DNA of 64,000 nucleotides from positions 1-64,000 of the forward strand of contig JARCRU010000103.1 in NCBI GenBank assembly GCA_029850535.1, in the 5' to 3' direction. Both the position numbers and the translations under genes were made by a program. The stretch's first letter is position 1, and every line of letters begins with the position of its first letter. The stretch comes from Actinomycetota bacterium. Lineage in GTDB: Bacteria; Actinomycetota; Acidimicrobiia; Acidimicrobiales; RAAP-2. Of the stretch, positions 1 to 64,000 are shown piece after piece. The notes under the pieces were generated by a model. The model did not search any database and was not told the origin of the DNA. It saw only the letters and a list, made by a program, of their open reading frames with translations.

Positions 1-340
1 CTCGAGGGCGTTGGTGCGACAAGCCCCCACCCCGAGCAGGCGCGAGGCGAAGGCCTCGTCGGTGCCGCGCAGTTTCGGTCGCTCCAGGGTGACCGCGCCG
101 GCAGTCGTCTTCAGGGTCACCGGGCAGTAGCCGTTGCGCGAACCCTCGCGGCCTCGCATCCCGCGCTGGTAGCGCTCGGCCCAGGAACTCGGTGATCTCG
201 GCGTCAAGGGCACTCTGGAGCAACAAGCGCAACCCGAGGCGGGCCACCTGCTCGAGGACGTCACCGAGGTCCTGGTCGGATGAAAATAGTTGGTCAATCT
301 CAGCGCGGACGCGCTCGATGGGGGATACTCGTTTGGTCAC
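1..340 (-). pseudogene. IS256-family (mutator-type) transposase, N-terminal fragment
   Basis: Reading leftward from a GTG at about 340, the product begins VTKRVSPIERVRAEIDQLF and continues with a LEQVARLGLRLLLQSALDAE helix. A second frame then gives RYQRGMRGREGSRNGY and VTLERPKLRGTDEAFASRLL, the usual N-terminal and early central part of mutator-type transposases. The frame changes between about 175 and 185, where EFLGR should run into ERYQRG, so the gene is frameshifted. It is also cut by the window edge, so the catalytic core cannot be seen. An IS256-like terminal sequence lies about 55 bases outside the start, so this is one end of a decayed insertion sequence. Confidence 0.8.
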
Positions 341-392
341 GGGTGCGGGTTTCCCTTCGTTGCTTATCTGGCTTGAAAGGAACCTACGCCCG

Positions 393-420
393 TTTCACTT
401 TTACACCGGGGACTGGACAC
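393..420. repeat. Probable terminal inverted repeat of the IS256-like element
   Basis: Read on the minus strand, these bases begin GTGTCCAGTCCCCGG and continue TGTAAAAGTGAAA. That matches the GTGT...GGTGTAAAAGTG pattern I associate with ends of actinobacterial IS256-family elements. The position, 53-80 bases upstream of the transposase start, fits. The partner repeat would lie left of the window. Confidence 0.5.
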
Positions 421-506
421 GACCATGAGGGTTCGTCAGAGGGAGAGTACGAATCTAGATCGTTGTCCTACGGAGTAAAGTCCAACAATCACTTGGCCTC
501 TGACCG

Positions 507-534
507 GTGGACCTTGAGGGACACAATAAGAACC
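507..534 (+). repeat. Copy 1 of a five-copy structured repeat (GTGGACCTTG...AATAAGAACC)
   Basis: This 28-base sequence starts GTGGACCTTGAG and ends ACACAATAAGAACC. It differs from the other four copies at two bases in the centre (GG instead of TC). It lies between the IS256 remnant and the first toxin-antitoxin pair. The 35 bases on its left resemble those left of copy 4 (see that entry), which suggests both are ends of the same kind of unit. Confidence 0.75.
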
Positions 535-617
535 GCGACAACGCGATTGCCATCGTCGGTGAAAGGGAAGGTGGCGGTCGTCGATCGCTTCGCTCCCTTC
601 GCAGTTCACAGATGAAC

Positions 618-646
618 TTGCCAACTGGCCCCAATTAGGTTAAAAT
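618..646 (+). promoter_or_regulatory. Promoter of toxin-antitoxin pair 1, probably leaderless
   Basis: A -35 like TTGCCA (618-623) and a -10 like TAAAAT (641-646) are separated by exactly 17 bases. The expected transcription start falls on or next to the antitoxin ATG at 655, so the message would be leaderless, as is common in Actinomycetota. Confidence 0.5.
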
Positions 647-654
647 ATTGACCA

Positions 655-927
655 ATGACGGAGTCGATGGCATTTTCTGACGCGAAGGCACACTTGTCGG
701 AGTTGGCCGAACGAGTTGAGCGCGAACACGAACGCTTCTTGGTGACGCGCAACGGACGACCATCGTTCGTACTCGTCAGCCCGGACGATCTTGATTCGCT
801 CGAAGAGACGCTCGACGTCCTGAAGGACGGCGAACTTTACGCCTCGCTTGAGATATCGCGAGCCGAATTAGCACGTGGCGAGACCCTTCCCCTGCCCGAA
901 GGGGGAACGGCCCGACCCCGTGTATGA
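655..927 (+). CDS. Phd/YefM-family antitoxin (pair 1)
   Basis: A 90-residue protein with the Phd/YefM fold signature: AFSDAKAHLSELAERVE near the N-terminus, then the RFLVTRNGRPSFVLVSPDDLDSLEETL strand-helix segment that dimerises and binds operator DNA. The acidic C-terminal part is expected to wrap the toxin. A second ATG four codons in (667) is an alternative start. The stop overlaps the toxin start by 8 bases, giving translational coupling. It should neutralise the downstream RelE toxin and autoregulate the pair. Confidence 0.85.
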   Translation: MTESMAFSDAKAHLSELAERVEREHERFLVTRNGRPSFVLVSPDDLDSLEETLDVLKDGELYASLEISRAELARGETLPLPEGGTARPRV

Positions 928-1183
928 AATCAGAATCACGCCTGAAGGTCTTCGCCACCTCAACCATCTCCCCGCCAAAATTCATGACGCCGCGCTCAGC
1001 GCGCTGACGGGGACGATTAGAGAAAACCCGCAACGACTCGGCAAAAAGTTGGTCGGGGATCTCGACGGGCTGTACTCGGCACGTCGGGGCGATTACAGAA
1101 TCATCTACGAGATTGTTGACGACCCCAAGACCGTGGTCGTACATCGGATTCAACACCGCGCCGACGTGTACCGGAACCACTGA
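920..1183 (+). CDS. RelE/ParE-superfamily toxin (pair 1)
   Basis: An 87-residue RelE-type toxin. The start is taken as GTG at 920 because a GAAGGGGGA ribosome binding site lies just upstream; the frame is open further left only as a shadow. Family features are the N-terminal YEIRITPEGLRHLNHLP strand and helix, the basic LGKKLVGDLDGLYSARRGDYRIIY segment and the C-terminal HRIQHRADVYRNH, which supplies basic and aromatic residues typical of ribosome-dependent mRNA interferases. Neighbours and overlap support a functional pair with the antitoxin at 655-927. mRNA cleavage is inferred from the family. Confidence 0.85.
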   Translation: MYEIRITPEGLRHLNHLPAKIHDAALSALTGTIRENPQRLGKKLVGDLDGLYSARRGDYRIIYEIVDDPKTVVVHRIQHRADVYRNH

Positions 1184-1254
1184 CGATAGCAATCGCCTAG
1201 TTCCAGAGAGAGCAACCGATGGCGAAGGCAATCGATCAACGTCACCGATATTCG

Positions 1255-1304
1255 CGGTTCGCGCAATCGAAATTTGTGGACCTTGGGTCACACAATAAGA
1301 ACCG
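1255..1304 (+). repeat. Copy 2 of the structured repeat, with outer inverted arms
   Basis: The core at 1276-1303 reads GTGGACCTTGGG then TCACACAATAAGAACC. In this copy the unit is 50 bases long and bounded by CGGTTC on the left and GAACCG on the right, which are perfect inverted repeats. Inside, TTGTGgACC pairs with GGTcaCACAA around a TTG loop, leaving small bulges. It separates toxin 1 from pair 2 and ends 27 bases before the -10 box of pair 2. Confidence 0.8.
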
Positions 1305-1330
1305 GCCCGCCACGGGTTTCTTATTTACGC

Positions 1331-1336
1331 TATAAT
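1331..1336 (+). promoter_or_regulatory. -10 box of toxin-antitoxin pair 2
   Basis: A perfect TATAAT ends 7 bases before the antitoxin ATG at 1344, so the transcript would start at or next to the ATG (leaderless). No convincing -35 is seen. The upstream region is occupied by repeat copy 2. Confidence 0.5.
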
Positions 1337-1343
1337 TCTGTAC

Positions 1344-1634
1344 ATGACAACGTTACCTATTGCGGATGCTCGGGCTCAATTATCCAAATTGGTCGACGAA
1401 GCCAGTTCCACCCACGAACGAATCGAAATCACCAAGAATGGGCGCCGAGCCGCCGTACTGATGGGTGTTGACGATTACGACGCGATGCGCGAGACGATTG
1501 CCGTGTTGTCCGACTCAGCCCTTCTACTGGCTCACGAGATAGGCATTCGAGAGCTTGCTACAGACGACACCGTCAACGCCGATCAGTTGGCGCAGGCAAT
1601 GAAGAACGTCGGTCGCAGTGTCGACACCAAATAA
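1344..1634 (+). CDS. Phd/YefM-family antitoxin (pair 2)
   Basis: A 96-residue Phd/YefM protein: PIADARAQLSKLVDEASSTHERIEITKNGR followed by RAAVLMGVDDYDAMRETIAVL, the conserved N-terminal dimer and DNA-binding domain. The C-terminal tail is longer and acidic (ATDDTVNADQLAQAM), as expected for a toxin-binding region. The stop lies inside the toxin gene (17-base overlap). It is related in type to the pair-1 antitoxin but only distantly in sequence, so the two pairs are not a recent duplication. Both sit in the same orientation between copies of the same repeat. Confidence 0.87.
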   Translation: MTTLPIADARAQLSKLVDEASSTHERIEITKNGRRAAVLMGVDDYDAMRETIAVLSDSALLLAHEIGIRELATDDTVNADQLAQAMKNVGRSVDTK

Positions 1635-1902
1635 AGGTGACTTCAACTTAAAAGTCGCCCGGTCAGCAGCATTGGCACTTACCGACGTACTGCCCGAGAA
1701 AATTGCACGTGCGGTGTACGAATTCATCACGGGTCCCTTACTAGAGAATCCACATCGTGTTGGCAAACCCCTTGGTCCACCGTTGGCGCCGGCGTACTCA
1801 GCGCGCCGCGGCGACTATCGGGTCCTGTACTTCATTGATGACGCCACGCGTACGGTGAAGGTCACCGCGATCAGACATCGCGCAGACGCGTATCGGTCGT
1901 AA
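1618..1902 (+). CDS. RelE/ParE-superfamily toxin (pair 2)
   Basis: A 94-residue RelE-type toxin starting at GTG 1618, overlapping the antitoxin by 17 bases. The conserved core is RVGKPLGPPLAPAYSARRGDYRVLYFID, and the C-terminus reads IRHRADAYRS, closely matching the C-terminal motif of the pair-1 toxin (IQHRADVYRNH). The N-terminal segment VARSAALALTDVLPEKIARAVYEFI is the two-helix part. Expected to be a translation-dependent mRNA interferase held inactive by the product of 1344-1634. The activity is inferred from the family. Confidence 0.87.
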   Translation: MSTPNKGDFNLKVARSAALALTDVLPEKIARAVYEFITGPLLENPHRVGKPLGPPLAPAYSARRGDYRVLYFIDDATRTVKVTAIRHRADAYRS

Positions 1903-1933
1903 ACCACTGAGGTGGATCGCCGCCATGCCCGAA

Positions 1934-1983
1934 CGGTTCGCGCAAACCGATTTTGTGGACCTTGAGTCACACAATAAGAACCG
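1934..1983 (+). repeat. Copy 3 of the structured repeat
   Basis: The core at 1955-1982 reads GTGGACCTTGAG then TCACACAATAAGAACC. Like copy 2 it is a 50-base unit bounded by CGGTTC and GAACCG inverted arms, with shared sequence CGGTTCGCGCAA and TTTGTGGACC on the left side. It begins 32 bases after the pair-2 toxin stop, so copies 1, 2 and 3 bracket the two toxin-antitoxin pairs head to tail. Confidence 0.8.
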
Positions 1984-2023
1984 GATCTCATCGGTCTCCG
2001 AGCCCAAGATCAATCTGGGCGCC

Positions 2024-2053
2024 CCCCATTCGATTTGACCTGGTTGAATGGGG
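2024..2053. terminator. Hairpin downstream of the exporter gene
   Basis: CCCCATTC (2024-2031) and GAATGGGG (2046-2053) form an 8-base stem with a 14-base loop. It lies about 50 bases beyond the stop of the minus-strand exporter. There is no clear T-run on either strand, so termination is only a possibility. Confidence 0.35.
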
Positions 2054-2103
2054 CAAGTTGAACCGACGAAGTCGTTGTCCTGTCCGCTTGAACTCGCCGG
2101 GAG

Positions 2104-3351
2104 TCACTCCAAGGATGTAATTGTCTGTTGCGGAAACGTTTCAAGGATGCCGCCTCGAACAGCGATAGTAGCGGCAGCGATTAAGAACACACCACTCCCT
2201 ACATCGCAGACGTACGCCACTGACCATGAGCGCGCAGCGATTCCGACGAACAACATTCCAATCGGCGCTGAGCTGACCAAGACTGCAAACATTGAACCCG
2301 TTACGCGAGACAATATTTCAGTCGGAACCGATGCTTGAATAGTTGTGAGCAGGAGAGGCATCAATGGTCCGCTTGCGACACCAATCAAGCCAATGCCCAT
2401 CGCCATAAAGTGCGGGTCGGTCCCGAGCAGAAAATACCCAATCCCAACGAAGCTGACGCAAATGGCCGCAAGTCGCCTTACGCTGATCCGCGTCCCAACG
2501 GCGCCGCCAACAGTCGCGCCCATCACCATACCAACTGCATAGACGCCACCGAGGACCCCTAGCGACTGAACGCTCTGATGCTGATGGCGAATCGCCACGG
2601 GAACGAGAACAGGGAGAAGTGCTCCGTCGAAGCCATTAAGAATCAGCGCGCAGCCACCAATGAGCCGTAATGCCGGCGTCGCAACTGCGACCTTCACGCC
2701 CGCTACTAGATCACTCCAATACGTTCCTCGTTGCCGAAGGTCTCCCCTAGCTTGAACGTCTTCCCTGTCCTCGCTGCCAGCGACAACAGCCACAATTGCA
2801 GCAGCGACCAGAAATGACACAGCATCAATACCAAGGGCATTCGGAGCCCCGAGAACATAAATCAGAATGCCTCCAACCGGTGCGCCCACTAGCAGACCAA
2901 TTTGTTGAAGAATCCAGTAGACCGAATTAGCATGTCGAAAAGTGACTCCTGCAGCAACAGCCTTCGACCGGATCAACCGTTGGCGGGCCCCAACTGCAGG
3001 AGCTTGAGTCCCTTGAGCCAAACACATCGCCACCACTATGAGCGTCAGCGACAACCTGTGCATTACGTAAGCTATCGGGATCAGACTCAAACTACTGGCG
3101 GAGGCAATATTGGCAGCCACGGCAACTTTCGTTGCATTGTGGCGATCGGCCAGCGGACTACTAACGACAAGGACAATTGCTCCAATGGTCGTTTGCAAAG
3201 CCAAGGCCACCCCAAGGTCAAAGGGGCTGTTCGTAACCTTAAGGACTAGCCAAGGAGTGGCAACCAATGCCACCCCATCGCCAACCATGGATAATCCGCT
3301 TGCCGTAAGGAGTCCCCAGAGCCGCACTACGTGTGGGGACCTGATGTTCAT
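2104..3351 (-). CDS. MFS exporter of the ThiF/peptide cluster
   Basis: About 415 residues from the ATG at 3351, which lies 7 bases after the preceding gene's stop (the open frame extends further without need). The protein is almost wholly hydrophobic with about 12 membrane segments. It begins MNIRSPHVVRLWGLLTASGLS and has an ADRHNATKVA loop like the motif-A loop of the MFS_3 (EntS/macrolide efflux) group. As the last gene of a cluster with a ThiF-type enzyme and a tiny peptide gene, it is the likely exporter and self-resistance pump, comparable in position and type to MccC of the microcin C operon. Substrate assignment is inference. Confidence 0.75.
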   Translation of the reverse strand: MNIRSPHVVRLWGLLTASGLSMVGDGVALVATPWLVLKVTNSPFDLGVALALQTTIGAIVLVVSSPLADRHNATKVAVAANIASASSLSLIPIAYVMHRLSLTLIVVAMCLAQGTQAPAVGARQRLIRSKAVAAGVTFRHANSVYWILQQIGLLVGAPVGGILIYVLGAPNALGIDAVSFLVAAAIVAVVAGSEDREDVQARGDLRQRGTYWSDLVAGVKVAVATPALRLIGGCALILNGFDGALLPVLVPVAIRHQHQSVQSLGVLGGVYAVGMVMGATVGGAVGTRISVRRLAAICVSFVGIGYFLLGTDPHFMAMGIGLIGVASGPLMPLLLTTIQASVPTEILSRVTGSMFAVLVSSAPIGMLFVGIAARSWSVAYVCDVGSGVFLIAAATIAVRGGILETFPQQTITSLE

Positions 3352-3358
3352 ACAAAGG

Positions 3359-4276
3359 TCAAGCCCTTGCCAGCATGTGACTGTCAAATATTTCCCAGCA
3401 CCACCATGCTGACGGATCTTGCTCGACAAGTTCTGACAGCCATTCAAAGTATCTACGGGTAGGAACGCCTTCTTGTTCCTGCGAGCCGGGAACATAGAGC
3501 GGAGGGTCTGTGTAAAGGTGTATTTCACCAACCTCTACCGACACCCTTATGGGAACCATCATTGCCCCGCCAAGTCGCGCCAAGTGCTCTGCACCTCCTG
3601 GCATATATATTCGGCGTCCAAACAATTCTCCGATTTCGTCTTTTCGGTTCGGACGTAGAGAGAATTCCGGGAACAATAATGCGCTTTGTCCCGAGCGCAA
3701 CGCATTGAGAACAGCTCGCGCGGCACCTCCCTGTTCAACTGCTACGGCGTTCAGTTGTGAAGCGTAATTAGGCGCCATAGCTCGATGGAGTGCTGTGGCA
3801 ATATCTACAACTCCGCCGTCCATGAGACACGTTAGTGAGTAACCGAGGGCACAAAGTGTGAGGGGCAGGCTCTGGTACGCCTTCCAGTGAGCTGATACGA
3901 AGAGGATTGGGATGTTCTTGTTCTTTAACTCTTCCAAATGGCTCAGACCATGAAGGACAATCGCTTTGTCTCCGCCTTCCGAGCCAAGACTCAGAGCCGC
4001 AAGCATGTAGTACAGATTCCGCCCAATTCGAAACCGCGACCACTTTTCCGCCAACAGTGATTCCTGTCCGGAAAACCTGTCGATGGATGCAAACTGTCGA
4101 ATTGCCAGTTCGGTGAAGTGCGACGTTCTGCCAGTTAGAGACGTCTTCATTTCGTTGTCGAGAGCTTGCTCGCATGCTGCTTGCAACTCATGTAGTGGCT
4201 GACTCCTCAGCAATACATAACTCTCGACATTGCGCACCATCACATCGAGGTCGAAGAGGCTGTCAGTATTAGCCAT
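3359..4276 (-). CDS. Acyltransferase-like protein (LPLAT/HtrB-like fold)
   Basis: A 305-residue protein whose central part follows the lysophospholipid/lauroyl acyltransferase pattern: NIPILFVSAHWKAYQSLP (120-138), then GQSALLFPEFSL (196-207), then a MPGGAEHLARLGGAMMVPIRV segment near the end. The catalytic H-x4-D/E of the family appears as H130-W-K-A-Y-Q, with Gln in the acid position, so activity may be altered or lost. The N-terminal 110 residues match nothing I recognise. Its start overlaps the ThiF stop by 8 bases, so it belongs to the cluster and may acylate the peptide product or a lipid partner. Function uncertain. Confidence 0.5.
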   Translation of the reverse strand: MANTDSLFDLDVMVRNVESYVLLRSQPLHELQAACEQALDNEMKTSLTGRTSHFTELAIRQFASIDRFSGQESLLAEKWSRFRIGRNLYYMLAALSLGSEGGDKAIVLHGLSHLEELKNKNIPILFVSAHWKAYQSLPLTLCALGYSLTCLMDGGVVDIATALHRAMAPNYASQLNAVAVEQGGAARAVLNALRSGQSALLFPEFSLRPNRKDEIGELFGRRIYMPGGAEHLARLGGAMMVPIRVSVEVGEIHLYTDPPLYVPGSQEQEGVPTRRYFEWLSELVEQDPSAWWCWEIFDSHMLARA

Positions 4277-5450
4277 GTTTCCTCTGGTCCTCCATCACTT
4301 GATTTGACTCTTCTGATTCCGAAGACGCTCCGCACATAAGGCAACTCACATTTCTCGGCACTTCCGTCCATGAGAGCGAAAGCGTCTGAAAATCAAGTTC
4401 GCCGGTACGATTTGCCAGCAGTGGCTTACCGCAACCCGATATGACTCTCAGCACGTCCCACACCTGAATGTTTGTGATCGCTGCGGCCAATGGAGCAAGA
4501 GCGCCCGAGTACTTATGGGTTGGAGTCAAGTATGTCAAACTCAGACTGGGCTGACGTCGCTGAAAGTCCGTCTGAAAACAGGTCCAGCATGCCGAGGCGA
4601 ACGGTATTATCGTCGGCCCAATCATCCCGATGTGCCCGTCATATCCGCCTCCGACTTGGTGTGGGATCAACTGCGTCATGCACGCCTCGGCTACCCAAGC
4701 CGCAGTCTTGTTAATGTCGGGTTCGTCAGCGCAATTGATTACAAAATCGCATGCATCGACAAGGTCGTCGAGAGGAGGTTCGACGACTCGATCAATTGCT
4801 TCGACCACTACATCGCCGCCGAATTGCCGCTCGATCTCTAGCCTTGCGGCTAGAGCCTTTGGTCGTCCAATATCACTAACTCCATAGAGCACCTGACGAG
4901 CCAGGTTGCTTGCTTCAACATTGTCGAAGTCTACGAGTCGAAGTCGCCCAACTCCGATTCTGGCTAACGATTGCGCGATCCACGTGCCCGTTCCCCCAAG
5001 GCCAAGTACCGCGACAGTACTGTCTCGAACGCGACGCTGCATTACGTCAGGGTGGTCAACGGACTCACTGAAATCGCGCAAGTAGGACAGTTGACGTCGA
5101 AATCGCTCCCGTTCGTCTTCATTAAGCATACCAACAGGTCGTGTGTTGAAGCGATAGGTAAGCACCCCTTCGTCGTCAAGGAGGTTGAGGGTGCTTTGAA
5201 TGTCATCCGACGTAAGCGTCGGGAAATCAACTTGCATGAGAGCAGTCAGTTCGCGAATAGTATGGGAACCATCTAGGAGAGGGATAAGACTGAAGATCGG
5301 CTCGGTTACTTGAAAGACTAGATGTCGACGCTCAGAGAAGATGATAATTCGGAGGTGCCCTTCAGCATCGCGCGCAGCGCCGATATCATCCCTCAGGCAA
5401 GGTGTCGAGTTTGTCGGCGGAAATGAACACTCCATTGTAGACATCCCCAC
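4269..5450 (-). CDS. ThiF/MccB-type E1 adenylating enzyme with N-terminal peptide-binding-like domain
   Basis: 393 residues. Residues about 33-100 (IIIFSERRHLVFQVTEPIFS to the LLDDEGVLTY segment) look like a RiPP recognition element/peptide clamp, as in MccB or PqqD. Residues 146-260 form the E1 Rossmann domain: GLGGTG at 150-155, VDFDNVEASNLARQ at 173-186, GRPKAL and INCADEPD. Two zinc CxxC pairs occur at 288-291 (CWTC) and 370-373 (CLMC). Such enzymes adenylate a peptide C-terminus using ATP. Start is GTG 5450 or ATG 5444. It lies downstream of the 17-codon peptide gene, with a hairpin between, as mccB follows mccA. The peptide is the likely substrate (inference). Confidence 0.8.
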   Translation of the reverse strand: MGMSTMECSFPPTNSTPCLRDDIGAARDAEGHLRIIIFSERRHLVFQVTEPIFSLIPLLDGSHTIRELTALMQVDFPTLTSDDIQSTLNLLDDEGVLTYRFNTRPVGMLNEDERERFRRQLSYLRDFSESVDHPDVMQRRVRDSTVAVLGLGGTGTWIAQSLARIGVGRLRLVDFDNVEASNLARQVLYGVSDIGRPKALAARLEIERQFGGDVVVEAIDRVVEPPLDDLVDACDFVINCADEPDINKTAAWVAEACMTQLIPHQVGGGYDGHIGMIGPTIIPFASACWTCFQTDFQRRQPSLSLTYLTPTHKYSGALAPLAAAITNIQVWDVLRVISGCGKPLLANRTGELDFQTLSLSWTEVPRNVSCLMCGASSESEESNQVMEDQRKHG

Positions 5451-5533
5451 TTCGTTAAGGTCGTCATTAAACTCGGTTACAAATCGTTATTAGCGGCGGA
5501 CGAAAGAATTGATCTCGCCCCCTAATAAATACA

Positions 5534-5595
5534 CAGAAGGGACTCGAGACCTCATCTCGACTATCGACGAGTTCGAAGGCTGCGAGCCCCTTCTG
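5534..5595 (-). terminator. Terminator-like hairpin between the peptide gene and the ThiF gene
   Basis: On the minus strand CAGAAGGGGCTCG pairs with CGAGTCCCTTCTG (12 of 13 bases plus a G-U pair) around a 36-base region that can itself fold. It is followed by a T-rich stretch TGTGTATTTATT. A leaky terminator here would give much more peptide message than enzyme message, as reported for mccA/mccB. Confidence 0.55.
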
Positions 5596-5625
5596 ACGTA
5601 AAGGCCCTACTTGGCCCATGCCTAA

Positions 5626-5679
5626 CTAGCAGGACCCATTCTTATCCTCGCGGTACTCCTCACGGATCTTCTCAATCAT
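5626..5679 (-). CDS. Candidate 17-residue precursor peptide
   Basis: A 17-codon frame, ATG at 5679 to TAG at 5626, encoding MIEKIREEYREDKNGSC. It is preceded by GGGAGGTGAAGACG, among the best ribosome binding sites in the window, at ideal spacing. It sits alone in a 358-base gap between the PLP enzyme and the ThiF enzyme, with a terminator-like hairpin behind it. The charged helical part (2-13) could bind the enzyme's clamp domain, leaving a KNGSC tail for modification. Unlike MccA it does not end in Asn, so the chemistry would differ. Translation is strongly suggested by the RBS. The role as precursor is inferred from position. Confidence 0.65.
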   Translation of the reverse strand: MIEKIREEYREDKNGSC

Positions 5680-5808
5680 CGTCTTCACCTCCCTTCTTGG
5701 TGTCGATTGACTGGATCGTACCACCCCAACGTTGAACTTTTTCGAGAACCCAATTTCGAAATCATGTCAAAAATTGGAGGGGCGGAAAGGCTAAGTTCTT
5801 GTGAGATC

Positions 5809-7236
5809 TCAGCCACAATTCTCCCCCCATATATTTTGTCGAGAATATTCCAGCACGAGATCTTGCCGCTCTTCTGGTGTAAGAAGGTTTAGTGCTCTCT
5901 CTTGATCCACACTGGACAAATTGGCGCTATGACGGTCGATCGCCGACGGCATCGGGACAGAAGAAAGCACCGCTTGAGCCTGAGTTGGAGTTCGGAAAGT
6001 CATTATGCGGCCACGAGTTTCCGCCAGGGAGGCTGCGAGGAGGGAAGGAAAGTCCTCAGCAACCGTCATGTCAAGCTTGTTGACGTTGATTCGTAGAAGA
6101 GGCCCTGAGTCCTCAAAGCTGAGGTACGTAGCCACGGGCACAGAGAGCGCACGTAGAGCGTGACCGAAGTAAAACGGATCAACCTTCTCCGAAACGAAGA
6201 ACGCTACCGACGCTCCTTCAGGATGTCCCAGCACTTCCGTGACAGGGCAGTCGTTTAGTGCATCTTCGCATGCTTTGCGCTTGGCTAATAATTCACCAGC
6301 TAGGCGAAGATATCCGCTTTCGCCTGTACACTGAAGCGCAATCCACGACGCGCCGACTGGCGCTGCTGGCCGAGTAGACGCTATAGAATTCCCAACGATA
6401 ATGTACCCCGGCCATCGAGTCCATGTGAAGTGGAGTCGTCGCCATGCACCTGGCTCGGATAGCAGCAATAGCGATGCGAGGGGCGGGACTGGACCAAACT
6501 TGTGAAGGTCCACTGACAGCGAAGTAACGCCCGATACAGAGAGATCAAAAGGGGTCGTTCCGGTCTGCCGAGCAGCGAGCCACGGAAGAACCCAACCGCC
6601 TGCGCATGCGTCCACATGAAGGGGAATTCTGTTCTTGGCGGTGAACGCAGCAATGTCTTGGATTGGGTCCACGGTGCCGTGACAAGCGCTGGTTGCTGAC
6701 AAGACAATCAGGGCGGTATCCTCGTCAATTACTGACGTCACGTAATCCGCATCAGGAACTCCTGACTGCAAACCTACCGGCACGGTCTTGACCTTTAGAC
6801 CGAGATAGCGAGCGCCTTTATGAACGGAAGGGTGAATTGTATTTGGTACGACAATGAATGGGATGTGTTGTCTCGTCCTCGGTGTGCGCCCTTCCCATTC
6901 GTCGAGAGCGAGTCTCATCGCCAGAAGGATTGACTCGCTTCCTCCGCTTGTGAATATGCCGCGGGTCAATGGACCTCCACCAAGGTGGTGCGCAGCAGCA
7001 GCAATGATGCTCCGCTCCATAAGTGCGAGACCTGGCGGCACGTCTGGAGGAAGAATTTTCTCCCGTAGGAGAGCCAAGTAGCCAACGTCAACAACGTCGT
7101 CTATGCTCGAGGTACTGGGATTACGGACACAAAGGCCCGGCATCAGGTCTTGGAACTCCGCCAAAACCTCCGCGGCAGGCCGTTCCACCGACGGTAACGC
7201 GAATTCCTTTTCGCGCTGCTGCATTCCCTCGCTCAC
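5809..7236 (-). CDS. PLP-dependent lyase/decarboxylase of the sphingosine-1-phosphate lyase group
   Basis: 475 residues. Family landmarks are GIFTSGGSESILLA (93-106), HVDACAGGWVLPW (207-219, with D209 to hold the PLP nitrogen) and GVTSLSVDLHKFG (236-248), where K246 is the Schiff-base lysine. GNSIASTRPAAPVGASWIAL fits the sphingosine-1-phosphate lyase branch rather than glutamate decarboxylases. The last about 75 residues are an extension outside the fold, ending EYSRQNIWGENCG. It may decarboxylate or cleave an amino-acid-derived substrate for the cluster product, but the substrate is unknown. Start is GTG 7236 or ATG 7224. It is the first gene of the minus-strand cluster, 129 bases before the peptide gene. 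Confidence 0.8.
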   Translation of the reverse strand: MSEGMQQREKEFALPSVERPAAEVLAEFQDLMPGLCVRNPSTSSIDDVVDVGYLALLREKILPPDVPPGLALMERSIIAAAAHHLGGGPLTRGIFTSGGSESILLAMRLALDEWEGRTPRTRQHIPFIVVPNTIHPSVHKGARYLGLKVKTVPVGLQSGVPDADYVTSVIDEDTALIVLSATSACHGTVDPIQDIAAFTAKNRIPLHVDACAGGWVLPWLAARQTGTTPFDLSVSGVTSLSVDLHKFGPVPPLASLLLLSEPGAWRRLHFTWTRWPGYIIVGNSIASTRPAAPVGASWIALQCTGESGYLRLAGELLAKRKACEDALNDCPVTEVLGHPEGASVAFFVSEKVDPFYFGHALRALSVPVATYLSFEDSGPLLRINVNKLDMTVAEDFPSLLAASLAETRGRIMTFRTPTQAQAVLSSVPMPSAIDRHSANLSSVDQERALNLLTPEERQDLVLEYSRQNIWGENCG

Positions 7237-7836
7237 GCTTCGCTACTGTACCACCATGCCGTTCGCCAGTTACGAGTCAGTTGCACCATCTACTGAGACT
7301 CGCGTAATACAGTGACAGCCTGGTCATAAGGAAAGGCCGGTGTGTCGCAGGAACGCGAACGCCAAGTCCTTCTCTTTTCTGATTCGACGGACACCTCGTC
7401 GCGCGTGATATTCGGTTTCACTGATGGTGTCGACACACAGGTTCGCCAACTCGAATACGTAAAGAAAGTTCTCACACGTAGCACTTCGAGAGGAGCCAGT
7501 GGTCGCGCGGGGCCGTAGGTTTCGCGCGACCACTGGCTCGTACTACGTTCTGACCCGAATACTTATCGCTGGCAGCGTGCAGAAAAGGAAGACGGTCGTG
7601 AAAATGCATCGCGGGATCGCAGATTTCGTCGTTTTGCCGTCTACGTCGGTACGAGGCTGACTTGGCGTGTCGGCCACAGCCGAGGCTTGTTCGCAAAGCA
7701 CTGAGACGTTGACGTTGACAACCTACTGGCGGTGGGGGCGACGATTTTGGTCCATGCTTTGCCTGATGAGTGGCGCTCTGGTTAGATAATTTGAAAACTT
7801 TGGTGATTTTGGCTCCGAACTCCCATCTAAGGGGGT
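7237..7836. other. 600-base divergent gap with a perfect 16-bp inverted repeat
   Basis: No convincing gene was found here; the short frames have no ribosome binding sites or family matches. At 7493-7508 and 7524-7539 lie perfect inverted arms (GAGCCAGTGGTCGCGC and its complement) with a 15-base loop. No T-run follows, so it is not an obvious terminator. The gap lies between the PLP enzyme and the mobility-module regulator. The repeat could be an operator, a transfer locus or a replication origin of the element. Confidence 0.6.
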
Positions 7837-9153
7837 GTGAAACAGCATTCGGGAATCAAGTTACCGACAGCGTCGAAGGTGACGTTGGCGGGATTCGATC
7901 CTGAGTGTGAGAAACCCAATGACAGATTCGTTGGCGAGTTTCTCCGTGCTCTTCGTGAAGAGAAGGGACTGGACCAAATTGGACTGGCTGAGATGGTTCG
8001 ATGCTCACCGAGTCTGATATCGAAGTTCGAATCAGGCAGCCAACCGGTTAAAACTACCGGACGAGGCGTGCGCCTACTGGCGGCTCTCGGCACTTCCGTT
8101 CGTGAATTGGAAGACGTCGAGCGTGGCGACGAAAGTGGCAAAGAAACCGTAGACCGTCTTCTTCTGGTCGTAAGCGCTGCTATTACCGCGCCGAAACTCG
8201 TGAACACGCTGAGTCGATCTCGTAGAGAGAAGTTGTCGGAGCATTGCGAAACGGCATTGAGCATGGCCTTCGAGGGTCGGTACGCACTATTTGGTGTGAG
8301 GTTGTCCCGGTTGACGAACGAACTTCAGTGGATACGTGCAAATGCCAAGACCCGTGAGGCAAAAGAGGACGCGCGTGAGACGCTGTCTCAGTTGTATCGG
8401 GCGACGAGTGAAATTCTCACGGCGCTTGATGAGTTTGACATGGCCGAGGTCGCAGCAAATTTAGCAATCAGGGTAGGCGAAGAGCCCGGTGATGCCACTA
8501 CTACCAAGTGCCTACTGGTTCACGCAAATATTGCGAAAGCGCGCACGTATTTGGGTCGGGGCTATCCGGTACGAGCCAATCAGCTTCTGAATGGCGTGCA
8601 GACGCTATACGAGGAATTGGGCAAGGCCGGTCATGGTGACTCGTTGGTAGCTGTCGTCGCGTGGTTGGCGGCTAGCGGTGAGACACACGCCCGTTTGGGT
8701 GATACGAAGCAAGCAAAACACCTTTACCGGTCCGCGATGAATTTTGCACGCAAAGTGACGCCAGTACGTAGTGGCGAATCTCTTCGCCCTGGACCAGTCG
8801 TAACGCCGAGCAATATTGCGCTGATGGCACTTCGAACATTGGGTGAAGCGGGAGACGGCATGAGCGCGCAGGAATTCGCGAATACCGTGGACTTCGAGAT
8901 TTTGAGCCGTGACGAGCAGTTGTCCGTATGGATAGCGATTGCGAAATCGTACTGCCTCTGCAAGGAGCCAACGAAGGCCCTGACCATGCTGCGAAAAGTA
9001 CAGAAGTTAGCTCCGTCTGAACTACGCGTGCGAGGAGATGTCGTCATGGTTCTCACTGAAATACGACACCAGCTCGTTACGTCCGACGTTGAGACATTCG
9101 ATCGCTGGATATGCAGTCTCTTCGCCTCGTCTCACGTCGCCTCATCACTCTGA
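7837..9153 (+). CDS. XRE-type regulator with TPR-like C-terminal region
   Basis: 438 residues. Residues 33-90 form an XRE helix-turn-helix (FLRALREEKGLDQIGLAEMV, then CSPSLISKFESGSQP). The remaining 340 residues are helical with TPR-like pairs (for example ARTYLGRGYPVRANQLLNGV and HARLGDTKQAKHLYRSAM), as in Actinobacterial element regulators that sense a peptide or partner protein. Start is GTG 7837, close behind TAAGGGGGT. The spacing is tight, so a later start is possible. It is divergent from the peptide cluster and upstream of the transfer and replication genes, so it may control either. The target is unknown. Confidence 0.7.
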   Translation: MKQHSGIKLPTASKVTLAGFDPECEKPNDRFVGEFLRALREEKGLDQIGLAEMVRCSPSLISKFESGSQPVKTTGRGVRLLAALGTSVRELEDVERGDESGKETVDRLLLVVSAAITAPKLVNTLSRSRREKLSEHCETALSMAFEGRYALFGVRLSRLTNELQWIRANAKTREAKEDARETLSQLYRATSEILTALDEFDMAEVAANLAIRVGEEPGDATTTKCLLVHANIAKARTYLGRGYPVRANQLLNGVQTLYEELGKAGHGDSLVAVVAWLAASGETHARLGDTKQAKHLYRSAMNFARKVTPVRSGESLRPGPVVTPSNIALMALRTLGEAGDGMSAQEFANTVDFEILSRDEQLSVWIAIAKSYCLCKEPTKALTMLRKVQKLAPSELRVRGDVVMVLTEIRHQLVTSDVETFDRWICSLFASSHVASSL

Positions 9154-9329
9154 GCGTTCACCTGGAACTGTTCGGTCCCTTAAAAACGCCTTCGCGACCA
9201 CGGAAATGTCACCAACTAGTAACGCCATTACGACTTTGCGGCATTTTTGATCGCGATACATCGCCTCTCACGTTTGATGGTTCTGCCGAGCAATTCGGTG
9301 CAGTTCAACCGCCGTGGAAAGGAATTAAG

Positions 9330-9680
9330 TTGCGACACGCTATCAAAACAGAGGACCTGAGCGCTATCGCGCTCGGTCCACCGACCGAGGTCGTCGATTT
9401 CAAGACGAAGACCCCGAAACTCGACAGCGACGGTAAGGGCATCTACAGCCTTCCCGTGGCTGCCATGAGTGGCGGTGAGCAGGAAATAATCACGGTCAGG
9501 TCAACGCAGTTTGCCAAGGGCATTACTGCGGGTGCCGCCGTCAGGTTCATCGAACTGGTGATTTCCAACTGGGAGTTTTCCGGCAAGAGCGGAGTCACGT
9601 TCTACGCAGAATCGGTTCAGCTCGCCGATGCCACCAGCGCCGCTGTCCCCGCCAAGCCGCCGACGTCAGTCACGGCCTAA
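9330..9680 (+). CDS. Small conserved-looking protein of the mobility module, unknown function
   Basis: 116 residues from a TTG at 9330, chosen because GGAAAGGAATTAAG stands directly before it; the open frame reaches back to 9111 without a start signal. The protein is mostly beta-strand in character (GIYSLPVAAMSGGEQEIITV, FIELVISNWEFSGKSGVTFY) and ends in an Ala/Pro/Thr tail. I do not recognise the family. Small proteins of this size lie just upstream of the FtsK-type pump in other AICEs. Single-strand binding or a helper role in transfer would be guesses. Confidence 0.6.
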   Translation: MRHAIKTEDLSAIALGPPTEVVDFKTKTPKLDSDGKGIYSLPVAAMSGGEQEIITVRSTQFAKGITAGAAVRFIELVISNWEFSGKSGVTFYAESVQLADATSAAVPAKPPTSVTA

Positions 9681-9691
9681 CTACAGACACA

Positions 9692-9725
9692 ACGGGTCCC
9701 GGGAGTTCACGCTCTCGGGGCCCGT
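9692..9725 (+). terminator. GC-rich hairpin between the small protein and the FtsK gene
   Basis: ACGGGTCCCGGGAG and CTCTCGGGGCCCGT pair at 12 of 14 positions around TTCACG. There is no T-run. It may be an attenuator or mRNA-stabilising structure. The FtsK gene has its own AAAGGAG ribosome binding site 15 bases downstream. Confidence 0.45.
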
Positions 9726-9740
9726 AATGCAAAGGAGTTC

Positions 9741-11081
9741 ATGATGACGACCCAACCACGAAAGACGCCGTTGGCTCCGGTGGAGAAAACCAACTGGGAA
9801 GTAGGACGGGAACTGATCCGTGACTGGTGGGTGAACGCGGCGCTACTGGGTACGCCGAGTGCGCTGTTGACGTATCTCTACTTCAAGTTCGGACCGGTGG
9901 CGACGAGTGGCGTGGGTGTGCTGCTCATTGGGATCAGCGTAGGAGTGCCGATCGTGCGACGTTGGATTGTTCGCAGTTGGCACGACGCCGGGGTGCGCCG
10001 TACGCTTTACCTGGCGATAGCTGACGAACGCGGCATTCTGCGCGAACGACCACCCAAAATCAAAAAAGTTCGGCGCTACGAGTTCGGCGACGAGGTGGTA
10101 CTGAAACTCGGACGGGGCACGTCGGTCAACGACGTCACGAACGCGCTGGACACCCTCGTTGCCACCCTGAAAGCTCGCGGCGCGCGTGTCTCGGCCAACG
10201 CAGCCAACAAGAACCTCGTAACTCTCAAGATCATTCGTTCCGATCCGTTTGACTCGGACGTCTTGGCGAGTCCACTCCTCGACCGGGATCGCTTTGACAT
10301 TTTCAACCCGATTCCGCTTGGTCTCAGTGAGGAAGGTGTGATGACCACATTGTCGTTGGCCGAACTTAATGCACTCTTAGGTGGAGCGCCAGGTTCCGGC
10401 AAATCCGTGGCGCTGTCGATACTCGTCGCGGCGTGCGCGCTGGACCCGAACGTCGATCTCTGGCTCTTTGACGGCAAGCTCGTCGAGCTCGCTGCGTGGT
10501 CGATCTGCGCGCGTCGCTTCGTGGGCCCCGACCTTGAGCTCGCGATCGCGGTGCTTGAAGAACTTCGCGACAAGATGAACTCGCGCTACCAAGAACTCCT
10601 GGCGAGAGGACTGCGTAATGTGGCCCGTGACGGCACTATGCGACTGCACGTCATTGTCATCGACGAGCTCGCTCTGTACGTCGCGGGCGTCGATAAGAAG
10701 CTCGCCAGTCGCTTCGCCGACCTGTTGCGCGATCTAGTGTCGCGAGGTCGGGCGGCGGGCGTGATCGTCCTTGCCGCGACTCAGAAGCCCTCCGCCGACG
10801 TCATCCCCTCGGCGCTACGCGATCTCTTTGTCATCCGGTGGGCCTTTCGCTGCACTACCCGAGAGGCGAGCGACACCGTGCTCGGTAGCGGTTGGGCGTC
10901 CCAGGGCTTCTCGGCGGCGGACATTGGAGCGGATAACCACGGCGTGGGGCTGCTGCTTCACGAGAGCGGCACGCCAATTCGCCTGAAGACGTCCTACCTC
11001 AACGACGCCGACATCCGAACGATCGCCGAGCGGGGTCGGCGACTTCGCGCCGCATCCGAGCCAGAAGACAATCCGTGGTAG
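9741..11081 (+). CDS. FtsK/SpoIIIE-type DNA translocase (TraSA-like) of an AICE
   Basis: 446 residues. Two membrane segments lie at about 31-50 and 53-72, then a FtsK-type motor: Walker A GGAPGSGKS at 214-222, Walker B VIVIDE at 304-309, and the ATQKPSADVIP motif near 346. In pSAM2 and relatives such proteins move double-stranded DNA between mycelial cells without a type IV secretion system. The length and absence of a gamma domain fit TraSA, not cell-division FtsK. Start is ATG 9741 or 9744 behind AAAGGAG. The stop overlaps the rep start by 7 bases, so the two are translationally coupled. Confidence 0.88.
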   Translation: MMTTQPRKTPLAPVEKTNWEVGRELIRDWWVNAALLGTPSALLTYLYFKFGPVATSGVGVLLIGISVGVPIVRRWIVRSWHDAGVRRTLYLAIADERGILRERPPKIKKVRRYEFGDEVVLKLGRGTSVNDVTNALDTLVATLKARGARVSANAANKNLVTLKIIRSDPFDSDVLASPLLDRDRFDIFNPIPLGLSEEGVMTTLSLAELNALLGGAPGSGKSVALSILVAACALDPNVDLWLFDGKLVELAAWSICARRFVGPDLELAIAVLEELRDKMNSRYQELLARGLRNVARDGTMRLHVIVIDELALYVAGVDKKLASRFADLLRDLVSRGRAAGVIVLAATQKPSADVIPSALRDLFVIRWAFRCTTREASDTVLGSGWASQGFSAADIGADNHGVGLLLHESGTPIRLKTSYLNDADIRTIAERGRRLRAASEPEDNPW

Positions 11082-12595
11082 TCAACCGGAGCGTTAGCGC
11101 GCTGCTCGACGATCGAGTGTTGAGCGGTGTTGCGGCACGTACCCGCACCACGGCCACTCTGGAGCGCTTCAACGAACAGGGTGAACGCTGTGGCTGGTGC
11201 GCCCACCCGATCCGCCTGATCGGCTCGGTGACGTCAGTGGACTCAGCGACCGGAGAGGTCGTGCGTACCTACTCCACGAACGACGAGTCCGACGGCCTAC
11301 TACTGAAGGCCTGTGGTACGAGAAGGGCCACCCGATGCCCCTCGTGCGCCGCCACCTACGCGAGCGACGCCCGAATGCTCGTGCGCTCGGGACTGTCGGG
11401 TGGCAAGGGCGTGCCCGACACGGTGTCGACACACCCGATGGTCTTTGCCACGTTCACCGCCCCGAGCTTTGGCGCCGTGCACGGCACTCGTTCGAAGAAT
11501 GCACCCTGTCGACCCGGTGTCAAGGGTCAGCGCTGCGCCCACGGCAAGAGCCTCAGTTGCTGGCATCGACACCACGACGGCGACGCGCTACTGGGTCAGC
11601 CGCTCTGTGGCGAATGCTACGACTACGAGCGCGCGGTGCTCTGGAACGCGACCTGCCCCGAACTCTGGCGGCGCACCACCATCTACGTGCGCCGAGAGTT
11701 GGCCCGTCAACTCGATCTCAGTGTCACGCAGCTCGATCGCGAAGTCCGACTCTCGTTCGTGAAGGTGGCCGAGTTCCAACGTCGAGGCGTGGTGCACCTG
11801 CACGCGGTCATCCGACTCGACAACCGCGACGACGAGGGCATGGTGCCCGCAATTGGGGTCGATACCGCGATGTTAACTGCGGCTATTCATGCGGCGACCT
11901 CGAAGGTGTCGGCTCCGTTGCCCCTCGGGTTCTCCGACGAGCCGCTCGGTCTCGCGCGCTGGGGTCAACAACTTGACGTGCGCGTCATCGCCAGTAGTGA
12001 ACCAGATGAAACGCACGCAGACGGATCACGCGCTGACACGAGTTCAGGGTCGAATAGTTCGCGCGCAATCGCTAACTACATCGCCAAGTACTCGACCAAG
12101 TCCACCGACGACGCGGGTGCGCTCGATCATCGCTTGACGAGTCTCGATGACCTCGACGACTGTCGGGTGACCGGCCATCTTCGTCGACTGGTTGAGACCG
12201 CGTGGAATCTGGGGGCGCGATCGCACCTCGCGCGCCTGCGGGCCTGGGCGCACTCGCTCGGCTTCGGTGGTCACTGGCTTACCAAGTCAAGGCGCTACTC
12301 GGTCACGTTCTCGTTCCTTCGCCGCCAGCGTCAAGCGTGGCAGGTCAGGCGCACCAACCCCACGACGACAGGGACGACGATCAACCTGGGCCTATGGAAA
12401 TGGGTCGGAACAGGGTGGCTCACGGCGGGCGACGAGTGGCTCGCGGCGTTGGGCCATCGAACCCGAGCGCGTTCTCGCATCGAGGCGCGTGAGACGTTTG
12501 ACCATGAGAAGAGCCAGAACGCCGTGTGGACGTGGGCTGGCGACGACGACAGCTCCCTTGGCGTCAGTCCTGGCGTGGGGGTGCGATGGTCGTGA
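11075..12595 (+). CDS. Rolling-circle replication initiator (RepSA-like, HUH endonuclease)
   Basis: 506 residues from GTG 11075. N-terminal cysteines (CGWC, CPSC, CGECYDYE) form likely zinc sites. The HUH metal motif is VVHLHAVIRL (His 241 and 243), and the nicking tyrosine motif is ANYIAKYSTKS (Tyr 335 and 339), both as in pSAM2 RepSA. It should nick the element's origin to begin rolling-circle replication after excision. The gene lies between the translocase and a short gene preceding the integrase, the order rep - small gene - int seen in pSAM2. Start overlaps the FtsK stop. Confidence 0.85.
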   Translation: MVVNRSVSALLDDRVLSGVAARTRTTATLERFNEQGERCGWCAHPIRLIGSVTSVDSATGEVVRTYSTNDESDGLLLKACGTRRATRCPSCAATYASDARMLVRSGLSGGKGVPDTVSTHPMVFATFTAPSFGAVHGTRSKNAPCRPGVKGQRCAHGKSLSCWHRHHDGDALLGQPLCGECYDYERAVLWNATCPELWRRTTIYVRRELARQLDLSVTQLDREVRLSFVKVAEFQRRGVVHLHAVIRLDNRDDEGMVPAIGVDTAMLTAAIHAATSKVSAPLPLGFSDEPLGLARWGQQLDVRVIASSEPDETHADGSRADTSSGSNSSRAIANYIAKYSTKSTDDAGALDHRLTSLDDLDDCRVTGHLRRLVETAWNLGARSHLARLRAWAHSLGFGGHWLTKSRRYSVTFSFLRRQRQAWQVRRTNPTTTGTTINLGLWKWVGTGWLTAGDEWLAALGHRTRARSRIEARETFDHEKSQNAVWTWAGDDDSSLGVSPGVGVRWS

Positions 12596-12897
12596 CGTCG
12601 CGCAAGAACCCCCGTCCGAAGGTCGCCTACCCCGGCTCCCGTGGCCCCGGACCCCGTGGCCCCGGACCTGGCCGACCCGTGCAACCCCCTCGACCAACGA
12701 CCCCGAAGGAAAATACTTCAGGTTTGCTGGTTATCAACGCACCCGTCTTCGTCGATCTCTCGAACGCCGACGAGACCCGCGCGACAGTCGCGCTGGCAAC
12801 GCTGCTCGGGTCCGTGCTCGTCCGAACGGTGTCGGGGGGCCGACCCAGCGGTGCCGTGATCGAACCCTCCGATGTCACAGCGTCGACGCATGGTTGA
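12586..12897 (+). CDS. Small Gly/Pro-rich-headed protein between rep and integrase
   Basis: 103 residues starting at ATG 12586, overlapping the rep stop by 10 bases. The head is basic and repetitive (GSRGPGPRGPGPGRP), encoded by a tandem repeat of CCCCGTGGCCCCGGA. The rest (LLVINAPVFVDLSNADETRA and following) is a compact alpha/beta stretch. I see no helix-turn-helix, so it does not look like the excisionase expected at this position in pSAM2. It could still be a directionality factor of another type. Function unknown. Confidence 0.5.
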   Translation: MVVTSRKNPRPKVAYPGSRGPGPRGPGPGRPVQPPRPTTPKENTSGLLVINAPVFVDLSNADETRATVALATLLGSVLVRTVSGGRPSGAVIEPSDVTASTHG

Positions 12898-12961
12898 CTA
12901 GCAACGTGGACGTTCACTGTGTTTGAAGCAGTGTCCACCGACAGCGATTGAGGAGAGAGCC

Positions 12962-14491
12962 GTGCGCATCGCCACCTACACCCGGATTTCGACCGACGAG
13001 GTCAACCAGCCCTACTCCCTCGGCGCCCAGTCCGAGAAACTGAGCAACTACGTCGCGAGTCAAGAGGACTGGGAACTGGTATCCACCTTCACCGACCAGA
13101 TGTCGGGCGCCAAGTTAGAGCGCCCCGGACTCAACGGTGCGCTACGCGCCGCCAAGGCTGGAAAGTTCGATCTCCTGCTCGTCTATCGCGTCGACCGATT
13201 GTCGCGCAGCGTGCGCGGGCTCGCCGAGATACTGGAGACCCTCGACGGGGTGAACGTCGGCTTTCGCTCGGCGACCGAACCCTTCGACACGACGTCACCG
13301 GCGGGTCGCATGATGGTCCAGATGCTCGGCGTTTTTGCCGAATTTGAACGAGCGACGATTATCGACCGGGTGATCGCGGGCATGGACCGCAAGGCGAGCC
13401 TCGGCGGCTGGTGCGGCGGTGTCGCCCCCTACGGCTACCGCGCGGTGAAGGGCGAGGGCCGCCTCAGCGTGGACGAGTTAGAAGCACCCCTCGTGCCCGT
13501 CCTCTTCGACCTCTACGCCAACCAGCATCTCGGCAGTCACGCCGTCGCCAACTGGCTCAACGCTGCGGGCCTCGTGACCCGCTCGGGCCGTCCCTGGTCG
13601 TTCAAGTCGGTCCTCACGGTGCTGCGCAGTCGGGTCTACCTCGGCCAGGTCCGCTACCGCGACGGGTGGTGCGACGGCAGTCACTCCGCCCTCATTGACG
13701 AAGAACTCTTTGCCGCCGCACAGGTCATCCTCGACGAACGCGGTGAGGACAGCGCCAAGCGCGCGACCAACGCCTCGGACTACCTGCTCACCGGACTCGT
13801 CGTCTGCAACAACTGCGGACAGCACTTCGCGGGCACGCGCGCGACCGGTCGCAACGAGACCTACCGCTACTACACCTGCGGATCACGCCAGCGCTACGGC
13901 ACCAAGACCTGTAGCGCTGACCGGCTACCCGCCGACGTGCTCGATAGCGCCATCATCGAATCGTTGCTCGCCGCCTACGAGGACTCGGACCTCTTTCGCG
14001 CTGCCGTTGGCCAAGCACAACTACAAGCCCGCGACGGTCATTCGCGTCACGACGACGAACTCCTAGCCGTCTCCAATGAACTCGCCAAGGTCGACACCAG
14101 TGTTGACCGCTACCTACGAGCCTTCGAGTCGGGTTCCATGCCCGAGGCACTGTGCGGTGAACGAGTGAAGGAACTCGCCACTCGCGCGACCGTTCTTCGG
14201 GCACGCCGCGAAGAACTGAACGAGGAGATGGAACAGGCCGAGATCACGTGCGCCTCGCCCGAGGAACTCGCGACACTGCGCGACCGCGTGAACGAGGCCA
14301 TCGCCGAAGGCTCACCAGCCGTGGTTAAATCACTCCTACAGGCCCTCATTCACGAAATTCGAGTGGACAGCCGCAACGCCATTCAGCCCGTCTTTCGCGT
14401 GCCTTTGGCTGGCGACGCCATGGCGGGCGATGCGGTTCGCGCACCGTCCCGGTCGGTGGGCGCTGAGGGACTCGAACCCCCGACCTGCTGA
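12962..14491 (+). CDS. Large serine integrase
   Basis: About 509 residues from GTG 12962, behind GAGGAGAGA. The resolvase domain begins VRIATYTRISTDE with Ser10 as nucleophile, followed by RVDRLSRS and GVFAEFERATI. The recombinase domain includes GGVAPYGYRA and the FKSVLTVLRSRVYLGQVRY segment. A zinc ribbon follows (CNNCGQHF, YYTCGSRQRYGTKTC), then a coiled coil at about 375-440. The last residues, GAEGLEPPTC, come from reading into a copy of a tRNA-Val 3' half, so the gene ends inside the attachment site. It should integrate and excise the pSAM2-like element. In pSAM2 itself the integrase is of the tyrosine type. Confidence 0.9.
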   Translation: MRIATYTRISTDEVNQPYSLGAQSEKLSNYVASQEDWELVSTFTDQMSGAKLERPGLNGALRAAKAGKFDLLLVYRVDRLSRSVRGLAEILETLDGVNVGFRSATEPFDTTSPAGRMMVQMLGVFAEFERATIIDRVIAGMDRKASLGGWCGGVAPYGYRAVKGEGRLSVDELEAPLVPVLFDLYANQHLGSHAVANWLNAAGLVTRSGRPWSFKSVLTVLRSRVYLGQVRYRDGWCDGSHSALIDEELFAAAQVILDERGEDSAKRATNASDYLLTGLVVCNNCGQHFAGTRATGRNETYRYYTCGSRQRYGTKTCSADRLPADVLDSAIIESLLAAYEDSDLFRAAVGQAQLQARDGHSRHDDELLAVSNELAKVDTSVDRYLRAFESGSMPEALCGERVKELATRATVLRARREELNEEMEQAEITCASPEELATLRDRVNEAIAEGSPAVVKSLLQALIHEIRVDSRNAIQPVFRVPLAGDAMAGDAVRAPSRSVGAEGLEPPTC

Positions 14492-14499
14492 GTGTAAAT
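14453..14499. repeat. Attachment-site copy: 3' half of tRNA-Val
   Basis: A 47-base perfect copy of 21109-21155, starting TCGGTGGGCGCTGAGGGACT and ending GCTGAGTGTAAAT. It carries the tRNA from the anticodon loop to the 3' end (minus-strand sense) and contains the integrase stop codon. The 5' half of the tRNA does not follow, so another element, not the chromosomal tRNA, begins here. Confidence 0.85.
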
Positions 14500-14603
14500 G
14501 TGATCCGTTCTGTCGCGAGGTGTCGTCAATGGTCGCCTTTGTCGAAATTTATTCGGTTTTGTGTCGTCCCTTGTCGGTTCTGTCGTGTGCCGTCGGATAA
14601 GTA

Positions 14604-14622
14604 TGAGGGATGAAATGAGGGA
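14604..14622 (+). repeat. Two direct TGAGGGA motifs near the attachment site
   Basis: TGAGGGA occurs at 14604-14610 and 14616-14622 with a 12-base period, 105 bases inside the left attachment copy. The same heptamer forms a nested palindrome at 16944-16985. Binding sites for a recombination or regulatory protein are possible. Confidence 0.4.
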
Positions 14623-14687
14623 TGACGCGTGCTCAAAAGCATTAACAAGATGTACAAATGGATGTTGCCGTGTTGTACACTATTTGT

Positions 14688-14951
14688 ATGGACGTAACCG
14701 TGAGCAACCTAAGGGCCCACCTCAGCGAATGGGTCAATCGCGCCAACTCCGGAGAGGAGATTCTCGTCACTGATCGCGGTGTTCCGGTCGCTCGAATTCT
14801 TGGCGTGGACGCCGCCCCCCTCCTGGAACGACTCACAGCTGAAGGCGTCATCGGTCGAGTTGACCAAACGTCTCGACCGAAAGCCACTAATCACCGACGA
14901 GTTCCCAGTACCACGTTGGTAGCCGACATCGTTACTGAGCAACGCCAGTAA
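14688..14951 (+). CDS. VapB-type (Phd/AbrB-like) antitoxin
   Basis: An 87-residue antitoxin starting at ATG 14688: MDVTVSNLRAHLSEWVNRAN followed by GEEILVTDRGVPVARILGVD, the Phd-like N-terminal domain often paired with PIN toxins. The C-terminal 35 residues (Arg/Thr-rich) should bind the toxin. A likely operator lies just upstream, where ACAAAT (14654-14659) and ATTTGT (14682-14687) form inverted arms next to the start. A TACACT box (14676-14681) ends 6 bases before the ATG, so the transcript may be leaderless. The stop is 6 bases before the toxin start. Confidence 0.85.
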   Translation: MDVTVSNLRAHLSEWVNRANSGEEILVTDRGVPVARILGVDAAPLLERLTAEGVIGRVDQTSRPKATNHRRVPSTTLVADIVTEQRQ

Positions 14952-14957
14952 CCACGA

Positions 14958-15380
14958 GTGACACTCGTCTACTTCGACGCCAGTGCGCTGGTAAAACTCG
15001 TCGTCGAGGAAGACGGTAGCGACCTCGTCGCCGCTCTTTGGGATGGGTGCGATAGCGCGCTGTCAAGTCGTCTCTCGTACCCCGAGGTCCGCTCCGCGCT
15101 GGCCGCTGCCGCGCGAGATCACCGAATCGCTACGAGTTCATTGAGGATGGCTGTGCGAGACTGGGAGCGATTCTGGTCAGCGGTCCAACCAGTGGAACTC
15201 ACCGCGGCCGTCGAACGACACGCTGGCGAACTAACCGGTACATACTCCCTGCGAGGAGCCGACGCTATTCATCTGGCCAGCGCCATGGCCATCGAACTCC
15301 CGGATCTCATTGTGGCCGTATGGGATCACCGGCTCAGAGAAGGAGTACTTTCAGCCGGCCTGCGCGTCGCTCCAGCATGA
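14958..15380 (+). CDS. VapC-type PIN-domain ribonuclease toxin
   Basis: 140 residues from GTG 14958. PIN-domain acidic residues are visible in order: VYFDASALVKLVVEE (Asp7), LSYPEVRSAL (Glu), GADAIHLASAMAI (Asp) and VAVWDHRLREG (Asp). The length is typical of VapC. VapC proteins are magnesium-dependent endoribonucleases acting on tRNA or rRNA; the target here cannot be told. The upstream gene is its antitoxin. It is the first cargo of the att-flanked segment and could stabilise it by addiction. Confidence 0.9.
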   Translation: MTLVYFDASALVKLVVEEDGSDLVAALWDGCDSALSSRLSYPEVRSALAAAARDHRIATSSLRMAVRDWERFWSAVQPVELTAAVERHAGELTGTYSLRGADAIHLASAMAIELPDLIVAVWDHRLREGVLSAGLRVAPA

Positions 15381-15425
15381 CGAAGTGGAGTTGCCACGGT
15401 TTGATGGACAAAAATTGATTAGTGA

Positions 15426-16287
15426 TTATGCCACCTTCGCCGTGGCGTAGTAGTCGGCGTGTGTCAGATGGCCGAGAATCGCCTGGTGCCGTTCTCGGTT
15501 GTAGAACACCTCGACGTATTCAAAGATGATCGTCCGTAGCTGTGACCTCGTGAGTTGGCGCACCGGTCCGTGCATGAACTCGATCTCGCGCTTGGCGGTC
15601 ACCCAGAAGCGCTCCATCGCGGCAGTCGTATGCGTCACCGGTGGACCCGAAACTCGCCGACAGCCCCCAATCGCTGAGACGGTGGCGAGTTGACGAGAAT
15701 CGTCTGTTGCGGGCCCTTGTCGCTGTGGTGGACGAGCTCTCCGTCGGGACGCCGACGCGAGAGCGCCATCACGAGGGCCGAAACGACCCGGTCGGTCGTC
15801 TGGCGTTCGCCCGTGACCCACAACCGACGAGGGTCTTGTCAAAGAGGTCGCGGATGCCAGCGAGGAACAGCTTGCCATCGAGGCAGTGGAACTCCGAGAT
15901 GTCCAAGACCCACCTCTCGTCGGGTCGCGTCGCGCTGAAGTCGCGCTCGAGCAGGTCGGGGGCGTAGACCGTGTCGGGCTTGTCGCGTCGCCACTTCTTG
16001 CGACCGTGCACGCCCACGAGTGCGTGTTTGACCATGATTCGTGCCACGCGGTGTCGCCCGACCCGGTGACCGCGGTGACGCAGTTGCCCGAGAACCCGTG
16101 GTGCCCCGTAGGTGTAGCACGAGAGGGTGTGGATGTCCTGGATCTCATCGAGGAGCACGTTGTCGTCCCACTCTCGCTGACTGGGCTGGTAGTTCAACCA
16201 CGCGTAGTAGGTCGAGCGGGGCAGGTCAATCACGCGACGGAGAACGCTGACGGCGTGCTCGGCTTGGTGGTCGTGGACGAAGCGCAC
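15426..16287 (-). pseudogene. IS3-family transposase orfB, multiply frameshifted
   Basis: Reading from GTG 16287, one frame gives the HTH_21 region (AVSVLRRVIDLPRSTYYAW) and the first catalytic Asp in RWVLDISEFHC. The next part, HHSDKG with the second Asp, is in another frame (about 15640-15820). The last part, TAAMERFWVTAKREIEF with the catalytic Glu and the RHQAILGHLTHADYY tail, lies in a third segment down to 15426. All DDE residues are present but spread over three frames, so no active transposase can be made. Confidence 0.85.
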
Positions 16288-16293
16288 GTCCGG

Positions 16294-16595
16294 TCACCGC
16301 AGCGTCTCTTTCGCGAAATAGGCGGCGGCCTTTCGCACAATCTCCATGTCCTCACGCTGCTGGGCGTTCTCCTTGCGCAGGCGCTTCACTTCAGTTCCGC
16401 CGCGTCGTCCGCGTTGAGCGACGACGGATCCTGAGCACGTTGACGGGACTTGCGATCCTCGCTCACCCAATACCAGAGCGTGCGATCGCTGACGCCGAGC
16501 GATCGAGCAACATCGGCGATGGAACGTCCCGACGATTTGACGAGCGCCACCGTCTCAGTTTTGAACTCGGAGAAATATCTGGTTTGACGGGCCAC
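16294..16595 (-). pseudogene. IS3-family orfA (HTH protein) broken by a 5-bp duplication
   Basis: The frame starts MARQTRYFSEFKTETVALV with the helix-turn-helix IADVARSLGVSDRTLWYWV, then stops early after NADDAAELK. A tandem duplication of TGAAG (minus strand; plus-strand 16384-16393) shifts the frame. On the other side the normal end resumes as RLRKENAQQREDMEIVRKAA and continues to the stop at 16294. A single replication-slippage event therefore explains the loss. Confidence 0.85.
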
Positions 16596-16645
16596 GTTGG
16601 GCTACTTCCTTTTGGGGCCTTCCCCCAAAATTTAGGTATCCATCA

Positions 16646-17155
16646 ATCCGCGGCAACTCCAAAACGAAATGGTCACGATTCATGTCGTGCACTACAGCAG
16701 CGCCTCTCGCTGTTTGTGGGCGACGCAAAAGAAACCCCAGAGTCTTGATAACCGATACGACTCAGGGCAGTTCTTCGGTGAGACCAATGGATCAACCTCC
16801 CAATGGTCTCAAATCTCGAGGGGTTGACAAAGAGATACAAAGGGGGGCCGAAACCTCAGTAGGAACTGCAACAACAAATCAGCAGGCCGACCTCGCTGGT
16901 TTCGCTGTTTCTACAGGAATTCTCAACTAACGGAGTCGGTTCGTCCCTCAAATCATCCCTCACAAATGAGGGTTGAGTTGAGGGACAATGCGAGTCCAGA
17001 ATCTAATTCCTTGGAGTAAAACCCAATGATTACCTGGCCTCTAACGAGTGGACCTTGAGTCACACAATAAGAACCGGTTCACGACCATTTTCAAGGTCGG
17101 CTTCTGAACCGCTGGCAGAGTTGGTTGAGAGAGATCTCCTGAATGCCCTAGGGGT
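16646..17155. other. 510-base gap with a nested palindrome and repeat copy 4
   Basis: No gene is evident. At 16944-16985 TCCCTCA and CCCTCA are followed after CAAA by TGAGGG and TGAGGGA, a symmetrical nested palindrome built from the heptamer also seen at 14604-14622. Repeat copy 4 lies at 17048-17075. The rest, next to the IS end, looks like decayed DNA. Confidence 0.6.
17048..17075 (+). repeat. Copy 4 of the structured repeat
   Basis: The copy reads GTGGACCTTGAG then TCACACAATAAGAACC, identical to the core of copy 3. The 35 bases to its left (from GGAGTAAAACCCAA to the CCTGGCCTCT stretch) align without gaps to those left of copy 1, about three quarters identical over 42 bases including the start of the core. 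It lies 80 bases beyond the stop of the GNAT toxin gene. Confidence 0.75.
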
Positions 17156-17659
17156 CTAACGGCTGGTAGACGTGCCAGAAGAGCTCTGAGGTAACAGAAG
17201 AATGAGCGTGAGGGGGTCGACGGGTGATTGGATGAAACCATACTTTTCGTAGAAGCTTCTAACTCCATCTTCTTTTGCGTGAACCAGAACTACTCTCACA
17301 CCGACTCGTTCACTCACTTCAAATGCCTTCAACATGAAATGCTTGAGAAGGGCTGCAGCGAGGCCTCTGCCTTGGTAGTCGCTGTGGACGGCGAGTAGTG
17401 AAAGTAACACCGCTGGAAGAATCTCAGGTTGGTTTCGTCTCATCGCCTTTGGGGCAGCTTCACGGATGACGGCCGCACTCGCTGAGGCGTAGTAGGCGAC
17501 GACGATTTGACCATCTAGAACTACCCATGTTCGTGATGCCCCTGAAGATTGATTCGCTCGAGCCCGAGTCTTGATCCAGGCATCGAGAGACTCAGATCCA
17601 CAATGGAAATCGTCGACGTAATGCTCCTCCGCGAGGAGTACGGGGCCGAAAAGATTCAA
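17156..17659 (-). CDS. GNAT-family toxin (TacT/AtaT-like)
   Basis: A 167-residue N-acetyltransferase. The acetyl-CoA motif is LLAVHSDYQGRGLAAALLKHF (about 88-108), and the C-terminal part has VRVVLVHAKEDGVRSFYEKYGF, both typical of toxins that acetylate charged aminoacyl-tRNA. The N-terminus, LLAEEHYVDDFHCGSESLDAWI, matches the LxxxHxxxxFxCGxxxLDxWL pattern of this toxin group. It follows its ribbon-helix-helix antitoxin by 6 bases. tRNA acetylation is known for the family; the tRNA target here is unknown. Confidence 0.85.
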   Translation of the reverse strand: MNLFGPVLLAEEHYVDDFHCGSESLDAWIKTRARANQSSGASRTWVVLDGQIVVAYYASASAAVIREAAPKAMRRNQPEILPAVLLSLLAVHSDYQGRGLAAALLKHFMLKAFEVSERVGVRVVLVHAKEDGVRSFYEKYGFIQSPVDPLTLILLLPQSSSGTSTSR

Positions 17660-17665
17660 GTGAAA

Positions 17666-17935
17666 CTACCGCTCAAGCACTGACGGAGACGTGAGCAATT
17701 TCACCATCGCCGCAGTGAACGTCACCGGTTGAGAGAGCGTGCTCTCAATTTCTCGCCATTCATTCTCAGTGGCGACGAATAATCGGAGATCTGCCAAATC
17801 AGATTGGGCAGCACCCACTGCATTGCGAAGCACATAATCATTGGTCGACTCACCGCGAACTTCGGCGGCGCGACGAAGCACTACGTCCTGCTCGGGAGTT
17901 AGCCGGATACTTAATCGTTCAGTCTTTATGGCCAT
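17666..17935 (-). CDS. DUF1778 ribbon-helix-helix antitoxin (TacA/AtaR-like)
   Basis: 89 residues from the ATG at 17935; the frame is open further upstream without a start signal. The N-terminus KTERLSIRLTPEQDVVLRRAAE followed by GESTNDYVLRNAV is the DUF1778 ribbon-helix-helix DNA-binding domain. The C-terminal part (WREIESTLSQPVTFTAAMVKLL) is the toxin-neutralising tail. TGTAC-containing inverted sequence just upstream (about 17944-17965) may be the operator. It is first in the two-gene operon with the GNAT toxin. Confidence 0.87.
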   Translation of the reverse strand: MAIKTERLSIRLTPEQDVVLRRAAEVRGESTNDYVLRNAVGAAQSDLADLRLFVATENEWREIESTLSQPVTFTAAMVKLLTSPSVLER

Positions 17936-18079
17936 ACGCCGATTGTACACCCATTGACGTACATAAACAATGCCGGTGGTCGACGCCGTGGCCGGACCCA
18001 ATTCAAGGATCTTTGAGCCAATGCTCAAGGTCCGGTTATAGGACAATGTTAAGTGTAAAGACGGCATCCAACTGAGAGG

Positions 18080-19012
18080 TTGACGTTGAATAATGACAAA
18101 GTGACGATCTTCTCTGACGACGAGATCCGCTCACAGTTGAACGCAAGAGACGCGGTTAGCTGGATGGGCGAGGCGATCGACGATCATCATCGCGGCAAAT
18201 TGGTGGCACCACCGCGCGCCCATGCTGATCTCGGGGAAGGGCGAATCATGTTCACTGCGGGACAACTTCGCGGATCCTGGTTCGGCTACCGCTCATACGA
18301 TACTTTCGAAGCAGAGCCCGGGGAGCAAGTCGTCGTGCTCCATGACGAAACCACCGGTACCGTCCGGACGATTGCTATCGGCAACGAGCTCGGACCGCGC
18401 CGCACGGGAGCCATCGGAGCGGTGGCGGCTGACGCTTTAGCCTCGCCCACTGCGACGGTGGGCGCCATCATCGGTACCGGGATCCAGGCCGCCACCCAAT
18501 TATGGGCCCTGTCCGCAGTGCGAAACCTGAGCGAAGTCAGAATTTTTTCTCGAAACCAGGCGCGATGTGATGCGTTCGTGGAGCGGGCAAAGGTTCTGAC
18601 CAGTGCTGAATGCCACGGTACGTCATCTGCTCGGACTGCTGTCAACGGTGCCGACATCGTAATCCTCGCGACGAGCAGCCCGACACCGGTGATCGAGGCC
18701 GATTGGCTGGAATCTGGCGCCTATGTCACCACTCTCGGACCCAAACAACAAGGGCGGGCGGAGTTCGGACTGGATCTCCCCGCAATCGCTGCGTTGATTG
18801 TTACCGACTCTCTTGCACAGATTGATGCCTACGATCCGCCAAATGTGCTGGTCGGGACAGCCCAGCGAGACCGGCTTGTCTCCCTTGGTGCCGTGCGTGC
18901 CGGTGAAGTCGCTCGACCCGAACCTGACCGAATCTCGCTCTTCCTTTCTGTGGGGCTTGCTGGCACTGAGGTCTACCTACTCCACCGACTCATGGCACAG
19001 ACCCGCGAGTAG
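18080..19012 (+). CDS. Ornithine cyclodeaminase/mu-crystallin family protein
   Basis: 310 residues. The N-terminal part has the substrate domain (DAVSWMGEAIDDHHRGKLVAPPR). The Rossmann dinucleotide site is GAIIGTGIQAATQLWALSAV (about 128-147), followed by ADIVILATSSPTPVIEADWL. The family includes ornithine cyclodeaminase, alanine dehydrogenase and ketimine reductases; the exact substrate cannot be told. It starts at TTG 18080 or 18086, the latter better spaced from GAGAGG. It is divergent from the TacAT-like operon and is the only metabolic gene of the att-flanked segment. Repeat copy 5 lies 124 bases after it. Confidence 0.8.
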   Translation: MTLNNDKVTIFSDDEIRSQLNARDAVSWMGEAIDDHHRGKLVAPPRAHADLGEGRIMFTAGQLRGSWFGYRSYDTFEAEPGEQVVVLHDETTGTVRTIAIGNELGPRRTGAIGAVAADALASPTATVGAIIGTGIQAATQLWALSAVRNLSEVRIFSRNQARCDAFVERAKVLTSAECHGTSSARTAVNGADIVILATSSPTPVIEADWLESGAYVTTLGPKQQGRAEFGLDLPAIAALIVTDSLAQIDAYDPPNVLVGTAQRDRLVSLGAVRAGEVARPEPDRISLFLSVGLAGTEVYLLHRLMAQTRE

Positions 19013-19135
19013 AAGCCGCGCCCCAGTAGCCAAAATCAACTTCGGGTTTGAACATCGAAGCGATACCTATCCGAGTGACCGGGTACCAGAAAGCCTCATC
19101 TACGAAGGAGGCCGTTGCATACCTGACAACGATGC

Positions 19136-19163
19136 GTGGACCTTGGGTCACACAATAAGAACC
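19136..19163 (+). repeat. Copy 5 of the structured repeat
   Basis: The copy reads GTGGACCTTGGG then TCACACAATAAGAACC, identical to the core of copy 2, including the CCGGCCC that follows. It lacks the outer CGGTTC arm. It lies between the cyclodeaminase-like gene and hipBA. Confidence 0.75.
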
Positions 19164-19397
19164 GGCCCCTCACGATGATTCCATCGGCAGGCAACTTGCC
19201 CAGGATTCGGGATTAGCAACGACGCTTGCGGACCGAGATCGAACCCGCCGATGTTTTGGGATTCAATTCAGCTGAGCAGGGTCATCCTCAATGCGCCACG
19301 GCGCTGCTATTGATTGCAGTATCCAAGGACAAGTCGAATGTGCTGACGAATGTCGCGAAAATACGATATCCGAACCTGAAGTAGCAAATGTCGTGTT

Positions 19398-19427
19398 ATT
19401 ACTACATTTATGGCAAAATGTAGTAAT
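19398..19427. promoter_or_regulatory. Operator of hipBA: perfect 12-bp inverted repeat
   Basis: ATTACTACATTT and AAATGTAGTAAT are perfect inverted arms around ATGGCA, ending 8 bases before the hipB start. HipB-type dimers bind such palindromes and repress their own operon. Confidence 0.75.
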
Positions 19428-19435
19428 GTCGGATT

Positions 19436-19675
19436 ATGGTGACAATTAATTCGAGGGAAACACCGATTCGTTCGTCCGAGGCTCTCGGGCGAACCGTAAG
19501 GCGAGCGCGAGAACAGACCCAACTCACGCAAGCTCAATTGGCAGTACGGGTAAGAGCAACGCGCCAGGCGATCGTCGCGCTGGAAGGCGGTAACGAAACT
19601 CGGGCACTCGAATTGATCTTTGACGCTCTGGCGGTGCTCGGCCTTGAGTTGGTAATCCGTCGGAAAGGGCGATGA
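19436..19675 (+). CDS. hipB: HipB-type antitoxin (XRE family)
   Basis: 79 residues with a helix-turn-helix at about 18-50 (LGRTVRRAREQTQLTQAQLA, RATRQAIVALEGG) and the C-terminal LIFDALAVLGLELVIRRK strand typical of HipB. The start is ATG 19436, directly after a perfect 12-bp palindrome that should be its operator. The stop overlaps the hipA start by 4 bases (ATGA). It is expected to repress the operon and hold HipA inactive. Confidence 0.88.
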   Translation: MVTINSRETPIRSSEALGRTVRRAREQTQLTQAQLAVRVRATRQAIVALEGGNETRALELIFDALAVLGLELVIRRKGR

Positions 19676-21030
19676 TGGAGCTAGACATCTGGCTAGAGGA
19701 CCAACTCATAGCCCGTAGCCGAGAGCGAGATCGCGGCCGAAAGTTTTCGATCGTCTATGACGAGAGTGTCGTCGCGGCCGTTGGTGATGAAGTTCCATTA
19801 CTTTCCTGCTCGCTGCCTACCCCCGGACCGTCGACGCCATCTCATGCTCGCTCCTTCCTCGAGGGACTACTTCCCGAGGGACGGGCACTCGAAACTATGG
19901 CGGCAAACATGCGCAACGTGCGCCTGCAAGAAGGTGCTCCCGCAACACCAGCCGATGCAGTGTCACTGTTGGCGCAGTACGGCAGGGAGTGCGCCGGAGC
20001 GGTGGTAATCGTGCCGTCCGGTACCGATTACCAACCGCGTCAAGGCGACTACCGACCGCTCGACGAGGAAGACCTTTGCGAGATTCTTCGTGATCTACCC
20101 GAACACCCTCTCGGAGCCAATCTCGATCGCGGGATTCGAATGTCGCTAGCCGGCGCCCAGCCCAAATTTCTCTTGGCACGATTCGACAACAAGTGGTTCG
20201 AACCGTTGGGCGGAGCCGCGTCCACACATATCTTAAAACCGACGACACGCTGGCCCTACAGTGCCGAAAATGAAGCACTCGTCATGCATTTCGCCCGTGC
20301 GGCAGGCTTAACCGCTTGGTCGACATGGGTGGAGAGAATCAACGGAATTTCAGTCTTGGCCGTCGAGCGCTACGACCGACGCGTCGAAGGCGAGCGAGTA
20401 GTACGCACTCACCAGGAGGATCTTTGTCAAGCACTGGGAATCCGTCCGCTCAACAAGTACCAAATAGGCCGTCCGTCCACATTGATGGCCCGTCTGTTGA
20501 GGAGATTCGCAGAAGTCCCGGCCGAGGCGGTCACAAACCTGTTTAGGCAGGTGGCATTTCGTGCCTTGGTGGGCGACGAGGATGGGCATGGAAAGAACTA
20601 TTCCTTGCTTCTCAACAATGGCAAGGTCGAGTTCGCACCTCTCTACGACTCAATCTGTACGCTTGCCTACCCGGAGCTGAGCGGAAGGATGGCTGCACCG
20701 ATTGGGAATCAATCGAGTCTCGCCAAAGTCGATCGGACAGCGTTGATCGAAGAGGCTGTCGCTATGGGGATTCTCAAATCAGAAGCCAATTCGATCCTGG
20801 AAAAACTCGCCGCTGACATCAGAGCATCCATCTCGAGCCTCGATGCCTCCTTTTCCTCAGGCTGGCCAAGCGAACCGGTGACTGACATCATTACCTCGCG
20901 GCTGGATCGGCTGGAGTCCGGCGAGCCGATGGATGGCTCTGCTGTGAAAGGATCACCGACGAGCCGGCCTGGGAGAGCGATTGACATGACAACTCAAACG
21001 GCCAATCCTGAGGGTCAAACAGCCCTGTAG
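19672..21030 (+). CDS. hipA: HipA-type serine/threonine kinase toxin
   Basis: 452 residues, close to the family's usual 430-440. The N-terminal subdomain ends with LEGLLPEGRALETMA; the P-loop-like region is GIRMSLAGAQPKFLL. The catalytic loop is GDEDGHGKNYSLL, where the usual first Asn of G-N-x-D-x-H-x-K-N is Asp, and the metal Asp follows in APLYDSICT. HipA kinases phosphorylate aminoacyl-tRNA synthetases. The long tail after about residue 415 is unstructured (Pro/Thr/Ser). Its end is 82 bases from the right attachment copy, so it is the last cargo gene of the segment. Confidence 0.88.
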   Translation: MMELDIWLEDQLIARSRERDRGRKFSIVYDESVVAAVGDEVPLLSCSLPTPGPSTPSHARSFLEGLLPEGRALETMAANMRNVRLQEGAPATPADAVSLLAQYGRECAGAVVIVPSGTDYQPRQGDYRPLDEEDLCEILRDLPEHPLGANLDRGIRMSLAGAQPKFLLARFDNKWFEPLGGAASTHILKPTTRWPYSAENEALVMHFARAAGLTAWSTWVERINGISVLAVERYDRRVEGERVVRTHQEDLCQALGIRPLNKYQIGRPSTLMARLLRRFAEVPAEAVTNLFRQVAFRALVGDEDGHGKNYSLLLNNGKVEFAPLYDSICTLAYPELSGRMAAPIGNQSSLAKVDRTALIEEAVAMGILKSEANSILEKLAADIRASISSLDASFSSGWPSEPVTDIITSRLDRLESGEPMDGSAVKGSPTSRPGRAIDMTTQTANPEGQTAL

Positions 21031-21108
21031 GTGAAAGCCTCCGATGACCATGCCCGAAATTTGCCCGGTGAAAGAACTCGGTATCCACGGACTACCAACC
21101 GTTAAAAC

Positions 21109-21155
21109 TCGGTGGGCGCTGAGGGACTCGAACCCCCGACCTGCTGAGTGTAAAT
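21109..21155. repeat. Right attachment-site copy inside tRNA-Val
   Basis: These 47 bases are identical to 14453-14499. Here the sequence continues into the 5' half of the tRNA, so this end keeps the gene intact. Confidence 0.85.
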
Positions 21156-21186
21156 CAGCTGCTCTAACCAACTGAGCTAAGCGCCC
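21113..21186 (-). tRNA. tRNA-Val (anticodon UAC)
   Basis: 74 bases fold as a cloverleaf. The acceptor stem is GGGCGCT with AGCGCCC, the D arm is GCTC...GAGC, and the anticodon stem is GCTGA/TCAGC with loop TTTACAC (anticodon TAC). The T arm is GGGGG TTCGAGT CCCTC, and the discriminator is A. The terminal CCA is only partly encoded. Its 3' half serves as the attachment site for the neighbouring mobile elements. Confidence 0.92.
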
Positions 21187-21229
21187 GCGAAGTTACCAGT
21201 CTAGGTGAACGCGCCTGGAGCACTCATTG

Positions 21230-21961
21230 TCAAATGGCCCCTAATGACACCATGCGATCAAGCAATTCCGGCGTGGCGCAAAATACGGGCCGTCGTACCA
21301 CGGCGCTCGAGGTGTCGAGCACCTCACCACGGTAGTCAGTGGCCACACCACCAGCCTCTCGAAGTATGAGTAGTCCGGCGAGGTAGTCCCAGGGATTGAG
21401 CGTGGAGTGTTGGGCAACACCGTAGACGTCGAGCGAACCATCGGCGACCAGACATATCTCCAGGCTGGCCGCTCCCAGAGCACGGTACTGCGCCCAACCC
21501 AGATGCCGCGGTGGCAAGCCTGAAAATGCCATGATCGACTTCCCTACTTCAGTCTGTCCACTCGGCACAATCGACTGCCCGTCGCGGGTCGCGCCGGCGC
21601 CCTTCTCCGCCTCGAAGGAGGATCCCGTGGCCTGATTCATCACCAAGCCCGCCACGAGTTCGTCACCTCTCATCACCGCCAGTGACGTCGCGAAGAACGG
21701 CACGCCGCGGTCACAGTTCGTCGACCCATCGATAGGGTCCACGACCACTGTGTACTCGCCCGCGCCGCTGACCCCGGACTCTTCGCTGACGACACGAAAC
21801 CCCGCCCCGCCCAGGACCCGCAGCGCCACCTCATCAGCAGCCAGGTCCAGGTGGTATTGGGTGTCGCGCACCCCGGAATAACCTCGACCTCGATGTTCGA
21901 CGACCGCCTGGCCGATCTCGAGAGCGCACTGGCGTAACGGGTCGAGCAGGTTGATTGGCAC
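21230..21961 (-). CDS. Inositol-monophosphatase-family phosphatase
   Basis: About 243 residues from GTG 21961. A longer frame to 22042 would overlap the divergent gene, so the shorter start is preferred. Metal-site motifs are VVSEESG, VVDPIDGSTN and NPWDYLAGLLILREAGG, in the family's order and spacing. The family acts on inositol phosphates, histidinol phosphate or PAP; nothing nearby decides between them. It is the first core gene to the right of the tRNA-Val insertion site and appears monocistronic. Confidence 0.82.
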   Translation of the reverse strand: MPINLLDPLRQCALEIGQAVVEHRGRGYSGVRDTQYHLDLAADEVALRVLGGAGFRVVSEESGVSGAGEYTVVVDPIDGSTNCDRGVPFFATSLAVMRGDELVAGLVMNQATGSSFEAEKGAGATRDGQSIVPSGQTEVGKSIMAFSGLPPRHLGWAQYRALGAASLEICLVADGSLDVYGVAQHSTLNPWDYLAGLLILREAGGVATDYRGEVLDTSSAVVRRPVFCATPELLDRMVSLGAI

Positions 21962-22001
21962 GTGTCCACGGTAGCGGCCACGAAGACTAACCTGAGTATT
22001 A

Positions 22002-22559
22002 ATGGCCGCCATTGACGTAGCTGGTTTCGTAGCAGACCTCAAAGATCACGCAGTGACCCACGGCTTTCACGTGCACGATGAACGCCATTTCGTCGAGACG
22101 TACTCCTTGCGCCAGGCGTGGGAGGTGGATCTGCACCCCGAAGACGGTTGCGGAGGACCGGTGGATCTGCACATCGAGCTCGACGTCGATCCACGCACCT
22201 TGCTCGCGTTCGAAGATGCGGTGCTGGGTCTGCCCGACGACGTGGACCCGCCCGACGAATTCCATTTCCCGCTGGTGCTGACCTGGAGCCTGCCCCCGAT
22301 GCCCCACGGTCCTGATCTATTGCGCTTGGCCATCGATTTGGCGCCGGTGGGTGGAATGGAGATGCCGCTCGAGGTCACCGCCACCGACTCCTTCGCTTCA
22401 CCCACCGAGACCAGCGAACGGCGTATCTCGATCGTGGCACGACGCGCTATTTCTCTCGCTCAAGTCTCCAAGGGCGAAGACCCCCTCTGCGAAGTCTTCG
22501 AGCGCGGACGGGGCGTGAGCGACTACCTCCTGCAAGCCGCCGACTCGTGGCTCGGCTAA
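22002..22559 (+). CDS. Conserved-looking acidic protein, unknown function
   Basis: 185 residues from ATG 22002, divergent from the phosphatase. The sequence is soluble, acidic and Pro-rich, with a regular alternation of strands (WEVDLHPEDGCGGPVDLHIE, FHFPLVLTWSLPPMPHGPD) and a C-terminal helix rich in Glu and Arg. No signal peptide or known motif is seen. Codon use is GC-rich like the core genes around it. Its last 13 bases overlap the lipoprotein gene, so the two are probably co-expressed. Confidence 0.65.
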   Translation: MAAIDVAGFVADLKDHAVTHGFHVHDERHFVETYSLRQAWEVDLHPEDGCGGPVDLHIELDVDPRTLLAFEDAVLGLPDDVDPPDEFHFPLVLTWSLPPMPHGPDLLRLAIDLAPVGGMEMPLEVTATDSFASPTETSERRISIVARRAISLAQVSKGEDPLCEVFERGRGVSDYLLQAADSWLG

Positions 22560-22918
22560 AGCGCCTCGGGATTCTCGCCCCACTCCTCGCGGCGGGAGTG
22601 CTCTTGAGCGCGTGCGGCACCGGCTCGGCGGTGGCTCAAGCGCGTACTGCGTGCGAGTTCGTGCACCGAGCACTCGTGCTCCAGGCCCGCAGCGACGTCA
22701 AGGGGATCTCCGCCGCGCAGAGCAACGCACTCCAGGGTCAGGCGATGAGCGAACTCTTGAAGGGCAGTTCCTCGGCCGCCGCGGCGACCTCCAGCGACGG
22801 AAGTTGGAACCCACTGATGACGACCATCAGTGAAGCCGAGCGAGTTCCGCTACACGACCTGGTCCCGGCTCTCACGCGCCTTTGTCAGGTGGCCAACTCG
22901 TCGTCTCCCTACCTGTAG
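22547..22918 (+). CDS. Small putative lipoprotein
   Basis: 123 residues from GTG 22547. The N-terminus is a lipoprotein signal: basic LKR, a hydrophobic run (LGILAPLLAAGVLLSA), then the lipobox LSAC with the Cys at about 23. The mature part is Ala/Ser-rich and helical with two further Cys residues (TACEFVHRAL, LCQVANS) that could form a disulphide outside the membrane. I do not recognise the family. It overlaps the preceding gene by 13 bases. Confidence 0.65.
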   Translation: MARLKRLGILAPLLAAGVLLSACGTGSAVAQARTACEFVHRALVLQARSDVKGISAAQSNALQGQAMSELLKGSSSAAAATSSDGSWNPLMTTISEAERVPLHDLVPALTRLCQVANSSSPYL

Positions 22919-22929
22919 GGCGCGACGGG

Positions 22930-23274
22930 CTACTTCTGGGCGGGAAAACGCTGGTAGAGCCATTCGAGCGAGTTAGGTTGCTCGATGGCCTCATCCCAAC
23001 CGTCGAGCAGTGTCTCCAAGTGGTCGTGATTAGGCACCTGGGCAATGATCACCACGGTCATTTCGCTCACGGGCTCTGACATTGGGTAGTAGTCGCCAAA
23101 GGCGTCCTCGGTGATGGACGCGTCGGGTTCAATCATCAAATAGAGCTCGCCGGTCGCCTCCACCCACGACAACTCGTAGTGATTGCCAAGGGCATCAGTC
23201 CAGTCGTCACCATATTCGAACTCCGCGCTCTCGCGGCGGGCTTCATTGCTCTCGTAGAAAGTTTCGAGGTCCAT
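22930..23274 (-). CDS. Small acidic protein, unknown function
   Basis: A 114-residue, strongly acidic, aromatic-rich protein (EFEYGDDWTDALGNHYELSW, then EATGELYLMIEP). It resembles small actinobacterial proteins of unknown function found singly. No cysteine cluster, signal or membrane segment is present. It is convergent with the lipoprotein gene, 12 bases from its stop. Predicted mostly from its clean frame and coding-like composition. Confidence 0.6.
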   Translation of the reverse strand: MDLETFYESNEARRESAEFEYGDDWTDALGNHYELSWVEATGELYLMIEPDASITEDAFGDYYPMSEPVSEMTVVIIAQVPNHDHLETLLDGWDEAIEQPNSLEWLYQRFPAQK

Positions 23275-23401
23275 GTCGCTAGCCTACGCCACGGGTCCGT
23301 GGGTAGCCCCCACAAATGTTGGACTGTGCGCGCTGATGTGTGCAAGAAGTGTCGTCGTCGGAGGCGTAGCACTCTGACCTGGCGGCGCTGGACTCGCCGA
23401 C

Positions 23402-24106
23402 ATGACACTTACCCACGACTACCTCGGCCAACTTCGCAACGACTGGCGCTTTGCCGGTCGCAGTTGCGACTCGCGGCGTAGCTGCTCACGCCTGCGTGAA
23501 CGTCACTCCGGTCTGGCGTTGCGCGACGCACACGACCTCTTCGACGTGGTCGCCGCCCTCGACACCGGGTCGGGGCGGACCGTACTCGAGCGTTCACGCA
23601 TCGTCCAGGCCCTTCTCGTCGAGTCGGTCGACCCGACGACGGCGCGCGCGCTACTACAGACCCTCTTGCCCGGCGTGGTGAGCGTGTGCCGCCAATTGCG
23701 CTTCGGCCAAGGTATCGTCGATGAACCCCACGAGACGGTGGCGGTAGCGGTGTCGCTACTCCATGAGCTCATTGGCGACTGGGCGGGCCAGTCGCGCCCC
23801 TACGCCGCCCCCGACCTGCTGTCGGCCCTGCGCGGTCGGCTGCGGCGCTGGCTCATCAAGGAGAAGAACACCCGTCTGCTCAGCGTTCCGGTCGATGATC
23901 TCGAGCCCCTCGCCGGCGCACCCTCCACACTTCTCACTCGCTTGGAGACGTTGCGTCAAGGTCCCCACGAGCGGCTCGCTCGCCTGACCTACGAATGCGT
24001 GTTCGCCGGTGTCGCACTCAGTGATCTCGCCCAGGCGGACCACTCGTCGGTGCCCACCTTAAAGCGCGAGTTGCAGGTCTTCGCTCTCGCACACCTCCTC
24101 GGATGA
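23402..24106 (+). CDS. Helical protein of unknown function
   Basis: 234 residues, helical, Arg/Leu-rich. Starts ATG 23402 (MTLTHDYLGQLRNDWRF). A hydrophobic central part (VSLLHELIGDWAGQ) and a basic helix (LRGRLRRWLIKEKN) are visible, with a C-terminal segment (LTYECVFAGVALSDLAQADH, then VPTLKREL) that looks like a sigma-type helix-turn-helix, though weakly. The last four bases overlap a frame that opens at 24103. It may be the cytoplasmic partner of the two downstream genes. Confidence 0.5.
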   Translation: MTLTHDYLGQLRNDWRFAGRSCDSRRSCSRLRERHSGLALRDAHDLFDVVAALDTGSGRTVLERSRIVQALLVESVDPTTARALLQTLLPGVVSVCRQLRFGQGIVDEPHETVAVAVSLLHELIGDWAGQSRPYAAPDLLSALRGRLRRWLIKEKNTRLLSVPVDDLEPLAGAPSTLLTRLETLRQGPHERLARLTYECVFAGVALSDLAQADHSSVPTLKRELQVFALAHLLG

Positions 24107-24154
24107 GCGAATCGTTCGCCGAAAGCCACGAACTACCTCTAATCTTCGATAACT

Positions 24155-24748
24155 ATGGCTCCCCGACGGTTACACCTGCGAACTTCCCACCTGTTGATGT
24201 GGTCGAGTCCCCTGCTGCTGCTCGTCTTGGTCTTCACGCTGAACTCACGTCCCCTTCACACCGCCACGACCACGGTGCCGAACGCGACGACGACCAGTGG
24301 TCCACCCCGCGTGTCAGCGCCGCCGGTGGTCGCCCCGCCCACGACGACATCGGGGCCACCCACCCATCCCGTGTCATCGACGACCACTCCCTCCACGACC
24401 ACTCCGACGACGACGATCACCACCAGAATCTCGAGTTCGGTCGCCACGACGACGATTGGCGCGCCGCACGTGAACTCCTCCAACGCGACCGTGACGAACG
24501 ACGCCGCGAGCGTCACGTATCGCGCCGGAAGCCTGACTCTCGGCTCGCCCGAGGCCGTCGTGCCCCTTCACGGACCCGGTCAGTGGTCACTCGCGACCAG
24601 TCACTCCGTGACCTCCCACTTGATATGCGGCGCACACTCAGTCGTGGTGACCGACACCGTACGGGTGCCGACGCATCAACTCTGTCAATTAGCGATCACG
24701 ATCGCCACCGGAGCACCGACCTCGTGGACGCTGCAGACTCTTCGCTAA
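24155..24748 (+). CDS. Thr/Pro-rich membrane-anchored extracellular protein
   Basis: 197 residues. After a short basic head there is one hydrophobic segment (LLMWSSPLLLLVLVFTL, 14-30), then about 85 residues of Thr/Pro/Ser repeats (TTTPSTTTPTTTITTR), a likely wall-spanning linker. A small C-terminal beta domain has two Cys residues (LICGAHS, HQLCQLA). The Thr codons ACC/ACG leave the other frame open for 645 bases, but the composition of this frame is the biological one. Function unknown. Confidence 0.65.
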   Translation: MAPRRLHLRTSHLLMWSSPLLLLVLVFTLNSRPLHTATTTVPNATTTSGPPRVSAPPVVAPPTTTSGPPTHPVSSTTTPSTTTPTTTITTRISSSVATTTIGAPHVNSSNATVTNDAASVTYRAGSLTLGSPEAVVPLHGPGQWSLATSHSVTSHLICGAHSVVVTDTVRVPTHQLCQLAITIATGAPTSWTLQTLR

Positions 24749-26412
24749 GGCGCGCCGCGACCGGACCACTTCAAGGGGTCGCCCTCGCGCTCTACTTCGT
24801 GCTCCTGCCCTATATCGTCGAGACGAAGTGGCGCTTTTCCTACGGTGTCACCAACGGTGCGATCCTGCGCGATTTGCTAGTCGGCCTGACCATCTTCTGG
24901 GGGGTCTTCCTCGCCCTGCTCGTGATCTACGTCGTTCAATTGCGTCACTCGCGTACGTTGCCACGAAACGGCTGCGCGTGGCTGGCGGGTGTGATCATGA
25001 TGGCCCTCCCCTTCCTCGTCGCCACGAGCGCCCAGGCCAGCGTCGCGACGCGGCGCGTGAGCGTCGCCGCCGCGGTGACGTCACCCCAGCGCGCGGTGGC
25101 GACTGCGGATCTCACCAGTGGTCGCCACCACGTAACTCGTGCACCCTCGCACTACGAACTCTTCACCCTGGCCCTCGTCGCTCGAGGACGTCGCAATCGT
25201 CTGCGCACGACGGGCGCGCTCGACGGCGAGGACTTCGACACTTTGGCCCAGCGCCTGCACGAGGGCGACGAGCACTTAGTCGCCCAACTGCGTGAGGTGA
25301 TCGGCTCAGACATCGATGGCGAGGTCGTGGTGAACGATGACGCCTTCGACGCACCAGCTCGAAGCGACTTCGAGCCGGTGGTGGTCTCGCTACTGGGCCC
25401 CCGTCGCGGAGGACTGTTTCTCGGCTACGCCCGCGAAGGTGGTGCCCTACCGGTCGATCTCTCGCGCACGAGCGAGGAGCTCGCCTTCAGCATCGTGGGA
25501 CTGCATGACGGAACAGTGCGCTTCGCCCAGAGTGACAACGAGCTCGTGCGCGCCCTGGCGCGCCGTCGCGATGCTTCTACCGTGGTGGTATTCCTCGGCG
25601 ACCCCGCCGAGATCGATGAGGAGTTGCGCGAACTCTGTGTCACCCTGCGCCCCGCCAGCGGTACCGCTCACTTCTCGAGTGCACCCGCACGTCGCGTCCG
25701 CGTGGAGCTCCTGCGCGCCTACCCCCAGGTGCAGGGTCTGGCCGAAGACTTTACCCCCACCCTGCGGCGACGCTGCGTCGAGATGGTCGCTTATCTCGCC
25801 ATGCATTCCGGTGAGCCCGTGACCGGTGATCGACTCCGCACACGGGTGCTCGTGCACGCCAACGTCGACGCCTCCAAGACCACCCTCACCAACACCGCGT
25901 CCTCCGTGCGGCGCTCACTAGGACGCGACGCGAACGGGTACCTCCTCGAACCAGTGTCCTCGGGTCTCTACCACCAACGCGGGGTCGAGTTCGACGTGGC
26001 CGACTTCCATCGACTCGTCGCACGAAGTCGTCGCTCGACCAGCGATGAGGCCTTCGACCTCTACGTGAGCGCGCTAGGACTCGTGCACGGTGAGCCACTC
26101 GCCAGTGTCTTGAAGGGATTCGAATGGTTCACCTTCGAGGGGCACCGCGCCCAGCTCCAGCGCGACGGTGAGTGGGTGGCGCTGGCCCTGCACGACGCCG
26201 CCCTCGAACGCAACGACGTCGAAACCGCCTTCTGGGCGCTTCGCCAAGGACTTCTGCTGGACCCGGAGTCCGACGAGTTGGCGCACGCGCTCCAGCGCGT
26301 CCCGCGCCTACGCCAATTTCGAGGAGATGGAACTAGCGCTGCGCAGGACGAGACCATCCGCCCCGGCCGCGCTGTAGCGATGAGCTGGGCGTTCGAGCGC
26401 TTCGGTCGCTAG
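24724..26412 (+). CDS. Membrane-anchored protein with C-terminal BTAD domain
   Basis: About 562 residues, start taken as GTG 24724; the same frame is open back to 24103 but that stretch lies over the Thr-rich gene. Two or three membrane segments are in the first 115 residues (ALALYFVLLPYIV, LTIFWGVFLALLVIYVV, WLAGVIMMALPFLV). The central region is of unknown fold. The C-terminal 230 residues have a winged-helix-like part (RRRCVEMVAYLAMHSGEPVT) and a BTAD TPR domain (ALHDAALERNDVETAFWALR), as in SARP/AfsR-type regulators. The 3' end overlaps the convergent ddl gene by 105 bases. Confidence 0.7.
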   Translation: MDAADSSLRRAATGPLQGVALALYFVLLPYIVETKWRFSYGVTNGAILRDLLVGLTIFWGVFLALLVIYVVQLRHSRTLPRNGCAWLAGVIMMALPFLVATSAQASVATRRVSVAAAVTSPQRAVATADLTSGRHHVTRAPSHYELFTLALVARGRRNRLRTTGALDGEDFDTLAQRLHEGDEHLVAQLREVIGSDIDGEVVVNDDAFDAPARSDFEPVVVSLLGPRRGGLFLGYAREGGALPVDLSRTSEELAFSIVGLHDGTVRFAQSDNELVRALARRRDASTVVVFLGDPAEIDEELRELCVTLRPASGTAHFSSAPARRVRVELLRAYPQVQGLAEDFTPTLRRRCVEMVAYLAMHSGEPVTGDRLRTRVLVHANVDASKTTLTNTASSVRRSLGRDANGYLLEPVSSGLYHQRGVEFDVADFHRLVARSRRSTSDEAFDLYVSALGLVHGEPLASVLKGFEWFTFEGHRAQLQRDGEWVALALHDAALERNDVETAFWALRQGLLLDPESDELAHALQRVPRLRQFRGDGTSAAQDETIRPGRAVAMSWAFERFGR

Positions 26413-27414
26413 ATCGTCCAATAACTGAGAGAACGCCAGCGGCGGCGTCACGAAGAGGTGCTTGGAGAGCGATCCCGGGATGGTGTTGACCTCGTTGACG
26501 TAGAGTTCGGACTCGTTGGCGAGGAAATCAATACGCGCCACCCCGCGCACCAGGGCGATATCGACGATCCGGCGCGCGGCCGCCTCCAGGGCGTCGCTCT
26601 GGCCCGCGGGCAGTTGTGCGGGCAGTTCACGCGGAGCCGACACCATGCCTTCACCGCCCACGTACTTGTCGCGGTAGTCCAGGATCTCGGCGTCGGGGGC
26701 GCGTCGAAGAGGTTTCTCAATCGCGGAGAGTTCGACGCGCGGGAACGTGCGCACGGCGATCTGCACGTCGGTGAGGTCGGCGCGGAAGGGTTCGACCACG
26801 CAGCCGCGCGCGAGGTGCACGTTGGTGACGAGGCGGGCCTTCGCGGTGGTCAGGTCCGCCACGACGTCGATGCCAATGGAGGAGCCTCCAAAACGCGGCT
26901 TCAAGATGTAGGGACCATCAAAACCCACTTCGGTGGTGTCGTGGGTCAGGAGCGCGCGCGGCAACGAGGTGAGCCCCGCCTGGGCCACCAGGGAGGAGAA
27001 CGCCCACTTGTCCATGCCGATCGCCGCTCCGGCCACACTGGGGCCGCTGTAGGCGATGCCCGCGAGGTCGAGGGCCGCCTGGATGGTCCCGTCCTCACCC
27101 GGACCGCCGTGAGTCGCCATGATCAGAACGTGAAGGTCGAGACGACGCTCCTTGGAGAGCCGGCCTCCCGCGGCGAAGAATCCACCCTCGGCCCCCAGTC
27201 GCAGTGAGAGTTCGCTCGAACCCTTGGGCACGCCCTCGAGGAACGCCTCGGCCTCGCTGGTGGAGGCGACCTGGAAGAAATCGCCCGCCTTGGTCCAATA
27301 GATACCCACGGCCTCGCCGTGCCCGCGATGGAGTTCGCGCAGGGCCAACAGGCCGGTCAGAATCGAAATATCGTGCTCGGGGCTCGGGCCACCGAACAAC
27401 ACACCTACAGTCAC
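26308..27414 (-). CDS. ddl: D-alanine-D-alanine ligase
   Basis: 368 residues, the usual Ddl length. Landmarks are VGVLFGGPSPEHDISILTG at the N-terminus, MATHGGPGEDGTIQAALDLAG, YSGPSVAGAAIGMDKW, the ATP-grasp strand YILKPRFGGSSIGI and the metal-binding VNEVNTIPG near the end. It makes D-Ala-D-Ala for peptidoglycan in the cytoplasm. It lies 28 bases behind a MurF-like ligase gene, whose usual task is to attach this dipeptide to the UDP-muramyl tripeptide. Its last 105 bases overlap the end of the convergent BTAD gene, unusual for such a conserved enzyme. Confidence 0.93.
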   Translation of the reverse strand: MTVGVLFGGPSPEHDISILTGLLALRELHRGHGEAVGIYWTKAGDFFQVASTSEAEAFLEGVPKGSSELSLRLGAEGGFFAAGGRLSKERRLDLHVLIMATHGGPGEDGTIQAALDLAGIAYSGPSVAGAAIGMDKWAFSSLVAQAGLTSLPRALLTHDTTEVGFDGPYILKPRFGGSSIGIDVVADLTTAKARLVTNVHLARGCVVEPFRADLTDVQIAVRTFPRVELSAIEKPLRRAPDAEILDYRDKYVGGEGMVSAPRELPAQLPAGQSDALEAAARRIVDIALVRGVARIDFLANESELYVNEVNTIPGSLSKHLFVTPPLAFSQLLDDLATEALERPAHRYSAAGADGLVLRSASSISSKLA

Positions 27415-27442
27415 TGATTTACCTCACGACTCGTCCGAAACA

Positions 27443-29008
27443 TCAAGGGTAGTGGTCAGGCAGGTCATTGAGGTATAACACCGCGTCACCGGCGCGCAAG
27501 GACTCGCGAACCCACGCCACCGCCTCGTCACGAACCTTGAAATGATGGGCCTGGGGACCGTATCCCGCGCGAAGAGCGGCACGATTGGTGCGCCCCACGA
27601 TCACGAGTTCGATGTCGCGGCGTTTGATCTCGCGAGCCAGTTGCTCATTCTCGGGCCCCTGTCGCTCGCCCAGCTCAATCAGACCCGGGGTGACGACAAC
27701 CCGTCGAGCACCCTGAGCGACACCGTCGAGCACGTCGAGCGACGCTCGCGCGCTCGCCGGATTCGCATTGAAGGTGTCGTCGACGACCACGACGCCCGAC
27801 GGCGCCGTCGCCACCGTCGCTCGATTGGCCACCGCGCGCACCCCGCGCAGACGCCGCTCGAGTTCCACCGTGAGCGCCCCCACTTCGAGGGCCGCCGCGA
27901 TGGCGCAGGCCACGTTGGTCGGCTGCACGCCCACGACCGGTTCCATGGTGGCGACCTCTTCGGCGTCGACCACCACGCGCCAGCGCGCGCCCGCGGGAAT
28001 CACTCGCACGTCGGCGGATTCGGCGCTCGATCCCGCGGTGCGCACCCGGCGATCGCCCAGGCGCGCGGGCCAGAGCGCGAGTCGCGGATCGTCGATATTG
28101 ACGATGACGACGCGGGCGCGTTCGGTGATCTCGAACTTTGCCCCCTCGATCACGTCAAGACTCTTCATGCGCTCGAGGTGTACCGGACCAATCGCGGTGA
28201 CGACCGCGATGTCGGGCGTGCACCACTCGCACAAATTTCGAATCTCGCCGGGTCCGTAAGTGCCCATTTCGGCGACGAAGACCCTCGTCGCATCGTCCAG
28301 ATTCTCATTGATGGCGCGTGAGAGTCCCGCACGGTTGTTGAAGCTCTTGGGCGTCGCCACCACCCCGCCATCGCCACTCAACAGGTCGGCCAGATGATTC
28401 TTCGTGGACGTCTTGCCGTAGGAACCGGTGATCCCCACCACCAGGGGATGCACCCGAGTCAAGCGATCACGAGCCTGGTCGACGAACGTCGCGGCTCGAC
28501 GCGCCTCGTAGGGGGTCAAGACGCGCGCGGCCAGAGCGAGGGCGAAGGGCACCAACCACACCACTAGCGACCCCACGAGGATTTCGTCGTGCCCCAATGC
28601 CCCGAGGGACACCACCAGTGCTGACGCCACGATCGCGACCACGGCCACCGTGACCAGTCGACGCGTCCACTGCAACTTTCCGGTGCGTCCCCGTGGGGTG
28701 AGTCCCCAGGGACAGAGCGCACCGTAGAGGACCGTGTCGACCACGAGAATGACGGGGAGGTGGGCCAGAAGAGCCACGAGCAACACGACGGGCAAGGTGC
28801 TCCACAGTAGGAACGACAGTGAAAAGGGTTGCCACCACGTGGAGACCGCCGTCGAGCGACCCAGGGGCCACGACCAGCGGCGCCAGAATCGGACCATGGA
28901 CGTGGCCTGGTAGTGCTCGCGTTGCAGGACCCGCAGCCAACGCACCAACTGGGCAACGTAGGCCAACGCCAGCGTCAGGGCCGCCACGACCCACCAGAGC
29001 GCGCTCAC
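27443..29008 (-). CDS. MurF-like Mur ligase fused to an N-terminal membrane domain
   Basis: 521 residues from GTG 29008, whose first four bases overlap the hydrolase stop. The first about 190 residues hold four or five membrane segments (WWVVAALTLALAYVAQLV, LPVVLLVALLAHLPVILVVD, LVTVAVVAIVASALVVSL, LVVWLVPFALALAARVL) in place of the UDP-binding first domain. Mur ligase domains follow: GITGSYGKTSTKNH, NNRAGLSRAI, MGTYGPGEIRN, IGPVHLERMKS, DDTFNANPASARASL and LIELGERQGPEN. The motif set is MurF-like, and ddl is next door. The substrate may therefore be membrane-bound (inference). Confidence 0.8.
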   Translation of the reverse strand: MSALWWVVAALTLALAYVAQLVRWLRVLQREHYQATSMVRFWRRWSWPLGRSTAVSTWWQPFSLSFLLWSTLPVVLLVALLAHLPVILVVDTVLYGALCPWGLTPRGRTGKLQWTRRLVTVAVVAIVASALVVSLGALGHDEILVGSLVVWLVPFALALAARVLTPYEARRAATFVDQARDRLTRVHPLVVGITGSYGKTSTKNHLADLLSGDGGVVATPKSFNNRAGLSRAINENLDDATRVFVAEMGTYGPGEIRNLCEWCTPDIAVVTAIGPVHLERMKSLDVIEGAKFEITERARVVIVNIDDPRLALWPARLGDRRVRTAGSSAESADVRVIPAGARWRVVVDAEEVATMEPVVGVQPTNVACAIAAALEVGALTVELERRLRGVRAVANRATVATAPSGVVVVDDTFNANPASARASLDVLDGVAQGARRVVVTPGLIELGERQGPENEQLAREIKRRDIELVIVGRTNRAALRAGYGPQAHHFKVRDEAVAWVRESLRAGDAVLYLNDLPDHYP

Positions 29009-29841
29009 GAACCCGTCACCAGCTGCTGCACGTGACTGGCCAGGGCGAAGGGCCGCTCCGTGGGTACGAGGTGACCAGTTTCGGCCAGAACCTCGAGTTC
29101 GACGTGGACCGAGTGCACCAGGCAGTCCCTGATCCGCTCGGCCACCTCGAGGGGAACGTCGCGGTCGTTGACCCCCCACACCAGTGAGACCGGGGCGACA
29201 ATCTGATCGAGTTGCGTCTCGAAGCTCTCGTTCACGCTGGCCACCAGGATGTCGCGCAAAAGTCCCGAAGCGTTGCGATAGTCCCTCGACCCGTACTTCT
29301 GTCGCGCCGCCTCCATCCGCGATTCGCCGATGAGACCACGGCCGTGCAGCGCGCGCACCCACCGGTACGCCAGGGGCGAACGGCGCGCGTTCGCGAGGCG
29401 GATGAGTGGCGCACCACTCAACACCAAGGCCTTCACGCGCTCGGGGTGCGACAGGGCCAGGGCCGTGGCCACCCGACCTCCGTTGGAGTGACCCACCAGT
29501 ACCAGGGGCGCCGTAGCGAATTGTGCGAGGACCGGTTCGAGGAGTCGTGCGTACAGCGCGCTGCCACCGGCGACGTCGGGCAAGGGCGACGCACCAAAGC
29601 CCGGCAGATCGAGAGCCACCGACGCAATTCCCTCGCGCGCCAATTCGTTCGCCGCGGCACCAAAGTCAGCGCCCGTGCGAGCCCAGCCGTGCAGCCAGAC
29701 CACCTGAACAGGCCCGTCGCCGTACGCCTCTCCGAAGATGTTTCCCTCACCGTAGGCACGCAACACGTCACTCAGGTTAGTGAAGCCGTCGCTCGCGACC
29801 CGTGCGCCGTGGCGAATTACACTCACCGGTGCGGCGCGCAC
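29005..29841 (-). CDS. Alpha/beta hydrolase
   Basis: 278 residues. Alpha/beta-hydrolase signatures: VVWLHGWARTGADF (oxyanion region), LDLPGFGASP, the nucleophile elbow VLVGHSNGGRVA, the acid strand VWGVNDRDVP and the late His in AETGHLVPTERP. The catalytic triad is complete. It is first in the operon with the membrane MurF-like protein (4-base overlap) and ddl, which hints at a cell-envelope role. The substrate is not predictable. It is divergent from the helicase gene, with 27 bases between the starts. Confidence 0.8.
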   Translation of the reverse strand: MRAAPVSVIRHGARVASDGFTNLSDVLRAYGEGNIFGEAYGDGPVQVVWLHGWARTGADFGAAANELAREGIASVALDLPGFGASPLPDVAGGSALYARLLEPVLAQFATAPLVLVGHSNGGRVATALALSHPERVKALVLSGAPLIRLANARRSPLAYRWVRALHGRGLIGESRMEAARQKYGSRDYRNASGLLRDILVASVNESFETQLDQIVAPVSLVWGVNDRDVPLEVAERIRDCLVHSVHVELEVLAETGHLVPTERPFALASHVQQLVTGS

Positions 29842-29868
29842 CCTACGTCACGGCCAAACGGTAGCGTC

Positions 29869-31506
29869 ATGGACACCATGAGCGACGAGATCGGTTTCTC
29901 CGAGGACCAGTTGGTCGGACTCACCCCCGAGCAACGAGAGGCGGTCACCTCCCCCGCCCGGCGCCTCCTCGTGCGGGCCACCGCCGGCTCGGGCAAGACC
30001 CACGTGTTGACCCTGCGCATCCAGCGTCGTATCGCCCTCGCGGAAGTCGACGCGGACCAGGTCCTCGCCATGACTTTCACGCGCAAGGCCGGTGACGTGC
30101 TGCGCCGGCGTCTCTTTCGATCGGGAATCCGTGACGTGCGCGCGGGCACCTTTCACCGGGCGGCCATGAACATCGTCAACGACTACCGACTCGACCATCA
30201 CCTCAAGCCCTTAACCATCGAGGCCAATCGCCGGCGCGTGGTCACCGTGCTCGCCCAGCAATTGCGCGACGACGGCGTGGTCAAACTTGACGAGTGGCAA
30301 CTGCCACGACTCGAGCAGGAGATCGGTTGGGCCCTCAGTCAAGGTTTCCACGGGGCCACCTACGCGCGCGCGGCGAAGAAGGCCCGACGCGACGCCCCCC
30401 TGGCGCCCGCCCTCTTCGCCGAGGTGCTCGATCGCTACGTGGGACTCTGTCGAAGTCGTGGCGTCCTCGACTTCGATCTCCTCTTGAGCGAGGCGATATC
30501 GCTGTTGCGCGACGACGTCAATGTGCGCGCGGCGTTCCGTCACCGCACCCGCGCACTCTTCGTCGACGAGACCCAGGACATGAACCCCCTGCAATTCATG
30601 TTGCTGGCCCAAATGGCGGGTGACGATCCCGACTTGTTCTGCGTCGGCGACCCGAATCAGTCCATCTACGGCTTCAACGGGGCGAACCCCCAGTTGCTGG
30701 GCGACATCATGCGAACGTGGCCCGACACGGTCGTGCTGGACCTGACCCGCAACCACCGCTCGACCGCGAACATCATCGCGGTCGCCAACACGCTGCTCGA
30801 ACCCGGTGCACGCGGCATCGTCCCCGCGCACGATGAGGGGGACGTGCCCCTCGTACGCGGATACGCCACCGACCTCGAGGAGGCCCAGCACGTCGCGACG
30901 TGGCTCTCCGTGCATCACCAGCCGGGCAGTCCGTGGAGCGCCATGGCGGTACTGGCGCGCACGAACGCTCAACTCGACGTCGTCCAGGGGGCGCTCGAGG
31001 CCGCCGGCATCCCCGCCGAGCGCCGCGGAGGCGAACACTCACCGGCCTCGGACCTCGTGGCGCCCGAGTCATTCTCTCGACGCGTGGAACACGAGAGCAC
31101 CGACGCGGTGGCCCTCTCCACCATCCATCGCTCCAAGGGACTCGAGTTCCAGCACGTGGTCACCGTGGGGTGGGCCGAGGGCCAACTCCCCCACTACAAC
31201 GCGACCACCCCCGAGGAACTCGCCGAGGAGCAGCGCCTGGCGTACGTCGCGCTGAGTCGCGCCGAGTCGAGCCTGCTGATCACCTGGAGCAAGGGTCGAA
31301 ATGATCCGCGTTTTGCCGATCGCGTCCCCTCGCGATTCCTCGGTCCCATCGACGAGGTGTTGCGCGAGATCGCTCAGCGCAACGAACCCGTCACCGGGGA
31401 ACGTCGTCGCCAACGACTCGACGCGATTCGTCGTGAACTCCAAACGGCCGCCCCGGAGTCCGAGGAGTCCCCCAACGTACTGGGTCGTTCCCGCACGACT
31501 ACGTGA
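29869..31506 (+). CDS. UvrD/Rep-type superfamily 1 helicase
   Basis: About 545 residues from ATG 29869 (or 29878); the open frame to 29212 is a shadow. SF1A motifs in order: LTPEQREAVTSPARRLLVRA (Q motif), TAGSGKTHVLT (Walker A), AMTFTRKA (Ia), LFVDETQDMNPLQF (II), GDPNQSIYGFNGA (III), LTRNHRSTANI (IV), STIHRSKGLEFQHV (V) and RLAYVALSRAES (VI). At 545 residues it is shorter than UvrD (about 720-750) and resembles the compact actinobacterial UvrD2/AdnB-like helicases without the C-terminal HRDC. It acts as a 3'-5' DNA helicase in repair. It is convergent with xth, overlapping by 8 bases. Confidence 0.9.
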   Translation: MDTMSDEIGFSEDQLVGLTPEQREAVTSPARRLLVRATAGSGKTHVLTLRIQRRIALAEVDADQVLAMTFTRKAGDVLRRRLFRSGIRDVRAGTFHRAAMNIVNDYRLDHHLKPLTIEANRRRVVTVLAQQLRDDGVVKLDEWQLPRLEQEIGWALSQGFHGATYARAAKKARRDAPLAPALFAEVLDRYVGLCRSRGVLDFDLLLSEAISLLRDDVNVRAAFRHRTRALFVDETQDMNPLQFMLLAQMAGDDPDLFCVGDPNQSIYGFNGANPQLLGDIMRTWPDTVVLDLTRNHRSTANIIAVANTLLEPGARGIVPAHDEGDVPLVRGYATDLEEAQHVATWLSVHHQPGSPWSAMAVLARTNAQLDVVQGALEAAGIPAERRGGEHSPASDLVAPESFSRRVEHESTDAVALSTIHRSKGLEFQHVVTVGWAEGQLPHYNATTPEELAEEQRLAYVALSRAESSLLITWSKGRNDPRFADRVPSRFLGPIDEVLREIAQRNEPVTGERRRQRLDAIRRELQTAAPESEESPNVLGRSRTTT

Positions 31507-32254
31507 GTTCCGCGACCACCGGTGCGTGGTCCGAGGGCTTCTCGCCCTTACGCGCGTCGCGGTCGACGTAGACGGCACTCACGCGCGAGGCCGTGGCCCG
31601 GTCACTCAAGAGGTAGTCAATGCGTAGTCCCCACCCGCGGTGAAACGATCCGTTTCGATAGTCCCACCACGTATAACACGGCTCGTCAGCGTGCAGAGAT
31701 CTGCCCAGGTCCACCAAGTCGGTCGCCAGCAGTGCTTCGAGAGCCTGGCGTTCAGGTGACGACACGTGGGTCGCGCCCACGAAGGCGGCGGGATCGTAGA
31801 CGTCAAGATCGCTGCGGGCGACATTGAAGTCGCCCCCGACAATGACGTACTGGTCGCGATCGCGACTGGCCAGAAGGGTCCGCAACGACTCGAACCATCG
31901 CAATTTGTAGGCGTAGTGCGGATCATCGAGTGCTCGACCGTTGGGGACGTAACACGAATAGACCCGCAGCCCCTCACACGTGGCACCAATGAACCTCGCC
32001 TCGTCGTCACCGTCGAGCCCACGTTGCACGTCACTCACACCAACGCGAGAGAGGATCGCTACTCCGTTCCACTGCCCCTGGCCGTAGTGTGCGGCCTCGT
32101 AACCCATGGTGCGCAACGCGGCGAAGGGGAATTTGTCGTCGTTCTGCTTGGTCTCTTGGATCAAGACAATGTCGGGGTCGTGTCGCTCGATCCACTCGCG
32201 CACGCGCGGCCACCTCGCCGTCAACGAATTGACGTTCCAGGTGGCAACCTTCAC
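31499..32254 (-). CDS. xth: Exodeoxyribonuclease III
   Basis: 251 residues, a standard ExoIII length. Catalytic motifs: ATWNVNSLTAR (Asn), IVLIQETKQ (metal Glu), GGDFNVAR (Asp/Asn), the WWDYRNGSFHRGWGLRIDYLL segment and the final SDHAPV (His). It is an AP endonuclease and 3' phosphodiesterase in base-excision repair. Its start overlaps the fabZ stop by 4 bases, so it is the last gene of the kgd operon. Confidence 0.92.
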   Translation of the reverse strand: MKVATWNVNSLTARWPRVREWIERHDPDIVLIQETKQNDDKFPFAALRTMGYEAAHYGQGQWNGVAILSRVGVSDVQRGLDGDDEARFIGATCEGLRVYSCYVPNGRALDDPHYAYKLRWFESLRTLLASRDRDQYVIVGGDFNVARSDLDVYDPAAFVGATHVSSPERQALEALLATDLVDLGRSLHADEPCYTWWDYRNGSFHRGWGLRIDYLLSDRATASRVSAVYVDRDARKGEKPSDHAPVVAELT

Positions 32255-32685
32255 GGCGCGTCGGCGAGGATGAAGAGCAGGTCAGCCTCGAGCGCCACGT
32301 GGCCCTCCACTGAGGCGCGTCCGTGCCCCTTGCCGCCACGCGCCGAGAGCCGCGTCATCTCACACTCGAGCAACAGGGTGTCGCCCGGCAGCACTTGTCG
32401 GCGAAAGCGGGCGTTCTCGACGCCGCCAAAGAGTGGCAGGCGCCCCGCGAAACGCTCGTCGCTCAACACCGCCACGGCACCCACCTGGGCCACCGCCTCG
32501 AGCATCAGCACTCCCGGCGTCGTGGGACGACCCGGGAAGTGACCAGCGAAGAACCACTCCTCGCCGGTCAGGGTCCAGTTCCCACTAGCGCGTACCCCCG
32601 GCTCGATACTCACCAACCGGTCGATCAACAAGAACGGTGACCGGTGCGGAATCCAATCCTCGGGATTCAGGGAGTACTCGTTCAC
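32251..32685 (-). CDS. fabZ: 3-hydroxyacyl-ACP dehydratase (FabZ-like hotdog protein)
   Basis: 144 residues with the FabZ motif FFAGHFPGRPTTPGVLMLEAVAQ, where the His and Glu are the catalytic pair, and LLIDRLVSIEPG near the N-terminus. The enzyme dehydrates 3-hydroxyacyl-ACP in fatty acid synthesis. FabZ is less usual in Actinomycetota with a type I synthase, so the presence of this gene suggests a type II system. It overlaps both neighbours by 4 bases (the NYN-S1 gene and xth). Confidence 0.87.
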   Translation of the reverse strand: MNEYSLNPEDWIPHRSPFLLIDRLVSIEPGVRASGNWTLTGEEWFFAGHFPGRPTTPGVLMLEAVAQVGAVAVLSDERFAGRLPLFGGVENARFRRQVLPGDTLLLECEMTRLSARGGKGHGRASVEGHVALEADLLFILADAP

Positions 32686-33827
32686 GTCAGCGCCAGTTCC
32701 GCGATGCGGCGTTCACTGTCCACCGTCACCAAACGAAAAGTCCGTTGGTCGCCTCGCTTCAAGACATCGCGAGCTCGCGCGGGTGCGGGATCGCCGAGCG
32801 ACGTCGTGGGGGCGTAGCACTCGATGGGGGTGGCATTCTTCATCGTCACCTGAATGACGGCGCCGTGCGAAGTGAAGGCGACGACCTCGCCGGTCAACGT
32901 CGCTCCAATCTTGAAGTGCTTGACGAAGGCCGCGAATCCGCCTTCGGGGTTGACTGGTTGGCGGCCGCGACGAAGTGCAACCGCCGGTGCGAGCTCCGGC
33001 GTCGACGCGGCGGGCGCGGGGGTTGAGGCGACGGGCGCGGGGGTTGAGGCGACGGGCGCCTTCTTGACCAAGGCCTTCTTGACCGTCGTCGCCTTCTTCG
33101 CGACGCGCGTGGTCTTGACCGGCGTCAGTGTGTCGCCCGGCGTCAGGTCGCCCCTGGACCCCTTGGCGGCCCGAGGTTCCTTGGGCGCTTTGGCCTCCTT
33201 GACGTCGGGCCCCGCCATCTTCCTCGCTGCCCTGGCGGGAGCGGCCGGAGCCTTGGTGATCTCCTCGGTCTTGACGACCGTTCGCTTAGCGGCACGAGGC
33301 GCCTTGACCGGCGTGAGCGTGTCACCAATCGCCGGCACCACTCCCTCGGGCAACTCGACCGCCAATTTCTTGACCGCGCGCGTGGCGCGAGCGGACTTGA
33401 CTCCGCGCACCGGAAGTCGTTCGGTGAACACCCAGCCCACCCCCTTGACCGGCTTGCCGCCGATCAGGCGACCCGTGTCAAAGAGCCACGGGTACTGCTC
33501 GTGGAATTCTTGGAAGGAGTCGTTCGACAGCACCACGGCACCGATACGTTGAGCGATCTTCAAGATAAAGGCATCGCCGCGACCCACCGCCCCCGCGGGA
33601 GGGGTGACGATCTCACCCGCGATTTCGGCCTCCTTGAAGCGGGCACGCTCCGCGGCGGCCACGCGGTGTTCGAAACTGGCGTCGACCACCACGATCACGT
33701 CCGCGTGGTCGTACTCGTCGAGGAAGGCGCGTACCGCGTCATCGAGTTGCACGAGGCTCGGAATAGTGCGCCCCTCGGTGGCCAGATTGGAGCCGTCCAC
33801 GACCACTCGAATAGTGGGGCGCTTCAT
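32682..33827 (-). CDS. NYN-domain ribonuclease with basic linker and S1 domain
   Basis: 381 residues in three parts. Residues 1-140 form a Zc3h12a-like NYN nuclease: VVVDGSNLATEG, VIVVVDASFEHR and GRGDAFILKIAQRIGAVVLSNDSF supply the acidic metal residues. Residues about 145-290 are a low-complexity Lys/Ala/Pro/Thr linker with two copies of GDTLTPVK. Residues about 300-381 are an S1 RNA-binding domain (IGATLTGEVVAFTSHGAVIQV, then the KRGDQRTFRLVTVD segment). It probably cleaves RNA, with the S1 and basic linker giving affinity. It lies between kgd and fabZ with 4-base overlaps. Confidence 0.8.
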   Translation of the reverse strand: MKRPTIRVVVDGSNLATEGRTIPSLVQLDDAVRAFLDEYDHADVIVVVDASFEHRVAAAERARFKEAEIAGEIVTPPAGAVGRGDAFILKIAQRIGAVVLSNDSFQEFHEQYPWLFDTGRLIGGKPVKGVGWVFTERLPVRGVKSARATRAVKKLAVELPEGVVPAIGDTLTPVKAPRAAKRTVVKTEEITKAPAAPARAARKMAGPDVKEAKAPKEPRAAKGSRGDLTPGDTLTPVKTTRVAKKATTVKKALVKKAPVASTPAPVASTPAPAASTPELAPAVALRRGRQPVNPEGGFAAFVKHFKIGATLTGEVVAFTSHGAVIQVTMKNATPIECYAPTTSLGDPAPARARDVLKRGDQRTFRLVTVDSERRIAELALT

Positions 33828-36800
33828 TGCAGCGCTCGCACGAGCAAGTCGGCCTGTTCGGCCTCATGGACCAGGTGCGAACCCGTCGCCGGACTCGCCG
33901 ACTCGGCACGCGCCACGTGGCGCACGGTGGTGTCACGCAAGGACTTGTGCATTTGAAGGTGCACGAACGGCCACGGTCCCATGTTCTCGGGCTCCTCCTG
34001 GAGCCAGAACACCTCGTCGGCGTTCGGGTACGAGGCGAGAATCGCCTCAATATCCTCCACCGGCCACGGGTAGATCTGTTCGACACGCACCACTGCGACG
34101 TTGCGCAGGGCAAGTTCGTTGCGACGAGCCAGAGCCTCGTGCGACACCTTGCCACTGGCCAGCACGACGCGCGTCACCGCCGAACGATCCTCGACGACGT
34201 CGTCGAGGACGCGCAGGAAGGAACCGCGCTCGAAGGACTCGAGAGGTGAACGAGTTTGCACCGCTCGTAACATCGACTTCGGCGTGAAGACGATCAGAGG
34301 CGTCACGTGCTCACGGCGAACTTGGCTGCGCAGGAGATGGAAGTACTGGGCGCCGGTGGTGGGCTGGGCGACTCGAATATTATTGCGCGCACACAACGAC
34401 AAGAATCGTTCGATGCGCCCACTGGAGTGCTCGGGACCCTGACCCTCGTAGCCGTGGGGCAACAGCATCACCAGTCCGGCGGTCTGTCCCCACTTGTCCT
34501 CGGCGGCGACCAAGAAATTGTCGATGATGATCTCGGCGCCATTGACGAAGTCACCGAACTGCGCCTCCCACATCACGAGGGAGTCATTGGACTCCACCGA
34601 ATATCCGTACTCGAAGGCCAGCGCCGCGTACTCACTCAAGAACGAGTCGCGCACCGTAAAGAAACCCGGCGAGTTGAGGTTCGCCAGGGGTACGTACTGC
34701 GAACCATTGTCGTAGTCGATGAGGGCCGCGTGACGATGCGAGAAGGTACCGCGACGCGAGTCCTGTCCCATCAAACGAACGTTGGTTCCCTCCAAGGTGA
34801 GCGACCCGAACGCCAGAGCTTCGGCGAGGGCCCAGTCGACCTCGCCCGTGTCGAGTAGGGCGCGACGTTGGGCGAACTGGCGCTCGAGCTTGGGGTGGAT
34901 GGTGAAATCCTCGGGCGCCGACATCGTCACGCGAGCGATCTCGAGCAGTCGGTCCTTCGCGACACCGGTCTCGGGCGCGGGCACGTCGACTGGAATATCC
35001 GCGACGGGGACTTGTTCGAGCTCCGGCACCGGGACGGTGCGAACTTCGTCGAGCACACTCTGGAGGCGCTCATTGAACTGATCGAGCGCCAGTTCCGCGT
35101 CCTGCATGGTCATGTCACCGCGACGGATCAGCGTCTCGGTGTAGGCCTTGCGCACCGATCGCATCTGGTCGATGATCTTGTACATCTGCGGTTGGGTGTA
35201 ACTGGGATCGTCGCCCTCGTTATGCCCGTGGCGGCGGTAGCACACGATGTCGATCACGACGTCGCGGTGAAACTCCTGGCGATAGTCGAAGGCCAGTCGC
35301 GCCACTCGCGCGCAGGCCTCGGGGTCGTCGCCGTTGACGTGCAGCACCGGCGCCTGGATCATCTTGGCGATGTCGGTCGGGTAGAAGCTCGATCGCGCCG
35401 ACTCCGGTGCCGTGGTGAAGCCCACTTGGTTGTTGATCACGATATGCACCGCGCCGCCCACCCGGTACCCCGAGAGTTGCGAGAGATTGAGGGTCTCGGC
35501 CACGACACCCTGGCCGGCGAAGGCGGCGTCGCCGTGCACGAGGATGGGCAGGTACGGGAAGTGATCGGGGCCGACGATCCAGTTCGTACCGTCACTCGGG
35601 CGCACGACCTGATCCTGCTTGGCGCGCACGATGCCCTCGACCACGGGGCTGACCGCTTCGAGGTGCGAGGGATTCGACGCCATCGACACCACGATGCTGG
35701 CACCGTTGGCGTTCTGGTAGACGCCGCGAGCACCCTTGTGGTACTTGACGTCACCGCTGCCCTGGACGCTCTCGGGATCGAGATTGCCTTCGAATTCCGA
35801 GAAGATGTCGCTATAGGACTTACCCACCACGTTGGCGAGCACGTTGAGTCGTCCGCGGTGCGCCATGGCGATGACCGATTCACGCACTCCCACGTCAGCG
35901 GCAGCGTCGAGGATCGTCTGTAGGGCCACGATGGTGGACTCGCCACCCTCGAGGCCGAAGCGCTTCTGTCCGACGTAGCGCGAGTGCAGGAATCGCTCGA
36001 AGACCTCGGACTCGTTGAGGGCGTTGAGGATGTGACGCTGCTGCTCCACCGGGGTGACGTTCTTCACCCCTTCCACGCGTTCTTGGATCCAGCGCTTCTG
36101 CTCGGGGTCCATGATGTGGCCGTACTCGATGCCCGTCGTGCGACAGTAGGCGTCACGCAGGATCGAGAGAATCTCTTCGAGAGTCGCCTCGGTGCGTCCG
36201 GCCAGGCCGTCCACGACGAAAGTGCGCTGCAGGTCCCAGATCGAGAGCCCGTAACTGGCGAGGTCCAACTCGGGGTGCAGGGCCGGGGGCTCGGTGTTGA
36301 GCGGGTCGAGGTGCGCGTTGAGGTGACCGCGCACGCGAAACATATTGATGAGTTCCTGCACGCGAATCTGCTTCAGGACGTTGTCGTGGTCGTTGACTCC
36401 ACTGGCACTGCGCAGATCCTTGGACCAGCGTGCGGGCTCGTAGGGGATACCCAGCGATTCGAAGACGTCGTCGTAGAAACGGTGCGAACCAGTGAGGCAT
36501 TCGGCCACGTACTTCAAGAAGAGGCCCGACTCCGCGCCTTGAATGATGCGGTGGTCGTAGGTGGAGGTGAGGGTCATGATCTTGCCCACCCCGAGTTCGG
36601 CGAGCGCGTGAGGGTCAGCCGCCTCGAATCCGGCGGGCCAGGCGAGCGCGCCCACTCCGAAAATGGCGCCCTGGCCCGGCATGAGTCGTGGCACCGACTG
36701 AACGGTACCCAGCGTGCCCGGATTGGTGAGTGAACAGGTGGCCCCGACGAAGTCGTCCGCCCCGAAGGTGGCGTTATGCACCTTGCGCACGAGTTCCTCG

Positions 36801-37429
36801 TAGGCGAGCAGGAACTCTCGGAAATCTTTGGTGTCGGCGTCGCGAATGACGGGCACGAGGAGGTTGCGCGTCCCGTCGGGCCGCTCGACGTCCACCGCCA
36901 ACCCGAGCCCGACGTGCTCGTGGCGAATGACTCCGGGTGTGCCCTTGGCGTCGACGGCGTCGACGAAGGTCGCGTTCATCGACGGGATCTTCTTCAGTCC
37001 TTGGATGATGGCGAAGGCGATGAGGTGAGTGAAGGAGACCTTGGCCCCGGTGGTGCGGGCGAGCGATTCGTTGAGCGACGCGCGATTGATCTCGAGCAGA
37101 CGAGCCGCCACGGTGCGCACGCTGGTCGCGGTGGGTACGGCGAGGGAGGCCTCCATGTTCGAGACGATGCGCGCGGCCGCGCCGCGCAGGGGTGTCGCTT
37201 CAGGGTTCACCTCGAGCACCTTGGGCGCCGGTGTCGCCACCACCGCGTGGGTGGTGGTCACGGTGGGGACCGCGGATCGCTGGTAGTCGGCGAAGAATTC
37301 GCGCCAACTGGGAGACACCGTCGTCGGGTCCTGCAAGAACCGGTCGTACATGTCATCGACTAACCACGCGTTGGGCCCAAATGAACCCTTGTGGGGTGAG
37401 GAAACGGGGGAATCGGGAGGAGTCGTCAC
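33824..37429 (-). CDS. kgd: Multifunctional 2-oxoglutarate metabolism enzyme (KGD)
   Basis: 1201 residues from GTG 37429 (the frame is open further upstream as a shadow), close to the mycobacterial KGD. The N-terminal GSFGPNAWLVDDMYDRFLQD helix is followed by an Ala/Pro/Thr linker, the E2-like succinyltransferase domain (about 85-320, with DHRIIQG, His293) and the full thiamine-dependent E1 (GDAAFAGQGVVAETLN, NNQVGFTTAP, LPHGYEGQGPEHSSGR). The lipoyl domain is absent, as in other actinobacterial KGDs, which borrow it from the pyruvate complex. It is the first gene of an operon with 4-base overlaps to the NYN-S1 nuclease, fabZ and xth. Confidence 0.95.
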   Translation of the reverse strand: MTTPPDSPVSSPHKGSFGPNAWLVDDMYDRFLQDPTTVSPSWREFFADYQRSAVPTVTTTHAVVATPAPKVLEVNPEATPLRGAAARIVSNMEASLAVPTATSVRTVAARLLEINRASLNESLARTTGAKVSFTHLIAFAIIQGLKKIPSMNATFVDAVDAKGTPGVIRHEHVGLGLAVDVERPDGTRNLLVPVIRDADTKDFREFLLAYEELVRKVHNATFGADDFVGATCSLTNPGTLGTVQSVPRLMPGQGAIFGVGALAWPAGFEAADPHALAELGVGKIMTLTSTYDHRIIQGAESGLFLKYVAECLTGSHRFYDDVFESLGIPYEPARWSKDLRSASGVNDHDNVLKQIRVQELINMFRVRGHLNAHLDPLNTEPPALHPELDLASYGLSIWDLQRTFVVDGLAGRTEATLEEILSILRDAYCRTTGIEYGHIMDPEQKRWIQERVEGVKNVTPVEQQRHILNALNESEVFERFLHSRYVGQKRFGLEGGESTIVALQTILDAAADVGVRESVIAMAHRGRLNVLANVVGKSYSDIFSEFEGNLDPESVQGSGDVKYHKGARGVYQNANGASIVVSMASNPSHLEAVSPVVEGIVRAKQDQVVRPSDGTNWIVGPDHFPYLPILVHGDAAFAGQGVVAETLNLSQLSGYRVGGAVHIVINNQVGFTTAPESARSSFYPTDIAKMIQAPVLHVNGDDPEACARVARLAFDYRQEFHRDVVIDIVCYRRHGHNEGDDPSYTQPQMYKIIDQMRSVRKAYTETLIRRGDMTMQDAELALDQFNERLQSVLDEVRTVPVPELEQVPVADIPVDVPAPETGVAKDRLLEIARVTMSAPEDFTIHPKLERQFAQRRALLDTGEVDWALAEALAFGSLTLEGTNVRLMGQDSRRGTFSHRHAALIDYDNGSQYVPLANLNSPGFFTVRDSFLSEYAALAFEYGYSVESNDSLVMWEAQFGDFVNGAEIIIDNFLVAAEDKWGQTAGLVMLLPHGYEGQGPEHSSGRIERFLSLCARNNIRVAQPTTGAQYFHLLRSQVRREHVTPLIVFTPKSMLRAVQTRSPLESFERGSFLRVLDDVVEDRSAVTRVVLASGKVSHEALARRNELALRNVAVVRVEQIYPWPVEDIEAILASYPNADEVFWLQEEPENMGPWPFVHLQMHKSLRDTTVRHVARAESASPATGSHLVHEAEQADLLVRALQ

Positions 37430-37536
37430 GTGGTCCAGCCTAATTGGAAACACTCGGTGACCTGATTGAGAAGCCCTCGTCGGAGTTACCCGTTCGCGGT
37501 GCCAATTTTGTTGCGATGAACGGGTAACTTGGCACC

Positions 37537-38343
37537 GTGCACGGAGCCCCCACCCCCTCGGGACTGCACTACCTCGACCCGTCACCGCTCGGAGCCCTCG
37601 CGCTCGCCCAACGTCGCGTCGACAATCCTCGCGCGACCGTGGTGGCGATCCACGGCGGACTCGACCGGGCCGCATCTTTCACTCGACTCAGCCGACGTCT
37701 CGAGGGCTTTGACGTGGTCGCCTACGACCGGCGCGGCTACCAGAGGTCACGCTCCCTGGGTCCGGGGAACCTCGAGGATCACGTGAGCGATCTCGAGCGC
37801 GTCATTAATTGGGCGAGCGTCAAGGGCCCGGTCATTCTCTTTGGCCACAGCTTCGGCGGACTGGTGGCCATGACGCTGGTCGCTCGCCACCACCACGTGG
37901 CCGACGTCGTGGTGGCCTACGAATCACCCCTGCCCTGGATCCTCGCACGGCCCTCGCCCACCCCGGCGCCCGGCGAGAACCCTGCTCTCGATGCCGAACG
38001 CTTCTTTCGCCGCGTGGTCTCCGACGCTTCGTGGGAACGACTCAGCCCCGCCGAGCGCGAGTCGCGACGCCTCGATGGTCCCGCGCTCCACGCGGATCTC
38101 ACGGCCATGACCGGACCCCTGGCACCGTTTGAACTCGACGACGTACACGTGCCCGTGCGCTATCTCTTCGGTGATCAGCGTGCGGGTGCGTACTATCAGG
38201 CGCTGGCCCGGCGCCTGGACTCGATAAGCGCCTCCTTCTCGAGTCGTGAACTCGTCGGCGCCCAGCACGGCGCGCACCTCTCGCACCCGGACCTTCTGGC
38301 ATTCGAGGTGCGCAGTGCCTTTGAGCACTTACACGTCACCTAA
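37537..38343 (+). CDS. Alpha/beta hydrolase
   Basis: 268 residues from GTG 37537. Motifs: VVAIHGGLDRAASF, VVAYDRRGYQRSR, the nucleophile elbow LFGHSFGGLVAM and a late His in GAQHGAHLSHPD. It is divergent from kgd and convergent with rnhB, overlapping it by 8 bases. The substrate is unknown; the elbow and the RRG motif are typical of lactonase, esterase and haloperoxidase-like members. Confidence 0.8.
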   Translation: MHGAPTPSGLHYLDPSPLGALALAQRRVDNPRATVVAIHGGLDRAASFTRLSRRLEGFDVVAYDRRGYQRSRSLGPGNLEDHVSDLERVINWASVKGPVILFGHSFGGLVAMTLVARHHHVADVVVAYESPLPWILARPSPTPAPGENPALDAERFFRRVVSDASWERLSPAERESRRLDGPALHADLTAMTGPLAPFELDDVHVPVRYLFGDQRAGAYYQALARRLDSISASFSSRELVGAQHGAHLSHPDLLAFEVRSAFEHLHVT

Positions 38344-39031
38344 CCCCCTCTTCATTCGTCGCCGCGGGGCCGCTACGTTGCGGTAGTTTCCACGACACGC
38401 GGTGCAAGTCACTCGGGCCGAGTCGTCGCAGGGCCGCCAGGTGCGCCGGCGTGGCGTAGCCCTTGTTGCTCTCGATGTCGTAACCGGGTGCACCACGCGC
38501 CAGTTCAGTGACCAACTGGTCACGATGCACCTTGGCGAACACGCTGGCCGCGGCCACGGACGCGCACGTCACGTCGGCCTTGATCCGCGTGCGCACGCTG
38601 GCCACCTCGACCTCGGGGTAGGGCGGCGCGAGGAGGGAGTCCTCCGCCCGACTCAGCCAGTCGTGGGCACCGTCGAGGATGATCACCTCGGGCGACAACG
38701 TCAACGCCGCCAGCGCTCGTCGCCCCGCTAATCGCAACGCCGCGGTGAGTCCGAATTCGTCAATCTCGCGCGCGCTCGCTTGCGCGACCGCCACATCGCT
38801 CACCCACTCACGTAGTGGTTCGATCAGCGCGTCGCGAGACTGCGACCGTAGAAGCTTGGAGTCGCGAAGCCCCGCGGGGAACGTTGTCACCGACGAGTCG
38901 ATCACCACCACGCCCACGCAGCACGGTCCGAACACGCTGCCGCGACCGACTTCATCGATGGCCCCCACCCACCGAAAGCCCTCAGTACAGAGTGCCCTCT
39001 CCAGTTCGAGGTGGGGCGACGCAGTGCTCAT
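38336..39031 (-). CDS. rnhB: Ribonuclease HII
   Basis: 231 residues from ATG 39031; the frame extends upstream as a shadow. Active-site motifs: VGAIDEVGRGSVFGP (Asp and Glu), LRDSKLL, VIILDGAHDWL (Asp) and KADVTCASVAAASVFAKVHRD (Asp), plus YDIESNKGYATPAHLAAL. The SNKGY motif is standard for type 2 enzymes, which remove single ribonucleotides from DNA. Monocistronic. Confidence 0.92.
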   Translation of the reverse strand: MSTASPHLELERALCTEGFRWVGAIDEVGRGSVFGPCCVGVVVIDSSVTTFPAGLRDSKLLRSQSRDALIEPLREWVSDVAVAQASAREIDEFGLTAALRLAGRRALAALTLSPEVIILDGAHDWLSRAEDSLLAPPYPEVEVASVRTRIKADVTCASVAAASVFAKVHRDQLVTELARGAPGYDIESNKGYATPAHLAALRRLGPSDLHRVSWKLPQRSGPAATNEEGVR

Positions 39032-39456
39032 TGTGGTCGAGCGAAGCGTAGGGGTCGATCGTTCATCGAACTCAAGTCTCGCCCACGATCGCCCGCCGAC
39101 ACGGCACCGACGGAGCGGGCCTTGGGCTTCGTGAAGGGAGGACGAAAGGGTCACCTCATCGTTAGGGTCCGCACGAACACTCGTTTGACCCCTAACGAGT
39201 CCTTACTTTGTTAGTTGGGCTCCGACGTGCACCTACGAGGTCAGTTCCCACGTCATCCCTTATTTCTTAAGGAAAGACATCGTTGTCGATCAGAAAATCG
39301 AGTGACAATATGACGATTTCTTCTTGGTTAATTCTTACGATCTTCACATACTTGCCTTGTGAAACGTACCTCTCACCGATACAGTGGCATCCAGCCCGTC
39401 TTACTGATGGGTAGGTTCAATTAACCACTTCGGTGGTCTAGGGAGGCAATAACACT
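39032..39456. other. 425-base gap upstream of the peptide transporter
   Basis: No gene is seen. The sequence becomes AT-richer from about 39250 and should hold the transporter promoter. At 39424-39437 ACCAC-TTCG-GTGGT forms a hairpin with a very stable C(UUCG)G loop, about 10 bases before the ribosome binding site AGGGAGG of the binding-protein gene. It may protect the abundant binding-protein message from decay. Confidence 0.55.
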
Positions 39457-41280
39457 ATGCAAATTAAACACAGGCTGCGGCTTGCGACGACCATCGGCCT
39501 CGCGGCGGGTGCGTTGACGCTTGGACTCGTAGCTCCCAGCGTGAGTGGTGCAGCCACCCCAACCGGCACGATTACTTTCGCCGAGGGTGCGGGCGCATCG
39601 CCTAACTACAACTTCCCGTATATGGCGTGTACGTACTTCTCGGTGAGCAACATCAACCAGTTCCAGAACATGATGTATCGTCCGCTCTACTGGTTCGGTC
39701 TGGGCGCTTCGGCGGCCTACGTGCCGAGCCTCTCCTTGGCTAACTCGCCGGTTTTCTCCAACGGCAATAAGACGGTGACCATCACCACCAAGGGTTGGAA
39801 GTTCATGAACGGACAGGTCATCAACGCCCAGTCGGTGATGTTCTTCATGAACATGTACCACGCGGAGCCGACGCAGTACTGCGGCTACAACAAGGGATTC
39901 GGTATTCCAGACCAGGTCGCGAGCGTCACGTCGTCGGCGAACACCGTCGTACTGCACATGACGCAATCGATGAACCCCAACTGGTTCCTGTACAACTACC
40001 TGTCGGAGATCACTCCCATGGTGGACGCGTGGGACATGACCGCGGCGGCCACCCCGGGTACCTGTGCGACCGGCGTCTACGGCGCGAAGTCGACTGACGC
40101 GGCGTGCAAGGCCGTGTTCAACTACCTCACGGCCCAAGCCGCCAAGCAGTCCACCTACACCGACGCGATGTGGTTGGCCGGCACGGACGGACCCTGGAAG
40201 TTGTCGCACTACGACTCGCTGGGCAACGTGACGTTCGTTCCGAACACCACGTACTCCGGCCCCCAGAAGGCTCAGACGGCGCAGGTTCAGTTGCTCCCGT
40301 TCTCCACGACCGCAGCCGAGCAGATCGCTCTGCGCGCGGGCAAGGTGGACCTCGGGTACGTTGACCCCACCAGCCTGTCCGGCCTCGGAACGCCATCGCG
40401 CCCGGGTCCGAACTGGTCGCCGATCGCCAGCAGGTTCAACATGGTGGTGGGCGCTCCGTGGTCAGTTGACTACGCGGCGTACAACTTCAACTCGAAGAGC
40501 CCCGAAGCCAAGTTCTTGAACCAGCTCTACATCCGCCAGGTACTGCAGATGACGGTGGACCAGCCCCTCATGATCAAGCAGATCAACAAGGGCTACGGCT
40601 ACAACCAGATCAACCCCATGCCACCGACCGCTTCGGTCGCGGTGACGGGTGCGGGAGTCTCCAAGACGAACCTCTACCCGTACAACCCGAAGAAGGCCGC
40701 GGCCATCTTGAAGGCTCACGGTTGGGCGACGTCGGGAAGTTTCCTGGCCTGTGCCAAGCCCGGCAACGCGGCCACCGAGTGTGGACCTGGCATCAAGAAG
40801 GGTGACGTCTTGACGATCACCATCTTGTACGGCAGTGGCATCCCGTCGCTGCAGACCCAGGTCTCGACTGAGGTCTCGGAGTGGAGCGCGTTGGGCATCG
40901 ATGCTCAAGAGAGTGGCGCCCCCTTCAACTCGGTCGTCGCTGACTGTTCAGCCAACGCCTCCTCGTGGAGCGTTTGCCTGTGGGGAGCCGGCTGGATCTA
41001 CGCGCCGGACTACTACCCCTCGGGTGAGTCGCTCTTCGCCCAGGGCGCGAGCTTCAACATCGGTAACTACAACAACCCCGCGATGACCAAGGCCATCAAC
41101 GCCACCACCTTCGGCACCGCGACTCTCGCGGCGTACTCCAACCTGGCCGCTCAGCAGCTGCCGGTGCTGTACCAGCCGAACGCCGTGTCGCCTGTTGAAG
41201 TCATCAAGTCACTGAAGAGCACCATCGGATTCGCTCCGAACCCGCTTCAGAACTTCATGCCGGAGTACTACCACTTCTAA
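39457..41280 (+). CDS. ABC transporter substrate-binding protein, family 5 (oligopeptide-type)
   Basis: 607 residues. A secretory signal (LRLATTIGLAAGALTLGLVA) ends at VSGAATP with no lipobox Cys, so membrane attachment is not obvious. The mature part fits SBP_bac_5: LYWFGLGASAAYVPSLSL, TTKGWKFMNGQVINAQSVMF, YLSEITPMVDAWD, SKTNLYPYNPKKAAAILKAHG and GAGWIYAPDYYPSGESL. Such proteins bind peptides, and some bind nickel, sugars or antibiotics. RBS AGGGAGG lies 9 bases ahead. A strong hairpin follows the stop, so this first gene should be expressed above the permeases. Four or more Cys residues occur, many for an exported protein. Confidence 0.88.
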   Translation: MQIKHRLRLATTIGLAAGALTLGLVAPSVSGAATPTGTITFAEGAGASPNYNFPYMACTYFSVSNINQFQNMMYRPLYWFGLGASAAYVPSLSLANSPVFSNGNKTVTITTKGWKFMNGQVINAQSVMFFMNMYHAEPTQYCGYNKGFGIPDQVASVTSSANTVVLHMTQSMNPNWFLYNYLSEITPMVDAWDMTAAATPGTCATGVYGAKSTDAACKAVFNYLTAQAAKQSTYTDAMWLAGTDGPWKLSHYDSLGNVTFVPNTTYSGPQKAQTAQVQLLPFSTTAAEQIALRAGKVDLGYVDPTSLSGLGTPSRPGPNWSPIASRFNMVVGAPWSVDYAAYNFNSKSPEAKFLNQLYIRQVLQMTVDQPLMIKQINKGYGYNQINPMPPTASVAVTGAGVSKTNLYPYNPKKAAAILKAHGWATSGSFLACAKPGNAATECGPGIKKGDVLTITILYGSGIPSLQTQVSTEVSEWSALGIDAQESGAPFNSVVADCSANASSWSVCLWGAGWIYAPDYYPSGESLFAQGASFNIGNYNNPAMTKAINATTFGTATLAAYSNLAAQQLPVLYQPNAVSPVEVIKSLKSTIGFAPNPLQNFMPEYYHF

Positions 41281-41306
41281 GCCAGTGGTAGCGCGCGAGC
41301 GCGAAG

Positions 41307-41347
41307 AAAAGAGAAGGACCCCTCCCTCGCGAGGGGTCCTTCTCTTT
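41307..41347 (+). terminator. Rho-independent terminator/attenuator after the binding-protein gene
   Basis: AAAGAGAAGGACCCCT and AGGGGTCCTTCTCTTT are perfectly paired around a short CCCTCGCG loop. The stem ends in TTCTCTTT. It stands between the binding protein and the first permease and should reduce read-through into the permeases. Confidence 0.8.
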
Positions 41348-41416
41348 GGGCCCCGCGAACGCGTGAACTCAGGCTCTACCACGAGAAACGTGGTGTCCGA
41401 CTGATAAACTCACCAA

Positions 41417-42379
41417 GTGCTTGCATACCTGATTCGGCGCCTCCTGCAGTCCTTCGTGGTCTTCTTGATCGTGATGCTGATCACCTTCGCTCTGCCGTAT
41501 TTCGAGCCCGGAGGAATCCTCGCGCCCGCGTACATCGCCCTCGGCACTCACGCCAACGCCCAGACCGTCCACCAGTGGGGAATGCAGAACGGAATCTTCC
41601 ATCCCTTCTTCATCAGGTTCTGGAACTACTTGCTCCAGGTCTGCGTGCACTTCAACTTGGGCTTCTCCTGGAAGAACAACATGTCGGTGTGGTCCATCAT
41701 CTCGCTCTACGTTCCTCGTACGATCTGGCTCGCGTTGCTGGCATTCATCTTGACCCTCGTCATCGCCCTGCCCATTGGCGTCCTGCAGGCGAGCAAGCGC
41801 AATAGCGTGTTCGACTACTCCATGACGAACTTCCTCTTCGTCCTCTACGGCATCCCGGCGTTCTTGTTGTCGTTGCTCATGATCGACTGGTTCATCTTCG
41901 GCACCTTGCATCTACAGTTGCCGCCCTCGGACGGCTCCGCACTGCAGGTCTTCACCAATCCGGTGCCTTTCATCGTGCCCATTGTCACCCTGGCGATCTT
42001 GAATCTCGCGTTCTTCAGTCGCTTCATGCGCAGTGCCGTGTTGGACGTCCTCGTGCAGGACTACGTGCGCACCGCTAAGGCCAAGGGTGCCTCACAGCGA
42101 CGCATCCTCTTCAAGCACGCCTTTCGCAACGCGCTCGGGCCGATCATCACCATCATCGGTCTCTCGATTCCGGGGCTCTTCGGTGGGGCCCTCATCATCG
42201 AGGAGGTCTTCAACTACCAGGGCGTGGGGTACGAGACGGTCTACGCGGCGCAGTACAAGGACATCCCGACGGTCCTGGGCATCACGCTGCTCATCACCGT
42301 CTTCACCCTGCTGGGTAACCTGCTCGCCGACATCGGTCTGGGCGTCGTCAATCCCCGCATCCGCGTCGAGGGGAAATAA
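41417..42379 (+). CDS. ABC transporter permease, DppB/OppB type
   Basis: 320 residues from GTG 41417. Six membrane segments: LQSFVVFLIVMLITFALPYF, TIWLALLAFILTLVIALPIGVL, FLFVLYGIPAFLLSLLMIDWFIF, FIVPIVTLAILNLAFFSRFM, IITIIGLSIPGLFGGALIIEEVF and VLGITLLITVFTLLGNLLADI. The cytoplasmic EAA-type loop is RTAKAKGASQRRILFKHAFRNALGP. Together with the next gene it forms the channel of the peptide importer. The stop is directly followed by the next ATG. Confidence 0.9.
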   Translation: MLAYLIRRLLQSFVVFLIVMLITFALPYFEPGGILAPAYIALGTHANAQTVHQWGMQNGIFHPFFIRFWNYLLQVCVHFNLGFSWKNNMSVWSIISLYVPRTIWLALLAFILTLVIALPIGVLQASKRNSVFDYSMTNFLFVLYGIPAFLLSLLMIDWFIFGTLHLQLPPSDGSALQVFTNPVPFIVPIVTLAILNLAFFSRFMRSAVLDVLVQDYVRTAKAKGASQRRILFKHAFRNALGPIITIIGLSIPGLFGGALIIEEVFNYQGVGYETVYAAQYKDIPTVLGITLLITVFTLLGNLLADIGLGVVNPRIRVEGK

Positions 42380-43324
42380 ATGAGCCAGTTGAACGAAATG
42401 CCCAACCCCTTTGCCGCCGAAGGGCCCAGCGACCAGCGCGCGAAGGACACTTCGGTCGTCGAGTCCGTCATCGTGCCCCTGTGGCGCCAGCGACTACGTA
42501 TCTTCCTGCAGAACAAGCTGGCCATCGGTTCGGTAATTTATCTCGTCATCGTCGTACTCTTCTGCTACCTCGGCCCCATCATCTGGCACTTCAATGAGAC
42601 CAACCAGGCGGCCGCCCTCTTCAGTACGACGAATGCTCCGCCGTCACTGCACCACATTTTGGGTACCGACGGATCGGGTTTCGATGAGTTCGGTCGCATC
42701 ATGTACGGCGGCGAGTACTCGCTCTCGCTCGGGATGCTCGCGGGCGTCATCACCATCGTGGTGGGGACCATCTACGGGATGATCTCAGGTTTCATTGGCG
42801 GCGTGGTCGACTCGACACTGATGAGGATCCTCGACGCTTTCTTGTCGATTCCGATCATCTTCTTGCTGTTAACCCTCATCACCATCTTCCCGCGCACCTC
42901 CACCAGTCTGATCATCATCATCGGCATCATCGGCTGGTTCGGTAACGCCCGCATCATCCGAGGCGACGCCCTCGTCATCAAGGAACTCGAATACTCCCAG
43001 GCCTCGCGCGCGATGGGCGCAGGGTGGTGGCACATCATCCGGCGCCACGTGTTCCCCAACTCGGTGAGCAACATCGTCACGGTGGCCACCTTCGCGGTGG
43101 CCGACGCGATCTTGTTCCTAACCACCTTAGGGTACCTCGGCCTGGGGATCCCAGCCCCCGCTACCGACTGGGGCACCATGTTGAACAACGCCGCGGGAGT
43201 CCAGCCCTTCTACTGGTGGCAGGTGTACCCACTGGCCGCATTCTTCATCCTCGTCATCGTGGCCATCACCTATATCGGTGAAGCGCTACGCGACGCTTTC
43301 GAGGTTCGACTCCTCGAGCGTTAA
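42380..43324 (+). CDS. ABC transporter permease, DppC/OppC type
   Basis: 314 residues, ATG immediately after the stop of the DppB-type gene. The N-terminal cytoplasmic part and first membrane segment (LAIGSVIYLVIVVLFCYLGPIIW) are followed by LGTDGSGFDEFGRIMYGGEYSL, typical of the OppC N-terminal domain. Five more segments follow, and the EAA loop is EYSQASRAMGAGWWHIIRRHV. It is the second half of the peptide importer channel. The ATPase is not in this operon; the likely one is the fused protein at 48310-50331. Confidence 0.9.
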   Translation: MSQLNEMPNPFAAEGPSDQRAKDTSVVESVIVPLWRQRLRIFLQNKLAIGSVIYLVIVVLFCYLGPIIWHFNETNQAAALFSTTNAPPSLHHILGTDGSGFDEFGRIMYGGEYSLSLGMLAGVITIVVGTIYGMISGFIGGVVDSTLMRILDAFLSIPIIFLLLTLITIFPRTSTSLIIIIGIIGWFGNARIIRGDALVIKELEYSQASRAMGAGWWHIIRRHVFPNSVSNIVTVATFAVADAILFLTTLGYLGLGIPAPATDWGTMLNNAAGVQPFYWWQVYPLAAFFILVIVAITYIGEALRDAFEVRLLER

Positions 43325-43476
43325 GCGACGCCGGGGGCGAAGCAAAGTCGTGGGAACCCGGAACCCTTCAAGCCTGCCCCGCACCCACCCGTCAGCGAAC
43401 GTCTCAAAGTAGGTCGAGGGCGCGGTCGTCGTCGAGACTTCGGTCGACGACGACCCCAGCGAGGATGTGATCGAAT

Positions 43477-46400
43477 TCACCCGAGGGATCGTGCGGAATC
43501 ATCCACGACGCCCATGATGGCGTCGAGTCGCTCAAGAAAGGGCATCGCCCCGAGTCTCATCAAGATCTCCCGGCCAGTGGCCGCAGCCATACGCACGTCG
43601 GCCTCACCGGGGCCGAGAAGTGTGGCCATGTCGATCGCGGTGAGAGCCTCATCCCACGGCAGGTCGATATCACGCCACTTCTGAAGGGCTGACTGATAGA
43701 GCGCGAGCGACTCCTGGGTCCGGCCTTCAAGAGCCGCCAGACCGGCTTCGATGGTCATGCGGTCCGCTTCCACCGACGGTCCGTGGAGGCCCGAGCTGAC
43801 GAGTCTTTCCAGGTCCGCAGATGCCGCACCGGCGTCGCTGGCCCATAGAGACGCCCGGGCGGCACGTGCCAATTCGATGGGGCCGAAAATCGCAAGCTCC
43901 TCGAGGGACGCGTAGGAATCGTTCCTCGCCTCCGCGAGGCGACCGAGCGCTAACGCGGTTGCCGCCCGTACATCAAGGTAGCCCGCGTGAAGTTGGGGGT
44001 CGTTCGCGGTGAGAGCGTCGATATCGTCGAGGCGATCCTCCAACGAGTCGCCCCGCAACGAAAGGAATCGGCAGATCCCCGTCTGCAGAATCGCTCGGTG
44101 AATGGGTTCGGCTTCCTCGTTGAGCATCGCTTCGAGTTCGCCGAGCATCCACGACCAGTCGCCAGTTCGCACGACGGCAACCGCCACACTATCGAGCAAC
44201 CAGATGATCATCATCCGACTGCCGAGGCGGCGCGCTAGGGTGAGTCCCTCGTGCGCGTTCGCCACGGCGCGTTGAGGATTCCGGACAGACTCGACGCTGG
44301 CGAGAAAGTTGAGCGCCCGAAGGACCTCGAGATCGAAGTCGTTATCTTGGGCGATACTCTTTCCGATCTCGATGATGCCGATTCCCTCAATTTGGCGGCC
44401 CACATATGTGAGAGCGCCGCCCTTTATCTGAAGCGCCCGTGCCATGGGCCGCGCCAGGGAGAAACGTTCTGCGACCTCTAAAGCTTGGTCGGCGATCTCG
44501 ATGGTGCGTCGCAGCCTCCCCGACGTGAAGTAGGTGTACGCGAGTTCCGTGGTGACGACGACTCCCTCCGGCTCGGCGACGAGGTCAGGGAACTCTGAAA
44601 TGGTCGCCTCGAGGAGTGTGGCGGCCTCATCTGGGGCCCCCGAGAAGCTCAGCGCCGTGGCGGTCGATAGGGAAGCGGAGAGGATTCTCCGTGTTTCGCC
44701 CAGGCTGCGCCACAGGTCGATTGCCTCGCGGAGATTCGAGAGGGCAACTTGGTAGTGACCAGCCGACGACGCCGCATTGCCGGATCGCTCCAACAGGTCG
44801 GCGCGCTCAGCGGTACCGGTCGTGATCGCGAGGGCTCGGTCGTAGAAACCGAGTGCCTGATCAAAGCCACCGAGCGCGGCGGCGCGTTCCGCGGCCGTCG
44901 ACAAGGCCACGCGTGCCGTAGTGACGAGCGCCTGCGCCTCTGCGGCATCGCTCGCGTTGGTGTGGGCGGCGAGATAGTGCACGGCAACCGCCGCCGTGAT
45001 CTCATCGGAGTCCAGCGTCTCGAAGTACGCCGCGGCGGCCAGGTGACGGGACTTTCGGTCGCGATGAGCAAGGGTGTTGTAGGCCACCTCACGCACCAGA
45101 CCTTGCACGAACGTGTATTGACCCTGTTCGGGTGAGCGCGGGTCGCTGTCGTACGCGAAAATCTCGCGCTGGATCAACGAGCGCAGCCGCGCCTGGAGAT
45201 TGAACTGATCAATACCTGAGACCACTGAGAGACCAGCCAGCGTGAAGCTATGCCCGAGAACGGCGGCGTCCATCACCAGGCTCCGGTTCGAGGTGTCGAG
45301 TCCGTCGAGACGCGAGGCGATCAGGGCGGTCAGTGTTTCGGGAATAGAAGACTCGGCGACGTCACCCACGGGCGCGTACGTCCCGTTGTCCTCTCGCACC
45401 AGTTGATTGTTCGCGAGGAGCATTCGCACAATCTCGACCGCGTAGAGGGGGACACCCTCGGCTCGTCCGATAATCGACGTCACCGCGGGTTCCGCCAAGT
45501 CAGGAATGAGCCCCTTGAGCAGTTCTCGCATAGAAGTTTCTGAGAGCGGCTCGAGGTACAGGCTCGTAAAGCTCTTGCGGCCCGATCCCCAGTCGGGGTA
45601 CTGGTCGAGTAGCTCGGGACGGGCCTGGGTGACGATGTAGATCGGCACGGTGCGACACCACTCCAGGAGGTGGTCAATAAAGTCCACCGTTGCTCGGTCG
45701 GCCCAGTGCAGGTCCTCGAAGATCATCACCACGGGTCCACGCCGGGCCAGCTGTTCGAAGAACGTCCGCCACGCCCCGAAGAGTTGGTCGGCCGCGATGC
45801 CCGAGTCAATCCCCAGGAGGCTCAACAGAGCCGCTTCGATCCACTGACGATCGGCGTCGGAGAACTGCATACGGTCCAGCATTTCGGCAACCTTGGTGCG
45901 AGTGGTCGGCACGTCGTCGCTTTCGGCGAGGTGAGCCCGGCCGCGGACCATCTCACCCAGGGCCCAGAGGCCGCCCCCAGCGCCGTGGGCGGGGGACCGG
46001 CCGTGGTGCCACCACACCGTCTGGGCGAGACCGTCGATGAACTTCTCGAATTCCCACGTCAAGCGGCTCTTGCCAATCCCCCCGATGCCCGTGATGGACA
46101 CCAATCTGATTCGCCCCTCGCGCTCGGTGGCGTAGAAGAGGTCTTTCAGCAGTCGGAGATCCTCGTCGCGGCCGACAAACGGTGCTTCCAACATGTCGGT
46201 ACGTCCGCGCCCCCCCACTTCGGCAACGACGCGCACCGCCCGCCACGCGGGTACCGGCGTGACCTTGCCTTTGAGCATCTGCACGCCAGCTGGTTCGAAG
46301 GCGATTCCTAGTGAGGCCGCTCTCATCGTCGATTCACCCACGAGTACGGTTCCCGGCTCCGCGACTGACTGCAGTCGTGACGCGGTGTTCACGATGTCGC

Positions 46401-46962
46401 CCGCCACCATGCCCTGGTTGATGGCCCCGATAGTAACGGCGGTTTCACCAGTCAGGACCCCCGCGCGTGCAGTGATGCCGGCACCCAGGACCCCCAGGGC
46501 GTCGATCAATTCGAGCGCGGCACGAACGCATCGCTCAGCGTCGTCCTCGTGAGCCGTCGGCGCTCCCCACACCGCCATCACTGCGTCACCGATGAACTTC
46601 TCGACTACTCCACCGTGATGCGTGATGACCTCAGTGGCCAACTCGAAATAGCGATTGAGATTCTCGCGGATCTCTTCGGTGTCGCGTCCTTCGGCGAACG
46701 CCGTGAACCCCACGAGGTCGACGAAGAGAATTGACACCAATCGACGCTCGGCACTTGGAGTCGCCAGAGGTGCATGACTGCTAGTAATTTGTGGCGTCTC
46801 CACGGTGACGTTCGTCAAGTGTTGGCCGCACTCGCCGCAGAACTTCTCACCCTGCTCACTCGGCGCGGAGCACTTCGGACAGACGACGACGAGTGCGCTT
46901 CCGCACTCCGCACAAAACTTTCGGCCGGCTTTGTTTTCATGGCTGCATTGGGGGCAATTCAT
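43477..46962 (-). CDS. Zinc-ribbon class III adenylate/guanylate cyclase with AAA ATPase and TPR region
   Basis: 1161 residues. Residues 1-46 form a double zinc ribbon (CxxC pairs at 3/6, 17/20, 28/31, 42/45). Residues about 72-240 are a class III cyclase domain: VSILFVDLVGFTAFAEG (metal Asp82) and KFIGDAVMAVWGAP (Asp126), then the RAGVLTGETAVTIGAI strand. An AAA/STAND ATPase follows (ITGIGGIGKSRLTWEF, MIFEDLHWADRATVDFIDHLL). The last about 550 residues are TPR-like helices. Such proteins are probably signal-regulated cNMP producers or regulators. It is divergent from the MBL hydrolase, with 83 bases between the starts. Confidence 0.87.
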   Translation of the reverse strand: MNCPQCSHENKAGRKFCAECGSALVVVCPKCSAPSEQGEKFCGECGQHLTNVTVETPQITSSHAPLATPSAERRLVSILFVDLVGFTAFAEGRDTEEIRENLNRYFELATEVITHHGGVVEKFIGDAVMAVWGAPTAHEDDAERCVRAALELIDALGVLGAGITARAGVLTGETAVTIGAINQGMVAGDIVNTASRLQSVAEPGTVLVGESTMRAASLGIAFEPAGVQMLKGKVTPVPAWRAVRVVAEVGGRGRTDMLEAPFVGRDEDLRLLKDLFYATEREGRIRLVSITGIGGIGKSRLTWEFEKFIDGLAQTVWWHHGRSPAHGAGGGLWALGEMVRGRAHLAESDDVPTTRTKVAEMLDRMQFSDADRQWIEAALLSLLGIDSGIAADQLFGAWRTFFEQLARRGPVVMIFEDLHWADRATVDFIDHLLEWCRTVPIYIVTQARPELLDQYPDWGSGRKSFTSLYLEPLSETSMRELLKGLIPDLAEPAVTSIIGRAEGVPLYAVEIVRMLLANNQLVREDNGTYAPVGDVAESSIPETLTALIASRLDGLDTSNRSLVMDAAVLGHSFTLAGLSVVSGIDQFNLQARLRSLIQREIFAYDSDPRSPEQGQYTFVQGLVREVAYNTLAHRDRKSRHLAAAAYFETLDSDEITAAVAVHYLAAHTNASDAAEAQALVTTARVALSTAAERAAALGGFDQALGFYDRALAITTGTAERADLLERSGNAASSAGHYQVALSNLREAIDLWRSLGETRRILSASLSTATALSFSGAPDEAATLLEATISEFPDLVAEPEGVVVTTELAYTYFTSGRLRRTIEIADQALEVAERFSLARPMARALQIKGGALTYVGRQIEGIGIIEIGKSIAQDNDFDLEVLRALNFLASVESVRNPQRAVANAHEGLTLARRLGSRMMIIWLLDSVAVAVVRTGDWSWMLGELEAMLNEEAEPIHRAILQTGICRFLSLRGDSLEDRLDDIDALTANDPQLHAGYLDVRAATALALGRLAEARNDSYASLEELAIFGPIELARAARASLWASDAGAASADLERLVSSGLHGPSVEADRMTIEAGLAALEGRTQESLALYQSALQKWRDIDLPWDEALTAIDMATLLGPGEADVRMAAATGREILMRLGAMPFLERLDAIMGVVDDSARSLG

Positions 46963-47045
46963 CGTGTCTTCACTTCCTCTCGCACGATTGACCGGATACT
47001 AACAGAGGAGTTTCTCATCGTTTCGACGCACTGGATAGTCTGCAT

Positions 47046-47888
47046 GTGATGCGAATGTACTTCTGTGGAGTGCGGGGTTCTCTCCCGGCCGTTGGTTCTG
47101 AGTTCGCCACGGTCGGTGGCAATACGTCCTGCGTCGCCCTTGCCCATGACGATGATCGAGGCCCCTCTCTGGTGTTGGACGCGGGTACGGGACTGCGCAC
47201 CCTCACCCGACTGCTCGATGGCGCCGCGTTTCGTGGATCATTGATTCTGGGTCACTGCCACTGGGATCACGTCATGGGCATTCCCTTCTTTAGGGCCGGG
47301 GACCGAATCGACTCACGTGTCCGAGTACTACTGCCCCAACAGGGAACTCCGGCCGAAGAACTCATGGAGCGCATGATGTCGCCACCGCTCTTTCCAATAC
47401 GTCCTTCGACGTTGCGAGGGGACTGGACGTACGAAACCTATGACGAAGGGACCTTTGATCTCGAGGGGTTCCGGGTAATGACTCGCGAGATCCCCCACAG
47501 GGGCGGGCGAACGATGGGGCTGCGAATTTCCGATGGACGGTCGACGGTCGCGTATCTCTCGGATCACGCGCCCTACGATGTTGGACCCGGAGTCGATGGT
47601 TTGGGCGAGGTTCATCGGGCGGCAGTCGACATCGTGAAGGGGGCCGACGTCCTCGTCCACGATGCCCAGTACACCGACAGCGAGTTGGTCGATCGAATGG
47701 ACTGGGGCCATTCGGCGGCCAGTTATGCGGTGACCTTGGGTCACGAATGTGGTGTAGGTCGCGTGTTCCTCTACCATCACGACCCCTCGCGGACCGACGA
47801 CCAGGTGTTCACACTCCGGCAGTCGCTACGAGTGCCCAGTGGCATGGAGGTCGACGTTGCGATTGAGGGTGATGAGATCAGGCTTTGA
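47046..47888 (+). CDS. Metallo-beta-lactamase-fold hydrolase
   Basis: 280 residues from GTG 47046 (or ATG 47049). MRMYFCGVRGSLPAVG at the start and VGGNTSCVAL are typical of the RNase Z-like/phosphodiesterase branch. The metal site is GHCHWDHVMGIPFF (H-x-H-x-D-H), with further ligands in EIPHRGGRTMGLRI, AYLSDHAPYD and YHHDPSRTDD. This branch includes class II cyclic nucleotide phosphodiesterases. Its divergent pairing with an adenylate cyclase makes a cNMP-related role attractive but unproven. Confidence 0.78.
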   Translation: MMRMYFCGVRGSLPAVGSEFATVGGNTSCVALAHDDDRGPSLVLDAGTGLRTLTRLLDGAAFRGSLILGHCHWDHVMGIPFFRAGDRIDSRVRVLLPQQGTPAEELMERMMSPPLFPIRPSTLRGDWTYETYDEGTFDLEGFRVMTREIPHRGGRTMGLRISDGRSTVAYLSDHAPYDVGPGVDGLGEVHRAAVDIVKGADVLVHDAQYTDSELVDRMDWGHSAASYAVTLGHECGVGRVFLYHHDPSRTDDQVFTLRQSLRVPSGMEVDVAIEGDEIRL

Positions 47889-48309
47889 GGTCGCCCTCCC
47901 CCGTTTGTCGAATTCACTACCGACGGGTGTGTTGCAACTCGAGTCAGTGTGATCGGCCAGCGGATTCAAGGAGTGAGCGTCACGATTACGACCTTGACGA
48001 TCGTCAGGTGGATGCGGGCAAAGTGAGTTCATCCTTTGGACGTGTCGGTTCCCGCTTGACGTTTGATCCTTGAAATCCCTGGGCGACGTTGTGCGCGAAT
48101 TCTGGTGGTGGCTCGCCCACTGATATGTAGCGCTGTGCGTTCATCAGTCGTTCGACGCCGAGATCAGCAACCCGTCAGTCGGACCTTGTTGGGGCGCTCA
48201 TCGGTACGAACGGTCATCATGAGCGGATATCTGAGGATTTCGATGGACTCTCAGGATAGTGTCGTCCAACAAGTAGCTCGGGCGACTCGCCGATGACCGG
48301 CACCGCGAA
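47889..48309. other. 420-base gap with decayed recombinase DNA
   Basis: No intact gene is visible. Apart from the short recombinase-like remnant at 48219-48296, the sequence has no motif I can name. It lies between the MBL hydrolase and the end of the ABC ATPase gene. Confidence 0.5.
48219..48296 (+). pseudogene. Remnant of a serine recombinase N-terminus
   Basis: The 25-codon frame reads MSGYLRISMDSQDSVVQQVA and then four more basic residues before a stop. GYLRIS-x-DSQDS-x-x-Q matches the start of small serine recombinases (resolvase type), with the catalytic Ser in YLRIS. Nothing recognisable follows in any frame, so it is a truncated relic. It is short, so chance similarity cannot be excluded. 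Confidence 0.4.
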
Positions 48310-50331
48310 TTACGACGAGGCGTGCACCGACAGACTCACCGGCGTCTTCATGGGGAAGTGACACGCCGCTTCTTGACGTTCGCCAAAGGATCGGAACGCG
48401 GGCTCTTCCTGGGCACATATTTCCTGGGCGTGGGGACAACGCGTACGAAAGCGACACCCGGACGGGGGGTTGATCGCGGAGGGCAATTCACCGCTCACGC
48501 GCACGCCGCGCCGTGACGACGCCGAGGGGTCGGGAACGGGGACCGCGTCGAGCAACCCCTGGGTGTAGGGGTGCGCCGGCGAACGAAAGACCGACTCGGC
48601 GTCGCCCAATTCAACAATCTTGCCCAGGTACATGACGGCGATCGTGTCGGCCATGTAGTACACGACGGCGAGGTCGTGACTCACCATGACGTAGGACATC
48701 CCGTATTGGCGCTGCAGGTCCTTCATGAGATTCAAGATCTGCGCCTGTACCGAGACATCGAGCGCGGAGACGGGTTCGTCGGCCACGATGAGGCGTGGAT
48801 TCAGGGCCAGCGCGCGGGCCAGGCCAATACGCTGACGCTGACCGCCCGAGAACTCGTGGGGGTAGCGGTCCGCCACCTTGGGGTCCAGACCGACCGAGGA
48901 CAGCAGCTCGCCGACGCGCGTGGCTTGTTCCCCGCGACTCCCCACGTGCTGAATGGCCAAGGGCTCGCCGAGGATCTGCTCCACCTTCATTCGCGGGTCG
49001 AGCGAGGCGTAGGGGTCCTGGAACATCATCTGGCGATCGCGTCGTGATTCACGGGTCGGCTTGTGCCCCTTGGCGCTGACCAGATTCCCGTCGAAGTACA
49101 CTTCCCCAGCGGTGAGGGTCTCGAGGCCCACGAGCATGCGCCCAATGGTGGTCTTGCCACAACCGGATTCGCCCACGAGACCCAGGGTCTCACCCTGGTT
49201 GAGTACGAACGACGCATCCGACACCGCGTGCACGGCACCCACCTTGTGACGGATCACGCCGCTCTTGATCGGGAATTCCTTGACGAGGCCTTGCGCGCGC
49301 AGGAGTTCCTTCTTCGGCGTCGGGGTGCTGGCCACGGTGCTCGGGCGAACCGTGACGGGCTGGGGACCCGCCACCGGGTGATAACACGCGAACTGGTGGC
49401 CACCACTTCCCTCCAGCGGGGGATCTTGCTGGTGGCAGGTGTCGGTCGCGAAGGAGCATCGTGGCGCGAAGCGACAGCCGACGATCTCCTTGGAGAGGTC
49501 CGGTGGCATGCCCGCAATGGAGTTCAACTCGTGCTTGCCCGTATTCTCCATTGAGGGCATGGACGCCAGTAGCGCCTGCGTATAGGGGTGATGCATTTCC
49601 GTGAAGAGCTCTCGAGTGGGCGACTCTTCAGCCTTTCGCCCGGCGTACATGACGACGACTCGATCGGTGCGGCCCGCGATGACCCCCATATCGTGAGTGA
49701 TCAGCAACATCGCCATCTTCAACTCGGTGCGTAGGTGGTCAAGGATGTCCAAAATCTGCGCCTGGATCGTGACGTCGAGGGCCGTAGTGGGTTCGTCGGC
49801 GATAAGTAGTGAAGGAGAGCACGTCAGGCCCATGGCGATGATCACGCGTTGGCGGAGTCCGCCCGACAATTCGAAGGGGTACTGGTCGAGGCGCTCCGCG
49901 GGACGCGGCATCTCCACCATCTCGAGGACTTCGAGCGCGCGCTTACGCGCCTCGGCCTCGGACACTCCGTTGTGAATCCGCAGTCCCTCACCGATCTGTC
50001 GACCGATCTTCATCGTGGGGTTGAGCGAACTCATCGGGTCCTGAGGTATCAACGCCACCGACTTGCCACGATGACGTCGCATCTCGTTCTCGCTCAGCGA
50101 CGCCAGGTCCACTCCGTTGAGCACCACGTTGCCCGCCGAGATCTTGCCGTTGTTCGGTAGCAGTCGCATGATCGCGAGTCCCGTAGTGGTCTTGCCGCAA
50201 CCCGACTCGCCCACGAGTCCGACGCATTCACCGGGCTCGATGTTGAGCGAGAAATCATTGACCGCCGTCGCGAATTTCTTCTGGACGGAGAATTGCACTG
50301 ACAAGTTGTTTACCGAAAGCAGCGAAGTCAT
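48310..50331 (-). CDS. Fused DppD-DppF-type oligopeptide ABC ATPase
   Basis: 673 residues from ATG 50331. Two complete ATPase halves occur. The first has GLVGESGCGKTTTGLAIMRLL (Walker A), ELSGGLRQRVIIAMGL (signature) and LLIADEPTTALDVT (Walker B). The second repeats the set with GLVGESGCGKTTIGRML, EFSGGQRQRIGLARAL and LIVADEPVSALDVS. Each half ends in the Cys-rich oligopeptide-transporter C-terminal domain (GCRFAPRCSFATDTC, GCRFRTRCPHAQEIC), which may hold an Fe-S cluster. It probably powers the permeases at 41417-43324, although it is 5 kb away and on the other strand. Confidence 0.9.
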   Translation of the reverse strand: MTSLLSVNNLSVQFSVQKKFATAVNDFSLNIEPGECVGLVGESGCGKTTTGLAIMRLLPNNGKISAGNVVLNGVDLASLSENEMRRHRGKSVALIPQDPMSSLNPTMKIGRQIGEGLRIHNGVSEAEARKRALEVLEMVEMPRPAERLDQYPFELSGGLRQRVIIAMGLTCSPSLLIADEPTTALDVTIQAQILDILDHLRTELKMAMLLITHDMGVIAGRTDRVVVMYAGRKAEESPTRELFTEMHHPYTQALLASMPSMENTGKHELNSIAGMPPDLSKEIVGCRFAPRCSFATDTCHQQDPPLEGSGGHQFACYHPVAGPQPVTVRPSTVASTPTPKKELLRAQGLVKEFPIKSGVIRHKVGAVHAVSDASFVLNQGETLGLVGESGCGKTTIGRMLVGLETLTAGEVYFDGNLVSAKGHKPTRESRRDRQMMFQDPYASLDPRMKVEQILGEPLAIQHVGSRGEQATRVGELLSSVGLDPKVADRYPHEFSGGQRQRIGLARALALNPRLIVADEPVSALDVSVQAQILNLMKDLQRQYGMSYVMVSHDLAVVYYMADTIAVMYLGKIVELGDAESVFRSPAHPYTQGLLDAVPVPDPSASSRRGVRVSGELPSAINPPSGCRFRTRCPHAQEICAQEEPAFRSFGERQEAACHFPMKTPVSLSVHASS

Positions 50332-50448
50332 TAAGAGAAAATCATAGTCCTTGGACTCGCCACGACCCCTCGTCGAACCCCCTTTTCGCCTCCACCCACC
50401 ATGATTTACTGGTCTGTAGCGACCCATGGGGCTCCTAGTATCAACCGG

Positions 50449-50994
50449 GTGGACAACCTCGCGATACTGGTCCCACTCAAGGGCTTCGAGATCGCCAAGA
50501 GTCGGCTCCGCGAGGGTGGACTCGACGGAGTCGACGAGGTGGTCCGCAACCTCGCCCTCGGCGTGCTACGAGCGGCGCATCCGCGGCCTCTCTTCGTCGC
50601 CTGTGAGTCACCTGGCGTAGCGAGTTTCGCGCGCGAGTGCGACGCTGAGGTCATCACCTCGCCCACCCCGGGTCTCAACGAGGCGGTGACCCACGCGTAT
50701 CGAGAGCTAAGTGAGCGTTTCGATCAGATCTTGATTGCCCACGGCGACCTTCGCGATCCTCGCGGTCTCGGCGAGTACCGTCCGCGCGACGGGGTCACCG
50801 TGATCACCGACGACCGACGTACGGGCACGAATGCCCTCGCCCTACCGACGAAGGTGGACTTCAACTTCCGCTTCGGTCTCGGATCCGCCGAGGCGCATCG
50901 GCGAGAGGCGCAGCGATTGGGCCTTGCGGTGCACATGGACTACGAAAGTCCCTGGCGCTTCGACGTCGATGAGCCCGCAGACCTCATCGCATAA
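50449..50994 (+). CDS. cofC: 2-phospho-L-lactate/phosphoenolpyruvate guanylyltransferase
   Basis: 181 residues from GTG 50449. The nucleotidyltransferase start LAILVPLKGFEIAKSRLR is the CofC/FbiD motif. LIAHGDLRDPRGLG takes the place of the family's xxxDLP segment, and VTVITDDRRTGTNALALP with FNFRFGLGSAEAHRREAQRLG is characteristic. The enzyme activates phosphoenolpyruvate or 2-phospholactate with GTP, the first step of coenzyme F420 synthesis. The usual neighbours cofD/cofE are not in the window. A hairpin 6 bases after the stop should end the transcript. Confidence 0.87.
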   Translation: MDNLAILVPLKGFEIAKSRLREGGLDGVDEVVRNLALGVLRAAHPRPLFVACESPGVASFARECDAEVITSPTPGLNEAVTHAYRELSERFDQILIAHGDLRDPRGLGEYRPRDGVTVITDDRRTGTNALALPTKVDFNFRFGLGSAEAHRREAQRLGLAVHMDYESPWRFDVDEPADLIA

Positions 50995-51000
50995 ATGAAA

Positions 51001-51026
51001 TCGAGGGGGTCTCGCGACCCCCTCGA
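51001..51026. terminator. Shared hairpin between cofC and the Lys/Ala peptide gene
   Basis: TCGAGGGGGT and ACCCCCTCGA are perfect inverted arms around CTCGCG. Being symmetrical and lying between two convergent genes, it can act for both. The T-run is weak on both sides. Confidence 0.65.
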
Positions 51027-51064
51027 ATCTCGCATCCTCTCGTGAGAATGCTCGTGCGGTGCTA

Positions 51065-51133
51065 CTACTTCTTGGCTACGGCCTTCTTGGCGGGAGCCTT
51101 CTTGGCTACTGCCTTCTTCGCGGCTGGTGCCAC
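51065..51133 (-). CDS. 22-residue Lys/Ala-rich micropeptide (histone-tail-like)
   Basis: Starting at GTG 51133 behind AAGGAGGGAAA, a near-perfect ribosome binding site, the frame encodes MAPAAKKAVAKK followed by a second APAKKAVAKK block and TAG at 51065. The composition (four KK pairs, Ala, Pro, Val) is that of histone H1 or mycobacterial HU tails, here with no folded domain; an in-frame stop lies shortly upstream of the GTG. It is convergent with cofC across a shared hairpin. Likely nucleic-acid binding by charge. Translation is suggested by the RBS only. Confidence 0.55.
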   Translation of the reverse strand: MAPAAKKAVAKKAPAKKAVAKK

Positions 51134-51411
51134 TTTCCCTCCTTGGGTTTCAACGTTGAATCAAATTGGGACCTCGTAGTCACCACCATGGTGATTCGTT
51201 GTCGGTACCGCCTTGATCGACGTGCACTCGACCATGTGTCATCCAACTTCACAGTTGTACGACGACTACTCGCAGTGCACGGCCATTCGCGAAGGGCACT
51301 ACTCAGTCATTTCGAAAATAACTTTGTATTCACGTCCCCTCCGCAAAGGACAATTAAAGTCCACTCGCTTTACGTAGCAATGTCAAGCACCCTCATCATT
51401 TTTTCCAACCG

Positions 51412-52719
51412 TTGGTGATCGTGACACTCGATCGCGGCAACTACCTCGGACGCTCTCTTCACCACGACGTGTCCAGTGGCGAGCAACGTTCGACGTTGGT
51501 CCTTGGTCCGAGTCGAAGTGGCAAGACCACTTCACTGATCATTCCCAACTTGCTGATGACGACGCGATCGTCGATCATCACATCAACGAAGGATGACGTG
51601 ATGCGCGCGATGAGCGGAGTGCGCCACGATGGGGCGACATTACTCTTTGACCCTTCGGGCACCGTGCCCACACCGGTGGGAGTTCGTCGCGTGGGATACT
51701 CACCGATTCGTCAGGCTCAGTCCTGGGACGGCGCGGTCCTGGCCGCACGTAGTCTCGTCGACGTCAGTCGCCGACGTCACCTCGACGAGGGCGACTCACA
51801 CTGGAACGAACGAGCGGGCGCCCTCGTCGCTCCCCTCCTGCACGCCAGTGCCTTGCGTGGCGAATCTCTCGGACAACTGGCTTCGCGAGTGGATGCGCGC
51901 AGTGCCGACGACGTGCTCAGCTCACTCAGCGATCGCTACGGTCCCGCACACGCGTGCGTCACCGCGCTCAGCGGTGTGCTGGCCACAGAAGAACGGGAGC
52001 GATCAGGGATTTGGTCGACGGCATCTGGACTCTTCGCGGGGATGCGCACCGACGCGGCGCGGGCGTCGGCGCGTGAGTCCCCCCTCGACATTGAAGAGTT
52101 CCTCAGCGGTCCCCACCAATTGCACGTCGTTGCACCTAGCCGCTACCAGGCGGTGAGTGTGCCCCTCGTCGTCGGAATGATTGAGGAGGTCGTGCACGCC
52201 ACCTACGACCGTCACCATCGTGGGGCTCGTCTCCTCCTCGCACTCGACGAACTCGCCAATGTTGCGCCACTACCACGACTCGCCGGCATCGTCTCCGAAG
52301 GAGGAGGTCAAGGTGTACTCACGCTCGCGTGCTTGCAGGATCTCAGCCAAGCGCGCACTCGATGGGGGGCGAACGCCGACGGGTTCTTGTCACTCTTCCC
52401 CACCACCGTGGTACTGCCCGGCATCGCCGATCGCGCGACACTCGAGATGATTCAACAACTGGCCGGGAGGTCGCTCGTCGAGTCGCACCAGGTGCAGCAC
52501 TCGCGACGGGGCCGCGCCGAGGGCTACTCACGCTCGTGGATCGAGCGCGACAACGCGACGCTCAGCGACGTGGCCCGAGGCCGAAGTGGCTACGCGCTGG
52601 GGCTCAACGAACGAAAGGACGTGCGCTGGATCGAACTGACTCCGTCGTTCGCCGACGCGAGGTTCACTCGCTACCTCGAACGTCCAAGGTTGTCGCGCGA
52701 GATCTCGCGAGAGCGCTGA
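51412..52719 (+). CDS. VirD4/TraG-like coupling ATPase (TraM-recognition domain)
   Basis: About 435 residues, starting at TTG 51412 or GTG 51415. Walker A is LVLGPSRSGKTTSLIIP; the VirD4-type second motif is LLLALDELANVAPLPRLAGIVSEGGGQGV, followed by TVVLPGIADRATLEMIQQLAG. No membrane segment is present at the N-terminus, so it is a soluble form. Coupling proteins deliver relaxase-DNA complexes to a type IV secretion channel, but no channel gene is in the window. It is convergent with the relaxase gene, overlapping by 49 bases. Confidence 0.83.
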   Translation: MVIVTLDRGNYLGRSLHHDVSSGEQRSTLVLGPSRSGKTTSLIIPNLLMTTRSSIITSTKDDVMRAMSGVRHDGATLLFDPSGTVPTPVGVRRVGYSPIRQAQSWDGAVLAARSLVDVSRRRHLDEGDSHWNERAGALVAPLLHASALRGESLGQLASRVDARSADDVLSSLSDRYGPAHACVTALSGVLATEERERSGIWSTASGLFAGMRTDAARASARESPLDIEEFLSGPHQLHVVAPSRYQAVSVPLVVGMIEEVVHATYDRHHRGARLLLALDELANVAPLPRLAGIVSEGGGQGVLTLACLQDLSQARTRWGANADGFLSLFPTTVVLPGIADRATLEMIQQLAGRSLVESHQVQHSRRGRAEGYSRSWIERDNATLSDVARGRSGYALGLNERKDVRWIELTPSFADARFTRYLERPRLSREISRER

Positions 52720-53747
52720 CGCCAGGAGTCAATCTCGCGCGCGTCCAATGGTCGAGGACCGCGTTCTCTGATGGCGGCGATCATGCGCGCCTCGCGCACG
52801 CTCGTCGTCACTTCGCGCACGCCTCGTCCGGTGGTCATGGTGGGATAGAGCTGGTCGACGCCGGTGGTGACGTTGCGAGCCCCACTCCCCCACGTCGCGG
52901 CGTTCGCCCACGCTTCGACGAGGTGTCGGCGCGCGACGCTGACGCGTCCTTCGAGGGCCGCGCCGAAGGCGTGCTCGTCTAAGAGATCGCGCTGTCGTGT
53001 AGGCGTGCGCACTACGTCGTAAGGTTCAAATCGCGACAGGTCAGTGTGCCACGACGTCAGAATCTCCTCTCGAGTCCACTGGTGTTTGGCACCACGATCT
53101 GCGAAGTGGCCACCCCACAGGACACGGTACCCCTCGTCGAGCCCGGCCACGTGTTCGACCCCTTCGAAGGAGCGCCAGGGTGCGTAGGGGGTCGTGCGAG
53201 CGACGTTCGCACGCAGCGATGAACGATACAGCGCGTCGGCGGCCGCGGCGTGCGCGAAGAGTGCCCGCGAGTCAAGAACTCCTTGAGCACCCTCGGGACG
53301 AGCACCGACCAATACGTGGTCGTGCACGTGGGGCTCCCCGTGTCGATTCACGCCGTGGGTGAAGGCCACCACCTCGGTCCATCGTCCGGCCACGTCGTGG
53401 TCTTCACCATCTCGTCGCTCCCGCACGACCACGGCGCGCTGCTCGAGGTACTCCAGTGCGTCGCCCACGGCGTGGCGGTGCGCGCGAAGCACTGCGGGAG
53501 CGTGATCGGGATCGACGGCCACCAAGATCGACAGCGATCGAGGGGCGGCCACGATGAGGTCGTAGCCGACCACCGCAGAGCGCTCACTGGTTTGCAGAAC
53601 CCGCTCAACGTCGGCGTCGCGAGTCGCGTCGCCCGCCCCACGCCACCACCACTGCGCGGGCCCGTCACGCACACCGTCAAGCTCGAGCGCACGGTCGTCG
53701 CTCAAGTACGACACGTCGCGCGAGCGTCGCACCAATACTCGTAGCAC
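52671..53747 (-). CDS. TrwC/MobF-type relaxase domain protein
   Basis: 358 residues. Features of the TrwC relaxase fold: VVGYDLIVAAPRSLSILVAV (the GxDLTFSxPKSVS motif), HRHAVGDALEYLEQRAVVVR, and the metal site THGVNRHGEPHVHDHVLVGA with the three-His pattern. The N-terminal catalytic tyrosine is probably Tyr14 (DVSYLSDDR); there is no second YY pair as in TrwC. The helicase domain of classical MobF proteins is absent. With the convergent coupling protein it forms a minimal conjugation pair with no visible oriT or channel. Confidence 0.78.
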   Translation of the reverse strand: MLRVLVRRSRDVSYLSDDRALELDGVRDGPAQWWWRGAGDATRDADVERVLQTSERSAVVGYDLIVAAPRSLSILVAVDPDHAPAVLRAHRHAVGDALEYLEQRAVVVRERRDGEDHDVAGRWTEVVAFTHGVNRHGEPHVHDHVLVGARPEGAQGVLDSRALFAHAAAADALYRSSLRANVARTTPYAPWRSFEGVEHVAGLDEGYRVLWGGHFADRGAKHQWTREEILTSWHTDLSRFEPYDVVRTPTRQRDLLDEHAFGAALEGRVSVARRHLVEAWANAATWGSGARNVTTGVDQLYPTMTTGRGVREVTTSVREARMIAAIRERGPRPLDAREIDSWRQRSREISRDNLGRSR

Positions 53748-53776
53748 GGGACCTCCTCGCGAGGCCCAACGGTCGC

Positions 53777-55723
53777 CTAGAGCTGGCTCAAAATCCGATT
53801 CGCCAGGTCGTGCCCGGCACGGACGTAGTGGTCAGAAGCCACGACCGCCCCCGGACCCGCCAGCAGCATGAGATGATCGAGGAAGTTGGAGTCGGTGACG
53901 TGGAAACGAACGGCGTGGCGACCATCGGCGAGGGGCACCCATTGCGCCCCGGGCAGGGGCTCGAACAGATATCGCGCGGATCCCTCAACGATGACCACCA
54001 CTTCGTCACCACCCTCACCCACTGCCGTCAACCAGTTCGTCACCGGATCGGATCCGCGCTCCTCGCTGATGTGCGACTTCGCCAGAATCGTCGCGATGCG
54101 GTCCACGCGGAAGGTTCGCCAGTCCTGACGGTTGAGGCAGTAGGCCCGCACGTAGGTGTGACCATTGAGCACCTTGACCTGCGAAGGCTCGATCCATCGC
54201 TCCTCGACGGCTTCGGAGGTACCAGCGGCGTAGGTAATCTTGAGTTGCTCGCGCTGGGTCACCGCCTCGTAGACCGCCGAGAGCAACTGCTCGTTGGTGG
54301 GATGCTCGACTCGAATGAAATGACTGGTCTCCTCCTCGATCTTCTCAATCGCCGAGAAGATCGCGGGGTCCTCGAAGAGCCGGGACGCCTCGTGCAGCGC
54401 TACGTTGAGCTCGAAGAGGTCACGCCACATGAAGGCCGACGGTTCGTCGTCGTCCACGAACTCGGCGCGGTACGTCGAGTCGTCGGTGTCCTCGTGATCC
54501 CAGTCGTCGCATTCCTTGATGACCCGCGCGGGAAAGGACATGACGTCGTCGAATGCGTCGACCATGGGTTCCATGGTCACTAGGCGCCCCATGATGGACC
54601 GCACCGCGTCGGGCTCGAGGGAGAAGCGCTTCGCCAGTTCCGACACCCGTAGTCCATCCTCGGCGTTGTAGACCGCGTGCAGCAGCTGCAGCGTCTGACC
54701 GAGCACATCACCCGACGCGAGCGTCGGGAACTTGATGGTCGACGCCGACGGAGCCTTACCCTCATTGACGTGACCGAGCCAGTCCTTCAGATCCTTGACC
54801 AACGTCTTAGGACTCACGAGTCGCACCCGTTCGGCACCCTCGAGAACGAATCGCAGCGCCGCGTGGGGCCCGTCGAAGGTGATGCCCACTTCCACGCGTC
54901 CGTCCTTCTTCTTCGCCGCGGTCGCTCCGGGAAACTGGCGCACCAACAATTCGGCGTAGTCCTGGTTGGTGAGCACCACCACGTCAATTGGCGTAGGACG
55001 CTTCTGGTACTGGGGACGCCACGACGAAGCGAGTTCCGTGGTCACCTCGTCCACGTCGAAGTCCTGTGACGTCACCACGGGCATCGAGGTGATGCGGCTG
55101 AAGCGGTACCCCTTGATCATCCCGCCGCCCACCTCACGGGCCACCAAGTAGGAGCGTCCAGCCTCGTGAAGAATCTCCAGGGGCTCGACGAGACGCTCCT
55201 TGCGCACGGAGGACTGGTACTCGAAACGAAGTTGACGTCGCACCTTGATGGCGCGAATCGCCGGGGTGAGAAACGCCGAGTACTCCAGCCCGCCGTCGCC
55301 GGCGGGTCCGTCGTTGAAGACGCTGAACGCCCCCGACTTGCCAAAGCCGCAGAACCCGAGCGCCGTCGCGACCACTCGTCGTTCTTCGGGCGTGAAGTGA
55401 ATCGGTGGCGAGTACCCACTACTGGGGTCGATTTGATACCCCACCAGTTCGTCGGGACGTGTCACCGTCTCGATCTGAAAGCCTAAATCGCGGATGCGGG
55501 CCTTGTCACGCTCGAACTTCTGGCGCACCGCGGTGTCGTTACCCACGTACGCAGCCACTTTCTTCGGGAACTTGGAGGTAGCGGGAAACTCGTCGATCCT
55601 GAGATCACGCACGATTTCGTCCTGCGTGAGCGGACGCGCGTCAGCGTAGGCGCGCTGCAGCAGCAGTACGAGGGCGACGATGCGCTCACGACTCGGTTCG
55701 GCGCCGACGCGCGGACTACTCAA
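53777..55723 (-). CDS. pafBC: Fused PafB-PafC transcriptional regulator (WYL domains)
   Basis: 648 residues made of two similar halves, each with a winged helix and a WYL domain. Half 1 has the helix RIVALVLLLQRAYADARPLT with RLREP-type LGFQIETVTRPDE, and a WYL segment RRQLRFEYQSSVRKERLVEPLEIL. Half 2 starts near 340 (LGQTLQLLHAVYNAEDGLRVSEL) and ends with EQLKITYAAGTSEAVEERWIEPS. In mycobacteria PafB and PafC are separate and activate the main LexA-independent DNA-damage response; fused forms occur in some actinobacteria. The downstream WCX regions are present in both halves. Confidence 0.87.
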   Translation of the reverse strand: MSSPRVGAEPSRERIVALVLLLQRAYADARPLTQDEIVRDLRIDEFPATSKFPKKVAAYVGNDTAVRQKFERDKARIRDLGFQIETVTRPDELVGYQIDPSSGYSPPIHFTPEERRVVATALGFCGFGKSGAFSVFNDGPAGDGGLEYSAFLTPAIRAIKVRRQLRFEYQSSVRKERLVEPLEILHEAGRSYLVAREVGGGMIKGYRFSRITSMPVVTSQDFDVDEVTTELASSWRPQYQKRPTPIDVVVLTNQDYAELLVRQFPGATAAKKKDGRVEVGITFDGPHAALRFVLEGAERVRLVSPKTLVKDLKDWLGHVNEGKAPSASTIKFPTLASGDVLGQTLQLLHAVYNAEDGLRVSELAKRFSLEPDAVRSIMGRLVTMEPMVDAFDDVMSFPARVIKECDDWDHEDTDDSTYRAEFVDDDEPSAFMWRDLFELNVALHEASRLFEDPAIFSAIEKIEEETSHFIRVEHPTNEQLLSAVYEAVTQREQLKITYAAGTSEAVEERWIEPSQVKVLNGHTYVRAYCLNRQDWRTFRVDRIATILAKSHISEERGSDPVTNWLTAVGEGGDEVVVIVEGSARYLFEPLPGAQWVPLADGRHAVRFHVTDSNFLDHLMLLAGPGAVVASDHYVRAGHDLANRILSQL

Positions 55724-55773
55724 CTTTGTTCTCCATCACCGTGAAGGGTAGCGGGTGAGAACGCTCGACGGCG

Positions 55774-56286
55774 TCACGTCTGCCCTAGGTCGTCATCGCC
55801 CTCGATCGCGGACCGACGCCAGGGTCCCGATCGCCCCCCGGACTTTTCCCATAGCGCCACGTGCTCGATGGTCATGGTGCGATCAATCGATTTACACATG
55901 TCGTAAATCGTGAGGGCGGCCGTCGTGACCGAGACCAGCGCCTCCATCTCCACGCCGGTGCGGTCCACGGTGTCCACCCCCGACTCGACTTCGATGAAGT
56001 TGTCGCCAATGGTGAAATTGACGTAGACGTTGCCGACCAACACCGGATGCGCCATGGGTAACAGCGTGGCGGCGGCCTTCGCCCCCTGAATACCGGCCAC
56101 GCGCGCGGTCGCGAGTACGTCGCCCTTCGCGGTGGCGTTGGACGCGATAGCCGCCGTGGTCTCGGGGGCCATCATCACGCGACAACGCGCCAGGGCGCGC
56201 CGTGCGGTGACCTCGGTGGGGCTCCGATCACGCGGAAAGGTGCCGCCGAGGGGCGAGGGGCGTAGTTGGTGGAATTCGTCCACCAC
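55774..56286 (-). CDS. moaC: Cyclic pyranopterin monophosphate synthase
   Basis: 170 residues. Conserved MoaC segments: ARCRVMMAPETTAAI, GDVLATARVAGIQGAKAAATLLPMAHPV, VESGVDTVDRTGVEMEALVSVTTAALTIYDMCKS. The catalytic Lys/Asp region is complete. The enzyme makes cyclic pyranopterin monophosphate for molybdenum cofactor. No other moa gene is close. It lies 50 bases upstream of pafBC in the same direction, so the two may be co-transcribed. Confidence 0.92.
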   Translation of the reverse strand: MVDEFHQLRPSPLGGTFPRDRSPTEVTARRALARCRVMMAPETTAAIASNATAKGDVLATARVAGIQGAKAAATLLPMAHPVLVGNVYVNFTIGDNFIEVESGVDTVDRTGVEMEALVSVTTAALTIYDMCKSIDRTMTIEHVALWEKSGGRSGPWRRSAIEGDDDLGQT

Positions 56287-56364
56287 GTCATGCTACTGAG
56301 GTCGCGGACTAGGAGAGATAGTGGGCGAGTAAACTGGTCTGATCATTAGGAAAAGAGAAGGTTG

Positions 56365-56625
56365 ATGCCGACCTACGAATACGAATGCCAAAGTTGTCAC
56401 CAGCGAGTCGAGGCCGTGCAGAAATTCTCCGACGCGCCCTTGAGCGTGTGCGAGCACTGCGGGGGCGAGCTGCGGAAAGTGTTTTCGGGCGTGGGCATCG
56501 TCTTTAAGGGCTCGGGCTTCTACAAGACGGACTCGCGCGGCTCCTCCTCCGCGTCGACGCCACCGGCCACCTCGGCCACGACACCGGCCGCGACGTCGAC
56601 GTCGACGTCGACGTCGGGCGACTAA
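56365..56625 (+). CDS. FmdB-family zinc-ribbon protein
   Basis: 86 residues from ATG 56365, behind AGAGAAGG. The N-terminal 50 residues are the FmdB zinc ribbon: MPTYEYECQSCHQRVEAVQ with CEHCGGELRKVFSGVGIVFKG and FYKTDS, the full family signature. The C-terminal 30 residues are a Ser/Thr/Ala/Pro tail encoded by GTCGAC repeats. A putative regulator or small metal-binding protein of unknown precise role. Its stop overlaps that of convergent pmbA by 4 bases. Confidence 0.87.
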   Translation: MPTYEYECQSCHQRVEAVQKFSDAPLSVCEHCGGELRKVFSGVGIVFKGSGFYKTDSRGSSSASTPPATSATTPAATSTSTSTSGD

Positions 56626-57977
56626 CTACCCGACAGGGAAATCGCGTCGATCGCGAGTGTCTGCGCCGCCGTCGTGCCGGGCAGCCACTCCACGTCGTTG
56701 CCGACGTAGACCACGTCGAGCAACATGCGCTGCAAGGTTGAGGCGATCGTGACTTCGCGAATGGGCTCGGCGAGAACTCCATCGCGAATCATCAGACCGG
56801 TGATGCCCACTGAGAAGTCACCCGAGATGGGATTCACGCCCGAGTGCACGCCGGTGAGTGACTCGACGAAGACACCGTTTCCCACGCGACGAAAGATCTC
56901 GTCCTGGTCGTACTCTCCGGGTACCAACTGCAGCGCGCGACAGCCCGCCGAGGGCGAACCCGACACCCCGCCGCGCACGGCGTTACCGGTCGACGCCGTG
57001 CCGGCACGTCGACCTGAGACCGTGTCGTAGACGAAACGCTGCAATTGTCCCTCGGTGATGAGTTCGTTGCGTCGCGACGCCAGGCCCTCGGAATCAAAGG
57101 GGCTCGCCGCGAAGTGTCGGGGGTCAGTGGGGTCGTCGATGAGCGTCACCAGCGGCGAGGCCACCAACTCACCCAGGCGTCCGGCGAAGAAGGAGCGTCC
57201 GCGCACCACTGCGTCACCGCTCAGTGCGCTTCCCATGAGGGACCACAGCGTGGCGGCGGTGCGCGGATCGAAGACCGCGATGCCCTTTGACGACGGCGCC
57301 TTGACCGCTCCCAGCATCCGCGTGGCGCGGCGGATGGCGTCGGACGACGCCTTCTCCAGCGAGAGGTCACCGGGGGCGCGACCCACCGAGAGTCCCCAGC
57401 CGGTCTGGTCCTCGTCGCCCTCGGAGGCGATCGCCTCGACCGACACGTAGGCGCCCGAGCGCTCGAGCGTGGCGGCGATTCCCGTGGTCGTCACGATGGC
57501 CGCGTCGGCCACGTAGTCGGAGTAATTTGCGGAATCGACTTGACGGATCCGCTGGTCGCCCCCGCGCACCATGGCCTCGAGTTCGATGGCCAGCGCGACC
57601 TTCTCGTCCATGGAGGTGGTGGACACGCGCGGATCGCTCAGCGACAGCGTCACCGCCGATACGCCGTCGGGTCGCGCGAAGGCGACGAACTCATCCTCCG
57701 TGGCGTACCGGGCGTTGTCGCGGGCGTTGGTGATCGCCTCAACGATCGCCTCCTCGTCGAGGGATCCGGCGTAGGCGCTGCCCACCCGCGCTCCCTGGGG
57801 ACCGTCAATCAGGATGCGGATGCCGATTTCGGCCGACGATGAACTCGAAAGGTTCTCGACTTCGCCCTGGTAGGCCTGGATCTCGGTCTCCACCCCTCGC
57901 GAGATGAAGACTTCCATCTCCTCGCCGCCGTGCGCGCGCTCCAGCAATGCTTGAGCGCGTTCGAGTAGTTCACTCAC
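56622..57977 (-). CDS. pmbA: TldE/PmbA-family metalloprotease subunit
   Basis: 451 residues from GTG 57977, overlapping the tldD stop by 4 bases; the longer frame is a shadow. It has the PmbA features AEIGIRILIDGPQGARVGSAY, the LVASPLVTLIDDPTDPR strand and NAVRGGVSGSPSAGC, and lacks the HExxxH motif, as expected for the non-catalytic partner. With TldD it forms a heterodimeric protease that trims small modified peptides (for example microcin B17 leader) in other bacteria. The ThiF/peptide cluster at 2-7 kb could in principle supply such a substrate. Confidence 0.87.
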   Translation of the reverse strand: MSELLERAQALLERAHGGEEMEVFISRGVETEIQAYQGEVENLSSSSSAEIGIRILIDGPQGARVGSAYAGSLDEEAIVEAITNARDNARYATEDEFVAFARPDGVSAVTLSLSDPRVSTTSMDEKVALAIELEAMVRGGDQRIRQVDSANYSDYVADAAIVTTTGIAATLERSGAYVSVEAIASEGDEDQTGWGLSVGRAPGDLSLEKASSDAIRRATRMLGAVKAPSSKGIAVFDPRTAATLWSLMGSALSGDAVVRGRSFFAGRLGELVASPLVTLIDDPTDPRHFAASPFDSEGLASRRNELITEGQLQRFVYDTVSGRRAGTASTGNAVRGGVSGSPSAGCRALQLVPGEYDQDEIFRRVGNGVFVESLTGVHSGVNPISGDFSVGITGLMIRDGVLAEPIREVTIASTLQRMLLDVVYVGNDVEWLPGTTAAQTLAIDAISLSGS

Positions 57978-59377
57978 GCCGCCGTCCCCCCGATAGTGAT
58001 GCCCGACAGTCGCATGGTGGCCTGGCCGCAACCCACCGCCACCTGCTGGCCATCCTTGCCGCAGGTTCCTGGCGTGGTCGAGAAGTCCGTGGCGACGGCG
58101 TCGACACGTTTCAAGATCTCGGGGCCGTTACCAATGAGGTTGCAGTCGCGCAGTGGCGTCGTAATGCGGCCATTCTCAATCATGAACGCCGCCGTGGCCC
58201 CGAAGACGAAATCACCCGTCGCGGTGTTCACCTGACCGCCACCGAGCTGAGCCACGTACACGCCACGCGGGGTCTGCGCCACGATCTCGTCCGCGTCGGC
58301 GTCGCCGGCCAGCAGATAGGTGTTGGTCATGCGCACCATCGGCAGATGGGCGTAACTCTGACGGCGTCCGTTGCCCGAGGAGGCGCGACCCTGCTTACGC
58401 GCGCGCAGGTAGTCCCACATGTAGTCGGTCAACACGCCGTTCTCGATCAACACGTTGCGAGCACCGGGTCGACCCTCGTCATCAATCGCCAGGTACCCCC
58501 ATTCCCCCATCATGGTGCCGTCGTCGACCAACGTCACCAGTGGCGAAGCGACCAATTCCCCGACCTTGCCCGCGTAGACCGACGCCTGCTTCATGACCGC
58601 ATCGGCCTCGAGACCGTGGCCGCAAGCCTCGTGAAAGAGAATGCCCCCCGAACCACCCGCCAACACGACCGGCAAGTCGCCCGAGGGGGCCGGGCGGGCC
58701 GACAACTTCGTCAGAGCCTGTTGGGCCGCGCCGAGCGCGGCCTCCTCGATGGAGTCAATCGACAAGAACTCGAAGCCTCGTGTGGCAGCTAGCGGTCGAT
58801 AGCCCGTCTGCATACCGCCATCACCGTTGGCGACGCACGAAACGGCGAATCGGGTCCGCACCTGTTCGTCAGCGGCGAAGATGCCTTCGGAATTGGCCAC
58901 CAGGAAACGTCGCGTCGAGTCCGACATCCCCACCTGAACCTGACTGATAGCGTCGTCACGAGAGCGCGCGACCTCGTCGGCGCGCATCATCAATTCGATT
59001 TTGGCGGATTTCTCCACACTCGACGGCGACACCTGCGCTCGCGACGGGTACTCGCGCAAATTCTCCAAATCCACCTCACGCACTCCGCCGCGACCTTCGC
59101 GCGCCACCGCCGCCGCCGCGCGCGCGGCGGTCAGGAGCCCCGATTCGGAGAGATCGGCGGTGTGTGCGAAACCAGTGGTCTCACCGACCACCACGCGCAC
59201 GCCCGCGCCGCGAGCGCGCGCCGAACTTAACTCTTGAATACGGCGCTGATCGAGCGACGCCGACGCATTGGCCCGGTCCTCCACGAAGACCTCCGCGAAG
59301 TGGGCCCCACGACCCATGGATTCATTCAATACTCGCTGCACGACGTCGCGCGCCACCAGGGTGTCAGACATGTTCAT
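57974..59377 (-). CDS. tldD: TldD-family zinc metalloprotease
   Basis: 467 residues from ATG 59377 (or 59371). The catalytic site is GILFHEACGHGLEAD (HExxxH). Other conserved parts are KVGELVASPLVTLVDDG, MGEWGYLAIDDEGRPG, NTYLLAGDADADEIVAQTPRGVYV and TGDFVFGATAAFMIENG. Forms the active subunit with PmbA encoded next, in a two-gene operon. Confidence 0.92.
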   Translation of the reverse strand: MNMSDTLVARDVVQRVLNESMGRGAHFAEVFVEDRANASASLDQRRIQELSSARARGAGVRVVVGETTGFAHTADLSESGLLTAARAAAAVAREGRGGVREVDLENLREYPSRAQVSPSSVEKSAKIELMMRADEVARSRDDAISQVQVGMSDSTRRFLVANSEGIFAADEQVRTRFAVSCVANGDGGMQTGYRPLAATRGFEFLSIDSIEEAALGAAQQALTKLSARPAPSGDLPVVLAGGSGGILFHEACGHGLEADAVMKQASVYAGKVGELVASPLVTLVDDGTMMGEWGYLAIDDEGRPGARNVLIENGVLTDYMWDYLRARKQGRASSGNGRRQSYAHLPMVRMTNTYLLAGDADADEIVAQTPRGVYVAQLGGGQVNTATGDFVFGATAAFMIENGRITTPLRDCNLIGNGPEILKRVDAVATDFSTTPGTCGKDGQQVAVGCGQATMRLSGITIGGTAA

Positions 59378-59462
59378 CAGACTACCGGCGCCACTGGTGA
59401 GTACACTCCGCCTTAGGTCACCTCGGCGTACTGGTCAGGGGCCCAGACAAGAGGAGCGCTCT

Positions 59463-60401
59463 ATGAGCCTGGTCATCCTAAGCATTGCGGTCATCGTGGT
59501 CCTGTTGGCCATCCTTCTGCTGCTCAAGGCCGTGCGCATCGTTCAACAGGGTTTTGTCGGCGTGGTCACCCGCTTCGGAGAGTTCAAGGCCATCCGCAAC
59601 TCGGGACTGACCTTCATCGTGCCCTTCATCGAAGTGATGAAGATCGTCGACGTACGCGAGACACCGCGCACCGGAGACCGTCAACAAGTGATCACCCGCG
59701 ACAACGTGGCCGTCATCGTGAACGCCACCATTTTCTCCCAGGTCGTCGACGTGCGCCTCGCCCTTTTCACCAACTCTGACTACCTGGTCAGTACCGACAA
59801 CCTGGCGCGAACCTCAGTACGCGCCGTCTTCGGCTCCATCACCCTGGACGAAGCCTTCTCCCAGCGCGAGCGCATCGGCACGCTGCTACAGACGCAGATG
59901 GAAGAGGCGACCGACAAGTGGGGAGTGCGCATCAATCGCGTCGAGGTTTTGGAGATCACACCACCTGAACAGATCCTCCAGGCAATGGCCCTCCAGAAGC
60001 AGGCCGACCAGGAGAAGCGAGCGCGCATCCTCGAGTCCGAGGGTACCCAGATGTCGGCGGTCAACGTGGCCGACGGCGAGCGTCAAGCCGCCATCAAGGA
60101 GGCCGAGGGGGCCCAGCAGTCAGCGATTTTGCGCGCTGAGGGACTTCGCCAAGCCACCATTCTCGAAGCCGAGGGCCGTGCGCAGGCCGTCGCCCTCGTC
60201 TACGCCGCCATCAAGGCCCAGTCACCCGATCCGACCCTGGTGGCAATACTGCAACTCGATACACTCGCCAAGTTCGCCGCGTCCGAGAACACCAAGTTGA
60301 TCATCCCCGCTGAAAGTGCCGCTCTGCTCGGGGCGGCGCAGGCCCTGCGTAGCGTCATGTCCGACGTACCCACGATGGCGGCGACACCGCCATCGTCCTA
60401 G
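59463..60401 (+). CDS. SPFH/stomatin-like membrane protein
   Basis: 312 residues from ATG 59463; the longer frame to 59268 is a shadow. One N-terminal membrane segment (LVILSIAVIVVLLAILLLL), then the band-7 domain (VQQGFVGVVTRFGEFKAIRN, TGDRQQVITRDNVAVIVNAT, LDEAFSQRERIGTLLQ) and a coiled-coil of QADQEKRARILESEG-type repeats. Such proteins scaffold membrane microdomains and proteases. The usual NfeD partner is encoded convergently, 2 bases away. Confidence 0.9.
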   Translation: MSLVILSIAVIVVLLAILLLLKAVRIVQQGFVGVVTRFGEFKAIRNSGLTFIVPFIEVMKIVDVRETPRTGDRQQVITRDNVAVIVNATIFSQVVDVRLALFTNSDYLVSTDNLARTSVRAVFGSITLDEAFSQRERIGTLLQTQMEEATDKWGVRINRVEVLEITPPEQILQAMALQKQADQEKRARILESEGTQMSAVNVADGERQAAIKEAEGAQQSAILRAEGLRQATILEAEGRAQAVALVYAAIKAQSPDPTLVAILQLDTLAKFAASENTKLIIPAESAALLGAAQALRSVMSDVPTMAATPPSS

Positions 60402-60403
60402 AG

Positions 60404-60856
60404 TCAGCGGTCGTTCGAGGAATTGCGCGGCTCGACCCACAGGGTCGTACCGTACGCCTTGGTCACCACGACGGGTGTCGCCACCGCGATGCTCGCTCCG
60501 GCGCTCGTCACCGCCCGCCAGTGCTCGCCGTGAATCTTGATCCGACCGGGGTGGATCTCATCACCCACCTCATCCTCGACGATGCCGAACTGACCGGTCA
60601 GCGTCGTGGAGATGGGATGGGCGAGGTCCCCCGCGGGTGGCCGCATCTTCTTCAAGGCGTAGGGCCGCAAGAATCCCATCGTGACCGCCGTCACCAGGAG
60701 CCACACGAGGGCTTGGACGGGAAATGACACGCCGCCCAGGGCCACCACGAAGGCCACACCCGCGCCGACACCCACGAAGAGGGCCGCGAGGGCGTTGGTG
60801 TGCAGTTCCGCGAGGGCGCTCAGGACAAGAATGACAACCCAGAACAATACGGCCAT
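60404..60856 (-). CDS. NfeD-family membrane protein
   Basis: 150 residues from ATG 60856. Three to four membrane segments (MAVLFWVVILVLSALAE, ALAALFVGVGAGVAFVVAL, VQALVWLLVTAVTMGFL) are followed by the NfeD OB-fold (LTGQFGIVEDEVGDEIHPG, RIKIHGEHWRAVTS). It is the short NfeD1b form without protease domain, a partner of SPFH proteins. Here it faces the SPFH gene tail to tail instead of sharing its operon. Confidence 0.87.
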   Translation of the reverse strand: MAVLFWVVILVLSALAELHTNALAALFVGVGAGVAFVVALGGVSFPVQALVWLLVTAVTMGFLRPYALKKMRPPAGDLAHPISTTLTGQFGIVEDEVGDEIHPGRIKIHGEHWRAVTSAGASIAVATPVVVTKAYGTTLWVEPRNSSNDR

Positions 60857-60999
60857 AGGCCGCAGTATATGAGGAGCGACCGAGTCGCACACGCTCGGCC
60901 CCGGCCCGCCCGCCACGGCGACGGTGAGCGTGATTCTTCGGGCCAAGGTCCCGAGTTTGCACCGCGGACGATTCGAAGCCCAGAACTAGGCTGACGGAT

Positions 61000-62922
61000 G
61001 TGATTTTGCCGTCGATCGAGTCCCCCGCCGACCTGCACGCCTTGTCCTATGACGAACTCAACCAACTCAGTTCGGAGATTCGAGACTTCATCATCGCCTC
61101 GGTCAAGAACACCGGTGGTCACCTGGGCTCCAACCTCGGCGTCGTCGAACTGACTCTCGCGTTGCATCGCGTCTTTGAGTCGCCCCAGGACATCCTCCTG
61201 TTCGATACGGGCCATCAGTCCTACGTTCACAAGCTTCTCACCGGACGTCGTTACGGATTCAAAGCGCTACGAAAGCGCGGCGGACTCTCGGGTTACCCGA
61301 ACCGTACCGAGAGCCAACACGACTGGATCGAGTCCTCGCACGCGTCGACCGCCCTCTCCTACGCGCACGGACTCTCAGTGGCTCTCGAAACCAAGCACGA
61401 GTTGGTCGGCCACGGCGGAGATCGTCACGTGGTGGCAATTGTGGGCGATGGCTCGCTCACGGGTGGCATGGCCTACGAAGCCCTCAACAATCTCGGGGTC
61501 AGTGGCCAACGCGTGGTGATCATCCTCAACGACAATGGGCGCAGCTACGCCCCGACGATCTCGCGACTCTCGACCTCGCTCACCACGTTGCGGCTCAATA
61601 AGACCTACCTGACACTGCGTCAACGCATTCGTCGCCTCGTGCCGCGACTACCGCGTTTAGGCAAGGCGGCGTACATGGGCATCGACGGTTTCACCTCGGT
61701 GGTGCGCGAGATGGTGACGCCGCACACCTTCTTCGAGAATCTCGGCGTGCGCTACGTCGGGCCCATCGATGGTCACAACATCGAATCCATTGAATCCACT
61801 CTGCGTTCGGCCGCGCAGTGGGATGGGCCCATCGTGGTACACACCTTGACCGAGAAGGGTCGCGGCTACGAGCCCGCCACCTCCGACATGCTCAAGATGC
61901 ACGACTACAAGTTGCCGCCGCGCCTCAACGACGATGAGGTTCCCTCGCTCTCCTTCACGCAGGTCTTCTCCGAAGCGCTCATGAACGAAGCACGCCGCGA
62001 CGATCGCATCGTGGCGATCACCGCCGCGATGGCCGGACCCACTGGACTGCTGCCCTTCCAGGAGACGTACCCGCGTCGCTTCTTCGACGTGGGTATCGCC
62101 GAACAGCACGCGGTCACCGCCGCCGCCGGTATGGCCATGGGCGGACTGAAGCCGATCGTGGCCTTCTACTCCACCTTCTTCGCGCGCGCTTTCGACCAGG
62201 CCAACCTCGACGTCGGACTCCTGGATCTGCCCGTAGTCTTCGTCTTCGACCGCGCGGGCATCACCGGTGACGACGGCCCCTCGCACCACGGAGTACTGGA
62301 CATCGCGCTCTGTCTGGCGATACCCAACATGACGGTCTTCGCCCCTTCGAGCGCTGCGGAGATCCCGGTGATGCTCTCGAGCGCACTCGCCCTCAGTGGG
62401 CCCAGCGCCCTGCGTTTCCCCAAGACGCCACCACGTCCTTTCGACGGGCGTCACGGCGAGGGCCTGCACGCGCGGCGCGTTCGCCACGGCGACGGCTCAA
62501 TCTGCGTGCTCGCACTGGGCAAGATGGCCGCCAGTACCTACGAGGCGCTGGCGCTCATGACCGACGCCGACCGAGTCACCCTGTACGACGTGCGTGTCCT
62601 GCCCCCCGACCCCGACATGATTGATGACGCCGTGCACCACGAACGCGTCATCACCATCGAAGACGGTACCCGCCACGGTGGCGCGGGCACCTTGATGGTC
62701 TCGGCGGTGCGCAGTCGCGCCCAAGAACTTGGCCGCCCCTTCCCCACCACGCGAATTCTCGGCGTGCCGCGCGCCTACCTCGAACACCATCACCCCGATG
62801 CGCTGCTCGCCGAGATTGGACTCGATCCCGCGGGTATCGCCGGTGCCATCGAGCGCCTGTTGAACGATGAAGCCGAGTTCCCCCGAGACCTCCCGGAGTC
62901 CCCGCGTCCGCGCTACTTCTAG
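61000..62922 (+). CDS. dxs: 1-deoxy-D-xylulose-5-phosphate synthase
   Basis: 640 residues from GTG 61000. Transketolase-type motifs: TGGHLGSNLGVVELTLALH, LFDTGHQSYVHKLLTGR, VGDGSLTGGMAYEALNN (thiamine pyrophosphate), DGHNIESIESTLRSA, FDVGIAEQHAVTAAAGMAM and RAGITGDDGPSHHG. The first enzyme of the MEP isoprenoid pathway. Monocistronic. It ends 206 bases before msrB. Confidence 0.95.
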   Translation: MILPSIESPADLHALSYDELNQLSSEIRDFIIASVKNTGGHLGSNLGVVELTLALHRVFESPQDILLFDTGHQSYVHKLLTGRRYGFKALRKRGGLSGYPNRTESQHDWIESSHASTALSYAHGLSVALETKHELVGHGGDRHVVAIVGDGSLTGGMAYEALNNLGVSGQRVVIILNDNGRSYAPTISRLSTSLTTLRLNKTYLTLRQRIRRLVPRLPRLGKAAYMGIDGFTSVVREMVTPHTFFENLGVRYVGPIDGHNIESIESTLRSAAQWDGPIVVHTLTEKGRGYEPATSDMLKMHDYKLPPRLNDDEVPSLSFTQVFSEALMNEARRDDRIVAITAAMAGPTGLLPFQETYPRRFFDVGIAEQHAVTAAAGMAMGGLKPIVAFYSTFFARAFDQANLDVGLLDLPVVFVFDRAGITGDDGPSHHGVLDIALCLAIPNMTVFAPSSAAEIPVMLSSALALSGPSALRFPKTPPRPFDGRHGEGLHARRVRHGDGSICVLALGKMAASTYEALALMTDADRVTLYDVRVLPPDPDMIDDAVHHERVITIEDGTRHGGAGTLMVSAVRSRAQELGRPFPTTRILGVPRAYLEHHHPDALLAEIGLDPAGIAGAIERLLNDEAEFPRDLPESPRPRYF

Positions 62923-63013
62923 CATCAGTGCCGCGCACGAGGGAAGCAACCAGTCACTGACTGGGGGCAAGGTGACGTCGTCGCACGCACGGCGTTGCAC
63001 TCCGCGCCCTAGT

Positions 63014-63033
63014 TGAGGTGAGGTGAGGTGAGG
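63014..63033 (+). repeat. Short tandem repeat (TGAGG)x4
   Basis: Four perfect tandem copies of TGAGG lie in the dxs-msrB gap, about 95 bases before msrB. The repeated AGGTGA looks like stacked ribosome binding sites but no frame starts after it. Confidence 0.8.
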
Positions 63034-63128
63034 CATCGAAACCTTGGTTCCGCGCCGGACCCTCTGCGGCGCCACCGCCGGTATTGAGATGTCGTCACGG
63101 CTGGCAGCACGACTCCTACGATGAATCA

Positions 63129-63527
63129 ATGGACTTCAACGTGACCAAGACCGACGAGGAGTGGAGAGCAGAACTTTCCCCCGAACGATTCGAGGTGCTG
63201 CGCCGCGCGGCCACTGAACGACCCTTTACGGGTTCGCTGTTACACGTCGACGACGAGGGTGCCTTCACCTGCGGCGGGTGCGGGCAACTCCTCTTCACCA
63301 GTGACCAGAAATTTGATTCGGGGTGCGGCTGGCCGAGTTTCGACGCGTGTGCGCCCGGCAGCATCATCGAGCGAGAAGACCACTCGCTGCTGCAGCGTCG
63401 CGTCGAAATCCTTTGTGCCCAGTGCGGAGGTCACCTCGGTCACGTCTTCCCCGACGGACCCACTGCTACCGGACTGCGCTACTGCGTCAACTCCCTCGCG
63501 ATCGACTTCACGAAGGAATCGAACTAG
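63129..63527 (+). CDS. msrB: Peptide methionine (R)-S-oxide reductase
   Basis: 132 residues from ATG 63129. It has zinc cysteines at 48/51 (CGGC) and 96/99 (CAQC), the resolving Cys66 in SGCGWPSFD, and the catalytic Cys119 in RYCVNSLAI. HLGHVFPDGP is complete. Repairs the R-form of methionine sulphoxide in proteins. The stop overlaps the stop of convergent ftsX by 4 bases. Confidence 0.93.
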   Translation: MDFNVTKTDEEWRAELSPERFEVLRRAATERPFTGSLLHVDDEGAFTCGGCGQLLFTSDQKFDSGCGWPSFDACAPGSIIEREDHSLLQRRVEILCAQCGGHLGHVFPDGPTATGLRYCVNSLAIDFTKESN

Positions 63528-64000
63528 ACGTCGAGGAATCGTCGGATGGCCACGGCCGAACCGACCGATCCGATGAACGCACCGACGACCAGCACCACGA
63601 TGTTCGTACCCCACACCTTGGCCGCGTCGAGCGCGAACTCATTGTGCAGCGGATACCACACGTGGAACGCCCAGACCGCGAGCATGGCGACTCCCGACCC
63701 CAGGAGTCCCTGAATGAACCCTTCAGTGATGTAGGGCACCCGAATGAACCAGTTGGTAGCGCCCACGAGCTTCATCACCGACACCTCTCGACGGCGCGTG
63801 AAGATCGCCATGCGAATGGTGTTCAAAATCAGTACCGAGGCCGAGAGTAAGAGCACGCCCGCGAGGGCCAAGAAGACCACCTGCAGGATGCGGATCGTGT
63901 GACTCATCTCGCGAATCTGCTGCACGGGGGCAGTCACCGTCAAGACACCGGGCTGATGCAAGAACGTCGAGATCACGGTCAACGCATCCGTCGGCACGGT
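63524..64000 (-). CDS. ftsX: Cell division protein FtsX, C-terminal part (runs off the window)
   Basis: The visible 158 residues hold the last three membrane segments (ILQVVFLALAGVLLLSASVLILN, FIQGLLGSGVAMLAVWAF, IVVLVVGAFIGSVGSAVAI) and the cytoplasmic FtsX signature FTRRREVSVMKLVGATNWFIRVPYITEG. The N-terminus is beyond 64000. FtsX with FtsE activates peptidoglycan hydrolases at division. Confidence 0.9.
   Translation of the reverse strand, partial: TVPTDALTVISTFLHQPGVLTVTAPVQQIREMSHTIRILQVVFLALAGVLLLSASVLILNTIRMAIFTRRREVSVMKLVGATNWFIRVPYITEGFIQGLLGSGVAMLAVWAFHVWYPLHNEFALDAAKVWGTNIVVLVVGAFIGSVGSAVAIRRFLDV

Follow-up and report, generated by a model that had tools for sequence, protein, structure and literature searches.

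A short KxGSC peptide gene beside a ThiF/E1 enzyme and an LpxL-type acyltransferase homologue in an Actinomycetota contig

Described E1 systems and the layout of the locus

Enzymes of the E1 type in RiPP biosynthesis include tens of thousands of fusions to an RRE domain, and few of their reactions are known (as stated in the cited sections of PMC12150305). In microcin C, the N-P bond is formed on a C-terminal Asn (cited sections of PMC7136475 and PMC12250964). Elsewhere the C-terminal carboxylate is used differently; IndF links it to a Trp four residues from the end, and the EnfB product has a C-terminal imide or amide (cited sections of PMC12150305 and PMC12250964). In a further type, the E1 is GrcB, also with an RRE, and its precursor GrcA has Cys as the last residue (cited section of PMC12250964).

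We analysed a 64-kb stretch of Actinomycetota bacterium contig JARCRU010000103.1, referred to here as the window. The original prediction was of a microcin C-like gene run, and every gene that it named is at the position claimed and on the minus strand, as follows.

2104..3351, minus strand: MFS transporter, presumed exporter and self-protection pump; likely start ATG at 3351; MFS_1 E 2e-22
3359..4276, minus strand: LpxL-type (LPLAT fold) acyltransferase homologue, 305 aa; HX4Q instead of HX4(D/E)
4269..5450, minus strand: ThiF/E1 adenylating enzyme with a putative RRE, 393 aa from GTG at 5450 (ATG at 5435 also possible); Pfam ThiF E 6e-42
about 5530..5600, minus strand: intergenic hairpin between the peptide gene and ThiF; z -4.76
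5626..5679, minus strand: precursor peptide gene of 17 codons, MIEKIREEYREDKNGSC, stop TAG; GGGAGG 8-9 bases upstream of the ATG
5809..7236, minus strand: PLP enzyme of the sphingosine-1-phosphate lyase/group II decarboxylase type, 475 aa; S1P lyase E 1e-45

The proposed setting in accessory DNA adjoining a pSAM2-like element also holds, as the neighbouring element has a RepSA gene (Pfam E 5.5e-145), an FtsK-like gene (Pfam E 1.8e-13) and a large serine recombinase, and the GC content is 0.54 in the cluster versus 0.64 farther along the window. PADLOC gave generic E1-E2 and cysteine-desulfurase matches and nothing else.

The resemblance to microcin C (MccA-MccB-MccC) is one of gene logic, with a tiny precursor gene, a putative RRE-E1 best matched to MccB, an MFS-type exporter in the position of MccC, and a hairpin after the peptide gene in both the window and Lactiplantibacillus plantarum. 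The departures are that the peptide has a KxGSC C-terminus rather than Asn, that there is no MccD, that the constant partner is an LpxL-type acyltransferase, and that the PLP enzyme, which resembles S1P lyase, is a protein of its own and seen in the window only. The microcin C-like label is apt for the gene logic but not for family membership, and the expectation that the product is not microcin C is borne out by the lack of a terminal Asn. GRC-type RiPPs likewise have a precursor with Cys at its end, and an RRE-E1, as the E1 here is predicted to be; they differ in precursor length (39 residues there, 17-24 here), and at our loci we see no radical SAM enzymes and no fixed acidic partner, and an acyltransferase is present (comparison with the cited section on GRC). 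Enterofaecin (EnfB) and Ind (IndF) share a short precursor, and their RRE-E1 acts at the C-terminal carboxylate, as is proposed for the E1 here, although their precursors have the hydrophobic ends WWIVI and NWYFI rather than KxGSC, and an acyltransferase is not described in the cited sections on them.

The peptide gene and its constant partners

The tiny frame (5679-5626) is preceded by the strong ribosome site AAGGGAGGTGAAGACG, and its C-terminal KxGSC is kept in seven distinct peptides of 17-24 residues at six loci, all ending in Cys and none in Asn. Such a frame is rarely expected by chance; when each of six intergenic regions was shuffled 3000 times, a KxGSC-ending frame arose in 1 of 18,000 stretches and a GSC-ending frame in 7 of 18,000, and in the entire window a KxGSC-ending frame occurs once. 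The codons vary synonymously at Lys (AAA/AAG), Gly (GGT/GGA/GGG) and Ser (AGT/AGC/TCC), and position -4 is free (N/T/M/V/S). A chance open reading frame is rejected by the shuffle control, these synonymous differences and the occurrence only beside acyltransferase loci. Judged by its conservation, the tiny gene is a real, selected gene in which the KxGSC end is the constant part. Homologous clusters were examined for the absence of a conserved short frame and the opposite was found, with KxGSC frames in related clusters. Modification had been expected at or near the KNGSC end, and it would fall in exactly the portion kept across two phyla.

Seven loci were found with both ThiF and the acyltransferase; a KxGSC frame is present in six and a Cys-ended tiny frame in all seven. 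Apart from the window, two L. plantarum plasmids carry KxGSC loci, as do Streptococcus cristatus, another Streptococcus and, in a decayed form, a Streptococcaceae genome; in these Lactobacillales loci the frame is upstream of ThiF. The seventh, the distant sibling G758, has a 41-residue peptide that ends in QSCNNNC, and a gene for an acyl-carrier protein (ACP; PP-binding E 1e-6) separates its peptide gene from ThiF. Of 19 related or sibling loci, tblastn detects an acyltransferase in 5, all of which have a KxGSC frame (12-30 residues); the other 14 have no such frame. The acyltransferase had been regarded as an extra enzyme, but in these comparisons nothing else accompanies the peptide as faithfully. 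Across the loci compared, the KxGSC peptide is constantly accompanied by a single E1 subfamily and a single LpxL-type acyltransferase subfamily, along with an MFS transporter.

The window E1 has a GxGGxG loop, N..RQ, K and D motifs and two CxxC pairs, with the ATP-binding motifs intact, and shares 37-38% identity with the ThiF of the L. plantarum plasmid. The suggested kinship with MccB is sustained, MccB being the best match of the E1 family profile in the PDB (E 3e-52), followed by PaaA (E 2e-37). The N-terminal domain of the window E1 alone has no match to the Pfam RRE models; a pooled profile of ten E1 N-termini best matches the PaaA N-terminus (E 4.6e-4), with generic winged-helix chains next (E 0.0065). 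In a ThiF tree the window sequence joins the Firmicutes group weakly (77/90). Predicted structure models were poor (mean pLDDT 39.5 and 46.5).

The window acyltransferase taken alone matches Pfam weakly (E 0.006, below the cut-off), so that the acyltransferase-like designation stands through its relatives. It has full-length homology to the L. plantarum protein (pairwise E 3e-28) and to the S. cristatus protein; all five family members match the Lip_A_acyltrans model (E<=1), and the family is secured by the S. cristatus relative, which gives the best match (E 9e-15). The family profile matches LpxM-type structures (5kn7/5knk, E 9e-8), placing it by sequence in the LpxL/LpxM fold family. The HX4(D/E) motif is the catalytic pair of that family and is visible here in 5kn7. 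The proteins described here differ in being in two Gram-positive groups, in lying beside a RiPP E1, and in having HX4(M/Q) instead; the acid is absent in all five members (HX4Q, M, M, M and Q), and they may therefore not be ordinary acyltransferases.

The MFS gene is next in the window cluster, with an open frame extending to 3531, and MFS genes are also present in the Firmicutes loci, although the similarity is weak (27% over 176 aa) and the window MFS is not clearly their orthologue. In L. plantarum plasmids without the peptide and acyltransferase genes, MFS is full length (1296 bp) in five of six inspected and ThiF is cut down in five of the same six, a pattern that suggests the pump has a role in self-protection.

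The PLP gene shares the low GC and GC3 of the cluster. However, it was rejected as a core part because a PLP enzyme is found in 0 of the 19 related or sibling loci (E<=1e-3) and the family is common in the genus (~33% identity, some match in 51 of 61 genomes); as far as seen, there are no close PLP relatives next to these ThiFs. It is probably a local addition, and the parallel drawn with the MccE decarboxylase domain is correspondingly weak. Folding confirms the hairpin (-47 kcal/mol over 106 nt, with 0 of 200 shuffles as good), but the terminator scan did not list it, which leaves a terminator role putative; its probable effect is to reduce readthrough into the genes for the enzymes. As an intergenic hairpin of microcin C style it is common to the window and L. 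plantarum, where it is also 3' of the peptide gene (z -7.1), but is absent from the three other folded loci (L060, L084 and L085), and like the PLP gene it does not belong to the core.

Proposed product and alternative readings

We favour, with a probability of roughly 0.6, a RiPP whose E1 activates the carboxylate of the C-terminal Cys, with a ring likely closed on Lys(-5) and the peptide then acylated and exported. By analogy with the enzyme families, the N-terminal domain of the E1, a putative RRE, would bind the variable N-terminal residues of the peptide, which would serve as leader, and the E1 domain would adenylate the Cys carboxylate with ATP. IndF and EnfB are precedents for E1 action at this end of a peptide, and the ACP gene of G758 fits acylation. 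The activated carboxylate might then be captured within the peptide, most plausibly by the Lys(-5) side chain, giving a five-residue ring with Ser and Cys left free; such a lactam would not be universal, since G758 has Cys rather than Lys at -5. The acyltransferase homologue could place an acyl chain from ACP or CoA onto the Cys thiol, the Ser hydroxyl or an amine, and the MFS protein would export the product and protect the producer. In the host of the window, the PLP enzyme could add a local twist, such as supplying or trimming an amine. The peptide is probably a member of a little-known group of exported peptides that carry modifications and may be fatty.

A short C-terminal motif that is invariant and goes with the same two enzymes in two phyla defines a substrate, its candidate reacting residues and a test, and because the L. 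plantarum hosts are harmless and culturable the product can be searched for directly. If a lipid-type acyltransferase and an E1 do act on one peptide, they would bring together two chemistries with no pairing in the parts of the literature surveyed. A broader proposal, to which we give somewhat less than even odds, is of a new RiPP class spread by mobile DNA across Actinomycetota and Lactobacillales, with KxGSC peptides that are E1-activated at the Cys carboxylate, cyclised at Lys(-5) and furnished with an acyl or lipid group by an acid-less LpxL-fold enzyme with a new mechanism, perhaps with the E1-activated peptide as the donor.

It is unlikely that the product acts as a signal between cells instead of as an antibiotic. 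Related E1-RiPPs have been proposed as quorum-sensing effectors (cited sections of PMC12250964), but no dedicated receptor gene is recognised in the window cluster, and retention of the pump by L. plantarum plasmids after loss of the biosynthesis genes better suits self-protection.

The idea of the peptide as donor, with the LpxL-type protein using the E1-activated adenylate or thioester and a lipid or amine as acceptor, is doubtful when considered on its own. It would accommodate the loss of the catalytic acid, the acyl group being supplied through C-terminal activation by the E1, and the window PLP enzyme could make the acceptor; the ACP in the G758 cluster, however, suits an ordinary acyl donor, and we know of no precedent for the LpxL-type fold.

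A thiolactone of the GrcB type, in which an internal Glu or Asp side chain is activated by the E1 and attacked by the C-terminal Cys thiol, is more doubtful still. The Cys end of GrcA and the RRE-E1 nature of GrcB provide the precedent, but no acidic residue recurs at one fixed distance before the Cys in the seven peptides (the nearest to the C-terminus are at -6, -6, -6, -8, -6, -9 and -9), and a Glu-Cys link of this kind was rejected for want of a fixed acidic residue near the C-terminus. Least probable is a Trojan horse of the microcin C type, with AMP left on the C-terminal Cys and freed in the target to block a tRNA synthetase, which draws on the similar gene logic, the MccB match and the MFS exporter, but the N-P bond of microcin C forms on a C-terminal Asn (cited sections of PMC7136475 and PMC12250964), so that this chemistry cannot simply carry over to seven peptides ending in Cys, and no MccF-type peptidase gene, for which the LpxL-type protein is no substitute, is recognised in the window cluster.

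Distribution

The cluster was rejected as a genus trait, the window acyltransferase being the sole strong match in searches of its class and phylum. Weak matches occur in 41 of 395 class genomes, where the best besides the window's own copy scores 30 bits; of 396 phylum genomes, 73 have matches, with 41 bits for the best besides that copy; no ThiF lies within the ~1.5-kb flanks of the fetched loci with weak matches. An acyltransferase match in G1356 scores 22 bits. An initial scan of genome contigs gave no match, scans of viral contigs gave 61, 18 and 8 pattern matches with no relatives, a phage search gave nine records of generic E1s with none above 80% coverage, and the G758 acyltransferase sought in plasmids gave none. 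Wang et al. 2024 (ACS Omega) reportedly show sequence logos for the ThiF groups of lactic acid bacteria, and a GSC group may already be included in that survey. The matches in the plasmid search include H54 and H56, and the plasmid ThiF search returned 282 further ThiF records.

Gene order and relatives of the cluster

The minus-strand gene order of the original prediction was borne out, with the genes located where it had placed them. The peptide gene starts 129 bases after the end of the PLP enzyme gene:

5679-5626, minus strand: tiny peptide gene of 17 codons, encoding MIEKIREEYREDKNGSC

It is preceded by AAGGGAGGTGAAGACG and followed by a hairpin, the ThiF gene, an acyltransferase gene that shares 8 bases with ThiF, and the MFS gene. 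The hairpin had been described as terminator-like; it is well supported as a fold (-47 kcal/mol, z -4.76; 0 of 200 shuffles matched it) but is absent from the terminator scan listing. A hairpin is also present at the L. plantarum locus (z -7.1), and was not found on folding three other related loci (L060, L084 and L085; z 0.03, -1.0 and -1.4).

A tblastn search of plasmids with the window acyltransferase identified two records, both from L. plantarum, and these also contain the best plasmid ThiF matches (38%). Each has an unannotated frame, MEKVSEVKVLAHEEKNGSC, upstream of ThiF, and one plasmid carries the frame twice in tandem, the second copy beginning MKKV. Searching genome contigs with a two-member ThiF profile revealed a Streptococcus cristatus locus with the peptide MKKINEVKVLSENSKTGSC, and a disrupted copy of the cluster without the peptide in Secundilactobacillus paracollinoides. 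The acyltransferase profile matched four of 395 Lactobacillales genomes: S. cristatus, a second Streptococcus (G535; peptide MKKVAEVKSFSEKEKMGSC), a genome with a decayed cluster and two tandem frames (G519; MNKVHERILTAQEKADSRTKVGSC and MKKINERVLTAQEKSDTTSKSGSC), and G758, which has a chromosomal sibling cluster:

L086 4917-8534: G758 (Lactobacillales) sibling cluster, in a single run

The G758 peptide (MNNNCQVLNPDAKLDFEILDQLKEAGHELLSGPKQSCNNNC) has 41 residues ending in SCNNNC, and is followed by a hairpin, an acyl-carrier protein gene (PP-binding, E 1e-6), ThiF, an LpxL-type acyltransferase and MFS. Among the seven loci with both ThiF and acyltransferase, all have a small Cys-ended frame and six have the C-terminal motif KxGSC.

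The core of the cluster is the peptide, the ThiF-type E1 enzyme, the acyltransferase and the MFS protein. In the relatives, a tiny frame was expected between PLP and ThiF genes; the tiny frame recurs, but the window PLP gene, whose product is S1P-lyase-like (E 1e-45), has no match in any of 19 related or sibling loci. This gene probably arrived together with the cluster, as both have low GC (PLP gene GC 0.55, GC3 0.54; ThiF 0.53 and 0.53; window 24-64 kb GC 0.64). The window MFS is a weak match to those of the Firmicutes clusters (27% over 176 aa), which are 49-59% identical among themselves. The window's host is very probably an actinobacterium, since it has three WhiB genes above the family cut-off, while Corynebacterium glutamicum alone among 14 control genomes has any (one). 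The cluster was not found in the host's own genus as far as sampled.

Constraint on the peptide C-terminus

Across eight copies of the peptide gene, Lys is encoded by AAA or AAG, Gly by GGT, GGA or GGG, Ser by AGT, AGC or TCC, and Cys by TGC throughout, with N, T, M, V or S at position -4. The counts between close copies are small: a single synonymous change separates the genes of the two L. plantarum plasmids, and two synonymous and one replacement change separate the tandem copies. Between genera, replacements exceed synonymous changes in the leader (e.g. 8 and 5 for L. plantarum and S. cristatus), so strong constraint is confined to the C-terminus and does not extend over the frame as a whole.

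Shuffling each of six intergenic regions 3000 times gave one KxGSC-ended frame and seven GSC-ended frames in 18,000. Of the 19 related or sibling loci, all 5 whose acyltransferase was detected by tblastn have a KxGSC frame of 12-30 residues, against none of the remaining 14, and the peptide frame occurs once in the 64-kb window. Neither the KxGSC motif nor the E1-acyltransferase pair was found in the papers searched, although a 2024 ACS Omega survey of lactic acid bacteria ThiF proteins, reportedly showing eight groups with logos, may cover it.

The enzymes and a proposed chemistry

The window ThiF matches Pfam ThiF (E 6e-42), and a profile of five ThiFs (A10) run against solved structures ranks MccB first (E 3e-52) and PaaA second (E 2e-37). 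The GxGGxG, N..RQ, K and D residues are conserved, as are both CxxC pairs that had been noted in the window enzyme. The N-terminal region, which had been described as peptide-clamp-like, is perhaps RRE-like. A profile built by pooling ten N-termini gave a weak match to that of PaaA (E 4.6e-4, with generic winged-helix proteins next at E 0.0065), and no RRE model matched the window N-terminal domain alone. In a 12-row ThiF tree the window enzyme groups with Firmicutes with weak support (77/90).

The window acyltransferase alone falls under the Pfam cut-off (E 0.006), and Lip_A_acyltrans hits were obtained for all five members of the family, the best at E 9e-15; their profile matches the lipid A acyltransferase structures 5knk/5kn7 (E 9e-8). 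Lipid A acyltransferases have an HX4(D/E) site, whereas the five cluster proteins (HWKAYQ, HYGSYM, HYGSYM, HYDSYM and HNDLYQ) have Q or M where the acid is expected, and the absence of this catalytic residue leaves room for some other mechanism.

In E1-type RiPP enzymes, according to two papers (PMC12150305, PMC12250964), ATP activates a carboxylate and the attacking nucleophile varies: an Asn amide with MccB, a Cys thiol attacking Glu with GrcB, a Trp indole joined to the C-terminal carboxylate with IndF, and backbone nitrogen or outside amines with EnfB. Lys(-5), Gly(-3), Ser(-2) and Cys(-1) are invariant in the KxGSC peptides. Comparison of the peptides revealed no common acidic residue near the C-terminus, so the E1 probably activates the C-terminal carboxylate, with Lys(-5) as the likely attacking group. 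The G758 peptide has Cys at position -5, which by the same logic would yield a thiolactone. The acyltransferase in the clusters, together with the acyl-carrier protein in G758, suggests that an acyl chain is added to the peptide.

Reduced copies, neighbouring DNA and other ThiF loci

Six L. plantarum plasmids (L062 at 8098-9165, L063, L064, L066, L067 and L057) have worn-down copies, all lacking the peptide and acyltransferase genes. Five retain only a C-terminal piece of ThiF and the sixth has it in full; MFS keeps its full length in five, while an IS256 insertion interrupts it in the remaining plasmid. This retention of MFS suits a pump protecting against the product. The boundaries of these copies adjoin genes for recombinases, toxin-antitoxin systems or TIR proteins, as would be seen at a cassette site.

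The pSAM2-like neighbour predicted for the window is confirmed:

7837-14491: pSAM2-like element (HTH-TPR regulator, FtsK-like protein, RepSA, large serine recombinase)

To the left, the contig ends 2.1 kb from the cluster at a transposase-like fragment, and the left border is not visible within it. Two consecutive gene pairs at 655-1183 and 1344-1902 resemble type II toxin-antitoxin systems by eye.

Two further tiny frames, each next to a ThiF gene and with a good ribosome site, are MKLTLKTRKSSFAGASARG (L023 2463-2522) and MTITLRTRKTSIASGANEG (L022 8887-8946, minus strand), which resemble each other across two genera of one order. The ThiF-bearing contig L022 also has a 120-residue frame containing consecutive CxxC repeats (1571-1933, minus strand), adjoining a gene that by eye is formylglycine-generating-type enzyme-like. 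In Nonomuraea gerenzanensis a 28-residue Asn-ended frame, MDRPPVMVKVEEVPLRVGAVTASNSHGN (L058 8843-8929), is directly upstream of ThiF and is possibly a true microcin C-type precursor. In the window's genus, G035 has a different RiPP cluster, with ThiF, a gene that is YcaO-like by eye, and MFS (L024 6568-10837). Acinetobacter johnsonii pXBB1-8 encodes a 66-residue Cys-rich small protein, then two ThiF proteins and an ABC transporter (L065 4253-6726), in a group that adjoins a BREX system.
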